A DNA stretch of 48,318 nucleotides from Rhodospirillales bacterium (lineage in GTDB: Bacteria > Pseudomonadota > Alphaproteobacteria > Reyranellales > Reyranellaceae): the NCBI GenBank assembly GCA_947469635.1, contig CANIRG010000003.1:1-48318 (forward strand), read 5' to 3'. Both the position numbers and the translations under genes were made by a program. The notes beneath the pieces were generated by a model. It saw nothing but the letters and a program-made list of their open reading frames with translations, made no database searches and was not told where the DNA came from. Below, one piece after another: positions 1 to 48,318 of the stretch (within the stretch, counting starts at the first letter, position 1; every line of letters starts with the position of its first letter).

Positions 1-627
<627 letters not shown>

Positions 628-650
628 GGACGGGCTCCGTTGTCGTCAAT

Positions 651-763
651 CCTCCCCAGCGAAGCTGGGGAGGTGCCCCGCAGGGGCGGAGGGGTCAGAG
701 GTTTCATCGCGTGGCCCATGACCCCTCTGGCCTGCGGCCACCTCCCCAGCGAAGCTGGGGAGG
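651..763. repeat. Composite palindromic repeat between ureA and ureBC
   Basis: Two copies of one hairpin, each with arms CCTCCCCAGC and GCTGGGGAGG around a GAA loop, lie at 651-673 and 741-763. Between them is a further inverted pair, GAGGGGTCA ... TGACCCCTC, so the whole 113 bases can fold into a branched structure. It fills most of the 157-base gap between ureA and ureBC. It looks like a dispersed intergenic repeat of the REP/MITE type, but only this copy is in the window. It may affect mRNA stability or the relative output of the two genes; that is inference. Confidence 0.7.
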
Positions 764-784
764 AAAGGAATCCGGGTACCATCG

Positions 785-1087
785 CTAGCGGATCGGATTG
801 TGGACGGTGACGAGCTTGGTGCCGTCGGGGAAGGTCGCCTCGACCTGGATGTCGTGGATCATGTCTGCGATCCCGTCCATCACCTGCTCGCGCCGCAGCA
901 CCGTGCCGCCGTCGCGCATCAGCTCGGCCACCGAACGGCCGTCGCGCGCACCCTCGACGACGAAATCGGTGATCAGCGCCACCGCCTCGGGATGGTTGAG
1001 CTTCACGCCGCGCTCCAGCCGCCGCCGCGCCACGTTGGCAGCCATCGCGACCAGCAACTTGTCCTTTTCCCGAGGCGTGAGATTCAT
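785..1087 (-). CDS. ureA: Urease gamma subunit UreA
   Basis: Smallest structural subunit of urease, 100 residues, the normal family length. The sequence is characteristic along its length: [20 protein letters not shown] at the start, [14 protein letters not shown] in the middle and [19 protein letters not shown] at the end. It packs with the beta and alpha chains in the enzyme trimer. It follows the small membrane-protein gene on the minus strand and precedes the ureB-ureC fusion across a repeat-filled gap. Start ATG 1087. Confidence 0.97.
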
Positions 1088-1173
1088 TGCCTGCGTTTCC
1101 CCTGCGGTGCAGCCTGACTATAGGAGGCGAGCATCAAATATGCCAAACGCGCCGCAAGCGCAGGCCGCGGATT

Positions 1174-1731
1174 TCAGGGTTGGGCGCCCGCGCCGGCTCG
1201 ACGGCGGCCTTTCTCGACCAAGGCGACCATGTCGGCAAAGCCCACCGACAGCGAGTTGGCGCTGAGCCAGATCGGGCTGCCGACGAACAGACCGTTGATC
1301 GCCCTCAAGGTGCGTTGAAGCATGTTGCCATGGTTGAAGAATTTGTCCGGATCGAGCACGTCGACGACGAGGTACTTGGAAAGTCCGCGGCCACCCATTC
1401 GCAGGCCCTGGATGTCGACCCAGGGAACGCGCCCGACGCAAGTGTAGGTCGTTCGGTCGACAATTCCTTCCCGATCGACGATCAGGCCAGGGCCGTTGTC
1501 GAACAGCCGGACGAGATAGAACAGGGATAGGAGCCCGAAGAACGCGCCGCCGACGACACCAATGATCCGCAGCAGCAATACCGGATATCGCGTGGCATGA
1601 GCGGGCAACAGGCCGACCCAGATGGCAACGGCGGCCAGCAGCCCGCCGAGGAGGAGCAGACCGAAGATCTTCATCTTCTCGAATGGAACGACCACCTCGT
1701 CCGTCGCGTCGCTGCTCATGTCGGGATCCAC
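1174..1731 (-). CDS. Small membrane protein, STM3941-like
   Basis: A 185-residue protein of unknown function. Two hydrophobic segments are visible, about residues 21-42 (MKIFGLLLLGGLLAAVAIWVG) and 49-72 (PVLLLRIIGVVGGAFFGLLSL). A soluble part follows with the pattern DREGIVDRTTYTCVGRVPW then SANSLSVGFADMVALVE. This resembles the STM3941 family of small membrane proteins found in many proteobacteria, none with an assigned role that I know. It sits between ureD and ureA, where no such gene is usual, so it may be an inserted passenger. The family call rests on pattern only. Confidence 0.7.
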   Translation of the reverse strand: MDPDMSSDATDEVVVPFEKMKIFGLLLLGGLLAAVAIWVGLLPAHATRYPVLLLRIIGVVGGAFFGLLSLFYLVRLFDNGPGLIVDREGIVDRTTYTCVGRVPWVDIQGLRMGGRGLSKYLVVDVLDPDKFFNHGNMLQRTLRAINGLFVGSPIWLSANSLSVGFADMVALVEKGRRRAGAGAQP

Positions 1732-1797
1732 GATTGCTTTCCGAATCGATCCTCATTCCATCATATTTTCCGAAGGACACCAAAGGCTGCGGCTTCA

Positions 1798-2613
1798 TCA
1801 GATGTGCCAAACGCGCGGCAGACGCTGGCCGCGAAAATCGCCGAGGAAGCGCGTCACGGCGGCCCGCACCACCGTCGCCTCGCCCAGCAGGCGGGCGACC
1901 AGGATGCCGTTCACCAGGGTGACGCCTGCTCGCACCTTGTCTGCAGCTTCGAGCAGAGTCCGCGCCTTCTCGAAACGTGGCTGGGGGTCGTCCCAAACGC
2001 CGATGACCGTGGCGAGTGCGTTGGCCGTACCGAAGCCTGCACCCAAAGGACTCTCACCCTCGACGCGCAGCGTGTCGGTCCAGGCGAGCTTGCCTGAGCG
2101 ACGGACCGACCAGGAGTCCAGCAGCAGGCCCGAGACGAAACGCTCGCCCGAGGCGGCGCGGCCCAGCACCACCATCTCGCAGGCGAGCAGCGAACCACCC
2201 GGCGCGACATGGGCGACACTGCGCCGGGCCAGCCGCGCGCCCTGGAAGACGATCGTCTCCTGCGGCAACCAGTCGAGGCTGGCACCCTCGCCCACCGTGG
2301 CGGTGACATCTATGGTGCAGCGGTTGCCGGTCGCGGCGGCGCGATAGATCTTCTCCGCCGCCTGGGTCGAGGCGATGGCGCGGGCGCCGGGCCCGACCTC
2401 GACGGCGAGCTTCAGCGTGTCGCCGCCCGTGACGCCGCCCGACGTGGTGATCAGCACCGCCTCGGGCGGCTCGCCGGGCTCGGGGTCGGGGAACAAGACC
2501 CGGCAGGGATCGCGTTGATAGAGCTCGGCCAGCCTCGTCGCCCCGTCACGCACCGCGAAGGCGACCCGGCTTTCGCCCGAGGCGCGCTGCATGCGGGGGG
2601 ATTGGGTGGTCAT
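1798..2613 (-). CDS. ureD: Urease accessory protein UreD
   Basis: Urease maturation factor that binds apo-urease and, with UreF and UreG, allows nickel delivery. The product is 271 residues, normal for UreD. Recognisable stretches are LFPDPEPGEPPEAVLITTSG, GGVTGGDTLKLAVEVG, ASTQAAEKIYRA, LDWLPQETIVFQGARL and the late GEATVVRAAVTRFLGDFR. Start ATG 2613 was chosen (MTTQSPRMQRASGES) because the 39 codons upstream do not resemble the family and run into greB. It heads the minus-strand urease genes and is divergent from greB with a gap of only 31 bases. Confidence 0.93.
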   Translation of the reverse strand: MTTQSPRMQRASGESRVAFAVRDGATRLAELYQRDPCRVLFPDPEPGEPPEAVLITTSGGVTGGDTLKLAVEVGPGARAIASTQAAEKIYRAAATGNRCTIDVTATVGEGASLDWLPQETIVFQGARLARRSVAHVAPGGSLLACEMVVLGRAASGERFVSGLLLDSWSVRRSGKLAWTDTLRVEGESPLGAGFGTANALATVIGVWDDPQPRFEKARTLLEAADKVRAGVTLVNGILVARLLGEATVVRAAVTRFLGDFRGQRLPRVWHI

Positions 2614-2644
2614 CGACACCGCCCTTGATAGATTAGGGACAGAA

Positions 2645-3196
2645 ATGAGCAAGGCCTTCACCAAGGAAAGCGACGGCGACGACGAGGACGACCTGCCGGA
2701 AGAGACCGGCGGCCTGCCCGTCACCGCCAAGAACTACATGACCCCCGAGGGCTTCGGCCGGATGCGGGACGAGCTGAACCTGCTCCTGCGCAAGGAGCGG
2801 CCGGAGGTGGTGAAGGTCGTGACCTGGGCCGCCGGCAACGGCGACCGCTCGGAGAACGGCGACTATATCTACGGCAAGAAGCGGCTGCGCGAGATCGACC
2901 GGCGGGTGCGCTACCTCAGCAAGCGGCTGGCCAATGCCGAGGTGGTCGATGCCGCCCGGCGGGCAAAGACCGACCAGGTGTTCTTCGGCGCCACCGTCAC
3001 CTATGCCAACGGCAAGGGGGACGAGCGCACCATCAAGATCGTGGGCGTCGACGAGGTCGAGCTCGACAAGGGTCATGTGAGCTGGATCTCGCCCATCGCC
3101 AAGGCGCTGCTGCGTGCCGAGGAGGGCGACATGGTGAAGATGCGCACGCCCGCAGGCGTCGAGGAGATCGAGATCGTGCGCGTCGAGTACGTGTAG
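2645..3196 (+). CDS. greB: Transcription elongation factor GreB
   Basis: Gre factors insert a coiled coil into the RNA polymerase secondary channel and stimulate cleavage of backtracked RNA. The 183-residue product has an acidic N-terminal extension (GDDEDDLPEE), the coiled coil at about residues 30-105 with the acidic tip GDRSENGDYIYGKKRLREID, and a C-terminal FKBP-like domain (GATVTYANGKGDERTIKIVG, then SWISPIAKALLRAEEGD). The motif SENGDYIYGKKRLREID is typical of GreB rather than GreA. ATG 2645 is preferred over the upstream frame, which overlaps the start of ureD. Confidence 0.93.
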   Translation: MSKAFTKESDGDDEDDLPEETGGLPVTAKNYMTPEGFGRMRDELNLLLRKERPEVVKVVTWAAGNGDRSENGDYIYGKKRLREIDRRVRYLSKRLANAEVVDAARRAKTDQVFFGATVTYANGKGDERTIKIVGVDEVELDKGHVSWISPIAKALLRAEEGDMVKMRTPAGVEEIEIVRVEYV

Positions 3197-3200
3197 GACC

Positions 3201-4787
3201 TCACATCTCGATCAGCGCCAGGTCCTGGAACCAGCTCTGGGCCTGGACATAGGTCTTTACCCGGGCCGACAGGGCCCGCGGGCTCGAGTCGTGATAGACC
3301 CAGATCATGACGGCATCGTCGACCGCCTTGGCGTGGATCTGGGCCGCCAGCGCATCCTGCCTGGCGGGATCGAAGGTGCCCTGCAGCTCGGCGACCAGCC
3401 GGTCGACCTCGGGGTTCTTGTAGCCGCTCCAGTTGACGCCGACCGGCGCCACCTGATCCGAGGCGAAGAAGCGGTTCACGGCATAGAACGGATCCGACGT
3501 CACGTGCGTGACGTTGGTGACCGAGACGTCCTTGTTCATGTCGGCCTTGGCGCCGCCGCGCCAGCCCGTCATCAGCGCCTCGAGCTCGACGGCCTTGATC
3601 TCCATGTTGATGAAGACGTCCTTCAGCATCTCCTGGATGGCCTCGTTCACCATCTGGTTGGTGCCGCCGGCATTGATGGAGATCCTGGCCTTCATCGGGT
3701 TGGCCTTGCCGTAGCCCGCCTCGGCCATCAGCTTCCGCGCTTCGTCGGGCGCGAACCTGATCTCGAAGCTGGGCTTGCCGAACCATGGGCTGGTGCGATC
3801 GACCTCGCCATAGGCCGGCTTCACCGTGCCGCTCAGCAGCTTCACGATGGCGTCGCGATCGATCGCAAGGTTGGCGGCCTTGCGCACCCTTATGTCGGTC
3901 CACGGCGAGCCCTCGACCAGCGAGGGATGATACTGGAAGACGTGCGGCGTGATGTTGGTGCTGATGCGGGCGCCGCTCTGCTTCAGCCGGTCGATCATGT
4001 CGGGTCCGGGTGCGTCGATCATGTCGAGCGCACCGGAGATCAACGCGGCGCTGCGGCCCGAATCCTCCGGCGCGCACACCAGGATGACACGGTCGACCTT
4101 GGGGATGCGCTTGGGGTTCCAGTAGCCCTCGTTCTTCACCAGCTCGGCTCGCTCGCGCGGCACGAATCGGGTGAGCCTGAACGGGCCGGTGCCCGAGGGC
4201 TCCGAGGCGAACTTGTTCCAATCCTTGCCGACCTTCTCCCACTGCGCCGGGCTCGACACCAGGAACCACAGGAACTGATAGGGGAAGAGCGAGTCGACCG
4301 ACTTGGTCTTGACCTCGACCTCCATGTCGCCGGTCTTGCGGTAGCTCGCGAGGCTGGGCAGGCGCGGCCGCACCTGCGCCGACTGGCGGGTGTCGAACTG
4401 CGGCGCATCCTTGTTGAAGATCTTCTCGAAATTCCAGATCACCGAATCGGCGGTGAAGGCCGAGCCGTCGTGGAACTTCACGCCCTCTCGCAGCTTGAAG
4501 GTCCACACGGTCTTGTCCTGCTCGGACACTTTCCATTCGGTGGCGAGGCCCGGGATCATCTTGCCCGGCCGGTTGGAGACATCGAGCTCCCAGGCGATCA
4601 ACGGGTCGTAGATCGTGAGGCCGGTATATTGGTAGGCGTTGGCGCCACGGTCGGGCTGCCCGGTGGTGAGCGGGATGTCGGTCATCGGGATGCCGTAGCG
4701 CAGCACCTTTTCCTGCTGCGCCCAGGCGGCGCGCGGCAAGGCGAGCGTGGCGGCGCCAGCAAGCAGAGAGCGGCGTGAAACTTCCAT
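3201..4787 (-). CDS. ABC transporter periplasmic substrate-binding protein (SBP_bac_5)
   Basis: A 528-residue exported binding protein of the dipeptide/oligopeptide/nickel family. An N-terminal twin-arginine-like signal (SRRSLLAGAATLALPRAAWA) is followed by the family core: MIPGLATEWKVSEQDKTVWT, FKLREGVKFHDGS, GTGPFRLTRFVPRERAEL and VRKAANLAIDRDAI. Start ATG 4787 has a GGGGGA ribosome site just upstream. No permease or ATPase genes adjoin it, so it is either an orphan receptor or uses a transporter encoded elsewhere. The ligand cannot be read from the sequence. Proximity to urease could hint at nickel, but greB lies between and the strands do not support one operon. Confidence 0.9.
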   Translation of the reverse strand: MEVSRRSLLAGAATLALPRAAWAQQEKVLRYGIPMTDIPLTTGQPDRGANAYQYTGLTIYDPLIAWELDVSNRPGKMIPGLATEWKVSEQDKTVWTFKLREGVKFHDGSAFTADSVIWNFEKIFNKDAPQFDTRQSAQVRPRLPSLASYRKTGDMEVEVKTKSVDSLFPYQFLWFLVSSPAQWEKVGKDWNKFASEPSGTGPFRLTRFVPRERAELVKNEGYWNPKRIPKVDRVILVCAPEDSGRSAALISGALDMIDAPGPDMIDRLKQSGARISTNITPHVFQYHPSLVEGSPWTDIRVRKAANLAIDRDAIVKLLSGTVKPAYGEVDRTSPWFGKPSFEIRFAPDEARKLMAEAGYGKANPMKARISINAGGTNQMVNEAIQEMLKDVFINMEIKAVELEALMTGWRGGAKADMNKDVSVTNVTHVTSDPFYAVNRFFASDQVAPVGVNWSGYKNPEVDRLVAELQGTFDPARQDALAAQIHAKAVDDAVMIWVYHDSSPRALSARVKTYVQAQSWFQDLALIEM

Positions 4788-4856
4788 GAGTGTCCCCCGA
4801 GTGATCCTCGTCCGCAGGTTCATGCGACTCTCGTGCCAGAAGGCCGGCTCCCGCCG

Positions 4857-4885
4857 TTGCTGTTGCCCGACGCCCGCCTTAGGCT
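4857..4885 (+). promoter_or_regulatory. Possible sigma-70-like promoter for the SMP-30 gene
   Basis: TTGCTG at 4857-4862 and TAGGCT at 4880-4885 are separated by 17 bases, about 34 bases before the ATG at 4919. The spacing fits a housekeeping promoter, but both boxes are imperfect matches. Inference from pattern only. Confidence 0.3.
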
Positions 4886-4918
4886 CGCGTGCGATAAAAA
4901 AATCGGGAGTGAACAACC

Positions 4919-6115
4919 ATGACGCAACAACAGACACGCCGTGGCGTGCTCGCAGCCATGGGCGCAACCGCCCTCATGGCACCGGCCATCGTCCGTGCCC
5001 AGACGCCGCCCGCCCTCGCCGCACCGGCCAGCGTCATCAGCAACCCGCCGCGCGACTTCGGCCCGAATGGCACGCCGACGGTCTATGGTCGCGATCCCGA
5101 CATCATCACCATCGATCCGGCCTTCGATGCGCTCACCCAGGGCAACACGCCGATCATGCGCCTGTGGACGGGATCGCTGTGGGCGGAAGGACCGGCGTGG
5201 AGCTCGGTCGGCCGGTACATGGTGTGGAGCGACATCCCCAACAATCGCCAGCTTCGCTGGATCGAGGACGACGGCCGGGTGAGCGTGTTCCGCATGCCGT
5301 CCAACAACAGCAACGGCAACACCTTCGACTTCCAGGGCCGGCAGATAACCTGCGAGCACCTGGCGCGACGCGTCGTGCGCTACGAGCTCGACGGCTCGGC
5401 GACCGTGCTGGCCGACAGCTACAATGGCAAGCGGCTGAACTCGCCCAACGACGTGGTGGCCCATCCCGACGGCAGCTACTGGTTCACCGATCCGCCCTTC
5501 GGCGGGCAGCTCTACGAGGGCACGCCCGACGTGGCCGGCGGGCCGAGCAACGCCGCCGGCAAGCTGAAGCCCGGCCTCGGCCAGCCGCCCGGCATGGGCA
5601 ACATGCGGCGCGAGCTGCCGACCGGCTGCTATCGCATCGATCCCAGCGGCCGGGTCGACCTCGTGCTGAGCGAGGAGCAGCTGCCCAGCCCCAACGGCAT
5701 CTGCTTCTCGCCCGACTACAAGAAGCTCTATGTCGTCAGCAGCGGCCGGGGTCCGGGCGACACCGGGCCGGGCGGCAAGCGCGACGTCCATTCCTTCGAC
5801 GTCGGCGCCGACAACAAGCCGGCCAACGGCAAGCTCTTTTCCGACTTCATGATCGACGGCATCAAATGCGGACCCGACGGCATCCGCGCCGACGTCCAGG
5901 GCAATCTCTGGATCTCCAGCAATGCCGGCCGCAACCTGGGCTACAGCGGCGTCACCGTATGGTCGCCTGAGGCCAAGCTGCTGGGCCGCATCCGGCTGCC
6001 CGAGGGTTGCGCCAACATCTGTTTCGGCGGCCCCAAGCGCAACCGGCTGTTCATGGCCGCGAGCCAGTCGATCTACGCCCTCTATGTCGCCACGCAGGGC
6101 GCGGGACCGGCGTGA
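4919..6115 (+). CDS. SMP-30/gluconolactonase family protein, exported
   Basis: Six-bladed beta-propeller hydrolase of sugar lactones, 398 residues. The N-terminus carries a twin-arginine-like export signal (TRRGVLAAMGATALMAPAIV, then RAQ). Typical family motifs follow: LWAEGPAW with the metal-binding glutamate, VWSDIPNN, LADSYNGKRLNSPNDVV with the metal asparagine, WFTDPPFG, SPNGICFSPD, CGPDGIRADVQGNLW and CFGGPKRNRLFMAA. A GGGAG ribosome site precedes ATG 4919. It is a clear paralogue of the gene at 44089, which has no signal peptide. The substrate is unknown; a periplasmic sugar-acid lactone is the best guess. Confidence 0.92.
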   Translation: MTQQQTRRGVLAAMGATALMAPAIVRAQTPPALAAPASVISNPPRDFGPNGTPTVYGRDPDIITIDPAFDALTQGNTPIMRLWTGSLWAEGPAWSSVGRYMVWSDIPNNRQLRWIEDDGRVSVFRMPSNNSNGNTFDFQGRQITCEHLARRVVRYELDGSATVLADSYNGKRLNSPNDVVAHPDGSYWFTDPPFGGQLYEGTPDVAGGPSNAAGKLKPGLGQPPGMGNMRRELPTGCYRIDPSGRVDLVLSEEQLPSPNGICFSPDYKKLYVVSSGRGPGDTGPGGKRDVHSFDVGADNKPANGKLFSDFMIDGIKCGPDGIRADVQGNLWISSNAGRNLGYSGVTVWSPEAKLLGRIRLPEGCANICFGGPKRNRLFMAASQSIYALYVATQGAGPA

Positions 6116-6164
6116 CGGGCCAATAGTCACCAAAGGTAACGCTTTAAGTAACATGAAAATATTA

Positions 6165-6193
6165 GTGCGGGCCGGGCAAGCCTCGACCCGCAC
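6165..6193 (+). terminator. Weak hairpin after the SMP-30 gene
   Basis: GTGCGGG at 6165-6171 pairs with CCCGCAC at 6187-6193 across a 15-base loop, 50 bases after the SMP-30 stop codon. There is no T tract, so intrinsic termination is doubtful. The rest of 6116-6298 shows no gene or clear signal. Confidence 0.3.
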
Positions 6194-6298
6194 GGGCGAG
6201 AATCGAGACGAGCCAGGGACGGGCGTGCGCATCCGCCGACCATAGGCGCGTCCGCGGCGATGGACCTATTCCGGTCGTTACTGGAGCGAGTGCTGGGG

Positions 6299-6307
6299 GC
6301 GCGCCAC
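6299..6307. repeat. Left copy of the 9-bp IS target duplication
   Basis: GCGCGCCAC lies immediately outside the left inverted repeat, and the same nine bases occur at 7661-7669 immediately outside the right one. A 9-12 bp duplication fits IS4-type elements. Confidence 0.85.
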
Positions 6308-6334
6308 TCATAGGCGCTAACTTATCGTTGACGT

Positions 6335-6357
6335 TATGAATCGGGCTGTGATTCATA
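6335..6357 (+). promoter_or_regulatory. Hairpin directly upstream of the transposase start
   Basis: TATGAATC (6335-6342) and GATTCATA (6350-6357) form an 8-bp stem with a 7-base loop, ending six bases before the transposase ATG. In IS10 and IS50, similar structures form only in transcripts entering from outside and hide the start site. That role here is inference. Confidence 0.55.
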
Positions 6358-6363
6358 GTCGAG

Positions 6364-7515
6364 ATGCTTGATGCATCGCAATTGGATGAGGGTTGGAAGG
6401 AGCTGTTGAGCCGCATTGGCTCGACGGTAGACCTTGAGGCGACGGCGAAGGCCAGCGGCGCGCTGGTTCGGCGTCGCGAGATCAAGAGCGCCGAGGATCT
6501 GCTGCGGCTGGCACTTGCCTACGGTCCGTGCGGCATGTCGCTGCGCACGGTATCGAGCTGGGCGCAGACGATTGGTTTGGCCGAGCTGTCGGATGTGGCC
6601 GCGCTCAAGCGGCTGCAGGCCAGTGCCGACTGGCTGCAGACGATCGTGGGCGAGTTGCTGGCGTGCCGCCTGAAGTATCCGTCGGCGGCGGACAAGGGTC
6701 GGGTGATCCGGCTGCTCGACGGCACGACGATCTCCCATCCCGGTAGCGACCGAGCCGATTGGCGCCTGCATTACAGCTACGATCCGCGCCGCGGGCGCAC
6801 CGTCGACTGCCAACTGACGACGGCGCGCGAGGGCGAGCATCTGCGGCGCGTCAAGCCGACCGCGGGCGAACTCTGGGTCGCCGATCGTGGCTACGCCAAG
6901 GGCGAAGGACTGCATCATCTGGTGCAGGGCAACGCCGACTTCCTGGTTCGGGTAAGCTGGAACTCGCTGTCGTTGCGCGCCGGCGACGGCAACCCCTTCG
7001 ACATGGCCCAGCGGCTCGAGAGCTTGGGCGGCGCTGACCAAGCCGAGTGGGACGCTATCGCGGTGACGCCGAACGGCCATGAGGTGCCGCTACGGCTGCT
7101 GGTCCGGCGCAAGCCGCCTGAGGCAGTCGCGCGCGAGATCAAGCGCATCACCGAAAAGGCTGCCCGGCGCGGTCGAACCCGGCGCAGCGGCAAGCCCGAT
7201 CCGCGCAGCCTGATCGCCGCACAGTTCACCATCCTGGCGACATCGCTGGCAGAGCCGGCCGAGCAAATCTTCAGCCTCTATTCCCTGCGCTGGCAGATCG
7301 AGATCGCCTTCAAGCGCCTCAAGAGCCAGCTCCACATCGATCGGCTGCAGGCAAAAGATGATGAGCTCGCCCGAACGTGGCTGCTCGCTCACATCATTGC
7401 CGCCCTGCTCATTGAAGACCACGCAGACGAAGCGCTGGACTCTCCCCCCTCTGCTCAAGGCTGTGCCGCCTACTGCGCCACGCCACTGCTGGCGACTGTT
7501 CAATATCCTGCGTGA
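6364..7515 (+). CDS. IS4-family transposase, C-terminus frameshifted
   Basis: DDE transposase of 383 residues as read. The first catalytic aspartate lies in RVIRLLDGTTISHPGS, the second in GELWVADRGYAKGEGL, and the C-terminal catalytic region is YSLRWQIEIAFKRLKSQLHI, which fits the IS4 Y-x2-R-x3-E-x6-K signature. After about residue 360 the frame departs from the expected ending. The +1 frame then encodes CWRLFNILRDAICMAVVGPL and PARIIDNACKLTRLLIEP, up to a stop at 7649-7651 that overlaps the right inverted repeat. A one-base insertion, or a two-base deletion, between about 7441 and 7488 explains this. Whether the product is active is unclear, since the catalytic core is complete. Confidence 0.9.
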   Translation: MLDASQLDEGWKELLSRIGSTVDLEATAKASGALVRRREIKSAEDLLRLALAYGPCGMSLRTVSSWAQTIGLAELSDVAALKRLQASADWLQTIVGELLACRLKYPSAADKGRVIRLLDGTTISHPGSDRADWRLHYSYDPRRGRTVDCQLTTAREGEHLRRVKPTAGELWVADRGYAKGEGLHHLVQGNADFLVRVSWNSLSLRAGDGNPFDMAQRLESLGGADQAEWDAIAVTPNGHEVPLRLLVRRKPPEAVAREIKRITEKAARRGRTRRSGKPDPRSLIAAQFTILATSLAEPAEQIFSLYSLRWQIEIAFKRLKSQLHIDRLQAKDDELARTWLLAHIIAALLIEDHADEALDSPPSAQGCAAYCATPLLATVQYPA

Positions 7516-7614
7516 CGCCATCTGCATGGCCGTCGTCGGACCACTCAGCCCGGCACGTATCATCGACAATGCCTGCAAGCTCACACGCCTGCTCATCGAG
7601 CCCAACAGAAGGCG

Positions 7615-7644
7615 AAAACGAAGGCCATTCCCGCCCTTCGTTTT
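7615..7644 (+). terminator. Intrinsic terminator at the right end of the IS
   Basis: AAAACGAAGG (7615-7624) pairs with CCTTCGTTTT (7635-7644) around a 10-base loop. The A and T runs at the base make it usable in both directions. It lies just inside the right inverted repeat. Confidence 0.65.
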
Positions 7645-7660
7645 AAGTTAGCGCCTATGA

Positions 7661-7669
7661 GCGCGCCAC
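7661..7669. repeat. Right copy of the 9-bp IS target duplication
   Basis: GCGCGCCAC repeats the bases at 6299-6307 and directly follows the right inverted repeat of the IS. Confidence 0.85.
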
Positions 7670-7716
7670 TCCAGTGGCGCTCTTCTCATGACTCGTGAGC
7701 GCCACTGGAATGGCGC
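7663..7716. repeat. Pair of GCGCCACT palindromes
   Basis: 7663-7680 is GCGCCACT-CC-AGTGGCGC, a perfect dyad. 7699-7716 is a second copy in opposite orientation with one mismatch (GCGCCACTGGAATGGCGC). They lie between the IS end and the 3' end of the deacylase gene. A third copy is at 25709-25726. This looks like a REP-type extragenic palindrome. Confidence 0.7.
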
Positions 7717-7731
7717 GCTCCCAGCGATGAT

Positions 7732-9426
7732 CTACCGCCGTCCGCCCTTGCGCAGGAGCTTGCCGGGGAGATTGCCCGTGGGCTCGTTGTCGCGCAGCAG
7801 GACCTGGCCATTGACGATGGTGGCGCGCATGCCGTCGGCCTTCTGGCGCAGGCGCTTGGCGCCGCCCGGCAGGTCGGTCACGACCTCGGGCATGCGCGGG
7901 GCCACCGTGTCGGGATCGAACACCACGATGTCGGCGGCCATGCCCTCGCGCAGCAGGCCGCGGTCGTGGAAGCCGAACTGGGTGGCGTTGTCGCACGTGA
8001 TGAGCTTCACCGCCTCCTCCAGCGTGAAGGCCTGCTTCTCGCGCACCCAGTGGCTGAGCAGGTGGGTCTGCAGCGAGGCGTCCATGATCTGCGAGACGTG
8101 CGCGCCCGAGTCGGAGAAGGTCACGACCGAGCGGGGATGCTTCATCAGCTCCAGCGCCTCGGTCTGGTTCTCGTTGGCGATCGGCTGCACCATGAAGAAC
8201 CTCATGTCGCGCTCGAGCGCCATGTCGATCATCAGCTCGACCGGATGCGTGTTCTTCTGGCGCGCGAGCTCGGCCATCGACTTGTGCGGGCCCGCCATCC
8301 TGTCCATGGCGTAGATCCATTCCCATTCCGGCGGCCTCGCTTCGGTGCCGCGCACCGTGGGGCCTTCGTAGGGCCGCGAGGCGATCTCGACCAGGCGGCG
8401 GCGCATGTCGGGATCGAGCAGCGCCTTCTTCTGCTCGGCGAGCGGCTTGGCGCGCATCTCGCTCCACAGCTCCCATTTGTCGAACGGAAGCTGCGTCTCG
8501 AAGGACAGCAGCACGTTCAGTGCCCGGCTGTGCACCTGGGCGAACATGCGGCCGCCCTGGCGCGCGGTGCGCTCGATGATGTCGAAGGTCGAGCGCCAGC
8601 CGCCCGGAGTCGAGCGGCGGTTGAACAGGCCGAAGGTGATCGGCCGGCCGGTCTCGATGGCGAGCTTGGACAGGCCCTCGTAGTAGATGCGCGCCTTGTC
8701 GCTGTCGGCGCCGCGCGGCTCGCCCGCGACCTCGACGATGCCGGCGCCCATCGCCTTCACCAGCGTCGCGAACTCGTGCCAGGTGGCGAGCCGGCTCGCG
8801 ACGGGCTTGTCGTCCGAGGTCTGGTGATTGACGCTGCGGGTCGTCGAGAAGCCGAAGGCGCCGGCGTCGACCGCCTCCTTGGTGAGATGCACCATCCTGG
8901 CGAGATCGTCCTCGCTCGCCTCGTCGGTGAAGGCGCGCTGGCCCATCACGTAGGTGCGCAGCGCACAGTGACCGACGTAGCCCGCGTAGTTGATGCCCTT
9001 GGGCAGCGTGTCGAGCACGTCGAGGAATTCGGGGAAGCTTTCCCAGCGCCACTTGATGCCGGCCAGCATGGCGGCGCGGCTGATGTCCTCGGCACGCTCG
9101 AGGTTGCGGAAGACGAGGTCGGCCTCGGCCTCGCGGCAGGGCGCCAGCGTGAAGCCGCAATTGCCCATCACCACGCTGGTCACGCCCTGGAAGCAGGAGC
9201 TGGTGCCGTGCGGATCCCAGAATATCTGCGCATCCATGTGGGTGTGGCCGTCGACGAAGCCCGGCGACACGACGTGGCCCTCGGCATCGACGGTCTCCTT
9301 CGCCGACGAGGTGATCCGTCCGATCTCGGCGATCTTGCCGTCCTTGACGCCGATGTCGCCGCGAAAGCGCGGCAGTCCGGAACCGTCGACGATCATGCCG
9401 TTCCTGACGATGAGATCGTATGCCAT
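7732..9426 (-). CDS. N-acyl-D-amino-acid deacylase family amidohydrolase
   Basis: Zinc-dependent amidohydrolase of 564 residues, related to D-aminoacylases that release D-amino acids from N-acyl derivatives. Visible features are the N-terminal composite beta domain (DLIVRNGMIVDGSGLPRFRG), the metal motif GFVDGHTHMDAQIFWDP, GVTSVVMGNCGFTLAPCR with the family cysteine, ITFGLFNR, and the C-terminal catalytic region VVTFSDSGAHVSQIMD followed by ADIVVFDPDTVAPRMPEVV. Start ATG 9426 has AGGTTTGCC-type spacing but only a weak ribosome site. It is divergent from the flavin oxidoreductase at 9647, with a repeat pair between. The exact substrate is not determined by sequence. Confidence 0.9.
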   Translation of the reverse strand: MAYDLIVRNGMIVDGSGLPRFRGDIGVKDGKIAEIGRITSSAKETVDAEGHVVSPGFVDGHTHMDAQIFWDPHGTSSCFQGVTSVVMGNCGFTLAPCREAEADLVFRNLERAEDISRAAMLAGIKWRWESFPEFLDVLDTLPKGINYAGYVGHCALRTYVMGQRAFTDEASEDDLARMVHLTKEAVDAGAFGFSTTRSVNHQTSDDKPVASRLATWHEFATLVKAMGAGIVEVAGEPRGADSDKARIYYEGLSKLAIETGRPITFGLFNRRSTPGGWRSTFDIIERTARQGGRMFAQVHSRALNVLLSFETQLPFDKWELWSEMRAKPLAEQKKALLDPDMRRRLVEIASRPYEGPTVRGTEARPPEWEWIYAMDRMAGPHKSMAELARQKNTHPVELMIDMALERDMRFFMVQPIANENQTEALELMKHPRSVVTFSDSGAHVSQIMDASLQTHLLSHWVREKQAFTLEEAVKLITCDNATQFGFHDRGLLREGMAADIVVFDPDTVAPRMPEVVTDLPGGAKRLRQKADGMRATIVNGQVLLRDNEPTGNLPGKLLRKGGRR

Positions 9427-9474
9427 GGCAAACCTCCCGAGCGTTGAGGAAGGCTACGCCTTTGCCCTCCATCC

Positions 9475-9587
9475 GTCATCCCGAGCGAAGGGCCGCAGGC
9501 CCGCAGTCGAGGGACCAGTTCATATCGGATCGCGGAATATGAGGAGGTCCCTCCGCTCCGAGCCTTCGGCCCTCCGGTCGGGATGAC
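9475..9587. repeat. Head-to-head pair of GTCATCCCGA repeats
   Basis: One unit runs 9475-9523 (GTCATCCCGA ... GAGGGACCAGTTCAT) and its inverted partner 9538-9587 (ATATGAGGAGGTCCCTC ... GGTCGGGATGAC). Together they can fold into a long hairpin. They occupy most of the gap between two divergent genes (9427-9646). The same unit recurs at 18883, 19231-19463 and 20209-20314. Confidence 0.8.
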
Positions 9588-9646
9588 GGGTAGAGATGGC
9601 TGGCTTAGGATCATCCGACGCAAACAAAGAAGCGCACCGAGGAAAT

Positions 9647-10720
9647 ATGGAATTCGGCGTTCTTTTCACCTCGCATCCCAACCCGCAGGAAGAGCCCTAC
9701 CCGCACCGCGACGTCCATGCGCGCACCACGGACGAGGTGATCGAGGCCGAGCGGCTGGGTTACGACACGGCGTGGATCGCCGAGCATCATTTCGCGACCA
9801 GCTACGGCATCATGCCGGACTGCTTCGCCTACATGGCCTATCTCGCGGCCAAGACCAGCCGCATCAAGCTCGCTGCGGGGGTGATCACGCTGCCGCTCTA
9901 CGATCCGATCCGCGTGGTCGAGAACGCGAGCTTCGTCGATATCCTGTCCAACGGCCGCGTCATGCTGGGCATCGGCTCGGGCTACCGGCCCTACGAGTTC
10001 GAAGGGCTGGGCAAGGATTTCGACTCGCGCCGCGACCAGGTCGAGGAGGCGGTGGGGCTGATGTTCGAGGCCTTCCACCGCCATCGCTGGGACCACAAGG
10101 GCAAGTCCTACAGCGGCACGGTGCAGGCACCCTACGAGATGCTACCGCATCCCGTGCAGATGCCGCATCCGCCGCTCTACATGGCCGGCGGCACCGACCG
10201 CTCGATTGGCTACTGCGGGCGCAACGGCTTCGGCCTGATGCTCTCGACCTTGCCCGGCATCGAGACGCTGGCGGCGCAGACCGCGCTCTACAAGCGCGAG
10301 CTGGCGACGGCGACGGCCGAGCGCCGCCAGAACCCCGCTGCCGGCCAGATCGACATCGCGCGCTGGGTCTACATCGCCGACACCGACGCCCAGGCCCGCG
10401 CCGAGACCGAGGAAGCGATCGTGAAGCACATCGCGCACTTCGGCGGCACCGGCACCGGCGGCTATCTCGGCTCGGTCTCGGAGAAAGGTGGCCAGCTCAA
10501 CTACGACGATCTGCTCGCGACCACGCTGCTGCACGGCTCGGCCGAGACGGTGATCGCCAGGCTGCGCGAGATGCAGGCGCGCGCCGGCATGACCTCGCTG
10601 CTGTTGCACTATCCGCCCTATTACGGGCGCGAGAAGGCAATGAAGAGCCTGAAGCTGTTCGCCGAGCGCGTGATCCCGGCCTTTCGGCCGCCGGCGAGGC
10701 GGATGGCCGCGGCGGAGTGA
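9647..10720 (+). CDS. LLM-class flavin-dependent oxidoreductase
   Basis: Luciferase-like monooxygenase fold, 357 residues, using reduced FMN or F420. Motifs include EFGVLFTSHPNP at the start, ERLGYDTAWIAEHHF at about residue 40, AAGVITLPLYDPIRVVE, GRVMLGIGSGYRPYEFEGLG and the late SAETVIARLREMQARAG and LLLHYPPYYG. ATG 9647 is preferred to upstream in-frame codons because GAGGA lies just ahead and the family begins there. Its stop overlaps the GTG of the next gene, so the two are probably co-translated. The substrate is unknown. Confidence 0.92.
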   Translation: MEFGVLFTSHPNPQEEPYPHRDVHARTTDEVIEAERLGYDTAWIAEHHFATSYGIMPDCFAYMAYLAAKTSRIKLAAGVITLPLYDPIRVVENASFVDILSNGRVMLGIGSGYRPYEFEGLGKDFDSRRDQVEEAVGLMFEAFHRHRWDHKGKSYSGTVQAPYEMLPHPVQMPHPPLYMAGGTDRSIGYCGRNGFGLMLSTLPGIETLAAQTALYKRELATATAERRQNPAAGQIDIARWVYIADTDAQARAETEEAIVKHIAHFGGTGTGGYLGSVSEKGGQLNYDDLLATTLLHGSAETVIARLREMQARAGMTSLLLHYPPYYGREKAMKSLKLFAERVIPAFRPPARRMAAAE

Positions 10721-11751
10721 CGGACCGCATCGAAGAAGCCATCCGCGCCTGCCGACGCGAGGGCGATGCCGTGTCGGCAGCGACGCTCATGCTCGAACGC
10801 TGGCGCGCCATCGATGCCGAAGCCAGGGCAGTCTTGGCGCGGGACGTCGAGGAACGGTGGCGGAGCGATCCTCTGCACTCGATGTCGGCAACGAATACCT
10901 TCCGTCACATAGAGTTTATTCGTGCAGGGTTCGGGCGGGCCCTGGCTGCCATCGTCGATTGGCCGGAGGTCGGCCTCGCCCTGCTCGACGAGCCGGAGCT
11001 TGGCCGTTGGCAGCCTGCATTGATCGGCCAGCTTGCCCGCGACGAAGCGTTGCGACCCTCCATGATCGACCGGGCTCTCGCGCAGCACCGCGGGAACGTC
11101 CCGCTCATGCGCTCGTTCGTCGAGACCGGTGCCACGCGAGGGGATCGCCGCCTGCTGGATGCCGCGGCGACGATGCTGCTCGACTCCCCGCAGCACTCTA
11201 GTGACCTCGCGGCAGGCCTCGCGAGGGCCTACGCCGATCTCGGCGATCTGGAGACGGCGAGCCGCATCGCACTCGCTTCGCTCCTCCGGAATGGCGATAC
11301 CGGCCCGTTGCTCGGATTGCTGTCGCACACGCATTGCCCGGTTCCCGAGCCGGCCTATGAAGCGGTGGTTCGTCTATCCGACGACGCAAAGCGGGCAAGA
11401 ACGGTCGCGGACCTGCGGCAGCTCGGATATGCCGAAGCAGCCGCGCGGCTCGCGACCATGCTGCTGAAGAGCGGACGCGGCACCAAGAGCATGTTTGCGC
11501 CGGCGATGCTGATGGCCGAGGAGAATCCAGCCGCAGCGCTCGACATCGTCGAAGCGCTCGTCCACGCGGCCACCACTCCGCCGAACACCGCGCTCGGTGT
11601 CGGCTTCCAGTTGGTGCTCGCGCGGTTTCTGGGTTCCGTCGCGATGACCGAGGCAACCGCGTCAAGGGTTCTCGCCCTGGCGGAGTTCGTCACGCCGCGT
11701 CCTGTCCGGGAAGAGATCGTCGCCCGGGCGACGAGCCGCAGGGGGTCGTAG
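10717..11751 (+). CDS. Unknown helical-repeat-like protein
   Basis: I do not recognise this 344-residue product. It is rich in Ala, Leu and Arg and reads as successive helices, with one TPR-like stretch (LAAGLARAYADLGDLETASR) around residues 165-190. That suggests an all-helical repeat scaffold of HEAT or TPR type. No signal peptide or membrane segment is seen. GTG 10717 overlaps the stop of the flavin oxidoreductase by four bases, which implies translational coupling and perhaps a shared role. ATG 10789 is an alternative start. It converges on the SUMF1 gene with 22 bases between stops. Confidence 0.6.
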   Translation: MTDRIEEAIRACRREGDAVSAATLMLERWRAIDAEARAVLARDVEERWRSDPLHSMSATNTFRHIEFIRAGFGRALAAIVDWPEVGLALLDEPELGRWQPALIGQLARDEALRPSMIDRALAQHRGNVPLMRSFVETGATRGDRRLLDAAATMLLDSPQHSSDLAAGLARAYADLGDLETASRIALASLLRNGDTGPLLGLLSHTHCPVPEPAYEAVVRLSDDAKRARTVADLRQLGYAEAAARLATMLLKSGRGTKSMFAPAMLMAEENPAAALDIVEALVHAATTPPNTALGVGFQLVLARFLGSVAMTEATASRVLALAEFVTPRPVREEIVARATSRRGS

Positions 11752-11773
11752 CGGCGAAGCGGCGCTCGCGGGC

Positions 11774-12706
11774 CTAATCGGCGCGAACCACGCGGAAGCC
11801 GCCTTTGGTCGACCGGCTTCCCACGGGCTCTCCGCCCCGGTCTGCGGAGCGCACGATCCACGGATAGCTGTCCCAGGCGCCGCCGCGCCGGATGCGCCGA
11901 TCGCAGGTGCCGCCGTCCGATGCTCCCCACGCGGAACCGTCCGCCGGCGCGTCTTCATAGGTCTGGTGCCGGCAATCCGCCGTCCATTGCCAGACATTGC
12001 CCAGCATGTCGTGGAAGCCCCACGGATTGGCGGCAAACGACGCGACCGGTGACGTATAGGCATGGCCGTCGCTGCATCTGAGGAACTGCTCGAAGGAATT
12101 CACGAAGTTGAGCGTCGTCCGCAGCATCTGGTCGCTCATGTTGGCATAGCGGCACGCGCCGTCGCGGCCATCGCCCCAGAAGCGCGCTGTCTGCGTTCCC
12201 GCGCGGGCAACGTATTCCCACTCCGCTTCCGAAGGCAGGCGATAGGTCTTGCCGGTGGTCGACCCCAGCCAGCCAACATAGGCGACGGCGTCCAGCCACG
12301 ACACGCATACCGCGGGATGACCGCCGGTTTGCGCGAAGCCGGGATTGCGCCAGTCGCGGCCCGGGATGTCGTGAAACTTGCCGTCGGCGCCGAGGCCGAG
12401 GCACGAGCCACCCATGTCGCGCTTCGTCGCGACGACAAAGGCCGCGAGCTCGTCGCGCGTCACCGGCGTGCGGCCCATCCGGAACGAGCCGAGGGTGACC
12501 GGGTGCCGCGGAACCGAGCGACCGCGAAACTGCAGCGGTACGCCTTCCCTCTCCTCCTCGCCCGCCGGTGCCCCCATGACGAACGACCCTGCAGCGACTC
12601 GCAGAAGCTCGGGACAGGTCGGGCAATCCCTCTGGGCAACCGGTTGCTGCGCCCCAGCCGGCCAGGCCAGCAGGACGGACACGAGCATCATCGGCCATGC
12701 CCTCAT
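11774..12706 (-). CDS. Exported SUMF1/formylglycine-enzyme-like domain protein
   Basis: 310 residues with an N-terminal signal peptide (MRAWPMMLVSVLLAWPAGAQ). A SUMF1-type domain follows: CPTCPELLRVAAGSFVMGAP, MGRTPVTRDELAAFV, GGHPAVCVSWLDAVAYVGWL, GKTYRLPSEAEWEYVARAG, NPWGFHDMLGNVWQWTADC and GGAWDSYPWIVRSADR, ending KGGFRVVRAD. The paired C-terminal cysteines that make formylglycine in true FGE are not evident, so a sulfatase-activating role is unlikely. A secreted, non-catalytic or altered-function member is more plausible. Its start lies at the end of the frameshifted paralogue just upstream, from which it reads without an intervening stop. Confidence 0.85.
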   Translation of the reverse strand: MRAWPMMLVSVLLAWPAGAQQPVAQRDCPTCPELLRVAAGSFVMGAPAGEEEREGVPLQFRGRSVPRHPVTLGSFRMGRTPVTRDELAAFVVATKRDMGGSCLGLGADGKFHDIPGRDWRNPGFAQTGGHPAVCVSWLDAVAYVGWLGSTTGKTYRLPSEAEWEYVARAGTQTARFWGDGRDGACRYANMSDQMLRTTLNFVNSFEQFLRCSDGHAYTSPVASFAANPWGFHDMLGNVWQWTADCRHQTYEDAPADGSAWGASDGGTCDRRIRRGGAWDSYPWIVRSADRGGEPVGSRSTKGGFRVVRAD

Positions 12707-13661
12707 CGCAGGGCCCCAATCGACCTGCACGACGCGAAAGCCCATGTCCGTAAAGCGGAGGCCGACGGGCTCGAAGCTGTGGGCCGTGGCTCGGACATTG
12801 GCGGGAAGCTCGCTCCACGAGCCGCCGCGCGCGACGCGCTGGTCGCGATCGCCGCCCTCCTTGGCATCCCACCAGCGGCCGTCGTCGGGCGCGCCCTGGC
12901 AGGTCTGGTGCACGCAATCCCGCATCCATTGCCGGACATTGCCCAGCATGTCGTGGAAGCCCCAGGGATTCCCGGTGAAGGAATCGACAGGTGAGGTATA
13001 GGCGTGACCATCGCGGCATCCGAAGAATCGCCGCGGAGAGGCCTCGACCTCGAGCATGGCACGCAGCGTCTGATCGCCGGTGTTGGCGTAGCGGCAGGCA
13101 TCGTCGCGGCCGTCACCCCAGAAGCGTGCAGCGCCCGTTCCCGCCCGGGCGACATAATCCCACTCCGCTTCCGACGGCAGACGGTAGGTCTTACCGGTAT
13201 TCTTGCCGAGCCACTCCACGTAGGCGACGGCGTCGGCCCAGAACACGCACACCGCCGGTGATGGCCCGCCTGCACGAAGCCGGGGTTGCGCCAGTCGCTC
13301 TCCTTGAGCCCCCGGGATTTGCCGTCGCTCCCCGGGCCCCAGCATGAGCCGCTGGTCGCGTGCATGGTCGCCGCCACGAAGGCCGCGAACTCGTTGCGCG
13401 TCACGGGAGCGCAGCCCATCCGGAAGTGGTAGTCGATGGTCACCGGTGCTGGGGAGCGGCCCGGCCGCGCGCTTTCGGCGGCACGTCCTCGCGCTCCTCC
13501 TCACCGTCCGGTGCGCCCATGAGGAATGAGCCCGGCGACACGCGCAGCAGCTCGGGGCAGGTGGTGCAGTCCTTCACCGCCGCCGGCTGTCCCCATGCCG
13601 GCAGGGCCAGCATCGCGATAAGCGTAAACGGTCCCCAACGCTTCATGCCCGATCTTTTCAT
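12707..13661 (-). pseudogene. Second SUMF1-domain gene with two frameshifts
   Basis: A paralogue of the gene at 11774, split over three frames. Frame one gives the signal peptide and MKRWGPFTLIAMLALPAWGQ, then DCTTCPELLRVSPGSFLMGA, up to RGRAAPQH. Frame two resumes at VTIDYHFRMGCAPVTRNEFA and runs to NPGFVQAGHH. Frame three continues AVCVFWADAVAYVEWLGKN to GFRVVQVDWGPA. Each break is explained by one missing C on the coding strand, where CACCGG stands for an expected CACCCGG (plus-strand 13441-13448 and 13255-13260). With both restored, the frame would run without a stop into the next gene. GAGGGA precedes ATG 13661. Either a decayed copy or two assembly errors. Confidence 0.8.
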
Positions 13662-13698
13662 GGCTTCCCTCACCTTCCGGCTCTAAAAGCCCGCTCAC

Positions 13699-14556
13699 GT
13701 GCCCAACAATACCTCGCTCGGCGCCCTCCTCACCATGCTCGCGATGCTGTGCTTCGCCGCCATGGATGCGATGAGCAAATGGCTCGTGGCCGACTATGCG
13801 GTCGGCCAGATGATGTGGATCCGCTACGCGCTGCTCTGCCTGTTCACCTGGTTCCTGGTGCGCCGCCGCGGCCTCCTGACCACGTTCAGGACGCAGCGGC
13901 CCTGGCTGCAGATCGTCCGCTCCCTGGTCGCCGTGATCGAAGGCGGGATGTTCGTGCTGGCCTTCCGCTACCTGCCGCTGGCCGACACGCATGCCATCGC
14001 CGCCACCTCGCCGCTGATCGTGATCGCGCTCGGCGTCCTGTTCCTCGGCGAACGCGCCGACCTGGCGCGCTGGCTCGCGGTGGGCGCCGGCTTCGCGGGC
14101 GTCCTGCTGATCGTGCGGCCGGGCTTCCGCAGCTTCGACTGGCCGGTGCTGCTGCCACTGCTGGGCGCGGGCCTGTGGGCGGGCTACCAGGTGATGACGC
14201 GCCTCGCCTCGCGCCACGATTCGCCCGATACGTCGCTCCTCTGGTCGGCCGCCGTGGCGCTCGTCGCCACCAGCTTCGTCGGGCCGTTGGACTGGAAGTG
14301 GCCGACGCCCACCGCCTGGGCGCTGATGTTCGTCATCGCCGCCATCGGCGCGGTGGCGCACTACGCCCTCATCAAGGCGCTGGATTTCGCCGAGGCCGGC
14401 GCCGTCCAGCCCTACAGCTACAGCCTGCTGGTATGGGCGGCCCTGCTGGGCGTCGTCGTGTTCGGCGACATCCCCGACGGCTGGACGCTGCTGGGCGCCG
14501 CCATCGTCGTGGCGAGCGGCCTCTACAGCTGGCGCCGCGAGCGCCGAGGGCGATAG
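13699..14556 (+). CDS. EamA/DMT-family transporter
   Basis: Inner-membrane drug/metabolite exporter of 285 residues with ten predicted helices in two repeated EamA halves. Visible segments include LGALLTMLAMLCFAAMDAMS, FVLAFRYLPLADTHAIAATS, PLIVIALGVLFLGERADLAR, ALIKALDFAEAGAVQPYSYS and LLVWAALLGVVVFGDIPDGW. The two glutamate-loop motifs (FLGER and FGDIP) end the half-repeats as in the family. GTG 13699 is chosen because the next ATG (13735) would cut into the first helix. It converges with the small secreted protein gene, stop to stop within four bases. The exported compound is unknown. Confidence 0.9.
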   Translation: MPNNTSLGALLTMLAMLCFAAMDAMSKWLVADYAVGQMMWIRYALLCLFTWFLVRRRGLLTTFRTQRPWLQIVRSLVAVIEGGMFVLAFRYLPLADTHAIAATSPLIVIALGVLFLGERADLARWLAVGAGFAGVLLIVRPGFRSFDWPVLLPLLGAGLWAGYQVMTRLASRHDSPDTSLLWSAAVALVATSFVGPLDWKWPTPTAWALMFVIAAIGAVAHYALIKALDFAEAGAVQPYSYSLLVWAALLGVVVFGDIPDGWTLLGAAIVVASGLYSWRRERRGR

Positions 14557-14559
14557 AGC

Positions 14560-15069
14560 CTACTTCTGGCGCTTCATCTCGTTGCAGGCCACGATCATCG
14601 TCGGCGGGCTGACATGACGGTAGCAGAACTGGACGGTGTCCTTGTCGACCACCGTGCCGTCGAGCAGGCCCTGGCGGCCGGCGATATAGACCCATTTCCC
14701 GTCGGGCGAGATCGAGCCGATGATCTGCTCGACGGCTGAATCGGACGCCACCGTGCCCCAGAAGCGCTTACCGTCCTGGCCTTCGATCTTGTAAGTGAAG
14801 GTCTGCGAGCGCAGCCGGTGGCTGCCGGCGGCCTTGGCCGGCGAGCCTGGCGGATGATGGGCGGCAAGCCCGCTCACGATCGCCTCGCCGGTGCCCTTCC
14901 ACGTCCCCTTCATGTCGGAGATCGTCGCAACCGCCGGTGCCGGGGCTGGCACGGGCGCCGGCACCGCGGTTGGAGCAGTGCCCGGGCGCGATGCCTGCGC
15001 CAGGGCGCCGACTGTGCCGGCAGCGATCGCGACCGCCAGCAGCGCGGCGACATGAACCAAACGCACCAT
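14560..15069 (-). CDS. Small secreted protein of unknown function
   Basis: 169 residues with a signal peptide (VHVAALLAVAIAAGTVGALA) and a proline/alanine-rich linker (PTAVPAPVPAPAPAVA). The globular part contains MKGTWKGTGEAIVSGLAAHH, TFTYKIEGQDGKRFWGTVAS and SPDGKWVYIAGRQGLLDGTV. The shape (TWKGTGEAI ... KIEGQDGKRFWGT) resembles small lipocalin-like or beta-barrel secreted proteins. I cannot name a family with certainty. It ends at CNEMKRQK and lies downstream of the SDR gene on the same strand, starting 25 bases after it. Confidence 0.7.
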   Translation of the reverse strand: MVRLVHVAALLAVAIAAGTVGALAQASRPGTAPTAVPAPVPAPAPAVATISDMKGTWKGTGEAIVSGLAAHHPPGSPAKAAGSHRLRSQTFTYKIEGQDGKRFWGTVASDSAVEQIIGSISPDGKWVYIAGRQGLLDGTVVDKDTVQFCYRHVSPPTMIVACNEMKRQK

Positions 15070-15093
15070 GCAAAGTCCCCCTCTTGCCTCGGC

Positions 15094-15882
15094 TCAACGC
15101 GGCCATTGTCGCAACGCGACCAGACCGCCGTCGATCGGTAGCATGACCCCCGTCACCCACCGCGATTCGTCCGAGGCAAGATACACGGCGCCATGGGCGA
15201 TGTCCCAGGCGGTGCCTTCGGCCTTCATCGGCACCATGTTCTTGCGCCGTTCCCGCGCCTCGGCACCGAGATGCGCTACCATCGGCGTATGGACCGAGCC
15301 CACGATGATGCAGTTGGCGCGGATGTTCTGCGTGGCGTAGTCGGCCGCCACCGAGAGGGTGAAGCCGTGCAGGCCGGCCTTGGCCGTCGCATAGGCGACC
15401 GCGCCGGGGCTGCCGATCAGGCCCAGCGCACCCGCGATCGACGACACCATGATGATCGATCCGCCGCCACCTTCCTTCATCCTGGGCAGGCAGTATTTGG
15501 TGCAGAGCATGGTGGTGGTGAGATTGGCCTCCAGCACCTTGTTCCAGTCCGCCAGAGTCACCGCCTCGGGCGTGCCGGGCGCGCCGATGCCGACATTGTT
15601 GTGCAGGATGTCGAGCCGTCCGTAGGTCTTGACCGCGAACGCGGCCATCGCTTCGGCGGCATCGGCCTTGGCCATGTCGCCCGCAAACACTGCGGCCTCG
15701 CCGCCTTCGGCCACGATCTGCTTCCTGAGCTTCTCCGCACGCTCCGCGCTGCGATTGACCAGCACGACCCTGGCGCCTTCGCGCGCGAACAGCAAGGCGG
15801 TCGCCATGCCGTTGCCGACACCCTCGCCGCGCGGCGCCGCACCGGTCACCACGGCGACCTTGCCCTTGAGACGATCCGTCAT
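15094..15882 (-). CDS. Short-chain dehydrogenase/reductase (SDR)
   Basis: 262-residue NAD(P)-dependent oxidoreductase of the classical SDR fold. The cofactor motif is VVTGAAPRGEGVGNGMA, followed by LDILHNNVGIG (the NNxG motif), the catalytic serine in IIMVSSIAGALG and tyrosine/lysine in AYATAKAGLHGF. The C-terminal signature GVMLPIDGGLVA is also present. The insertion GAAPRGEG makes the first glycine loop slightly longer than usual. No neighbour defines its substrate. It is divergent from the GFA-family gene with 37 bases between starts. Confidence 0.93.
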   Translation of the reverse strand: MTDRLKGKVAVVTGAAPRGEGVGNGMATALLFAREGARVVLVNRSAERAEKLRKQIVAEGGEAAVFAGDMAKADAAEAMAAFAVKTYGRLDILHNNVGIGAPGTPEAVTLADWNKVLEANLTTTMLCTKYCLPRMKEGGGGSIIMVSSIAGALGLIGSPGAVAYATAKAGLHGFTLSVAADYATQNIRANCIIVGSVHTPMVAHLGAEARERRKNMVPMKAEGTAWDIAHGAVYLASDESRWVTGVMLPIDGGLVALRQWPR

Positions 15883-15919
15883 CTAACTGTCCTCCCCGCA
15901 AATCGTATGGGTTGAAACC

Positions 15920-16399
15920 ATGACCGGCAACACGGAGTCCTTCGAGGGCGGCTGCACCTGCCGCCAGGTGCGCTACCGCATGACCTCGCGCCCGCTCTTC
16001 GTGCATTGCTGCCACTGCACCTGGTGCCAGCGGGAGACCGGCGCATCCTTCGCGCTCAACGCCATGATCGAGGCCGACCGCGTCGAGCTGCTCGCGGGTG
16101 AGCCCGAGGCGGTCGACACGCCGTCGGCCAGCGGCAAGGGTCAGAAGATTTCGCGCTGCCCCACCTGCCGAGTGGCGCTATGGAGCAACTATGCCGGCGC
16201 GGGCAACGCCGTGCGCTTCCTGCGCGTGGGCACGCTCGACGCGGGCCATGGCATCGGCCCCGACATCCATATCTTCACCTCGACCAAGCAGCCCTGGGTC
16301 GCCCTGCCCGAGGGCGCGCCTGCTGTTCAGGAGTTCTATCAGGCGAGCAAGATGTGGCCGAAGGAGAGCCTGGAGCGGCGCGCCGCGCTCAGGAAATGA
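15920..16399 (+). CDS. GFA-family zinc-binding protein
   Basis: 159-residue protein of the glutathione-dependent formaldehyde-activating enzyme/CENP-V family. Zinc ligands are visible in FEGGCTCRQVRYRM, FVHCCHCTWCQRETGAS and ISRCPTCRVALWSNY, the family's cysteine pattern. The fold is known, but most members have no proven activity, so a formaldehyde role is not assured. Start ATG 15920. Its 3' end overlaps the convergent GntR regulator gene by 11 bases. Confidence 0.9.
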   Translation: MTGNTESFEGGCTCRQVRYRMTSRPLFVHCCHCTWCQRETGASFALNAMIEADRVELLAGEPEAVDTPSASGKGQKISRCPTCRVALWSNYAGAGNAVRFLRVGTLDAGHGIGPDIHIFTSTKQPWVALPEGAPAVQEFYQASKMWPKESLERRAALRK

Positions 16400-17081
16400 G
16401 ATAATCGGGGAAACGCGCGCGAATCTCGGCGAGATAGCCCAGCGTGCCGGAGAGGTGCTTGCGCACATAGAGCTGCGCCTCGTCCGGATTTTTGCCTGCG
16501 ATGGCCTGCGCGATCAGCCGGTGGAGGCGCACGATGTCCTGCGCCTTGCCCGGCGTCGGCAGGTGCAGGCGGCGCAGCCGGTCGATATGGCCGCTGCGGC
16601 TGCGTACCAGCGTCCACAGCTCGCGCTTGTCGGCCGCGACATAGAGCTGCCAGTGGAAATCGTTGTCGGCCGCCATGAAGGCCGCGAGGTCCCCGGACTT
16701 GGCGAAATGCTGCTGCATGGCGACGATGCGGTTCAGCTCCTCGATCAGCGCCGGCTCGTGGGCGAGCGCCAGGCTGCGCACGATCTCGAGCTCGAGCGAC
16801 TGGCGCAGAAAGTGCGCCTGCTGCGCCCGCCTGATGTCGATGCGGCTCACCACGGTCGCGTGCTGCGGGAAGACCTCGACCAGGTCCTCCTCGTGCAGCC
16901 GCATCAGCGCGTCGCGCACCGGCGTCGAGCTGACGCCAAACTGCTTGGCGAGCGCCGCGCGCGACAGCGTCGAGGCCGGCGGCAGCGCCAGCGACACGAT
17001 CATCTCGCGCAGCCGGTCGAACACCTGTGGCGCCGCCTGGCGGTCGCGGTCGAGGCGTTCGGAGGGCACGGAATTCAGCAT
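16389..17081 (-). CDS. GntR-family transcriptional regulator, FCD type
   Basis: 230-residue regulator with a winged helix-turn-helix at about residues 15-80 (DRLREMIVSLALPPASTLSR, then LAKQFGVSSTPVRDALMRLH) and a C-terminal FCD ligand domain with conserved metal-type residues (RSLALAHEPALIEELN, FHWQLYVAADKRELW, HRLIAQAIAGKNPDEA). FCD regulators usually sense small carboxylates or sugar acids. It is divergent from the sugar-acid dehydratase gene, so it very likely represses that gene and releases it when a sugar acid binds. The intergenic region has a matching short dyad. Confidence 0.93.
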   Translation of the reverse strand: MLNSVPSERLDRDRQAAPQVFDRLREMIVSLALPPASTLSRAALAKQFGVSSTPVRDALMRLHEEDLVEVFPQHATVVSRIDIRRAQQAHFLRQSLELEIVRSLALAHEPALIEELNRIVAMQQHFAKSGDLAAFMAADNDFHWQLYVAADKRELWTLVRSRSGHIDRLRRLHLPTPGKAQDIVRLHRLIAQAIAGKNPDEAQLYVRKHLSGTLGYLAEIRARFPDYLIS

Positions 17082-17099
17082 GTCTTGACCATTGATGCA

Positions 17100-17111
17100 C
17101 TAATGTATTAG
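17100..17111. promoter_or_regulatory. Dyad between the GntR regulator and the dehydratase
   Basis: CTAAT-GT-ATTAG is a perfect 5-bp dyad in the 51-base gap between the two divergent genes. A TTGACC at 17085-17090 could be a -35 box for the dehydratase, with TATTAG inside the dyad as -10 at a short spacing of 15. An operator for the adjacent GntR protein is a reasonable inference. Confidence 0.45.
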
Positions 17112-17132
17112 CTCGATTCAGGAGGAAAACCA

Positions 17133-18875
17133 ATGCCCGACACGAAGCGAAAGACCGCCGACGAATTGCGCAGCGCCCGCTGGTTCGCGCCCGACGATCT
17201 GCGCGCCTTCGGCCACCGCTCGCGCGCGATGCAGATGGGGCTGGCGCCGGAGGATTGGGTCGGCAAGCCGGTGATCGCCATTCTCAACACCTGGTCGGAA
17301 GCCCAGCCCTGCCATATGCACTTCAAGAGCCGCGTCGATGACGTGAAGCGCGGCATCCTGCAGGCCGGCGGCTTCCCGATGGAGCTGCCGGCGCTGTCGC
17401 TGTCGGAGAGCTTCCTCAAGCCCACGACCATGCTCTACCGCAACCTGCTGGCGATGGACGCCGAGGAGCTGCTGCGTGGCCATCCCGTCGACGGCGTCGT
17501 GCTGATGGGCGGCTGCGACAAGACCACGCCCGCCCTGCTGCTGGGCGCCATCAGCATGAACCTGCCCGCGATCTACATGCCGGCCGGGCCGATGCTGCGC
17601 GGCAACTGGAAGGGCAAGGTGCTGGGCTCCGGCTCCGACGCCTGGAAATACTGGGACGAGCGCCGCGCCGGCAAGATCTCCGACGACGACTGGGTCGATG
17701 TCGAAGCCGGCATCGCGCGCAGCTACGGCACCTGCATGACCATGGGCACGGCCGCCACCATGATGGCGATGGCCGAGACCGTCGGCATGTCGTTGCCCGG
17801 CGCCTCCTCGATCCCGGCCGCCGACGCCAACCACATCCGTATGGCCGCCGAGACTGGCCGGCGCGTCGTCGAGATGGTGTGGGAGGATCTCACGCCCAAG
17901 AAGATCATGACCAAGGACGCGTTCCTCAACGCCATCACCGTGGCAATGGCGGTGGGCTGCTCCACGAACGCCATCATCCACCTGATCGCCATGGCGCGGC
18001 GCGCCGGCCAGGACATCGGCCTCGACGATTTCGAACGCGCCAGCCGCAAGGTGCCGGTGCTCGCCAACATCCGGCCCAGCGGCGACAAGTACCTGATGGA
18101 GGACTTCTTCTACGCCGGCGGCCTGCCCGGCCTGATGGAGCAGATCCGCGAGCATCTGCATGTCGGAACAATGACGGTGACGGGCAAGACGCTGGGCGAG
18201 AACATCGCGGGCGCGGAGATCTACAACGACGACGTGATCCGCGCCGTCGCCAACCCGATCTACAAGGAGGGCGCGCTGGCCGTGCTCAAGGGCAATCTCG
18301 CGCCCGACGGCTGCGTGATCAAGCCGAGTGCGTGCGCGCCGAAATTCCTGAAGCACACCGGCCCGGCGCTGGTGTTCGACGACTACCCCTCGATGAAGGA
18401 AGCCATCGACCGCGACGATCTCGACGTCACGGAAGATACGGTGCTGATCCTGCGCAACGCCGGTCCCCAGGGCGGGCCGGGCATGCCGGAATGGGGCATG
18501 CTGCCCATTCCCAAGAAGCTGGTGCAGCAGGGCGTGCGCGACATGGTCCGCCTCTCGGACAGCCGCATGAGCGGCACCAGCTACGGCGCCTGCATCCTGC
18601 ACGTCTCGCCCGAGTCCTACATCGGCGGACCGCTGGCGCTGGTGAAGACCGGCGACCTGATCTCGCTCGACGTCGACAAGCGCACCATCGACATGAACGT
18701 CTCCGAGGAGGAGCTGGCGAAGCGCCGCGCCGCCTGGAAGAAGCCCGAGGCGCGCTACGAGCGCGGCTACGGCTGGATGTTCACGCGGCACATCAAGCAG
18801 GCCAACGAAGGCTGCGACTTCGACTTCCTCGAAACCAGCTTCGGCGCCCCCGTCGCCGAACCGTCGATCTATTAG
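17133..18875 (+). CDS. IlvD/Edd-family sugar-acid dehydratase
   Basis: 580-residue iron-sulfur dehydratase, closest in pattern to L-arabinonate/pentonate dehydratases rather than the branched-chain IlvD. These remove water from aldonic acids to give 2-keto-3-deoxy acids. Three cysteines fit the [2Fe-2S] ligands: C60 (WSEAQPCHMHF), C128 (VLMGGCDKTTPA) and C201 (RSYGTCMTMGTA). Other signatures are GAGSIP-like GASSIPAADANH, NAGPQGGPGMPEW and SDSRMSGTSYGACILHVSPE. A strong AGGAGG site precedes ATG 17133. The divergent FCD-type GntR regulator supports a catabolic sugar-acid role. Confidence 0.92.
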   Translation: MPDTKRKTADELRSARWFAPDDLRAFGHRSRAMQMGLAPEDWVGKPVIAILNTWSEAQPCHMHFKSRVDDVKRGILQAGGFPMELPALSLSESFLKPTTMLYRNLLAMDAEELLRGHPVDGVVLMGGCDKTTPALLLGAISMNLPAIYMPAGPMLRGNWKGKVLGSGSDAWKYWDERRAGKISDDDWVDVEAGIARSYGTCMTMGTAATMMAMAETVGMSLPGASSIPAADANHIRMAAETGRRVVEMVWEDLTPKKIMTKDAFLNAITVAMAVGCSTNAIIHLIAMARRAGQDIGLDDFERASRKVPVLANIRPSGDKYLMEDFFYAGGLPGLMEQIREHLHVGTMTVTGKTLGENIAGAEIYNDDVIRAVANPIYKEGALAVLKGNLAPDGCVIKPSACAPKFLKHTGPALVFDDYPSMKEAIDRDDLDVTEDTVLILRNAGPQGGPGMPEWGMLPIPKKLVQQGVRDMVRLSDSRMSGTSYGACILHVSPESYIGGPLALVKTGDLISLDVDKRTIDMNVSEEELAKRRAAWKKPEARYERGYGWMFTRHIKQANEGCDFDFLETSFGAPVAEPSIY

Positions 18876-18882
18876 CTCCCCC

Positions 18883-18932
18883 GTCATCCCGACCGGAGGG
18901 CCGAAGGCCCGAAGCGGAGGGACCTGTTCATG
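18883..18932 (+). repeat. GTCATCCCGA repeat unit carrying the GIY-YIG start codon
   Basis: A single unit from GTCATCCCGA to GAGGGACCTGTTCATG, with the inner block GGAGGGCCGAAGGCCCGAAG. It begins eight bases after the dehydratase stop. Its final ATG (18930-18932) is the start of the nuclease gene, and its GGAGGGA forms the ribosome binding site. Confidence 0.8.
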
Positions 18933-19217
18933 GAACGCAACCCCGTCGTCTACATTCTCTGCAGCGAGAACAGGCGCGCCCTCTACATAGGGATAACGAC
19001 GAACCTCGGACGACGGCTCGAAGAGCATCGCCAGGGGTTGGTGCATCATACGGCGAGATACAACATCCATCGGCCGATCTACGTCGAATCCTACGAGACA
19101 GCGCCCGACGCGATTGCGCGAGAGAAGCAGCTCAAGAATTGGCGACGGGAGAAGAAGCTCATCCTGATCAACCGATCCAATCCTGAATGGCGTGATCTGA
19201 GTGGCGACGTATTTTGA
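18930..19217 (+). CDS. GIY-YIG nuclease-domain protein
   Basis: Small single-domain GIY-YIG protein of 95 residues, the usual length for the UPF0213-like bacterial group. The two catalytic tyrosine motifs appear as VYILCSENRRALYIGIT, followed by the arginine in TNLGRRLEEHRQG. The later glutamate and basic helix are AIAREKQLKNWRREKKLILI. Members are predicted to nick DNA, but most have no known role. Repeat units of one family lie at both ends of the gene: one overlaps its start, and another begins 13 bases after its stop. It lies between the dehydratase and RraA genes and is unlikely to share their function. Confidence 0.9.
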   Translation: MERNPVVYILCSENRRALYIGITTNLGRRLEEHRQGLVHHTARYNIHRPIYVESYETAPDAIAREKQLKNWRREKKLILINRSNPEWRDLSGDVF

Positions 19218-19230
19218 CCAAACCGCGGAC

Positions 19231-19463
19231 CATGAGCAGGTCCCTCCACTCCGGGCCTTCGGCCCTCCGGTCGGGATGACGGGTAGACTGTTTTACCGTC
19301 ATCCCGAGCGGAGCGAAGCGAAGCCGAGGGACCTGTTCATGCAACTGGCAGAACATGAGCAGGTCCCTCTGCCCCGAACCTTCAGCCGTCCGGTCGAGAT
19401 GACGGGTAGACCGTTTGACCGTCATCCCGAGCGGAGCAATGCGCAGTCGAGGGACCTATTCAG
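19231..19463. repeat. Array of four alternating GTCATCCCGA repeat units
   Basis: Units alternate in direction: inverted 19231-19280, forward 19298-19341, inverted 19354-19403, forward 19421-19463. Outer sequences are conserved (GTCATCCCGA and GAGGGACCTGTTCATG), while inner sequence is of two kinds, a GGGCCTTCGGCCC core or a GCGGAGCGAAGCGAAG type. They fill the gap between the GIY-YIG gene and the RraA gene (19218-19489). Confidence 0.85.
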
Positions 19464-19489
19464 ATGGTCGTGATGACGAGGGGAATGAA

Positions 19490-20203
19490 ATGTTGAAGAG
19501 AGAAACCTACGACAAGCTCAGGAGCGTGAGCACGCCGACGGTGGCGACGGCGCTCTACAAGCGCGGCCTTCGCACGCAGGCCATTCAGAACGTCCATCCG
19601 CTGTCGCCAATGACCGAGACGATGGTCGGCGAGGCCTTCACGTTGCGCTACATCCCCGCGCGTGAGGATCTGAACCCGCTAACCGTGTTTCGCGACCGGG
19701 CCCATCCGCAGCGCAAGGCGATCGAGGATTGCCCGCCGGGGCAGGTCATGGTGATGGACAGCCGCAAGGATGCGCGCGCGGCCTCGGCCGGCGCCATTCT
19801 CGTCACGCGCCTGATGAAGCGCGGCGTGGCGGGCGTGGTGACCGACGGCGGCTTCCGCGACTCCGCCGAGATCGCGCGGCTGGGCTTCCCGGCCTATCAC
19901 CAGCGGCCGAGCGCGCCGACCAACCTCACGCTGCACCAGGCGATCGACATCAACGTGCCGATCGCCTGCGGCGACGCGCCGGTGTTCCCGGGCGACGTCA
20001 TCCTGGGGGACGGCGACGGCTGCATCGTCATTCCCGCCCACCTCGCCGACGAGATCGCCGAGGAAGCCTTCGAGATGACCGCCTACGAGGATTTCGTCAC
20101 CGAGCAGGTGACAGGCGGCATGGGAATCTACGGCCTCTATCCCGCGACCAACGATCAGTCGCTGGTGGCCTTCGCGGCCTGGCGGAAGCTCAACAAGCGA
20201 TAA
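19490..20203 (+). CDS. RraA-family protein (possible aldolase/decarboxylase)
   Basis: 237-residue protein of the RraA/HMG-aldolase superfamily. Members either cleave 4-hydroxy-4-methyl-2-oxoglutarate or decarboxylate oxaloacetate, and E. coli RraA inhibits RNase E. Visible motifs are STPTVATALYKRGLRTQ, the loop GQVMVMDSRKDARAASAGAI with the substrate region, GVAGVVTDGGFRDSAEIARL containing the conserved G-G-x-R-D metal site, and GDVILGDGDGCIVIPAHLAD. The residues RD that typify the aldolases are present. ATG 19490 has GAGGGG upstream; earlier in-frame codons lie in repeat DNA. Placement after a sugar-acid dehydratase suggests cleavage of a keto acid. Confidence 0.88.
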   Translation: MLKRETYDKLRSVSTPTVATALYKRGLRTQAIQNVHPLSPMTETMVGEAFTLRYIPAREDLNPLTVFRDRAHPQRKAIEDCPPGQVMVMDSRKDARAASAGAILVTRLMKRGVAGVVTDGGFRDSAEIARLGFPAYHQRPSAPTNLTLHQAIDINVPIACGDAPVFPGDVILGDGDGCIVIPAHLADEIAEEAFEMTAYEDFVTEQVTGGMGIYGLYPATNDQSLVAFAAWRKLNKR

Positions 20204-20208
20204 ACTCC

Positions 20209-20314
20209 GTCATCCCGAGCGGAGCAAAGTGAAGTCGAGGGACCTGTTCATGCAAGTCGCAGAACACGAATAGGTCCCTCCGCTCCGGGCCTTCGGCCCT
20301 CCGGTCGGGATGAC
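20209..20314. repeat. Head-to-head GTCATCCCGA repeat pair after rraA-like gene
   Basis: Forward unit 20209-20252 and inverted unit 20265-20314, separated by 12 bases, form a long imperfect hairpin between two convergent genes. It may act as a bidirectional terminator, but no T tract is present. Confidence 0.8.
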
Positions 20315-20329
20315 GAGATTGATGAGCCG

Positions 20330-21352
20330 CTATCTCCAATAGTCCGGCAGCTTCGCCGCCAGCCATTTGGCGAGGGCTGAATTCACCGCTACGGGCTGCT
20401 CCTGCGCCATCCAGTGGCCCGACTTCACCACCACCTCGGTGAGGTCGCTGCAATCGCGCCGCATCGGCTCCGCGAGCCGCGAGGTCATGGTCTCGCAGGT
20501 CGTGTCGTAGGCGCCGTGCAGGAACAGCGCCGGCATGGCGAGCCTGCCGCCGTTCCCCGACGCGAGCGCATAGGCGCCGTTGGCCTTGTGGTTCATGTAC
20601 CAGGAGTCCGGACCGAAGAAGCCGTTGCGGGTGAGCGCTGCCGTATAGGCCTCCATGTCGGCCTCGGTCAGCACGTCGGCATCGCGCGGGATGTCCGGGC
20701 ACGGCCAGCCGCCGAACCAGCCGCCGGCCTTGCGCACCATCGAGGTGCGGCTGGGCTTGCCCACCGAATTGGGATCGCCCTTGCGGAACAGCGCCTTCAC
20801 GATGTTGCGCGGACTGGCGTCGAAGCCCTGGCGCGCCTTGTCGAAGTTTTCCTCGTAGTAGAACTGATAGTCCCACTGCCCTGCCGGATACTCCGCTTCC
20901 GGATAGAGCGTGCGGTCCACCAGCGGCACGACGGTGTCGAGCGTGAAGCCCGCCGCGAGATAGGGCACGCAGAGGCTCGCCACGCCGACCGTCTTCTCGG
21001 GATAGTGGCTCGCGATGTTCCACACCACCGGGCTGCCCCAGTCGTGACCGATCCACACGGCGCGCTCGCGGCCCAACGCCGCCAGCAGCTCCAGCATGTC
21101 GGCGACGATGTGCTCCTGCGCGAAATCCTCGTGGCGCGTGTAGGTGCTCGACCGTCCATAGCCGCGCATGTCGGGCGCGATGCAGCGGAAGCCCAGCGCG
21201 GCGAAGACCGGTATCTGGTGCCGCCAAGACAGCGAAAGCTCTGGCCAGCCGTGGCAGAAGATCAGCAGTGGTGCCGCTTCCGCACCGCAGGCGAGATAGC
21301 CGGTGGTGTGGCGCGCCGTCTTGACGGTGTGTTCGGTGATCGGGAAGGTCAT
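20330..21352 (-). CDS. Alpha/beta hydrolase, epoxide-hydrolase-like
   Basis: 340-residue hydrolase. The oxyanion motif HGWPE appears in LLIFCHGWPELSLSWRHQIP, the cap-proximal motif in APDMRGYGRSSTY and the nucleophile elbow in VWIGHDWGSPVVWN with aspartate as nucleophile, as in epoxide hydrolases and haloalkane dehalogenases. The acid and histidine lie near HGAYDTTCE and KSGHWMAQEQP. ATG 21352 is chosen over the longer frame, whose first 13 codons overlap the divergent gene. The two starts are only 17 bases apart. The substrate is unknown. Confidence 0.9.
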   Translation of the reverse strand: MTFPITEHTVKTARHTTGYLACGAEAAPLLIFCHGWPELSLSWRHQIPVFAALGFRCIAPDMRGYGRSSTYTRHEDFAQEHIVADMLELLAALGRERAVWIGHDWGSPVVWNIASHYPEKTVGVASLCVPYLAAGFTLDTVVPLVDRTLYPEAEYPAGQWDYQFYYEENFDKARQGFDASPRNIVKALFRKGDPNSVGKPSRTSMVRKAGGWFGGWPCPDIPRDADVLTEADMEAYTAALTRNGFFGPDSWYMNHKANGAYALASGNGGRLAMPALFLHGAYDTTCETMTSRLAEPMRRDCSDLTEVVVKSGHWMAQEQPVAVNSALAKWLAAKLPDYWR

Positions 21353-21369
21353 GGCAAGGAGAAGCTCCC

Positions 21370-22182
21370 ATGGAAATCGACACCGGCACAAATGAACTTT
21401 TATGCGTCGTCAAGGACGGCGTGGCGCTGATCACGCTCAACCGTCCCGAGGCGCGCAACGCCATGTCCGATCGCCTGACGCCGGCGCTGCGCACCCAGAT
21501 CAAGGAGCGCGGCGATGATCCGAACGTCGGAGCACTGCTCATCACCGGTGCCGGCACAGCCTTCTGCAGCGGCGGCGACGTCAAGGGCATGGGGGATCGC
21601 AGTTCGAAGAAGGACATGGGTTACGACGAGCGCGTGGCCGACCTGCGCTGGCGTCAGGCCAACCTCACCGGCGCGCTGATCGCGGTGCGCAAGCCCACCA
21701 TCGCCGCCCTTCCCGGCGCGGCGGCCGGTGCAGGCCTTGCCATCGCGCTCGCCTGCGATATTCGGATCGCCGCCAGGTCGGCCTTCGTCAGCACCGGCTA
21801 TGCGCGGGTGGGCTTGAGCGGCGACTATGGCATCGCGTGGCTGCTCACGCGCGCCGTGGGCTCCGTGCGGGCACGCGAGCTGATGTTCACCGCCGAGCGC
21901 GTCGATTCAGAGCGTTGCGAGCGTATCGGCCTCGTCAACCGCATCGTCGACGATGCCAAGCTGCAGGACGAAGCCTTCGCTTTCGCCAAGTCGCTGGCCG
22001 AGGGGCCACGCGTGGCGCTGCGCAACATGAAGGACAATCTCGACGACGCGCTGCACGTCGATTATGCGACCGCGCTCCATCGCGAGGCCGAGCGGCTGGT
22101 TCAGGCCTCCCGCACCGCCGACCACAAGGAGGCGGTGCGCGCCTTCGTCGAGAAACGGAAGCCGGTGTTCACGGGTCGGTAG
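21370..22182 (+). CDS. Enoyl-CoA hydratase/isomerase family protein
   Basis: 270-residue crotonase-fold enzyme acting on acyl-CoA. Signatures are LITLNRPEARNAMSDRL, the oxyanion-hole region GAGTAFCSGGDVKGMG, and KPTIAALPGAAAGAGLAIAL followed by DIRIAARSAFVSTGYARVGL. The usual two catalytic glutamates are not both obvious: the second site reads GLSGDYGIAWLL, with aspartate-tyrosine where many hydratases have glutamate. The chemistry may therefore be isomerase or thioesterase-like. AAGGAG precedes ATG 21370. The 3' end overlaps the convergent GST gene by 14 bases. Confidence 0.9.
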   Translation: MEIDTGTNELLCVVKDGVALITLNRPEARNAMSDRLTPALRTQIKERGDDPNVGALLITGAGTAFCSGGDVKGMGDRSSKKDMGYDERVADLRWRQANLTGALIAVRKPTIAALPGAAAGAGLAIALACDIRIAARSAFVSTGYARVGLSGDYGIAWLLTRAVGSVRARELMFTAERVDSERCERIGLVNRIVDDAKLQDEAFAFAKSLAEGPRVALRNMKDNLDDALHVDYATALHREAERLVQASRTADHKEAVRAFVEKRKPVFTGR

Positions 22183-22822
22183 GGACGTGGCACCTGAGGC
22201 GCTTGCCCGGCAGGAGATCGTAGGGCGCCTGCCATCCCGGAAGCTGGGCAAGTCGCGACAGCCAGGCGGCGATCGCGGGATGGCTCGCAGTGAGGTCGTA
22301 GCCGCTCTCGTGCTTGGGAAACGACAGGTACGCCATCATCGAGACATCGGCGATCGTCGGCCGGTCGGCAGCGACGAACGAACGATCCTGCAGATGGGCG
22401 TCGAGGATGCCGAGAAAGTCGTCGAGGCGCCGCCGCAGGAAGGCCAGCACCGCTGGATCAGGCGATGGCGTGAAGGCGCGCGCGTAGCGGTAGGTCGCCA
22501 TGTAGCCGGTCAGCTTGTGATTGTCCCAGAACAGCCAGCGCAAAATCTCGAAACGCTCCGCCTCGTTCGCCCCGTTCAGGCAACCGTAGCGTTCGGCGAG
22601 CTTCAGGAGAATTGGTGCCGTCTGGGTCAGGCGTTCGGCGCCATCTTCGAGGACGGGAATCTCGCCCATCGCATTGACCCTCGCGCGCCACTCCGGCGTG
22701 CGGGTGACACCACCGCCGAAATCGGTCCAGACCGGCTCGAACGTCTGGCCGCACAAAGTGAGCATGAGGGCGAGCTTGTAGCTGTTGCCCGATTCGGGAA
22801 AGTAATGGAGTCGGTAGTTCAT
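22169..22822 (-). CDS. Glutathione S-transferase family protein
   Basis: 217-residue GST-fold protein. The thioredoxin-like N-terminal domain begins MNYRLHYFPESGNSYKLALM, where the serine of SGNS is the likely catalytic residue, and contains NAMGEIPVLEDGAERLTQTA (the cis-proline IPVL and the glutathione-binding acidic residue). The helical C-terminal domain includes DRSFVAADRPTIADVSMMAY. ATG 22822 matches the family start better than the longer frame. It lies downstream of the quinone-reductase-type gene on the same strand with a gap of 69 bases. Confidence 0.9.
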   Translation of the reverse strand: MNYRLHYFPESGNSYKLALMLTLCGQTFEPVWTDFGGGVTRTPEWRARVNAMGEIPVLEDGAERLTQTAPILLKLAERYGCLNGANEAERFEILRWLFWDNHKLTGYMATYRYARAFTPSPDPAVLAFLRRRLDDFLGILDAHLQDRSFVAADRPTIADVSMMAYLSFPKHESGYDLTASHPAIAAWLSRLAQLPGWQAPYDLLPGKRLRCHVPTDP

Positions 22823-22891
22823 GCCGGAGACGATAGGGGCTTCCCCGGGCGCGCCACCATCAAGTCCTGCTTCTGGCACCCCTAGGAATAC

Positions 22892-23884
22892 TCAGGAGAC
22901 GCGCACCGCGCGCTTGCCCCAGTTCGTGCCCTCGAACAACCCGATCAGCGCCTCGGGCGCATTCTCCAGCCCGTCGATCACATCGACGACGGCCTTGATC
23001 CGCCCGTCGGTGACCCAGCCCGACAGCCGTGTCTCGGCCTCGGCCCGCTGGTCGTAGAAGTCCATGACGATGAAGCCTTCCATGCGCAGGCGCTTCACGA
23101 CGATCAGCCCGGGCACGGCCATCGGTCCCGGCGCGGGCTTCTCGACATCGTATTGCGAGACGTTGCCGCAACAGACGATGCGGCCGCGCAGGTTCATCAG
23201 CGACAGCGCCGCGTCGAGCACCGGGCCGCCGGTGTTGTCGAAATAGATGTCGATGCCGTCGGGACAGGCGGCGGCGATGGCGCGACGCACGCCACTTGCC
23301 TTGTAGTCGACCGCGGCATCGAAGCCGAGATCGCTCACCAGCCAGTCGCATTTCTCCTGACCGCCGGCCGTGCCGACGACGCGGCAGCCCATGAGCTTGG
23401 CGATCTGTCCCACCATGGTGCCGACCGCGCCCGCCGCCGCCGAGACGAGCACGGTGTCGCCGGGCTTGGGCCGGCCCACTTCGAGGAGGCCGAAATAGGC
23501 GGTGAGGCCGGTGACGCTGAGCGGCCCCACGAGCAGCTCGAGCGACACATCGCCGGTGCGCTTGGTGAGCCGATCCGGCGAAAGGACAGCATAATCCTGC
23601 CAGCCCCAGTCGCCTTCGACGATGTCACCGCGCTCGAAACCTGCAGCATTGGACTCGACGACCTCGCCGACGGCAAAGCCGCTCATCACCTGGCCCGGCT
23701 CCAGCGCCTCGCGATAGGTCTTGCCCATCATCCAGGCGCGGTTGGCGGGATCGAGCGACAGCATGCGGGTGCGCACCAGCACCTCGCCGGCGTCGGGCAC
23801 GGGGATCTCCGATTCGGCCCACTCGAACGTATCGGTGCCGATCTTGCCCTGGGGTTGCTGGGCGTAGAGCCATTGGCGATTCAT
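22892..23884 (-). CDS. Zinc-free MDR oxidoreductase (NADP-dependent, CurA-like)
   Basis: 330-residue medium-chain reductase of the leukotriene B4 dehydrogenase/prostaglandin reductase/CurA group, which reduces the C=C bond of enones using NADPH. Signatures are MNRQWLYAQQPQGKIGTDTF at the start, VRTRMLSLDPANRAWM, LSVTGLTAYFGLLEVGRPKP, the nucleotide-binding AAAGAVGTMVGQIAKLMGCR, DIYFDNTGGPVLDAAL and late FEGTNWGKRAVRVS. No zinc ligands are seen, as expected. It begins nine bases after the crotonase gene, so they form one operon, perhaps for an unsaturated acyl-CoA or enone. Confidence 0.93.
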   Translation of the reverse strand: MNRQWLYAQQPQGKIGTDTFEWAESEIPVPDAGEVLVRTRMLSLDPANRAWMMGKTYREALEPGQVMSGFAVGEVVESNAAGFERGDIVEGDWGWQDYAVLSPDRLTKRTGDVSLELLVGPLSVTGLTAYFGLLEVGRPKPGDTVLVSAAAGAVGTMVGQIAKLMGCRVVGTAGGQEKCDWLVSDLGFDAAVDYKASGVRRAIAAACPDGIDIYFDNTGGPVLDAALSLMNLRGRIVCCGNVSQYDVEKPAPGPMAVPGLIVVKRLRMEGFIVMDFYDQRAEAETRLSGWVTDGRIKAVVDVIDGLENAPEALIGLFEGTNWGKRAVRVS

Positions 23885-23893
23885 GGGGCCTCC

Positions 23894-24697
23894 CTAGTCC
23901 TTGTAGTTGGCGGCGCGCTTCTGCAGGTTCGACATGATGGCTTCGAGCTGGTTGGGCGAGCCGATGAGCTTCTGCTGCTCCACCGACTCGGCCATCAGGC
24001 CGGTCGCCGCGTCGCTCGCGACGGCGCCATTGAGCAGGCGCTTGGCCGCGCGCATCGCGTCCGGGCTCTTGGACGCGATCTCGCGCGCCGTCGCCAGCGC
24101 CTCGGCGCGCGGGTCGGCCACGATCTTCGTCACGAAGCCCAGGCGCTGCGCCTCCTCGCCGGCAAAGACGCGGCCGGTGTAGGTGAGCTCGCGCACGACA
24201 TCCTCGCGCGCAAGATGGCGCATGAGCTGCGTGCCGGCGAGGTCGGGCACCAGGCCCCATTTGATCTCCATCACCGAGAAGCGTGCATCGGCCGTGGCAT
24301 AGCGCATGTCGGCGCCCAGCATGATCTGGAAGCCGCCGCCGAAGGCCACGCCATGCACGGCGGCGATCACCGGCACCGGTAGCGCGCGCCACAGCCAGGC
24401 GCATTGCTGCGGCCGGTTGGCGATGCCGTGGGTGCGGCTGGTGAGATCGCGCACGCCCGGCACCGCGTCGCCGTCCTGCTTCATGGCGGCGAAGCTCGCC
24501 ATGTCGAGGCCGGCGCAGAAGGCCTTGCCTTCGCCAGACAGCACGACCGCGCGCAGGCCCTTCATCGCCGCGAGCTCGGCGCCGGCGGCGATGATGCCCT
24601 CGAACATCGCCGGGTCGAGCGCGTTCATCTTGTCGGCGCGGATGAGGCGGACGTCGGCAACGCCCTCCTTCAGCTCGATCGAGACGCGGTCCTTCAT
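23894..24697 (-). CDS. Crotonase / enoyl-CoA hydratase family protein
   Basis: 267-residue crotonase-fold enzyme. Core motifs are VRLIRADKMNALDPAMFEGI, VLSGEGKAFCAGLDMASFAA (oxyanion loop), PVIAAVHGVAFGGGFQIMLG and ARFSVMEIKWGLVPDLAGTQ, followed by GFVTKIVAD. The catalytic acidic residues of a true hydratase are only partly matched: MEIKWG carries one glutamate. ATG 24697 with GGAGGGGG upstream is chosen over a much longer open frame. It overlaps the stop of the small gene ahead by four bases. The operon runs from the TSUP permease to the reductase. Confidence 0.9.
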   Translation of the reverse strand: MKDRVSIELKEGVADVRLIRADKMNALDPAMFEGIIAAGAELAAMKGLRAVVLSGEGKAFCAGLDMASFAAMKQDGDAVPGVRDLTSRTHGIANRPQQCAWLWRALPVPVIAAVHGVAFGGGFQIMLGADMRYATADARFSVMEIKWGLVPDLAGTQLMRHLAREDVVRELTYTGRVFAGEEAQRLGFVTKIVADPRAEALATAREIASKSPDAMRAAKRLLNGAVASDAATGLMAESVEQQKLIGSPNQLEAIMSNLQKRAANYKD

Positions 24698-24900
24698 TTG
24701 TCCCCCTCCGATTTCAGCCAGTCGCGCAGACGGCGTTTCACTTCTTCCGGCGACAGGCGCTCGGGTGCCTTGAGGCTGCCGTCGCGCGCCTTGGGCCACA
24801 CCATCACGGCGAGCGCGCGCTGCACATCGGCGAAGCTGCAATCCTCGGGCAGGCGGTCGAGCAGCGCCCGCACCTGATCCTTCACGCTCGGCTCGCTCAT
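24694..24900 (-). CDS. Small protein of unknown function, coupled at both ends
   Basis: 68 residues with no family I can name. The sequence suggests helices (VKDQVRALLDRLPEDCSFAD, then LSPEEVKRRLRDWLKSEG). The pattern of RLPEDCSFADVQRAL recalls short antitoxin-like or regulator-like proteins, but that is weak. ATG 24900 overlaps the TSUP gene stop and its own stop overlaps the crotonase ATG, both as ATGA. That placement supports a real, translated gene. Confidence 0.7.
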   Translation of the reverse strand: MSEPSVKDQVRALLDRLPEDCSFADVQRALAVMVWPKARDGSLKAPERLSPEEVKRRLRDWLKSEGDK

Positions 24901-25652
24901 CGACCCACCATCTGCCAGAGACCCTGTGCCACATAGACCGTGCCCAGGGCCAGAATGACCCGGCGCGTCCAATAATAGAACTGCTTGTCGGACAGGCGGT
25001 CGAGGAAACTGCGCGACAGGGTCGTGCCCAGCACCGCGAAGCAGGCGGCAAAGCCCATGACCAGCCATTGCTCCAGATCGCGCCCGCCGGGGTCGGCCAC
25101 CAGCGCGCCGAAATAGGTCACCTTGGTGAGATGGCCCAGCACCTGCGCGGCGGCCTTGGTCGAGACATTGACCTGCCGCGTCATGCCGGTGCGGACATAG
25201 AAGATGTCGAGGATCGGCCCGGTCACGCCCGACACGAGCTGCAGCGCGCCACCGATCGCGCCCGCCACGAAGGCCTGGCCGCGGCGCTCGATGTTGGGCG
25301 CGATGCGCTGCGGCACGGCCAGCGCCACGAACGGCGTCAGCCCCACGGCCAGCAGCACCAGCGGCTTGGACGGCACGAAGGTGAGGGAGGAGAAGACCAC
25401 CAGGGAGAAGGCCGAGCCGAGGCCGAACTGCAGCACCACGCTCCAGTTGATGTGATGGCGCCATAGCCACGACCGCCAGCTGTTGGCCGCGATCTGGATC
25501 ACGCCATGGAACACCATGGCGACCGGCACCGGCAGGAGGAACAGCAGGAAGCCGATCAGCAGCATCCCGCCCGCCATGCCGAAGATGCCGGAAATGAAGG
25601 AGGTCACGACGGCGACGACGGCGAGTGCCGCCAAAACGGGCAGGCTGAACAT
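24897..25652 (-). CDS. TSUP-family (TauE/SafE) permease
   Basis: 251-residue inner-membrane protein with eight predicted helices, in the family that exports sulfite, sulfonates or other organic anions. The first repeat is LAALAVVAVVTSFISGIFGM followed by AGGMLLIGFLLFLLPVPVAM, and the second GQAFVAGAIGGALQLVSGVT then GPILDIFYVRTGMTRQVNVS, with the paired glycine-rich motifs of the family. ATG 25652 begins just before the first helix; ATG 25694 is an alternative and neither has a clear ribosome site. It heads an operon with the small protein, crotonase, reductase and GST. Confidence 0.88.
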   Translation of the reverse strand: MFSLPVLAALAVVAVVTSFISGIFGMAGGMLLIGFLLFLLPVPVAMVFHGVIQIAANSWRSWLWRHHINWSVVLQFGLGSAFSLVVFSSLTFVPSKPLVLLAVGLTPFVALAVPQRIAPNIERRGQAFVAGAIGGALQLVSGVTGPILDIFYVRTGMTRQVNVSTKAAAQVLGHLTKVTYFGALVADPGGRDLEQWLVMGFAACFAVLGTTLSRSFLDRLSDKQFYYWTRRVILALGTVYVAQGLWQMVGR

Positions 25653-25708
25653 CGGCCAGCGGCGTAGCGCAGGCGAGAGACGGTGTCGACTCATGCAAAC
25701 GCGCATGA

Positions 25709-25726
25709 GCGCCACTGGAGTGGCGC
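25709..25726. repeat. GCGCCACT palindrome upstream of the amidase
   Basis: GCGCCACT-GG-AGTGGCGC, a perfect dyad with a two-base centre, in the gap between the divergent TSUP and amidase genes. It is the same element as at 7663-7680 and 7699-7716. The shared flank GAGCGCCACTGG ... GGCGCGC extends beyond the dyad. Confidence 0.7.
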
Positions 25727-25749
25727 GCGCCGATGACTATAGTGCGGCC

Positions 25750-27189
25750 ATGCCCGACACCGATCTCCTGTTCATGCCGGCCGCCAAGGCCGCCGCCCTG
25801 ATCCGCGCCAAGGAATTGTCGCCGGTCGAATATATCGATGCCGTCCTCTCGGCCATCGAACGTGCCCAGCCCAAGCTCAATTGCTTCGCCACCGTGATGG
25901 CGGACGAGGCGCGGCGCGATGCCAAGGCGGCCGAGAAGGCCGTCATGGACGGCGCGAAGCTGGGGCCGCTGCATGGCATCCCGATCAGCATCAAGGATCT
26001 GGTCGACGTGGCAGGCGTCCACACCAGGCATGGCTCGGCGATCTTCGAGGACAATGTCGCCACGACCGACGACGTGGTGGTGCAGCGCCTGCGCGCCGCC
26101 GGCGCCATCGTGATCGGCAAGGCGACCAGTCCCGAGTTCGGCGTCAAGGGCCTGACCGACGGGCCATCCTTCGGCATCACGCGCAATCCCTGGAACCTCG
26201 AACGCACACCGGGCGGCTCGAGCGGCGGCAGCGCGGCCGCCGTCGCAGCGGGGCTGGGTCCCCTGTCGCTCGGCACCGACGGCGCCGGCTCGATCCGCGG
26301 GCCGGCCTCGTGCAGCGGGCTGGTCGGGCTGAAGGCCACGCTCGGCGCCGTGCCGTTCGACCTCGGCCGCGACGCCTTCGCCAACAACATCTATGCCGGG
26401 CCGCTCAGCCGCACGATCACCGATGCCGCGGTCATGCACGGCGTGCTCGTCGGCCCCAGCGACAAGGACCCGTGGAGCCTGTCGAGCAGCCAGCGCCCGC
26501 TCTCGCCCAAGCTCATCGGCGACGATCTCTCCAGCGTGCGCATCGCTTACTACGAGCTCACGGCCAATCCGCGAGTCGCCGCCGACGTGCGTTCGAACAC
26601 CCGCGCCGCTCTTGCCGCCTGGGAGGAGATGGGCGCAGAGATCGACGAGTCGCCGATCGATGTAGACTGGATCGAGTACGAGGGTCGTATCCTCTACCAG
26701 GCCAACTTCGCGGTGTTCTGCGAACAGTACCTGCCGAAGTGGCAGAACCAGATGGACCCGGTGCTGCTGGCCTTCATGGACCGTGGCTCGAAGTTCAGCC
26801 TCTCCGACTTCCGCAAGGCCCAATATGCGAGGACGGTGCTGTTCCGCACCATCCAGCGCGTCTTCGATCAGTACGACTTCATCGTGACGCCGACCAACTC
26901 CCGCACCGCGCTCGACGTCACCCACGACGCCGCCAACGACGAGGTCGTGGTCGACGGCGTGAAGTGCGGCATCACGCGCCAGGGTTGGACCTCCTACCAA
27001 TACCCGTTCAACCTCACCGGCCATCCCGCCGTCGCCGTGCCCTCCGGCTTCGGCAAGGACGGCCTGCCGACCTCCGTCCAGATCGTCGGCAAATGGGGTG
27101 CCGAGGCCGACATCCTGCGGATGGGCGCGCTGCTGGAGCAGACGCGGCCGTGGGCCCAGCACCGGCCGGATAAATTCCTGGAGAGCTGA
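25750..27189 (+). CDS. Amidase (amidase signature family)
   Basis: 479-residue hydrolase of the Ser-Ser-Lys amidase signature family. The catalytic lysine is in GIPISIKDLVDVAGVHT, the signature serines in TPGGSSGGSAAAVAAGLGPL and LGTDGAGSIRGPASCSGLVG. Later motifs are NLTGHPAVAVPSGF and LPTSVQIVGKWGAEADILRM. ATG 25750 is used; the frame is open further upstream but overlaps the divergent permease and the palindrome. The substrate could be any amide or carbamoyl compound. The orphan antitoxin gene follows after three bases. Confidence 0.93.
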   Translation: MPDTDLLFMPAAKAAALIRAKELSPVEYIDAVLSAIERAQPKLNCFATVMADEARRDAKAAEKAVMDGAKLGPLHGIPISIKDLVDVAGVHTRHGSAIFEDNVATTDDVVVQRLRAAGAIVIGKATSPEFGVKGLTDGPSFGITRNPWNLERTPGGSSGGSAAAVAAGLGPLSLGTDGAGSIRGPASCSGLVGLKATLGAVPFDLGRDAFANNIYAGPLSRTITDAAVMHGVLVGPSDKDPWSLSSSQRPLSPKLIGDDLSSVRIAYYELTANPRVAADVRSNTRAALAAWEEMGAEIDESPIDVDWIEYEGRILYQANFAVFCEQYLPKWQNQMDPVLLAFMDRGSKFSLSDFRKAQYARTVLFRTIQRVFDQYDFIVTPTNSRTALDVTHDAANDEVVVDGVKCGITRQGWTSYQYPFNLTGHPAVAVPSGFGKDGLPTSVQIVGKWGAEADILRMGALLEQTRPWAQHRPDKFLES

Positions 27190-27192
27190 ACG

Positions 27193-27402
27193 ATGCGGAC
27201 GACCATTGCCTTGGACGATGATCTTCTCGCGGAAGCCCACGCATTCACGGGTCTCAAGGGAAAGTCTTCCTTGGTGCGGGAGGCTCTGAAAGCCCTCATT
27301 GAACGGGAAAGTGCGCGCCAGCTGGCGCATCTCGGAGGCAGTGAGCCCAAGCTGACGGCGCCGCCAAGGCCGCGCAGGCCGAAAAAACTCCGGGCAACCT
27401 GA
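27193..27402 (+). CDS. VapB-type antitoxin without a partner toxin
   Basis: 69-residue ribbon-helix-helix type antitoxin of the VapB group. The N-terminal DNA-binding strand and helices read MRTTIALDDDLLAEAHAFTG then GKSSLVREALKALIERESAR, and the basic, proline-rich tail is the part that would contact a PIN toxin. No PIN-domain gene follows: the next gene on this strand starts 119 bases later and encodes a Bug receptor. It begins three bases after the amidase, so it is probably expressed from that promoter. It may be a remnant or act on a toxin elsewhere. Confidence 0.85.
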   Translation: MRTTIALDDDLLAEAHAFTGLKGKSSLVREALKALIERESARQLAHLGGSEPKLTAPPRPRRPKKLRAT

Positions 27403-27521
27403 ACCTCTGCTGCCTAGCCTATTCATCCTGCGGCTACACGACCGTGCCAGCCGCCAAGCTTCCGGTGTGTTGCAGGCGGAGTGTAGGCTAAGCTCGACGC
27501 CTGCACATCCAGGGAGGAAAC

Positions 27522-28487
27522 ATGCGCATCGTAAAAGCGCTCACGGGCTTGTTGGCCGCACTCGCCGTCGCCGGCCCCGCATGGGCGGAATTTCCCGACA
27601 AGCCGATCCGCATCATGGCGCCCTATGCGCCGGGCGGGAACATCGACGTCACCGCGCGCATCATCGCCGACAAATTGAAGGACGTGCTTGGCGTCACGGT
27701 CCTGGTCGAGAACAAGGCCGGCGCCTCGGGCATGATCGGCAGCGACGTCGTCGCCCGCTCCGCGCCCGACGGCTACAATCTGCTCGTCTCGGCCAACTCG
27801 CTGGTCGCAGTGCCGGCGATCTACGGCAACGCGCCCTACGACTGGAAGACGGCGTTCCAGCCGATCAGCCACATCCAGGCGGTGCCGGGCGTGGTGATGG
27901 TCCATCCCTCCTCGCCGATCAAGACGCTCAAGGACTTCATCGCGGCAGGCCAGGACGGCAAGTTCGCCATCGCCGATTCAGGCATCGGCACGACCAACCA
28001 CATCATCATCGCGCTGATGTCCGACGCCACCAACACCAGGTACACGCTGATCCACTACAAGGGCAGTGGTGCCGCCTCCATCGACGTCATCGCGGGCCAG
28101 GTGCCGGCGCAGGTCGACCAGGTGAACGCCGCCATCGGCCACATCAAGGGCGGCAAGCTGCGCGCCATCGCCGTCACCTCGGACAAGCGCATGGCCGAGC
28201 TGCCCGACGTGCCGACCTTCAAGGAGTCGGGCGTGCCCGGCCTCGAGAACTTCACCTACTCGACCTACACGGGCCTGTTCGGTCCGGCCAAGATGCCGGC
28301 CGACGTGCTGAAGAAGCTGAACGATGCCATGGTGAAGACGCTCACCGATCCGGCCACGGTGAAACGCTTCGCCGACCTCACCGCCGACGCCAAGCCCAGC
28401 ACGCCGGCGGAGCTCGCGGCCATGCTCGACAAGGAAGACAAGCTGGTCGTCCCGTTGATCAAGAAAGCCGGCATCAAGGCGGAGTAG
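27522..28487 (+). CDS. Bug-family (TctC-like) substrate-binding protein
   Basis: 321-residue periplasmic receptor of tripartite tricarboxylate (TTT) systems. A signal peptide (IVKALTGLLAALAVAGPAWA) is followed by the family start FPDKPIRIMAPYAPGGNIDV, then VTVLVENKAGASGMIGSDVV, SAPDGYNLLVSANSLV, GASIDVIAG-type binding loop (YKGSGAASIDVIAGQVPAQV) and a C-terminal VPTFKESGVPGLEN. GGGAGG precedes ATG 27522. No TctA or TctB gene is nearby. Such receptors bind carboxylates with high specificity; the ligand is not known. Confidence 0.95.
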   Translation: MRIVKALTGLLAALAVAGPAWAEFPDKPIRIMAPYAPGGNIDVTARIIADKLKDVLGVTVLVENKAGASGMIGSDVVARSAPDGYNLLVSANSLVAVPAIYGNAPYDWKTAFQPISHIQAVPGVVMVHPSSPIKTLKDFIAAGQDGKFAIADSGIGTTNHIIIALMSDATNTRYTLIHYKGSGAASIDVIAGQVPAQVDQVNAAIGHIKGGKLRAIAVTSDKRMAELPDVPTFKESGVPGLENFTYSTYTGLFGPAKMPADVLKKLNDAMVKTLTDPATVKRFADLTADAKPSTPAELAAMLDKEDKLVVPLIKKAGIKAE

Positions 28488-28492
28488 TTTCA

Positions 28493-28852
28493 ATGACCTG
28501 GCTTCCCCCCTCCATCACCCCCATCGTCCTGCTGCTGATCTCCAACGTGTTCATGACCTTCGCCTGGTATGGACACCTGAAGTTCACGGACCGGCCGCTG
28601 TGGCTGGTGGTGGTGGCGAGCTGGGGCATCGCCTTCGTCGAATACTGCTTCGCCGTGCCGGCCAACCGCTGGGGCCATACGGTTTATTCGGCGGCCGAGC
28701 TCAAGACCATGCAGGAGGTGATCACGCTCACCGTGTTCGCCGCCTTCTCGGTGCTCTATCTCGGGGAGCGCTTGACGCTCAACCATCTCGTCGGCTTCAG
28801 CCTGATCTGTGCCGGTGCTTTTTTCGTCTTCAAAGGACCGATCCCGAGCTGA
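28493..28852 (+). CDS. DUF486/DMT-like four-helix membrane protein
   Basis: 119-residue membrane protein with four hydrophobic segments: TPIVLLLISNVFMTFAWYGH, LWLVVVASWGIAFVEYCFAV, EVITLTVFAAFSVLYLGERL and LNHLVGFSLICAGAFFVFKG. The pattern matches the DUF486 family, small proteins related to half a DMT transporter. The spacing FAVPANRWGHTVYSAAELKT between helices two and three is typical. It begins five bases after the Bug receptor stop. ATG 28493. Function unknown. Confidence 0.9.
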   Translation: MTWLPPSITPIVLLLISNVFMTFAWYGHLKFTDRPLWLVVVASWGIAFVEYCFAVPANRWGHTVYSAAELKTMQEVITLTVFAAFSVLYLGERLTLNHLVGFSLICAGAFFVFKGPIPS

Positions 28853-28870
28853 GCTGCGTATATCCCCGGA

Positions 28871-30664
28871 ATGGCCGACGCTTTCCTCACGCGACAACGG
28901 ATCGAAACGGCGGCGCTGGTCGGCGTGCTGGCGACGGCCGCCTTCCTGCGGCTGTTCTGGCTCGAGGAGAACGGCTTCGGCACGACCTACTATGCAGCCG
29001 GGGTGAAGAGCCAGCTCGAGGGCTTCCGGCTGTTCTTCTACAATGCCTTCGATCCGGCGGGCTTCGTCTCTCTCGACAAGCCGCCGCTCGCCTTCTGGAT
29101 CCAGGGCGTCTTCGCCTGGGTGCTGGGCTTCAACGGCTGGACCATCCATCTGCCCCAGGCGTTGGCGGGTGTCGCCTCGGTGGCACTGCTCAATCTGCTG
29201 GTCCGCAGCAGCTTCGGGGTGAGCGCCGGGCTGATCTCGGCCTTCCTGCTGGCAATCACCCCTGTCGCCGTCGCCGTCGATCGTTCCAACAACACCGATT
29301 CCTGGCTGGTGCTCTTCCTGCTGCTGGCCGCGGGCGCCGCGCGGCGCGGACGCGGCCTGTCGCTGGTGGCGGCGATGGCGCTGCTGGGCCTCGCCTTCAA
29401 CGTCAAGATGCTGGCGGCGCTCGTCTGCGGCCCGGCGCTGTTCGCGGGATGGCTGCTGGCGAGCCGGCTGGACTGGCGGGAACAGTTCGCCTGGGCGGCG
29501 GCGGCCGGTGTGACGCTGGTGGTGGTGAGCCTCTCCTGGGCGGTCGCCTACGATCTCACCCCTAAGGAATCGAGACCCTATGCCGGGAGCACGACCGGCA
29601 ATTCCATGCTCGAGCTGATCGTGGTCCACAACGGGCTGGAGCGTTTCGTGCGCGATCGTCCGGCACGGCCGACGACGGCGCCCACGCCAGCGCCGGTCGC
29701 AACATCCGAATTCGAGCTGTTCGACGCCGTGCCGGTCGGTCCGCTCCGGCTCGCCAACCCGATCCTCGCCGGCCAGTTCGCCTGGCTCCTGCCGCTCGCC
29801 CTCAGCGGACTGGTCCTAGTCCGCCGCCGCGACAAGGGCCATGCGCCGCTGGTGCTGTGGGGCCTCTGGGCCTTCGCCTATGTCGTGGTGTTCAGCCTCG
29901 CCGGCGGCATCTTCCATCTCTACTACCTGTCGGCGCTCGCCCCGCCGCTCGCGGCGCTGGCAGGCATCGGCTGCGTCCAGCTCTGGCGACGCGGGCCAGC
30001 CTATCTTGCGGGGGGCCTCGCCGCCGCTGCCCTGTGGCAAGCCTATCTCGTGGGCGCGTCGCTGGGCTGGGACTCGGCGTGGATGGCCGCACCGCTCGCG
30101 GCCTTGCTGGCCAGCGTCGTCGTCCTATGGCGCGACAAGCGACCGCCGGCGGCGATACCGGGGTTCTTCCTGCTCATCCTCCCCTTCGCCTGGGCGCTGA
30201 GCGCGGTGTTCTCATCCGGCAACCTCACCTTGCCGTCGAGCAGCCTGCCGCGCTGGCTCGGCATCGACGACGGCCGCGGCCCGATCCTGTCGCGCAACTA
30301 CAGGGCGCTGAGCGACGACCCCAGGCTGCACGACTTCCTGCTCGCCCATCGTGGCACGGCGCGCTTCCTCGCCGCCGCACCGACCGCGACGCTCGCCGCC
30401 CCGATCATCCTCGCCACCGGCCGGAAGGTGATGGCGCTGGGCGGCTACTCGGGAGGCGATCCGATCCTGAGCGTCGAGGCCTTCGCCGATCTCGTGCGAC
30501 GCGGCGAGGTGCGCTACGTGTTGCTCGGCAGCCAGCCCCGCCAAACCGCCATCGGCGGCTGGGTCAGGGCCAAGGGCAGCCGTGTCGACGAAAGCCTGTG
30601 GCAGTCCCGCCAGCCGCAGGGGCGACGCACGATCCAGCTCTATGAGCTGAAGCCCGAGCCTTAG
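28871..30664 (+). CDS. GT39-family membrane glycosyltransferase
   Basis: 597-residue integral membrane protein like ArnT and protein mannosyltransferases, which transfer a sugar from a polyprenyl phosphate donor. Visible are TAALVGVLATAAFLRLFWLE with a helix, the periplasmic catalytic-loop region FVSLDKPPLAFWIQGVFAWV, multiple helices through about residue 430 and a soluble C-terminal domain with MALGGYSGGDPILSVEAFAD. The acidic residue in SLDKPP is a likely catalytic site. No lipid A or mannosyl donor genes adjoin. The 3' end overlaps the convergent PepSY gene by four bases. Confidence 0.9.
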   Translation: MADAFLTRQRIETAALVGVLATAAFLRLFWLEENGFGTTYYAAGVKSQLEGFRLFFYNAFDPAGFVSLDKPPLAFWIQGVFAWVLGFNGWTIHLPQALAGVASVALLNLLVRSSFGVSAGLISAFLLAITPVAVAVDRSNNTDSWLVLFLLLAAGAARRGRGLSLVAAMALLGLAFNVKMLAALVCGPALFAGWLLASRLDWREQFAWAAAAGVTLVVVSLSWAVAYDLTPKESRPYAGSTTGNSMLELIVVHNGLERFVRDRPARPTTAPTPAPVATSEFELFDAVPVGPLRLANPILAGQFAWLLPLALSGLVLVRRRDKGHAPLVLWGLWAFAYVVVFSLAGGIFHLYYLSALAPPLAALAGIGCVQLWRRGPAYLAGGLAAAALWQAYLVGASLGWDSAWMAAPLAALLASVVVLWRDKRPPAAIPGFFLLILPFAWALSAVFSSGNLTLPSSSLPRWLGIDDGRGPILSRNYRALSDDPRLHDFLLAHRGTARFLAAAPTATLAAPIILATGRKVMALGGYSGGDPILSVEAFADLVRRGEVRYVLLGSQPRQTAIGGWVRAKGSRVDESLWQSRQPQGRRTIQLYELKPEP

Positions 30665-31947
30665 TCGGCCGACTGGGCGGCGCTCCCCGCCGACAGCAGG
30701 ATCGCCTGCTTGGCGCGCTCGCCCGCGCGGCGGTTGCGCCGCTTGATCCACCACATCAGGAAGCCGGTGACGGCGAAGACCGGGATGATCACGCCCGACA
30801 CGAACACCAGGAACTTGTAGGCCCCGCCCAAGCCGATGCCATAATGCAGCGCGCGCTGCCAGGCGACGATCGATTCGCCCGTCGTCATGGTGCGCGGATC
30901 GAAGACGTCGATCACCTTCTGACGACCCGGATCGATGATGACGGTGATGATCGGCGCGCCCTCGACATGGCCGGGCCGGATCAGGCCGACACGCACCGCC
31001 TGGTCGGGCCGGATCGCCAGGAAGGCGTTGAGGAAGCGCGCGTCGGGGACCTGGGCACGCGCCAGCGCGACCGCCGCATCGACCGTGATCGGCGCCGCAC
31101 CGCGCACCGGCTCGACCCGCGCCTGGAACATCGCCGCCCTCATGTCGCGGCCCGGCCAGATCGCATTGACCGCCGATGAGATCTGCTGCGGGAAGGAGAG
31201 ATAGACGCCGGTGAAGTTCACCAGCATGAACAGAGCCAAGCTCCAGATGCCCATGGCGCCGTGCAGGTCGCGATGGAGCCGCAAGCCGCGGGCGCCGCGG
31301 CGGATGGTGAAGGCGGCTTTCCATTGGCCGGGCCGCGGCCACCACAGATACAGGCCCGAGCAGCCCAGCACCAACAGCGCGACGCCCAGCCAGCCCACGA
31401 GTTCGCGGCCCAACCCGCCCGCGATGAACAGATGACCGTGCAGGTCGTGGAAGAAGCGCAGCCAGCCGGTCATCGCCTGTTGCGTTTCGAGCACCTGCAG
31501 CGACACCGGATCGATCAGCACCTGCAGGCTGCCGGCGAAGGGGCTCTGCACCGGCACGCGACCCTGCGCCGGCTGTTGCGACCCTTGCGGCCGCTGCTCC
31601 CCGCCCCGGAAGGCCGGACGTTCGTTGGCCATGCCGGGACGCGACAGGCGCACCGCCGCCGGCTCGCCGACCTGGATCGGCCAGCGCACGGCGATCGGAA
31701 TTCGCCCGGCATCGCCGGTCGCACCCTTCGCCGCCTCGATCAGCTCGCCGGGCGCGCGCCATTCACCGACGGCCTTGGCCGCCGGCTCGCCCTGACCCAG
31801 CAGATGCTCGATATCATGGCCGTAGACGAGAACGGCCCCGGTCACGCCCATCATCACCAGCGGCAACAGCAGGATCAGGCCGATCCAGAGATGAAACTGC
31901 TGCAGCCAATAGCGCACGGTGCGGCGCTGCGGCCTGGATGTGGGCAC
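30661..31947 (-). CDS. PepSY-associated membrane protein (possible iron reductase)
   Basis: 428-residue inner-membrane protein of the PepSY_TM family. A helix at residues 12-40 (LWIGLILLLPLVMMGVTGAV) is followed by a periplasmic PepSY-type domain, then FFHDLHGHLFIAGGLGRELV, LHRDLHGAMGIWSLALFMLV and a last helix near VFVSGVIIPVFAVTGFLMWW. The histidines in FHDLHGH and LHRDLHG are the ones thought to bind heme in FoxB-like ferric reductases. GTG 31947 has AGGGAGG upstream. It starts 11 bases after feoB, so a role in ferrous iron uptake is likely. Confidence 0.85.
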   Translation of the reverse strand: MPTSRPQRRTVRYWLQQFHLWIGLILLLPLVMMGVTGAVLVYGHDIEHLLGQGEPAAKAVGEWRAPGELIEAAKGATGDAGRIPIAVRWPIQVGEPAAVRLSRPGMANERPAFRGGEQRPQGSQQPAQGRVPVQSPFAGSLQVLIDPVSLQVLETQQAMTGWLRFFHDLHGHLFIAGGLGRELVGWLGVALLVLGCSGLYLWWPRPGQWKAAFTIRRGARGLRLHRDLHGAMGIWSLALFMLVNFTGVYLSFPQQISSAVNAIWPGRDMRAAMFQARVEPVRGAAPITVDAAVALARAQVPDARFLNAFLAIRPDQAVRVGLIRPGHVEGAPIITVIIDPGRQKVIDVFDPRTMTTGESIVAWQRALHYGIGLGGAYKFLVFVSGVIIPVFAVTGFLMWWIKRRNRRAGERAKQAILLSAGSAAQSAD

Positions 31948-31957
31948 ACAAACCTCC

Positions 31958-33835
31958 CTAGGCAGCGCCGAGCGCCGATGCGATCTGATAGGTGGCGAAG
32001 GCGGCGAGGTAGGCCAGCAGGAGCATGTAGCCGAAGGTGATCGCCATCCATTGCCAGCCGCCGGTCTCGCGGCGGATGACGGCGAGCGTCGAAGCGCATT
32101 GCGGCGCGAACACGTACCAGGCGAGCAGCGCCAGCGCCGTGGCGAGGCTCCACTGGCCGACCAGCGCCTGGCCGATCTTCTCGGCGGCGCCCTCGCCGGC
32201 ATCGATCGAATAGATCGTGCCGAGCGCACCGACCGCGACCTCGCGCGCGGCCATGCCCGGGATCAGCGCCACGTTGATCTGCCAGTTGAAGCCGAGCGGC
32301 GCGGTCAGCGGCTCGATGGCATGGCCGATCATGGCGGCCAGGCTGTAGGTGATCGCCGGTCCCGTGGCGCCATCCGGCGGCTGCGGGAACGACGCCAGCA
32401 GCCAGATCAGGATCATCATGGCGAGGATGGTGGTGCCGGCGCGCTGCAGGAAGGCGAGCGCGCGCGACCACACGCCGAACAGCAGGCTCTTGGCCTGCGG
32501 CAGCTTGTAGTCCGGCATCTCCAGCATGAAGGGCTCGCCGATCGAGCCGCGCCAGAACAGCCGCTTGACCACGAACGAGACGGTGAGCGCGCCGGCGATG
32601 CCCGCCGCATAGAGGCCGAACATCACCAGCCCCTGCAGGCCGAGGACGCCCCAGACCTCGCGGTCGGGAATGAAGGCCGAGATGATCAGCGTGTAGACCG
32701 GAATGCGTGCCGAGCAGGTCATCAGCGGCGCCACCAGGATGGTGGTGAGCCGGTCGCGCCTGTCGTCGATCACGCGCGTGGCCATGATGCCGGGAATGGC
32801 GCAGGCGAAGGAGGACAGCAGCGGGATGAAGGCGCGGCCGTGCAGGCCGGCGCCGCCCATGATCCTGTCCATCAGGAAGGCCGCGCGCGCCATGTAGCCC
32901 AGGTCTTCGAGCACCAGGATGAAGAAGAACAGGATGATGATCTGCGGCAGGAAGACGATCACGCTGCCGACGCCGGCGATGAGGCCGTCCTTGAGGAAGC
33001 TCTTGAGCAGCGCGGGCAACGGCAGCTCGCCCACCGCCGCGCCGAGCCAGGTGAAGCCCGTGGAGATCGCCTCCATCAGCGGCTTCGCCCAGGCGAACAC
33101 CGCCTGGAACATCACGAACAGGATGGCGAGCAGGATCACCAGCCCCAGCACCGGATGCAGCAGGATCGAATCGGCGCGCTTGGTGCCTTCATCGCGGCGA
33201 TCCGGCGCGCGCACGGCAAGACGCAGGATGCGGTCGGCGTCGCGCTGGGCGCCGCGCAAGGCGGCCGCATCTGGGGGCTGCCAGTCGGCGGTCGTCGGCG
33301 GCGGCAGATGCGCCAGCACCCGGTCGAGCTCGCCCAGCAGCGCCTCGGTGCCGCCGCGCCGCACCGCCACCGAGCTCACCACCGGCACGCCGAGCTCGAT
33401 CGACAGGCGCGCGACGTCGACCTCGATGCCGCGGCGGCGGGCGATGTCCATCATGTTGAGCGCCAGCATCACCGGCCGGCCGACATGCTTCAGCTCGAGC
33501 ACCAGCCGCAGCGCCAGGCGAAGGTTGGCGGCATCGCCGACGCAGACGATCAGGTCCGGCGCACCCTCGCCTTCCAATCGGCCGAGGACGGCATCGCGCG
33601 TGATCTCCTCGTCGGGGGAGCGTGCGCGCAGGGAATAGGTGCCGGGCAGGTCGACGAGCTGCACCGCGTGGCCGGCCGGCGTGGCGAGCCGACCGATCTT
33701 CTTTTCCACAGTGACGCCGGGATAGTTGGCGACCTTCTGCCGGCTGCCGGTCAGCGTGTTGAACAGCGCCGTCTTGCCGCAATTGGGATTGCCGACCAGC
33801 GCGACGGTCGGTGCGAGCTCGCTGCTGGCGTTCAT
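31958..33835 (-). CDS. feoB: Ferrous iron transporter FeoB
   Basis: 625-residue protein with an N-terminal G domain and a C-terminal membrane domain. The G1 loop is GNPNCGKT at residues 15-22, G3 VDLPGTYSLRAR, and G4 ALNMMD. The transport core has PQIIILFFFILVLEDLGYMA, FACAIPGIMATRVIDDRRDR and the cysteine motif MTCSARIPVY. It lacks the long C-terminal extension of E. coli FeoB (773 residues), so it is a short form. ATG 33835 overlaps the feoA stop by four bases. It imports Fe(II) across the inner membrane. Confidence 0.96.
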   Translation of the reverse strand: MNASSELAPTVALVGNPNCGKTALFNTLTGSRQKVANYPGVTVEKKIGRLATPAGHAVQLVDLPGTYSLRARSPDEEITRDAVLGRLEGEGAPDLIVCVGDAANLRLALRLVLELKHVGRPVMLALNMMDIARRRGIEVDVARLSIELGVPVVSSVAVRRGGTEALLGELDRVLAHLPPPTTADWQPPDAAALRGAQRDADRILRLAVRAPDRRDEGTKRADSILLHPVLGLVILLAILFVMFQAVFAWAKPLMEAISTGFTWLGAAVGELPLPALLKSFLKDGLIAGVGSVIVFLPQIIILFFFILVLEDLGYMARAAFLMDRIMGGAGLHGRAFIPLLSSFACAIPGIMATRVIDDRRDRLTTILVAPLMTCSARIPVYTLIISAFIPDREVWGVLGLQGLVMFGLYAAGIAGALTVSFVVKRLFWRGSIGEPFMLEMPDYKLPQAKSLLFGVWSRALAFLQRAGTTILAMMILIWLLASFPQPPDGATGPAITYSLAAMIGHAIEPLTAPLGFNWQINVALIPGMAAREVAVGALGTIYSIDAGEGAAEKIGQALVGQWSLATALALLAWYVFAPQCASTLAVIRRETGGWQWMAITFGYMLLLAYLAAFATYQIASALGAA

Positions 33836-34113
33836 GACGATGTTTCCTCGGTGACCACGATCGCCATGGCCTCGCGCCGCCTGAGCGCGATGGTGGAGGC
33901 GGCAACACGGATGGCGATAGGGTCGGCACCGAACAGGCCCTGATGCAGCAGCTCGACCGTCGCGCCCTCGACGAAGCCCAGTTCGAGCAGGCGGCGCTCC
34001 AGCTCCTCGGACGGCAGGCCGGTGCCGGGCGCCCGGCTCATGTCGAGGGCAAGAATGCGGCCGCGGAATCCCACGCGCGCATCGCCCAATGCTATGGTTG
34101 GAAGATTGGTCAT
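33832..34113 (-). CDS. feoA: FeoA-like protein
   Basis: 93-residue cytoplasmic SH3-like protein that supports FeoB. It begins LPTIALGDARVGFRGRILAL and contains ELERRLLELGFVEGATVELL, then FGADPIAIRVAASTIALRRR and EAMAIVV, the FeoA domain across its full length. The stop codon overlaps the feoB start by four bases. ATG 34113 lacks a strong ribosome site, but no better start is available. The gene is divergent from the hydrolase at 34150. Confidence 0.93.
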   Translation of the reverse strand: MTNLPTIALGDARVGFRGRILALDMSRAPGTGLPSEELERRLLELGFVEGATVELLHQGLFGADPIAIRVAASTIALRRREAMAIVVTEETSS

Positions 34114-34134
34114 TGCGAGTGCTTCGTAATAGCA
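34114..34134. promoter_or_regulatory. Possible iron-responsive operator between feoA and hydrolase
   Basis: TGCGAGTGC ... GTAATAGCA is an imperfect dyad with TGC and GCA ends, matching at 6 of 9 positions per arm. It directly adjoins the feoA start. Alphaproteobacterial Fur/Irr sites can have TGC...GCA ends, but this match is loose. Confidence 0.25.
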
Positions 34135-34149
34135 CAGGGTGGAGGGGAC

Positions 34150-34860
34150 ATGGCATCGGTTGTTTTGGCGCATGGCGCTTGGTCGGCGGCCTGGGCGTGG
34201 AAGAAGATGCGGCCGCTGCTGCGGGCCGCCGGACATGAATTCTTCTCGCCGACCTATACCGGGCTCGGCCAGCGGGCCCATTTGGCACGCCCGGAGGTCG
34301 ATCTCGACACCCACATCCAGGATGTGCTCGCCACCCTCGAGTTCGAGGACCTGACGGACGTCACCCTGCTCGGTCATTCCTACGGCGGCATGGTCGCCAC
34401 GGGCGTCGCCGACAAGGCGCAGGGCCGTATCGCCCGTATCGTCTATATCGACGCCTTCGCGCCCAAGGACGGGCAAAGCCTGTTCGACCTGGTCGGGCCC
34501 AAGGCCGAGGCCAACATGCGATTGGGAGCGGCGAAGGACGGCGACGGCTGGCGCCTGCCGATCAACGCAATGCCGCCCGACACCGCGCCCGAGGATGTGG
34601 CCTGGGCAAGCCCGCGCCGCCGCCCGCAGCCGATCAAGACCTTCGAGCAGAAGATCAGGCTCGAGTCCAAGGAGGCGCCACCGCCGCGCTATTATATCTA
34701 CGCCAGGAAGAACGGACCGGGCGACGTGTTCCGCCAGTTCGGCGAGCGAGCCAAGAGCGAGACCGGCTGGAGCTACTACGACATCGACGCCAGCCACAAT
34801 CCGCACATCACCTGCCCCGACGTGCTGATGAAGCTCCTCGCGGAGATCATGGCAAAATGA
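34150..34860 (+). CDS. Small alpha/beta hydrolase
   Basis: 236-residue alpha/beta hydrolase of the salicylate-esterase or methylesterase-like type. The start VVLAHGAWSAAWAWKK includes the oxyanion motif HGAW, TLLGHSYGGMVATG holds the serine elbow, and DASHNPHITCPDVLM carries the catalytic histidine late in the chain. GTGGAGGGGAC precedes ATG 34150. Its stop overlaps the CoA-transferase start by four bases, so the two act together, probably on an ester or thioester substrate. Confidence 0.9.
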   Translation: MASVVLAHGAWSAAWAWKKMRPLLRAAGHEFFSPTYTGLGQRAHLARPEVDLDTHIQDVLATLEFEDLTDVTLLGHSYGGMVATGVADKAQGRIARIVYIDAFAPKDGQSLFDLVGPKAEANMRLGAAKDGDGWRLPINAMPPDTAPEDVAWASPRRRPQPIKTFEQKIRLESKEAPPPRYYIYARKNGPGDVFRQFGERAKSETGWSYYDIDASHNPHITCPDVLMKLLAEIMAK

Positions 34861-36233
34861 GCGAGAGCCTGACCTACGACGTGCTGGGCCTGCTCGGCCG
34901 GCAGAAGCGCGCCGACGATTCGCTCGCCTACACCAATGGCGAGGATCCGGTGTTCGTGTCCCCCTGGCGCCTCGCCCTTGCGGGCTCCGCGTCGCTCGGT
35001 GCGGTGGGGCTCGCTCTGTCCGATCTCTGGCGCCTCAAGACCGGCAAGCCGCAATCCGTGACGATCGACCGCCACGCCGCCACAGCCTCGCTGCGCTCCA
35101 ACACCTACGTGATGCAGAACGGCAAGAAGCCGGTGTCGTGGGATCCGCTGGCCGGCCACTATCCAACGCGCGACGGCCGCACGATGTTCCTGCACACCAA
35201 CCATCCGCACCATCGCGAAGGCGCGCTGCGCATCTCCGGCGCAAAGGAAGCCACCCGCGAGGCGCTGGCCGAGGCGGTGGCGAAATGGGATGGCCTCGCC
35301 ATCGAGGAGGCGATCGCGGCAGGCGGCTGCGTCGGCGGCCTCTCGCGCAGCCGCGAGGAATGGAACGCCCATCCGCACGGCATCGCGGTGGCGAAGTTGC
35401 CGCTGCTCGACATCGTCAAGATCGGCGACGCGCCGGCACGGCCGCTGCCCCAAGGAGACCGGCCGCTTTCAGGCGTGCGCACGCTCGATCTCACGCGCGT
35501 GCTGGCCGGCCCGACCAGCGGCCGCGTGCTGGCGGAGAATGGCGCCGAGGTGCTGCATGTCGCGGCGCCGCATCTGCCGTATCAAACCGAAATCCTGATG
35601 GATACTGGCCACGGCAAGCGCTGCGCCTGGATCGACCTGCGCGAGCCGGCCGGCATCGCGACCCTCGAAGGGCTGGTGCGTGAGGCCGACATCTTCACCC
35701 AGGGCTACCGTCCGGGCACGCTCGCCACGCGCGGCTTCGCGCCCGAACGCCTGGCCGAGCTGCGGCCCGGCATCGTGTGCGTCTCGATCTGCGCCTACGG
35801 CCACGAGGGCCCCTGGTCCGACCGCCGCGGCTTCGATTCGATCGTGCAGAACGTGACCGGGCTTGCCGCCACGCAAGGCTCGCTCGCCCAGCCGCGCAAC
35901 CTGCCGGTCCAGGCCAACGATTATATCGCCGGCTACCTCGCGGCACTCGGCGCCATGGTGGCGCTCGCCCGCCGTGTCGAGCAGGGCGGCTCGTGGCTGG
36001 TGCGCGTGTCCTTGGTCCAGGTCGCGCACTGGATCGCGAGCCTTGGCACGATCGACGGCACCGCCGGTCAAAAGGAACTGCCCGACGCGGAGCTGGCGAA
36101 GCTGCTGATGGAAAGCGACGGCCCCTTCGGCCATCTGCGCCACCTCAAGCCCGTCGTGCAGCTCAGCGAGACCCCCGCTTTCTACGCCCGCCCGGCCGAA
36201 CCGCTCGGCACCTCGCCAGCGCGGTGGGCTTGA
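34857..36233 (+). CDS. CaiB/BaiF-family CoA-transferase, permuted order
   Basis: 458-residue family III CoA-transferase. The usual family start, SGVRTLDLTRVLAGPTSGRV, appears only at about residue 204, whereas the first 200 residues resemble the C-terminal part of standard members (SVTIDRHAATASLRSNTYVM, DGRTMFLHTNHPHHREGALR, SRSREEWNAHPHGIAVAKLP). The two halves therefore look exchanged. Later motifs are IFTQGYRPGTLATRGFAPER, GIVCVSICAYGHEGPWSDRR and WLVRVSLVQVAHWIASLG. I know of similar long CoA-transferases in this bacterial group, so the order may be natural. It is coupled to the hydrolase; acceptor and donor acids are unknown. Confidence 0.87.
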   Translation: MSESLTYDVLGLLGRQKRADDSLAYTNGEDPVFVSPWRLALAGSASLGAVGLALSDLWRLKTGKPQSVTIDRHAATASLRSNTYVMQNGKKPVSWDPLAGHYPTRDGRTMFLHTNHPHHREGALRISGAKEATREALAEAVAKWDGLAIEEAIAAGGCVGGLSRSREEWNAHPHGIAVAKLPLLDIVKIGDAPARPLPQGDRPLSGVRTLDLTRVLAGPTSGRVLAENGAEVLHVAAPHLPYQTEILMDTGHGKRCAWIDLREPAGIATLEGLVREADIFTQGYRPGTLATRGFAPERLAELRPGIVCVSICAYGHEGPWSDRRGFDSIVQNVTGLAATQGSLAQPRNLPVQANDYIAGYLAALGAMVALARRVEQGGSWLVRVSLVQVAHWIASLGTIDGTAGQKELPDAELAKLLMESDGPFGHLRHLKPVVQLSETPAFYARPAEPLGTSPARWA

Positions 36234-36257
36234 ATTAGCTAATCTCGTTAGCTAATT
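36233..36257. promoter_or_regulatory. Palindromic operator of the toxin-antitoxin pair
   Basis: AATTAGCTAA (36233-36242) and TTAGCTAATT (36248-36257) form a perfect 10-bp inverted repeat around TCTCG. Each arm also contains the self-palindrome TTAGCTAA. It begins on the last base of the CoA-transferase stop codon and ends seven bases before the antitoxin ATG. This is the usual position of an autoregulatory Phd operator. The AT richness stands out against the surrounding DNA. Confidence 0.7.
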
Positions 36258-36264
36258 TTTCATC

Positions 36265-36498
36265 ATGCCTACCTTCACCATCCATACCGCCAAGACGAAC
36301 CTCTCCAAGCTCATTGCCCGTGCCGAAGCGGGCGAGGAAATTGTGCTCGCCCGCGGAAAGGCCCCGGCAGTCAGGCTTGTGCCCGTCAGTTCCAAGCCTG
36401 AGCCAAAGCGAAAATTCGGCGCCCTCAAGGGCAAGATCAAGATCGGCCCTGAGTTTTTTGAGCCGCTGCCTGAGGAAGAGCTGAAGCTCTGGGAGTGA
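36265..36498 (+). CDS. Phd/YefM-family antitoxin
   Basis: 77-residue antitoxin of the Phd/YefM type. The N-terminal DNA-binding fold is TIHTAKTNLSKLIARAEAGE followed by EIVLARGKAPAVRLVP, with the typical KT.LS.L pattern. The C-terminal tail (FGALKGKIKIGPEFFEPLPE) would bind and block the PIN toxin. It should repress its own promoter at the dyad just upstream. No strong ribosome site is seen before ATG 36265, so initiation may depend on upstream translation or a leaderless start. Its stop overlaps the toxin start. Confidence 0.93.
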   Translation: MPTFTIHTAKTNLSKLIARAEAGEEIVLARGKAPAVRLVPVSSKPEPKRKFGALKGKIKIGPEFFEPLPEEELKLWE

Positions 36499-36887
36499 CC
36501 TTGCGTCTTCTTTTGGATACCCACGCCTTTCTCTGGTGGCTCGCCGGTCATCCATCCCTGTCACGAAAAGCTCGAAGCGAGATCCTGGACGGAGCATCCG
36601 ATGTGTTCGTCAGTACGGTCTCTGCGTGGGAAATCGCGACCAAATATCGGCTGGGCAAGCTCCCTGAAGCCGACATTGTTGCGCGCGATGTCATCACAAG
36701 CATTGAGGGTCAGCGTTTCGTGCCACTTCCAGTGTCGGTGGCCCATGGGCAGGCGGCAGGCGCGCTTCCCGGTTTCCATCGCGACCCTTTCGATCGCATG
36801 CTGATCGCCCAGGCGATGCTCGAAGATATGACGCTCGTCTCCAACGAGCAGACCTTCGATGCCTATGGCGTAAAGCGTCTCTGGTAG
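36495..36887 (+). CDS. PIN-domain toxin (VapC-like)
   Basis: 130-residue PIN ribonuclease. Acidic site residues are visible in LLLDTHAFLWWLAGHPSLSR (first Asp), VSAWEIATKYRLGKL (Glu) and GFHRDPFDRMLIAQAMLED (Asp). The WEIA and DPFDR motifs match the group partnered with Phd antitoxins. GTG 36495 overlaps the antitoxin stop by four bases; a TTG three codons later is an alternative. Expected to be a site-specific RNase that slows growth when released from the antitoxin. Confidence 0.93.
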   Translation: MTLRLLLDTHAFLWWLAGHPSLSRKARSEILDGASDVFVSTVSAWEIATKYRLGKLPEADIVARDVITSIEGQRFVPLPVSVAHGQAAGALPGFHRDPFDRMLIAQAMLEDMTLVSNEQTFDAYGVKRLW

Positions 36888-36897
36888 GAAAATCTTC

Positions 36898-37512
36898 ATG
36901 TCCGACACCATCGCCACCATCGCCGAACTGGAAGCGCTGTACGGCACGCCGATCGAAGCCGCGACCGTCAAGGAAGGGGACTACATCACGCCGCACTATC
37001 GGGCCTATATCGAGGCCTCGCCCTTCGCCACCCTGGCGACCTCGGGGCCGGAAGGGCTCGACTGCTCGCCGCGCGGCGATCGGCCGGGCTTCGTGCGCGT
37101 CCACGACGACAAGACGGTGATGCTGCCCGACCGGCACGGCAACAACCGGATCGATTCGCTGCGCAACATCGTGCGCGATCCGCGCGTGGCGCTGCTGTTC
37201 CTGATCCCGGGCTTCGGCAACACCTTGCGCGTCAACGGTCGTGCCCATCTCAGCGTCGCGCCCGAACTGCTCGCCTCCTTTGCCGTGGAGGACAAGCCGC
37301 CGCGCTCGGTCATGGTGATGGAAGTCGACGCCGTCTACTTCCAGTGCGCCCGCGCGCTGGTGCGCTCGAAGCTCTGGGAGGTGGCAAGCCATGTCGACCC
37401 GAAGAGCCTGCCCAGCGCCGGCCAGATCCTGGCGACGTTGAGCCGTGATCGCGTCGGCGGCGAGAGCTACGACCGTGAATGGCCGGGGCGCGCCGCCAAG
37501 ACGATGTGGTGA
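36898..37512 (+). CDS. PPOX-type FMN-binding flavoprotein
   Basis: 204-residue member of the pyridoxamine 5'-phosphate oxidase-like fold, of the MSMEG_1061 type. Visible features are SPFATLATSGPEGLDCSPRG (flavin-binding strand), RIDSLRNIVRDPRVALLFLI and RVNGRAHLSVAPELLASFAV, with a late WPGRAAKTMW. These proteins bind FMN or F420 and reduce small molecules; the substrate is unknown. It follows the toxin by ten bases and could share transcripts. It converges with otsA, stop to stop within four bases. Confidence 0.92.
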   Translation: MSDTIATIAELEALYGTPIEAATVKEGDYITPHYRAYIEASPFATLATSGPEGLDCSPRGDRPGFVRVHDDKTVMLPDRHGNNRIDSLRNIVRDPRVALLFLIPGFGNTLRVNGRAHLSVAPELLASFAVEDKPPRSVMVMEVDAVYFQCARALVRSKLWEVASHVDPKSLPSAGQILATLSRDRVGGESYDREWPGRAAKTMW

Positions 37513-37515
37513 GGC

Positions 37516-38904
37516 CTATGCCGCCACGCGCGGCAGGCTGCGTGCGGCCAGCGCGTCGATGAAGCGCCGGCAATAGGCGCGGGCGTTGGTGCGATACACC
37601 TTCTCTTTCAGCGCGACGTGGCGCTCCTTGCGTTCCGGCAAGGGCATGGTGAGCGCAAGATGCATAGCGTCGGCGATGGCATCGGGATCGAACGGATTGA
37701 CGATCAGCGCCTCGGTGAGCTCGTGCGCCGCCCCGGCAAACTGCGACAGCACCAGCACGCCGGGATCCGCATCCGGCTGGGCGGCGACGAATTCCTTGGC
37801 CACGAGATTCATGCCATCGCGCAGCGGCGTCACCAGCGCGATGCGGCCGATGCGGTAGAGACCCGCCAGCGTGGCACGCGGCGCGGCGCGGGTGCTGTAG
37901 CGCAGCGGGGTCCAGTCGAACTCCGAGAAGCGGCCGTTGACCTTGCCGCTCAGCCGGTCGAGCTCGGTGCGCAGCTTGCGATATTCGTCGACCTCCTCGC
38001 GCGAACGGGGGCAGACCTGGAGATAATGGATCTTGCGCCGATGCTCGGGATGGCGCTCGAGCAGCCTGGCATAGGCCTCGAACCGGTGCGGCAGGCCCTT
38101 GGAATAGTCCATCCGGTCGACGCCGATGGCGAGCGCGCGACCCGACAGGCTGCCGGCCAGACGCTGCACCTGCGGATCGGCGGCGACAGAGCGCTCGGCC
38201 TCGTGCGCGAAGGACTCCGCGTCGATACCGATCGGATCGGCGAAGACACGCACCACGCGACCATCGAGCCGCACCCATTCGCCGTCGACCGACGCGCCGA
38301 GCAGGCGTTGGGCGCAATCGCGGAAATCGCGCGCATGCTCCTCGGTCTGGAAGCCGACGAGATCGTAGGCGCAGAGATCAGCCACCAGTTCGCGCGCGAC
38401 CGGCACCGCCTCGAGCATCGACGGCGGCACGAAGGGGACATGCAGGAAGAAGCCGAGCGGCCCCCGGAATCCCTGGGCGCGCAGCATGCGGCCCAGCGGT
38501 ATGAGGTGATAGTCGTGCGCCCATACCGTATCGGCCGGTTGCAGCACCTGGCCCAGAGACTCGGCGAAGCTTTGGTTTACCGAGAGATAGCCGCGATAGT
38601 CCTCGCGACGGAAATGCATGAGGCCGAGCCGGAAATGCAGCAACGGCCACAGGACACCGTTGGCGAAGCCGACATAGAAGCTGCGGTAGGCCTCCGAGGT
38701 GAGATCGATGGTGGCGTAGGTGACACCGCGCGCCTCGACCAGCGACGGCTGGGCCGACGGTTCGGGGGTGAGCCGCCCGCTCCAGCCGAACCACATCGCG
38801 CCCGGCGTCATCAGGTCGCGCAATGCCACGGCGAGGCCGCCGGCCTGGGTGCTCCGGGCTTTGGGAATGGGGACACGGTTCGAGACGATCACGAGGCGTG
38901 CCAT
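37516..38904 (-). CDS. otsA: Trehalose-6-phosphate synthase OtsA
   Basis: 462-residue GT20 glycosyltransferase joining UDP-glucose and glucose-6-phosphate. Key motifs are [12 protein letters not shown] with glycine loop (QAGGLAVAL), [18 protein letters not shown] with the catalytic histidine, [40 protein letters not shown] and [25 protein letters not shown] precedes ATG 38904. The start overlaps the GH15 gene end by 16 bases. Last gene of the otsB-GH15-otsA operon. Confidence 0.96.
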
Positions 38905-40688
38905 AGACCCTCCTCCCAGCTCCGTGACAGCCGCATCGCCGACAGGATCAGCCCGACCTGCGAATAGGTTTGCGGAAAGTTGCCCCACAGCTCGCCGGTG
39001 CGCGGATCGACATCCTCCGACAGCAGCCCGACGTGGTTGCGGCAGCCCAGCACATGGTTGAACAGCTCCAGCGCCTCCTCGCGGCGCCCCACGCTCACCA
39101 GCGCGTCGATGTACCAGAAGGTGCAGAGCAGGAAGGCGTTGGACGGCGCGCCGAAATCGTCGGCCTCGACGTAACGCATGATGAAGCCGTTCTTCATCAG
39201 GCGCTTGGCGGCGACGTCGAGGGTGGCGCTGAAGCGGGGATCGTCGGACCGCAGCAGCCCGATCTCCGGCAGCACCAGGCTCGACGCATCCATCATGTCG
39301 CGGTCGAGCGTGCCGGAGATCCAGCCCTCGCTGGTCGTGGCGCGCTGGAGGATCTCCTGACGCAGCACGCCCGCGCGACCCAACCATTCGCGGGCCTCCG
39401 AATCGACGCCGACGCGCCGGGCGATCATGCCGAGGCGGTGCTGGGCCGACCAGCACATGCCAGCAGAGAAGGTATGCACTTCCTCGCGTTCACGGTATTC
39501 CCAAAGACCCGCGTCGGGAGTCAACGCCGCACGATGGGCTTCGTTGCCGACGACGCAGAGCTTGCGATACAGCTCCATGTCGCCCTGCCGCGGCAGGCGC
39601 TCGTCCCAGAACATCTGCGCCGCCGTCATCACCATCGAGCCGTAGGTGTCGTTCTGACGCTGGCCGACGGCGGCATTGCCGATACGCACAGGCCCGAAGC
39701 CGCGATAGCCGGGCAGCGAACCGACGATGCGCTCCGTCGTGTCGTTGCCCGGCGCGATCGGGAACAAGGGCGCGATCATGTCGGGCGCGCCGTGCGAGCT
39801 GCCGGCCTCGACGATGTCGACGATGAAACGCACGAAGCTTTCCATGGTCCGTGTCGCCGAGAGGCGATTGAGCGCCGTCACCGTGAAGAAGGCATCGCGC
39901 AGCCAGGAGAAGCGGTAGTCCCAGGTGCGCGGCGTGCCGGCCGCTTCCGGGATCGAGGTGGTGAGCGCGGCCAGGACAGCGCCGGTGTCCTCGTAGCTGC
40001 ACAGCTTCAACGTGATGGCGGCGCGGATCACCGCGGCCTGCCAGTCGAACGGGATGTGGAGGTCGCGCACCCAGCTGTGCCAGTAGTCCTCGGTCTCTGC
40101 GAGGAAAGTTCGGGTGATCGAATCCGGACTGTCCGGCACGCTTTCGTCGGCACCGACGAGAAACGTCAGCGGCCGGTCGAGCGAGAACTCGGTCTCGTGC
40201 AGCACGTAGTTGATCGAGGCATCGGTAGTGAGCCGCAGCACCGAGGCCTCGCTGAAGAAGCGAACATGGTTGCTGCCGCTGGTGATCTGCGGCTTCAAAG
40301 CGCCGTAGTTGAAGGTCGGACGCAGGCGCACGGTGACGCGCGGCCGGCCGGAGATCGGCTCGATGCGGCGCACCAGCATGGGCGGGCGGAACATGCGGCC
40401 GAAGCGCCGGAAGCGCGGCGCGAAATCGACGATGCGCATGGTGCCGCCCGCGCCCTCGATGATCGTTTCGAGGACGGCGGTGTTGGGAAGGTAGCGCTGG
40501 CGGCCCGGCTTACCGCCGGTCACCGCCGCTTCCATGAAGCCGCCCGTGGGCTCGTTGCCGCCCAGCAGGGCATTGAAAACCGGATCGCCGTCCAGCCTGC
40601 CCAGACCGTGCCAGACATGTCGCCCGTTGCGATCGATCAGGCTGGCGATGGCGCAGTTGCCGATGACGCCGAGATCGAGCGTGCTCAC
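38889..40688 (-). CDS. Glycoside hydrolase family 15 protein
   Basis: 599-residue GH15 enzyme, glucoamylase/trehalase type. The N-terminal domain starts LDLGVIGNCAIASLIDRNGR followed by DPVFNALLGG, and the (alpha/alpha)6 barrel contains TPRTWDYRFSWLRDAFFTVT, GYRGFGPVRIGNAAVGQRQN and AYVEADDFGAPSNAFLL-like segments. Members next to otsA and otsB may cleave trehalose or glucans. Which it does here is not set by the sequence. It lies between otsB and otsA, overlapping otsB by four bases and otsA by 16, so it belongs to trehalose control. Confidence 0.93.
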   Translation of the reverse strand: MSTLDLGVIGNCAIASLIDRNGRHVWHGLGRLDGDPVFNALLGGNEPTGGFMEAAVTGGKPGRQRYLPNTAVLETIIEGAGGTMRIVDFAPRFRRFGRMFRPPMLVRRIEPISGRPRVTVRLRPTFNYGALKPQITSGSNHVRFFSEASVLRLTTDASINYVLHETEFSLDRPLTFLVGADESVPDSPDSITRTFLAETEDYWHSWVRDLHIPFDWQAAVIRAAITLKLCSYEDTGAVLAALTTSIPEAAGTPRTWDYRFSWLRDAFFTVTALNRLSATRTMESFVRFIVDIVEAGSSHGAPDMIAPLFPIAPGNDTTERIVGSLPGYRGFGPVRIGNAAVGQRQNDTYGSMVMTAAQMFWDERLPRQGDMELYRKLCVVGNEAHRAALTPDAGLWEYREREEVHTFSAGMCWSAQHRLGMIARRVGVDSEAREWLGRAGVLRQEILQRATTSEGWISGTLDRDMMDASSLVLPEIGLLRSDDPRFSATLDVAAKRLMKNGFIMRYVEADDFGAPSNAFLLCTFWYIDALVSVGRREEALELFNHVLGCRNHVGLLSEDVDPRTGELWGNFPQTYSQVGLILSAMRLSRSWEEGLWHAS

Positions 40689-41440
40689 GGAGAGATCCCG
40701 GTCGGCACCGCCCGCGGTGCGCCGCCATCCAGCCGCTCCGCCCCGCGCACCAGCCAGCTACGGACCTGCGCCGGATCGCCGGAGAAAGACTCGGCGACGC
40801 GGAGTCCCACTCCACCCAGGTCACGCGCCATGCTCATGCCGGCTTCGTCGGTGAAATCGTCGCCGATGTAGATCGGCCGGCGGCCTTGGAACATCGCCTG
40901 CCCCATGAGCCGCTCGACGGCCGATCCCTTCGAGCGACCGCGCAGGCTGATCTCCACGGCCTCGCGCGCGGGCAACAGCCGGAAGTGCGGATGATCCTCC
41001 GACACCAGGGCGCGCACGAGACGCCAGACGTCGTTGGCGTGATCCGGTGCCAAACGATAGTGCATGGTGACGCCGTGCGGCTTGGGCTCCATCTGCACGC
41101 CCGGCCAGCGATCGGCGGCGGCTTGCAGCGCCTCGCGCCACGGCTCGGGCACGGCCATGCCTGCCGGCGCTTCCTCCAGCGTGCCGTCGTCGTAACGGAC
41201 GGCAACGCCGTGCTCACCCGCCGCGCTCGAGGCGAAAGGGGCGAGCAAGCGGTCGATCTCGGCAAGCGGCCGGCCGCTCACGATGGCCAGCGCGCCGCCC
41301 AGTTGATCATGCAGATGCGCCAGCAGGCCCGGCAGACTGGGCGGCACCACGACAAGCTCGGGGCTGGCCGCGATCTCCAGCAAGGTGCCGTCGACATCGA
41401 GAAAGAGTGCCGATGCCCGATCCAGATCCGGCGGTGTCAT
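40685..41440 (-). CDS. otsB: Trehalose-6-phosphate phosphatase OtsB
   Basis: 251-residue HAD-family phosphatase that releases trehalose from its 6-phosphate. The catalytic motif is LFLDVDGTLLEIA with the nucleophile Asp, motif II is AIVSGRPLAEIDRLL, and motif IV is RRPIYIGDDFTDEAGMSMAR, preceded by the lysine in LRGRSKGSAVERLM. AGGAGG precedes ATG 41440, chosen over a longer frame by 18 codons. It heads the trehalose operon and overlaps the GH15 start by four bases. Confidence 0.95.
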   Translation of the reverse strand: MTPPDLDRASALFLDVDGTLLEIAASPELVVVPPSLPGLLAHLHDQLGGALAIVSGRPLAEIDRLLAPFASSAAGEHGVAVRYDDGTLEEAPAGMAVPEPWREALQAAADRWPGVQMEPKPHGVTMHYRLAPDHANDVWRLVRALVSEDHPHFRLLPAREAVEISLRGRSKGSAVERLMGQAMFQGRRPIYIGDDFTDEAGMSMARDLGGVGLRVAESFSGDPAQVRSWLVRGAERLDGGAPRAVPTGISP

Positions 41441-41544
41441 GCAGCCTCCTGCGCCAGGTACAAACTCGGCGCCGACGGCATCCTCTCCAGACAACCGCGG
41501 AGGCGCGGTCTTTAAACGCGTAGCGGACGCTGAAGTTCCTCGGC

Positions 41545-41790
41545 CTACCTCAGGCTGGTCATTTTTTCCCAGAAAGGCTTGCTGGCCTCGTAGGATGCCG
41601 CGACGGGCGAGATGCCGGCGTCGCGCAGGCTACGCGCGTCCATCAGGGCGAGGGAACGCCTGGCCTCGGCACGCTGCCGCCACACCGCAAGAGTGAGCGC
41701 GATGCGCTGGCGCAGTGACGGACGCGGGACGGCGGCAGTAGTGAAAAGGTCGGGCTGGCTCGTGAAACGATCGCGAGACTGGAAGCTCAT
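41545..41790 (-). CDS. DUF1127-domain small protein
   Basis: 81-residue basic protein. The C-terminal DUF1127 helix-rich motif is visible as RSLALMDARSLRDAGISPVA followed by EASKPFWEK. Some small DUF1127 proteins in alphaproteobacteria influence RNA turnover and carbon or phosphate metabolism, but I cannot tell what this one does. It has a GAGGAGG ribosome site upstream of ATG 41790. A 5-bp dyad (ATTAC...GTAAT, 41848-41864) lies 58 bases upstream. Confidence 0.85.
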   Translation of the reverse strand: MSFQSRDRFTSQPDLFTTAAVPRPSLRQRIALTLAVWRQRAEARRSLALMDARSLRDAGISPVAASYEASKPFWEKMTSLR

Positions 41791-41847
41791 GCTTGCCTCC
41801 TCGGGGCTTGTTGCCCGGGAAGATGACGCCGCCTCCGCCCTCGCTCA

Positions 41848-41864
41848 ATTACACGAGAGGTAAT
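41848..41864. promoter_or_regulatory. Short dyad upstream of the DUF1127 gene
   Basis: ATTAC and GTAAT flank ACGAGAG. It sits in the 158-base gap between the DUF1127 gene and the aminotransferase gene, which are divergent. No clear promoter boxes were found; operator role is a guess. Confidence 0.2.
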
Positions 41865-41948
41865 CAGGCAAGAGACCTTTTCATGCGCTACGGTGAAAAA
41901 CTTGCGCTGAAGCGGTGCTAAGCTCCGGCAGCATCGAAGGAGAGAGAT

Positions 41949-43097
41949 ATGCTGCCGAGCCAACGCGCATTGTTCGACATGCCGCGCGACGTCTGCTTCC
42001 TCAACGCCGCCGCCTGGAGTCCGCTGCCGCTCGCCTCCCAGGAAGCCGGCCGCGCCGCGATGGGCCGCAAGGGCCAGCCGTGGAAGCTCGCCGGCGATTT
42101 CCAGTCCGGCCAGTACGAGCGGGCGCGCAAGGCGGCGGCAACGCTGATCGGCGCATCGCCCGACGACGTGGCGCTGATCTCGTCGGTCGGTTACGGCGTC
42201 TCCACCGCCGGCAAGGTGCTGTCGATCCCGCGCGGCAGCCGCGTCATCGTGCTGGAGAACGACCATACCTCGCCGGTGCTGGAATGGATCGGCCGCGCGG
42301 AGGCCGGCGGCTTCACCGTCGACACCGTGAAGCAGCCCTCGGACGCCGACTGGAATTCGGCGGTGCTGGAAGCGATCGAGCGAGCAGGTGCGGCGCCGCT
42401 CGCGCTGGCATCGATCTCCTCGGTGCACTGGTCGGACGGCGGCGCCATCGATCTCCTGCGCATCGCGGCGGCGCTGAAGAAGCAGGGCGCGGCGCTGCTG
42501 GTCGACGCCACGCACGATGTCGGTGTCCGAAAGATCGACGTGAAGGTGCTCGATCCCGACTTCCTGATCTTCCCCACCTACAAGTGGGTGCTGGGTCCCT
42601 ACGGGCGCGCCTTCATGTATGTCGCCAAGCGCCGCCAGAACGGCACGCCGCTCGAGCAGACCGCCGCCGCCCGCAAGGCCGTTTCGGCCGAAGACACGCT
42701 CTACTTCCGAGACATCACCTATCGCGATGACGCTCGCCGCTACGACATGGGCGAGCGCGACCATTTCGTCTCGATGGAGATGGCGTCGATCGGCATGGAG
42801 ATGATGGCGGGCTGGGGCAGCGAGGCCGTTGTGGAGCGGATCTCGATGCTGACCGGCAGGCTGGCGGAGGGCCTGGGCAATCTCGGCTTCGACCTGCCCG
42901 ACACCAGGCATCGCGCACCGCATATCCTGTGCGTCGGCTTCCCCAAGGGCATGGCACCCGACCTGCCGAAGCGCCTTGCCGCCGAGAATGTCCACGCCGC
43001 CCCGCGCCTCGGCCGGCTGCGCATCAGCCCGCATGTCTATAATGACGAGCAGGATGTCGACCGCTTCGTGGAAGTCTTCCGCAAGCTCGCCCTCTAG
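41949..43097 (+). CDS. Class V aminotransferase-like PLP enzyme
   Basis: 382-residue PLP-dependent enzyme of the cysteine desulfurase-like aminotransferase class V. Recognisable parts are FDMPRDVCFLNAAAWSPLPL at the start, VALISSVGYGVSTAGKVLSI, IVLENDHTSPVLEWIGRAEA, ALLVDATHDVGVRKIDVKV and the lysine in FLIFPTYKWVLGPYGRAFMY, the likely PLP-binding residue. It is not obviously IscS or SufS: a conserved sulfur-cysteine loop is not seen. GGAGAGA precedes ATG 41949. It starts a plus-strand series of carboxylate genes. Confidence 0.9.
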   Translation: MLPSQRALFDMPRDVCFLNAAAWSPLPLASQEAGRAAMGRKGQPWKLAGDFQSGQYERARKAAATLIGASPDDVALISSVGYGVSTAGKVLSIPRGSRVIVLENDHTSPVLEWIGRAEAGGFTVDTVKQPSDADWNSAVLEAIERAGAAPLALASISSVHWSDGGAIDLLRIAAALKKQGAALLVDATHDVGVRKIDVKVLDPDFLIFPTYKWVLGPYGRAFMYVAKRRQNGTPLEQTAAARKAVSAEDTLYFRDITYRDDARRYDMGERDHFVSMEMASIGMEMMAGWGSEAVVERISMLTGRLAEGLGNLGFDLPDTRHRAPHILCVGFPKGMAPDLPKRLAAENVHAAPRLGRLRISPHVYNDEQDVDRFVEVFRKLAL

Positions 43098-43106
43098 GAG
43101 ATCGAT

Positions 43107-44066
43107 TTGAGCCTGAACCGTCGACACCTGCTGCTGGGCGCCCTCGTCCTGCCGTCGTCCGCACGCGGGCAAGCCAAGTATCCCGAAAGACCCATCAGGA
43201 TCATCGTGCCCTTCCCGCCCGGCGGCGGCGTCGACCTCACGGCGCGGCTCTTGATGGAGCCGCTGGCGAAGGAGCTCGGCCAGCCGATCGTGATCGAGAA
43301 CAAGGGCGGTGCCGGCGGGCTGATCGGCGTCACGGCGATGTCCCAGGCCGCGCCCGACGGCTACACGCTCTGCGTCACCGGCGTCAGTAGCATGAGCGCC
43401 GGCCCGCATCTGCGCGGCGACAAGCTGCCGTTCGATCCGATGAAGTTCGGGCACATCACGCGGCTGGTGCGCATGCCGTTGATCCTGGCGGTGAAGAACG
43501 ACCTGCCGGCCAGGACCCTGCCCGAGTTCATGGAACTCGCCCGCAAGACGGAGATCCGCTGGGCGTCAGGCGGCATCGGCACCAGCCAGCATCTCGCCGG
43601 TGAATACTTCACGCAGATGTCCGGCCTGAAGATGATCCATGTGCCCTATCGCGGCACGGGACCGGCGTTGAACGACCTAGCGGCCGGAGTCGTCGACGCT
43701 TATTTCGGCGATCCCGCGACGCTCGGCATCATCAAGGGCGGCAAGGCCCGCGCCATGGCGGTGACCTCGCCGGACCGCTGGCCGCCGCTGCCGGACGCCC
43801 CGCCTCTGGGCGACGCGGTCAAGGGCTACGAGGCCTGGAACTGGTACGGCATCGATGCGCCGCCGGGCACACCCACGGCGATCACCGACCTGTTGGCCAC
43901 TGCCGTCCGCAAGGCGATGGCCGACCCCGAGGTCAAGAAGAAGTACGACGACAACGGGCTCCATCCCGCAACCCTGTCGCGCGACGAGTACGTGGCCTTC
44001 ATCAAGCGCGATTCGGAAGTCTGGGGTAAGGTGATCCGAACGGGCAATATCAAGCCCGACGACTGA
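43107..44066 (+). CDS. Bug-family (TctC-like) substrate-binding protein
   Basis: 319-residue exported receptor of a TTT-type system. The N-terminus has a twin-arginine-like signal (NRRHLLLGALVLPSSARG) rather than a simple one. The core begins YPERPIRIIVPFPPGGGVDL, with IVIENKGGAGGLIGVTAMSQ, AAPDGYTLCVTGVSSMS and YRGTGPALNDLAAGVVDAYF, typical of the ligand-binding domain. TTG 43107 with AGGAGA upstream is the best start. It lies between the aminotransferase and the SMP-30 gene. No TctA/TctB is nearby. Confidence 0.93.
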   Translation: MSLNRRHLLLGALVLPSSARGQAKYPERPIRIIVPFPPGGGVDLTARLLMEPLAKELGQPIVIENKGGAGGLIGVTAMSQAAPDGYTLCVTGVSSMSAGPHLRGDKLPFDPMKFGHITRLVRMPLILAVKNDLPARTLPEFMELARKTEIRWASGGIGTSQHLAGEYFTQMSGLKMIHVPYRGTGPALNDLAAGVVDAYFGDPATLGIIKGGKARAMAVTSPDRWPPLPDAPPLGDAVKGYEAWNWYGIDAPPGTPTAITDLLATAVRKAMADPEVKKKYDDNGLHPATLSRDEYVAFIKRDSEVWGKVIRTGNIKPDD

Positions 44067-44088
44067 GGAAGACGGAGAGGAAACGACC

Positions 44089-45033
44089 ATGTGGCAGGCC
44101 AACGAGCGCTACCCCGATCCGGCGGTGCGCGTGCTCGATCCCGCGTTCAACAAGTATCGGCTGGCGCTCGCTTCGGTGGAGCGGCTCTACACCGGCTGCC
44201 GCTGGGCGGAGGGGCCGGTCTATTTCGGCGACGGCCGCTACCTGTTGTGGAGCGACATCCCGAACAACCGCATCCTGCGCTGGGACGAGGAGACCGGCGT
44301 CGTGTCGGCCTTCCGCAAGCCTTCCAACAACGCCAACGGCCATACGCGCGATCGCCAGGGCCGGCTTGTGGGCTGCGAGCATGACGCGCGGCGCGTGGTG
44401 CGCACCGAGTATGACGGCAGCATCACGGTGTTGGCCGATTCCTACAACGGCAATCCGCTCAACTCGCCCAACGACGTGGTGGTGAAGTCGGACGGCTCGG
44501 TGTGGTTCACCGATCCGACCTTCGGCATCCTGGGTTTCTACGAAGGCCACAAGGCGCCGAGCGAGAACACGCCGGCCGTCTACCGGCTCGATCCGCAGAC
44601 CGGCAAGCTCACGATGATGGTCGACGACGTGCCCGGCCCCAACGGCCTCGCCTTCTCGCCCGACGAGACGAAGCTCTATGTCGTGGCTTCGCGCGCCGAG
44701 CCGCACCGCTCGATCCTGTCGTACGACGTGCTCGACGGTGGCATGAAGCTCGGCAAGGGCAGCGTGCTGATCGATGCCGGCCCGGGCGGCTCGCCCGACG
44801 GCTTCCGCGTCGATGTCGACGGCAACCTGTGGTGCGGCTGGGGCATGGGCAGCGACGAGCTCGACGGCGTGCGCGTCTTCGATCCCAACGGCAAGCCGAT
44901 CGGCCATATCACCCTGCCGGAGCGCTGCGCCAACCTGTGCTTCGGCGGGCGCTATCGCAATCGGCTGTTCATGGCGGCGAGCCATTCGCTCTACGCGCTC
45001 TATGTGAACACTCAGGGCGTGGCCGGCGGTTGA
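44089..45033 (+). CDS. SMP-30/gluconolactonase family protein, cytoplasmic
   Basis: 314-residue beta-propeller lactonase, paralogue of the gene at 4919 but with no signal peptide. Motifs include CRWAEGPVYFGDGRYLLWSD, LADSYNGNPLNSPNDVVVKS, WFTDPTFGILG, VPGPNGLAFSPDETKLYVVA and SPDGFRVDVDGNLWCGWGMG, holding the Glu, Asn and Asp metal ligands. It probably opens a sugar-acid lactone. ATG 44089 has GAGAGGAAAC upstream. It starts 22 bases after the Bug receptor stop, so the genes likely share a transcript. Confidence 0.93.
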   Translation: MWQANERYPDPAVRVLDPAFNKYRLALASVERLYTGCRWAEGPVYFGDGRYLLWSDIPNNRILRWDEETGVVSAFRKPSNNANGHTRDRQGRLVGCEHDARRVVRTEYDGSITVLADSYNGNPLNSPNDVVVKSDGSVWFTDPTFGILGFYEGHKAPSENTPAVYRLDPQTGKLTMMVDDVPGPNGLAFSPDETKLYVVASRAEPHRSILSYDVLDGGMKLGKGSVLIDAGPGGSPDGFRVDVDGNLWCGWGMGSDELDGVRVFDPNGKPIGHITLPERCANLCFGGRYRNRLFMAASHSLYALYVNTQGVAGG

Positions 45034-45044
45034 TCGCACGCAGC

Positions 45045-46247
45045 ATGTCGGGCATCGATTCGGGCTACGCTTGGCGGCGACTGGCCGCCAGCGTGGCATT
45101 GAGCACCGTGGGCGGCATCGGCATGTGGTGCCTCGCCGTGGCGTTGCCGGCCGTGCAGGCCGACCTCGGCGTCAGCCGCGCCGACATCTCCTTCGCCTAC
45201 TCGATGAACATGCTGGGCTTCTTCGCCGGCGGCGTGCTGGCCGGGCGGATGGTCGACCGCCGCGGCATCGTCGCCACTGCGATCGTGAGCACGCTCAGCC
45301 TCGCCGTCGGATTCGTGCTCGCGCCCACGACCTCCTCACTGGTCTTGTTCTCGGCCGCCCAGGTGCTGATCGGCGTCAGCGCCGCCGCCACCTTCGCGCC
45401 GCTGGTCGCCGACGTCTCGCACTGGTTCGAGAAGCGCCGCGGCGTCGCGGTCGCCATCGCCGCTTCGGGCAACTATATCGCCGGCGCCGTCTGGCCGCCG
45501 ATCGTCGAGCTCATGATCAGCGCTCATGGCTGGCGCACGACCTATCTCGCGGCAGCAGCGCTCTGCCTCGTCACCATGATCCCGCTGGCGCTGATGCTTA
45601 AGCGCCGCGCGCCGGATCACGAGGCAGCGCACGCGACCGCCGTCGCCCATCGCTCGCAGGCAGGCCTCGGCCTGTCGCCCAACGCCCTGCAGGCGCTGCT
45701 TGGGGTGGCCGGCATCTCCTGCTGCATCGCCATGTCGATGCCGCAGGTCCACATCGTGGCCTATTGCGCCGACCTGGGCTACGGCGTGGCGCGCGGGGCG
45801 CAGATGCTGTCGCTGATGCTGGGCTTCGGCATCGTGAGCCGCGTTGCCTCGGGCTGGCTCGCCGACCGCGTCGGCGGCGCCATGACGCTGCTGATCGGCT
45901 CGACCCTGCAGTGCGTGGCGCTGGTCTGCTACCTGATCTCCGACTCGCTCACCTCGCTCTACCTCGCCTCGGCGCTGTTCGGCCTGTTCCAGGGCGGCAT
46001 CGTGCCGTCCTACGCCATCATCGTGCGCGAGTATTTCCCACCCCGCGAGGCCGCGACCCGCGTCGGCCTCGCCGTCTCCTCCACCATCGTCGGCATGGCG
46101 CTGGGCGGCTGGATGGGCGGCATGCTGTTCGACATGACCGGCTCGTACCGCGCCGCCTTCATCAATGGTATTGCCTGGAACGTGCTGAACGCCGCCATCG
46201 CCTGGTGGCTGCTCAGCCGCCAGATGCGGCGCACCGCGGCCGCCTGA
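45045..46247 (+). CDS. MFS transporter
   Basis: 400-residue major facilitator with 12 predicted helices. Helix one reads LAASVALSTVGGIGMWCLAV. The typical loop 2-3 motif appears as GRMVDRRGIV and repeats in the second half as GWLADRVGGAMTLL. The halves are joined by a basic, cytoplasmic loop (LKRRAPDHEAAHATAVAHRS). ATG 45045 is used; TTG 45030, which overlaps the preceding stop, is also possible. Likely takes up or exports a carboxylate or sugar acid given its neighbours, but the substrate is unproven. Confidence 0.9.
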   Translation: MSGIDSGYAWRRLAASVALSTVGGIGMWCLAVALPAVQADLGVSRADISFAYSMNMLGFFAGGVLAGRMVDRRGIVATAIVSTLSLAVGFVLAPTTSSLVLFSAAQVLIGVSAAATFAPLVADVSHWFEKRRGVAVAIAASGNYIAGAVWPPIVELMISAHGWRTTYLAAAALCLVTMIPLALMLKRRAPDHEAAHATAVAHRSQAGLGLSPNALQALLGVAGISCCIAMSMPQVHIVAYCADLGYGVARGAQMLSLMLGFGIVSRVASGWLADRVGGAMTLLIGSTLQCVALVCYLISDSLTSLYLASALFGLFQGGIVPSYAIIVREYFPPREAATRVGLAVSSTIVGMALGGWMGGMLFDMTGSYRAAFINGIAWNVLNAAIAWWLLSRQMRRTAAA

Positions 46248-46258
46248 AGGAGCCCCTG

Positions 46259-47419
46259 ATGCGTATCGTTTCCATCCGCGACATCGTCTCGCCCATCAAG
46301 TCGAACGTCGCCAACGCCTATATCGACTTCAGCCAGATGACGGCCTCCGTCGTGGCAGTGGTCACCGACTTCATGGTCGATGGCAGGCCGGTGGTCGGCT
46401 ACGGCTTCAACTCCAACGGCCGCTACGCCCAGCACGGTCTCCTGAACGAGCGCTTCATCGCCCGGCTGCAGAATGCCAAGCCGGAGTCGCTGCTCGATCC
46501 CGAAGGCCTACTCGATCCGGCGAAGTGCTGGGCCGCCATGATGGCCAACGAGAAGCCCGGCGGGCACGGCGAGCGTTCGGTCGCCGTCGGTGTCATCGAC
46601 ATGGCGCTGTGGGACGCCGTCGCCAAGGCCAAGCGCGTGCCGCTGTGGAAGCTCCTGGCCGACCGCTACAACGGCGGGCAGCACGACGACAAGGCGTGGG
46701 TCTATGCCGCCGGCGGCTACTACTACCCCGGCAAGGGGCTGGAAGCGCTGCAGGACGAGATGAAGCATTACATCGGCCTGGGTTATGCCTGCGTGAAGAT
46801 GAAGATCGGCGGCGTGCCGCTCGCCGAGGATCTCAAGCGCATCGAGGCGGTGCTGAAGATCGTGGGCAAGGGCGAGTGCCTGGCCGTCGACGTCAACGGC
46901 AAGTTCGACCTGCCGACCGCCATCGAATGGGGCAAGGCGCTGGCGCCCTACAAGCTCCGTTGGTACGAGGAGCCGCTCGACCCGCTCGACTATCTGGCGC
47001 ATGCCGCGCTCGCGACCCAGTACGAGCTGCCGCTCGCCACCGGCGAGAATCTGTTCTCGATGCAGGACGCCCGCAACCTGATCCGCCACGGCGGCCTCAG
47101 GCCCGATCGCGACATCCTGCAGTACGACCCGGCGCTCTCCTACGGGCTGGTCGAGTATCTGCGCACGCTGGACATGCTGAAGGCCAACGGCTGGTCGCCG
47201 CGCCGCTGCGTGCCGCACGGCGGCCATCAGTTCGCGCTCAACATCGCCGTCGGCCTGCAATGCGGCGGCAACGAATCCTATCCGCAGGTCTTCGCGCCGT
47301 TCGGCGGCTTCGCCGACAATTTCGCCGTGGTCGACGGCCAGGTCGGCCTGCCCCAGGCGCCGGGCATCGGCTTCGAGCTCAAGTCGGACCTGTGGGCGGT
47401 GATGAAGGAAGTGGCGTAG
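46259..47419 (+). CDS. tarD: D(-)-tartrate dehydratase TarD
   Basis: 386-residue enolase-superfamily enzyme. The whole sequence pattern matches the Bradyrhizobium D-tartrate dehydratase, which turns D-tartrate into oxaloacetate. The catalytic pair is KMKIGG (about residue 180) and PHGGHQ (about residue 320). Metal ligands lie in LAVDVNGKFDLP, RWYEEPLDPLDYL and ATGENLFSMQD. NAYIDFSQMTASVVAVVTDF near the start is also characteristic. GAAGGAG precedes ATG 46259. It ends the MFS-containing operon and is followed by a terminator-like hairpin. Substrate from family pattern only. Confidence 0.88.
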   Translation: MRIVSIRDIVSPIKSNVANAYIDFSQMTASVVAVVTDFMVDGRPVVGYGFNSNGRYAQHGLLNERFIARLQNAKPESLLDPEGLLDPAKCWAAMMANEKPGGHGERSVAVGVIDMALWDAVAKAKRVPLWKLLADRYNGGQHDDKAWVYAAGGYYYPGKGLEALQDEMKHYIGLGYACVKMKIGGVPLAEDLKRIEAVLKIVGKGECLAVDVNGKFDLPTAIEWGKALAPYKLRWYEEPLDPLDYLAHAALATQYELPLATGENLFSMQDARNLIRHGGLRPDRDILQYDPALSYGLVEYLRTLDMLKANGWSPRRCVPHGGHQFALNIAVGLQCGGNESYPQVFAPFGGFADNFAVVDGQVGLPQAPGIGFELKSDLWAVMKEVA

Positions 47420-47433
47420 CCCAAACTTCCCAA

Positions 47434-47457
47434 GGTTTCCCGCCAGGGCGGGAAACC
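47434..47457 (+). terminator. Perfect hairpin after tarD
   Basis: GGTTTCCCGCC and GGCGGGAAACC pair as an 11-bp perfect stem with a two-base loop, 15 bases after the tarD stop. No T run follows, so termination may depend on Rho or on the stem alone. The remaining 80 bases up to the Bug gene show nothing else clear. Confidence 0.6.
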
Positions 47458-47538
47458 TCCGATGCCGATGGCATCAAGGTTTTGCGACAGTTTCCCGCTC
47501 TCCCGCTCGAAATCTGGCAGAGGTAATAGGATACCTCG

Positions 47539-48318
47539 TCAGTCCGGCTTCAGCAGGTTGAGCCGCAGCAGCTCGGCCACGTTGGCCTCATCGGACTTCA
47601 GCACCTCGGTGAACTGCTCCGGCGTCGAAGGCCGCACGATGGCACCGAGGTCGCGCAGGCGCTTGTTCGCTGTCTCGTCCTTCAAGCCCGCGACGACCGC
47701 CTGGTTCAGCCGCTCTACGATGGGCTGGGGCGTCTCGATCCGCACGAAAACGCCGGCCGTCGTGCCGCCTTCGAAGGGCACACAACCGATGTCCTTGAGC
47801 GCAGGCACATTGGGCAGGTCAGGAATGCGTTCCAGGCCGAAATTCACCAGCGGCCGGAGCTTGCCCGACTGGATGTGCGGCATCGAGCTGGTGAGCTGGT
47901 CGGCGAAACAGTCGATGTTGCCCGCGAGCAGGTCGGCGATGCCGGGACCCGAGCCGCGGTAGGGGATGATGTTGAGCTTCACCTGCTCGTTCAGCTGCAG
48001 GCGCAGGATGGCGACATGGTTGGTCGTGCCGTTGCCGGAATGGCCGATGGTGACGGTGCCGGGCTTGGCCTTGGCCTCGGCCAGCAACGCCTTCATGTCG
48101 GGAAAGCGATCGGCGCGCGTCACCACCAGGGTGGGCGCGGTGGTGAGGATGCTGACCGGCGCCAGCAGTTGGAGCATCTGCTGCTTGCCGGCGAAGATCG
48201 GCGCCACATAGCCCACGGTGAAGCTCGCCATCACGATGGTGTAGCCGTCGGCCGGCGCCGCGACCGCGTTCTCCAACCCGACCACGCCACCCGCGCCGGG
48301 CTTGTTGTCGATCAGCAC
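47539..48318 (-). CDS. Bug-family substrate-binding protein, partial N-terminus
   Basis: 260 codons (259 residues) of a TctC-like receptor whose N-terminus lies beyond the window. The visible part begins in the family motif LIDNKPGAGGVVGLENAVAA, then PADGYTIVMASFTVGYVAPI, TIGHSGNGTTNHVAILRL, IIPYRGSGPGIADLLAGNID and a C-terminal TPEQFTEVLKSDEANVAELL. It converges with the tarD operon. The GTG at the window edge aligns with the mature core, so the true start and signal peptide lie to the right. Confidence 0.93.
   Translation of the reverse strand: MLIDNKPGAGGVVGLENAVAAPADGYTIVMASFTVGYVAPIFAGKQQMLQLLAPVSILTTAPTLVVTRADRFPDMKALLAEAKAKPGTVTIGHSGNGTTNHVAILRLQLNEQVKLNIIPYRGSGPGIADLLAGNIDCFADQLTSSMPHIQSGKLRPLVNFGLERIPDLPNVPALKDIGCVPFEGGTTAGVFVRIETPQPIVERLNQAVVAGLKDETANKRLRDLGAIVRPSTPEQFTEVLKSDEANVAELLRLNLLKPD

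Follow-up and report, generated by a model that had tools for sequence, protein, structure and literature searches.

A GIY-YIG gene between inverted repeat units

The window, by which we mean the whole 48,318-nucleotide stretch of DNA that was analyzed, carries a GIY-YIG nuclease gene on its forward strand (18930..19217), an open reading frame for a single-domain protein of 95 residues that matches the Pfam profile PF01541 with 59.3 bits, at a cut-off of 22.6. The gene lies between two inverted copies of a short hairpin unit. The upstream copy (18881..18932, forward strand; strict unit 18883-18924, GTCATCCCGACCG...GAGGGACC) has its CCGTCAT tag outermost and ends in the tail GGGACCTGTTCATG, inside which the start codon is found. 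Since an SD-like GGAGG at 18916-18920 within this unit stands 9 nt ahead of the ATG at 18930, the unit and its tail supply both the SD-like site and the start codon of the nuclease. The stop codon occupies 19215-19217 and the inverted repeat I1 resumes at 19225, in the downstream unit (19225..19283, reverse strand; strict unit 19239-19280) that closes the gene-bearing element. Across the gene, I1 extends over 59 nt with 92% complementarity.

The downstream unit is followed by three more. Two of them form a gene-less dimer, with one arm at 19298..19333 on the forward strand and a degenerate second arm, seen in the letters, at about 19362..19403 on the reverse strand; the third is a single forward-strand unit ahead of an RraA-like gene (19421..19456). 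Two further gene-less dimers lie at 20209..20244 (forward) with 20273..20314 (reverse), and at 9475..9516 (forward) with 9546..9587 (reverse). All of these except the degenerate arm match the strict unit pattern, which gave eight matches in the window and none in 100 dinucleotide shuffles. The layout agrees with the earlier note on this DNA, which had described a nuclease gene started from within a repeat element and, 13 bases behind its stop codon, another unit with three more after it. The nine units of that note are also there, eight strict and one degenerate, though in three clusters rather than at its four loci.

Window-type units occur in 26 exact copies in the own genome, mostly as inverted pairs, and the reversed pattern does not occur in it. 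Within the group at 18.9-20.3 kb, gene-bearing pairs and gene-less ones have inner ends that match over about 15 bases (GAGGGACCTGTTCATG on the left, GAGGGACCTGCTCATG on the right), so that a gene-less pair looks like the gene-bearing element minus its gene. Elsewhere in this genome (L013, L014, L028 and L029, on contigs C12 and C557), some dimers resemble one another in their spacers and have additional inverted flanks (around GCTATCGCATNTGA), which suggests that the mobile unit may exceed the hairpins in length. A CCTC-tagged family is more numerous there than the window family, with 111 exact copies.

PF01541 identifies four genes in the own genome. Three stand between inverted units, each with a family of its own: CCGTCATCCCGACCG..., CCTCATCCTGAGGAGC...GTCTCGAAGGATGG, and GTCRTCCTGAGCG...GAAGGAYCTCAT or a worn form of the last. 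The fourth, not between units, is UvrC, as named by its sequence. On contig C55, a copy of the upstream unit followed by only the first codons of the gene (GATGAACGACGAGCCCGG; L001:1850-1925) represents a truncated copy of the element, which stands after the GIY-YIG gene of that contig and its downstream unit.

Structure of the repeat unit

The hairpin of the unit starts with three base pairs, continues with a tandem G.A and then has a C-G or G-C pair, the two forms covarying. This pair beside the tandem G.A is formed in all 24 distinct units at A4 and in 121 of 123 distinct units from the surveyed loci, where 57 would be expected if the two positions were independent. On the opposite strand, T.C would replace G.A. 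The two strands of a unit are thus not equivalent, which hints that recognition may be of single-stranded DNA. In DNA folding, the dimers were clearly more stable than shuffles (z −6.1 for 19298-19410, −6.7 for the dimer at 20209 and −6.9 for that at 9475); single units folded no better than shuffles with the parameters of the program (z −1.6 to +1.1).

The nuclease

GIY-YIG and an overlapping T5orf172 are the only Pfam domains in the window protein, and a search against NCBIfam returned no family above cut-off. The protein has the hallmarks of the GIY-YIG superfamily, namely the GIY and YIG motifs, the central arginine and the C-terminal glutamate. Across 42 aligned enzyme sequences, Y8, Y19, G21, H33 and E65 are invariant, as is N84 within an NPxW motif, and R29 is nearly so. 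N84 might correspond to the C-terminal Asn of the UvrC lineage, a residue not expected in Slx1-like stand-alone enzymes. The AlphaFold model (pLDDT 88.7) had Slx1 (6seh) as its best match in VIA-align, with a Z-score of 8.0, which is a modest value, followed by UPF0213 (1zg2, 7.6), I-TevI (5.7) and UvrC (5.3); Foldseek placed 1zg2 first. With its 95 residues, minimal single domain and nearest folds in Slx1 and UPF0213, the enzyme is a small Slx1-like stand-alone GIY-YIG nuclease by its predicted fold.

Against three close homologues, dN/dS of the window gene was 0.08-0.10, with dS above 1, and over all close homologue pairs it ranged from 0.02 to 0.10. The enzyme is therefore kept by purifying selection.

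Repeat units beside GIY-YIG genes across bacteria

Matches to the window protein are distributed patchily, in 45 of 61 genomes searched. For a survey of their surroundings, we combined 94 matches from this 61-genome set with 80 named loci, the best 80 of at least 535 relatives. After four repeated genes and the pieces of two broken genes had been merged out, 167 genes with usable flanks were left; 317 other genes from the same loci served as controls. As a hairpin-energy filter proved too strict for the units because of their G.A pairs, it was replaced in the unit finder by a pairing rule that tolerates G.A. The resulting scan overlooks units that are visible in the letters (e.g. at L133, L153, L167 and L194, and likewise L053), and in the 94-match set the downstream search started at the stop codon and thus overlooks units read through by the open reading frame, so that the unit counts are low estimates.

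In the combined scan, inverted units were found on both sides of 119 of the 167 GIY-YIG genes, on one side of 22 and on neither side of 26, as compared to 1, 33 and 283 of the 317 controls. An inverted repeat across the gene with a score of at least 40 was present in 107 of the 167 and in none of the controls; before the removal of repeats, the two sets had given 52/94 and 45/79 genes, against 0/172 and 0/133 controls. A motif scan for correctly oriented unit pairs, in which the two sides were not compared with each other, recovered such pairs at 76 of 151 genes outside the c55 type, at 1 of 324 controls and in 0 of 865 shuffles. The tail of the upstream unit points towards the gene in 93 cases and the opposite way in 28. 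Direct repeats across the gene were also frequent (25/94 and 34/79), because whole dimers often flank GIY-YIG genes, and are less diagnostic. The suggestion of the earlier note, that a GIY-YIG enzyme plays here the part that the RAYT transposase plays for REP sequences, thus gains support from the contrast of 119/167 to 1/317, and most of the surveyed orthologues do have flanking repeats.

Genes with units on both sides come from about a dozen phyla: Pseudomonadota, Bacteroidota, Bacillota, Actinomycetota, Fibrobacterota, Chloroflexota, Thermomicrobiota, Acidobacteriota, Rhodothermota, Verrucomicrobiota, Omnitrophota and Uhrbacteria. Many of the records are MAGs; isolates are represented by Reyranella, Roseibium, Bradyrhizobium and Azospirillum. 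From 32 records of a plasmid collection, 12 loci were read. Six of them, from Neisseria, Azospirillum, Aeromonas, Novosphingobium, Sphingobium and Shinella, had an inverted repeat with a score of at least 40, and four others (two from Sinorhizobium, one each from Planktothrix and Spirosoma) scored 34-36; the loci of Rhizobium tumorigenes and Photobacterium had no inverted repeat across the GIY-YIG gene. On plasmid p1 of Planktothrix agardhii (L234), the GIY-YIG gene and GTCATTCTGAG repeats are located between genes annotated as MmeI and as the DISARM helicase drmA.

Unit type and enzyme phylogeny

We labelled each unit by its tag and the first three bases of its stem and mapped the labels onto the protein tree, which is built from 98 columns, has many open forks and carries no unit label for 66 of its 166 rows. 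Among 61 genes of relatives, the unit type changes 7 times on the tree, as compared to a mean of 31 and a minimum of 25 for shuffled labels; for all 100 labelled genes, the corresponding values are 24, 57.5 and 50. Within genomes that have several of the genes, the similarity of the units rises with that of the enzymes (72 pairs from 21 genomes, Spearman correlation 0.58, 2 of 2000 permutations as high; 0.50 and 12 of 2000 before removal of repeated genes). Unit type thus follows the enzyme tree, and enzyme clade and unit family match.

Copy number and the matching enzyme

The comparisons of copy number treat genomes as independent samples, uncorrected for phylogeny. Eight genomes of the genus have a GIY-YIG gene between strict window-type units, and these contain 22-238 window-type copies, whereas the other 29 contain 0-21, the two highest of them (21 and 18) being genomes without such a gene. 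These 29 comprise 14 that have the gene with other or worn units (0-10 copies) and 15 that have no such gene (0-21 copies). In G009, the gene is accompanied by one worn GTCATCCCGAGCG unit of the window type and the number of strict copies is zero.

For c55-type repeats, the median was 68 copies (4-271) in 13 genomes with a near-full-length gene and 13 (0-91) in 22 genomes without one (Mann-Whitney p 0.0004). In 17 of these 22, in which no c55 gene was detected, c55-type repeats nevertheless occur, with up to 91 copies; the five genomes with no c55-type repeat also have no c55 gene. For GTCGTCTCGACCG, we had noted beforehand that the repeat should be abundant where it flanks a gene. Five of seven genomes agreed (15-53 copies) and two, G011 with 1 copy and G019 with 5, did not; G029 (58) and G005 (26) were high though unpredicted. 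Overall, copy number of this repeat was associated with a flanked gene (p 0.002).

Genomes rich in a repeat thus tend to have the matching enzyme. The earlier note had named abundant repeats in genomes without the gene as a sign against such a tie; this pattern is largely absent for the window type, with 22-238 copies in the eight genomes and 0-21 in the 29, but it is seen for the c55 type, with 91 copies in a genome without a detected gene.

Presence and absence at orthologous junctions

Between the stop codon of the IlvD-like gene and the start of the RraA-like gene, the window has a gap of 614 bp, in which the surplus DNA consists of the units and the nuclease gene. In relatives, the same gap is 22 bp (G023), 11 bp (G010), 13 bp (G022), 5 bp (G024), 14 bp (G021), 30 bp (G007) and 13 bp (G019) long and contains no unit; in G011 it is 124 bp long, also without a unit. 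At the remaining orthologous ilvD loci, the next gene is a different one or no RraA-like gene was identified.

A second junction was read at 30 loci. Four species (G035, G025, G008, G031) have a GIY-YIG element there, six genomes (G029, G023, G033, G014, G001, G024) have gene-less dimers of other families, G006 has a worn gene-less dimer and G027 a single unit at the end of a contig; most of the rest have no unit within the first 330 bases. Azospirillum lipoferum 4B has the gene, together with two dimers, between sufB and sufC; no element is present there in A. ramasamyi and A. oryzae, whose matched pieces show 97% and 96% identity. Empty sites, which the earlier note had proposed to look for, are thus found at all three junctions. 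Target duplications, which it had named alongside, were not evident, and no common insertion site emerged.

The ilvD-rraA junction of G023 contains CGTCAATGACG, which resembles two outer tags without their stems. We considered it as an excision footprint and dropped the idea, as counts of CCGTCAN{0,3}TGACGG in the 61 genomes do not track repeat number (4 in G000, 8 in G004, 7 in G006, and 16 each in G011 and G012).

A probable dedicated nuclease and the alternatives

The location of the gene between inverted copies of a dispersed repeat, together with that of its relatives between their own matching repeats, suggests that the enzyme is probably the mover of a widespread class of repeats. We consider it likely that the GIY-YIG enzyme is the nuclease dedicated to mobilizing or maintaining these repeats. 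The succession of hairpin unit, GIY-YIG gene and inverted hairpin unit would then be the gene-bearing copy of a short mobile element, and the gene-less inverted pairs would be non-autonomous copies of it, standing to it as REPINs do to RAYT transposases. As for the route, the Slx1-like nuclease would recognize the extruded, single-stranded hairpin, which comprises the tag GTCRT, three base pairs, the tandem G.A, one more pair, a variable hairpin and the tail. It would nick at the base of this hairpin, and the unit or dimer might be copied to a new place by repair or by replication starting at the nick. This detailed nick-and-copy route we offer tentatively, as it may well prove wrong in its steps.

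Alternatively, a free-standing GIY-YIG homing endonuclease could target pre-existing repeat dimers and insert into their spacer, the repeats being independent of the gene. GIY-YIG is a classic homing fold, the gene does occupy the position of a dimer spacer, its surroundings agree with the inner ends of gene-less dimers, and some genomes have repeats without the gene. We think this explanation unlikely, as repeat-rich genomes combine tens to hundreds of potential targets with few genes, window-type repeats hardly occur outside genomes that have a matching enzyme, and some genes, as in A. lipoferum, have a whole dimer on each side instead of lying within a single one. Unit type also co-diverges with the enzyme, although the same could be true of a homing site. 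A host function, in which a domesticated nuclease is retained to trim or repair the hairpins of repeats that spread by other means, appears quite improbable to us: the patchy distribution of the genes (45/61 genomes), their presence or absence at the same junction and their co-occurrence with matching repeats speak against it, even though strong purifying selection (dN/dS 0.02-0.10) and a predicted fold nearest to the structure-specific nuclease Slx1 would suit it. That the gene is a passenger with no functional tie, trapped between repeats by recombination, is hardly credible in view of units on both sides of 119/167 genes and 1/317 controls, in many phyla and with clade-specific types, despite the many settings in which GIY-YIG domains occur according to PMC1564403.

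Relation to known systems

With the repeats and the nuclease taken together, the best reading, by analogy, is that of a system resembling REP/RAYT with an unrelated, Slx1-like nuclease. REP/RAYT systems and REPINs, described in part in PMC3733652, share with the window system the short hairpin units, mostly in inverted pairs, the many gene-less and few gene-bearing copies, the gene between inverted units and the match between enzyme and repeat families. They differ in having an HUH tyrosine transposase in place of a GIY-YIG enzyme and a GTAG tag in place of GTCRT/CGTC (CCGTCAT in the window). Lacking both the HUH enzyme and the GTAG tag, the window system is not itself a member of REP/RAYT, though it would act like one. 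If our reading is right, a second, unrelated nuclease joins a strategy of REP maintenance known for HUH enzymes.

A connection also exists to the CGTC-tagged REP superfamily (Di Nocera et al. 2013, PMC3733652), which includes dRS3 of Neisseria and, according to that article, apparently has no dedicated transposase. Its members are described there by a CGTC, TGTC or CCTC tag, a hairpin, an arrangement mostly as head-to-head (HH) dimers and a foremost occurrence in alphaproteobacteria. The article treats transposase genes, and the string 'GIY' does not occur in it. Window-type units have the tag CCGTCAT, with TGTC and CCTC in other families, and they are dispersed (26 exact copies), mostly as head-to-head dimers. 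In contrast, the stem of 8-9 bp starting with a complementary AT, the loop of 4-5 and the tail CCA of the superfamily are not found in the window unit, which sets the AT of its tag against AC of its tail, has a tandem G.A after three pairs, ends in the tail ACCTG and has a longer stem-loop. The window-type repeats thus belong to the superfamily or border on it.

Units of the canonical CGTC type stand beside other genes of the window enzyme's family, for instance CGTCATCCCCGCGAAGGCGGGGATCCAG at A. lipoferum and L101, and GIY-YIG genes adjoin such units in several groups named in PMC3733652, namely Azospirillum lipoferum, Neisseria, Bradyrhizobium and, with a weaker inverted repeat, Sinorhizobium meliloti. 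In a class-wide count made by hand, with genomes again taken as independent, 121 of 385 genomes had a strong GIY-YIG hit (E ≤1e-15), of which 44 were among the 63 genomes with a canonical CGTC unit and 77 among the 322 without. With at least 10 canonical units, 11 of 12 genomes had a strong hit, the exception being G390, which has 49 copies and no GIY-YIG hit. On the wider proposal, that the Slx1-like branch of GIY-YIG nucleases supplies the dedicated mobilizing enzymes for the whole CGTC-type superfamily across bacteria, we judge the balance to be even. These elements would then rank among the short mobile elements with the widest distribution in bacteria, and their enzymes would act on one strand of hairpins with stacked G.A by a chemistry other than that of HUH, DDE and serine or tyrosine recombinase enzymes. 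With a named family of enzymes, each clade having its own repeats, the mover of these repeats would become testable at the bench.

As a single domain of about 95 residues, with Slx1 and UPF0213 as the nearest solved structures, the enzyme resembles the stand-alone Slx1-like GIY-YIG proteins (UPF0213). In the portion of the 2006 GIY-YIG survey that treats them (Dunin-Horkawicz et al. 2006, PMC1564403), stand-alone bacterial GIY-YIG proteins are described as Slx1-like, predicted roles in repair are cited, and descent is given as mostly vertical with exceptions, the mobility of the domain being noted; this treatment does not tie them to palindromic repeats. The survey also poses the question of whether molecular parasites exist among other members of the superfamily, on which our reading would bear if true. 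GIY-YIG homing endonucleases and Penelope-like elements are likewise mobile and driven by a GIY-YIG nuclease; the window element, in contrast, lacks a DNA-binding extension, an intron and a reverse transcriptase, and its gene-less copies are many. Among the matches listed from the open-licence PMC literature, no title or abstract opening joined GIY-YIG with REP, RAYT or dRS3, which falls short of proof that no such article exists; a term search does not find 'GIY' in PMC12306157, PMC6006769 and PMC5082802.

Divergent GIY-YIG genes

Two relatives, L107 and L120, have divergent GIY-YIG genes without units near a tRNA-Ser gene (identified by ARAGORN) and may form a separate, non-mobile branch. 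At L103, in G046, a c55-like GIY-YIG gene has no units and is directly followed by a reading frame that may be the start of a DnaE-type polymerase. In the 61-genome set, G005 had 10 GIY-YIG matches, including fragments, from several clades, and is a candidate for recent spread of these genes.
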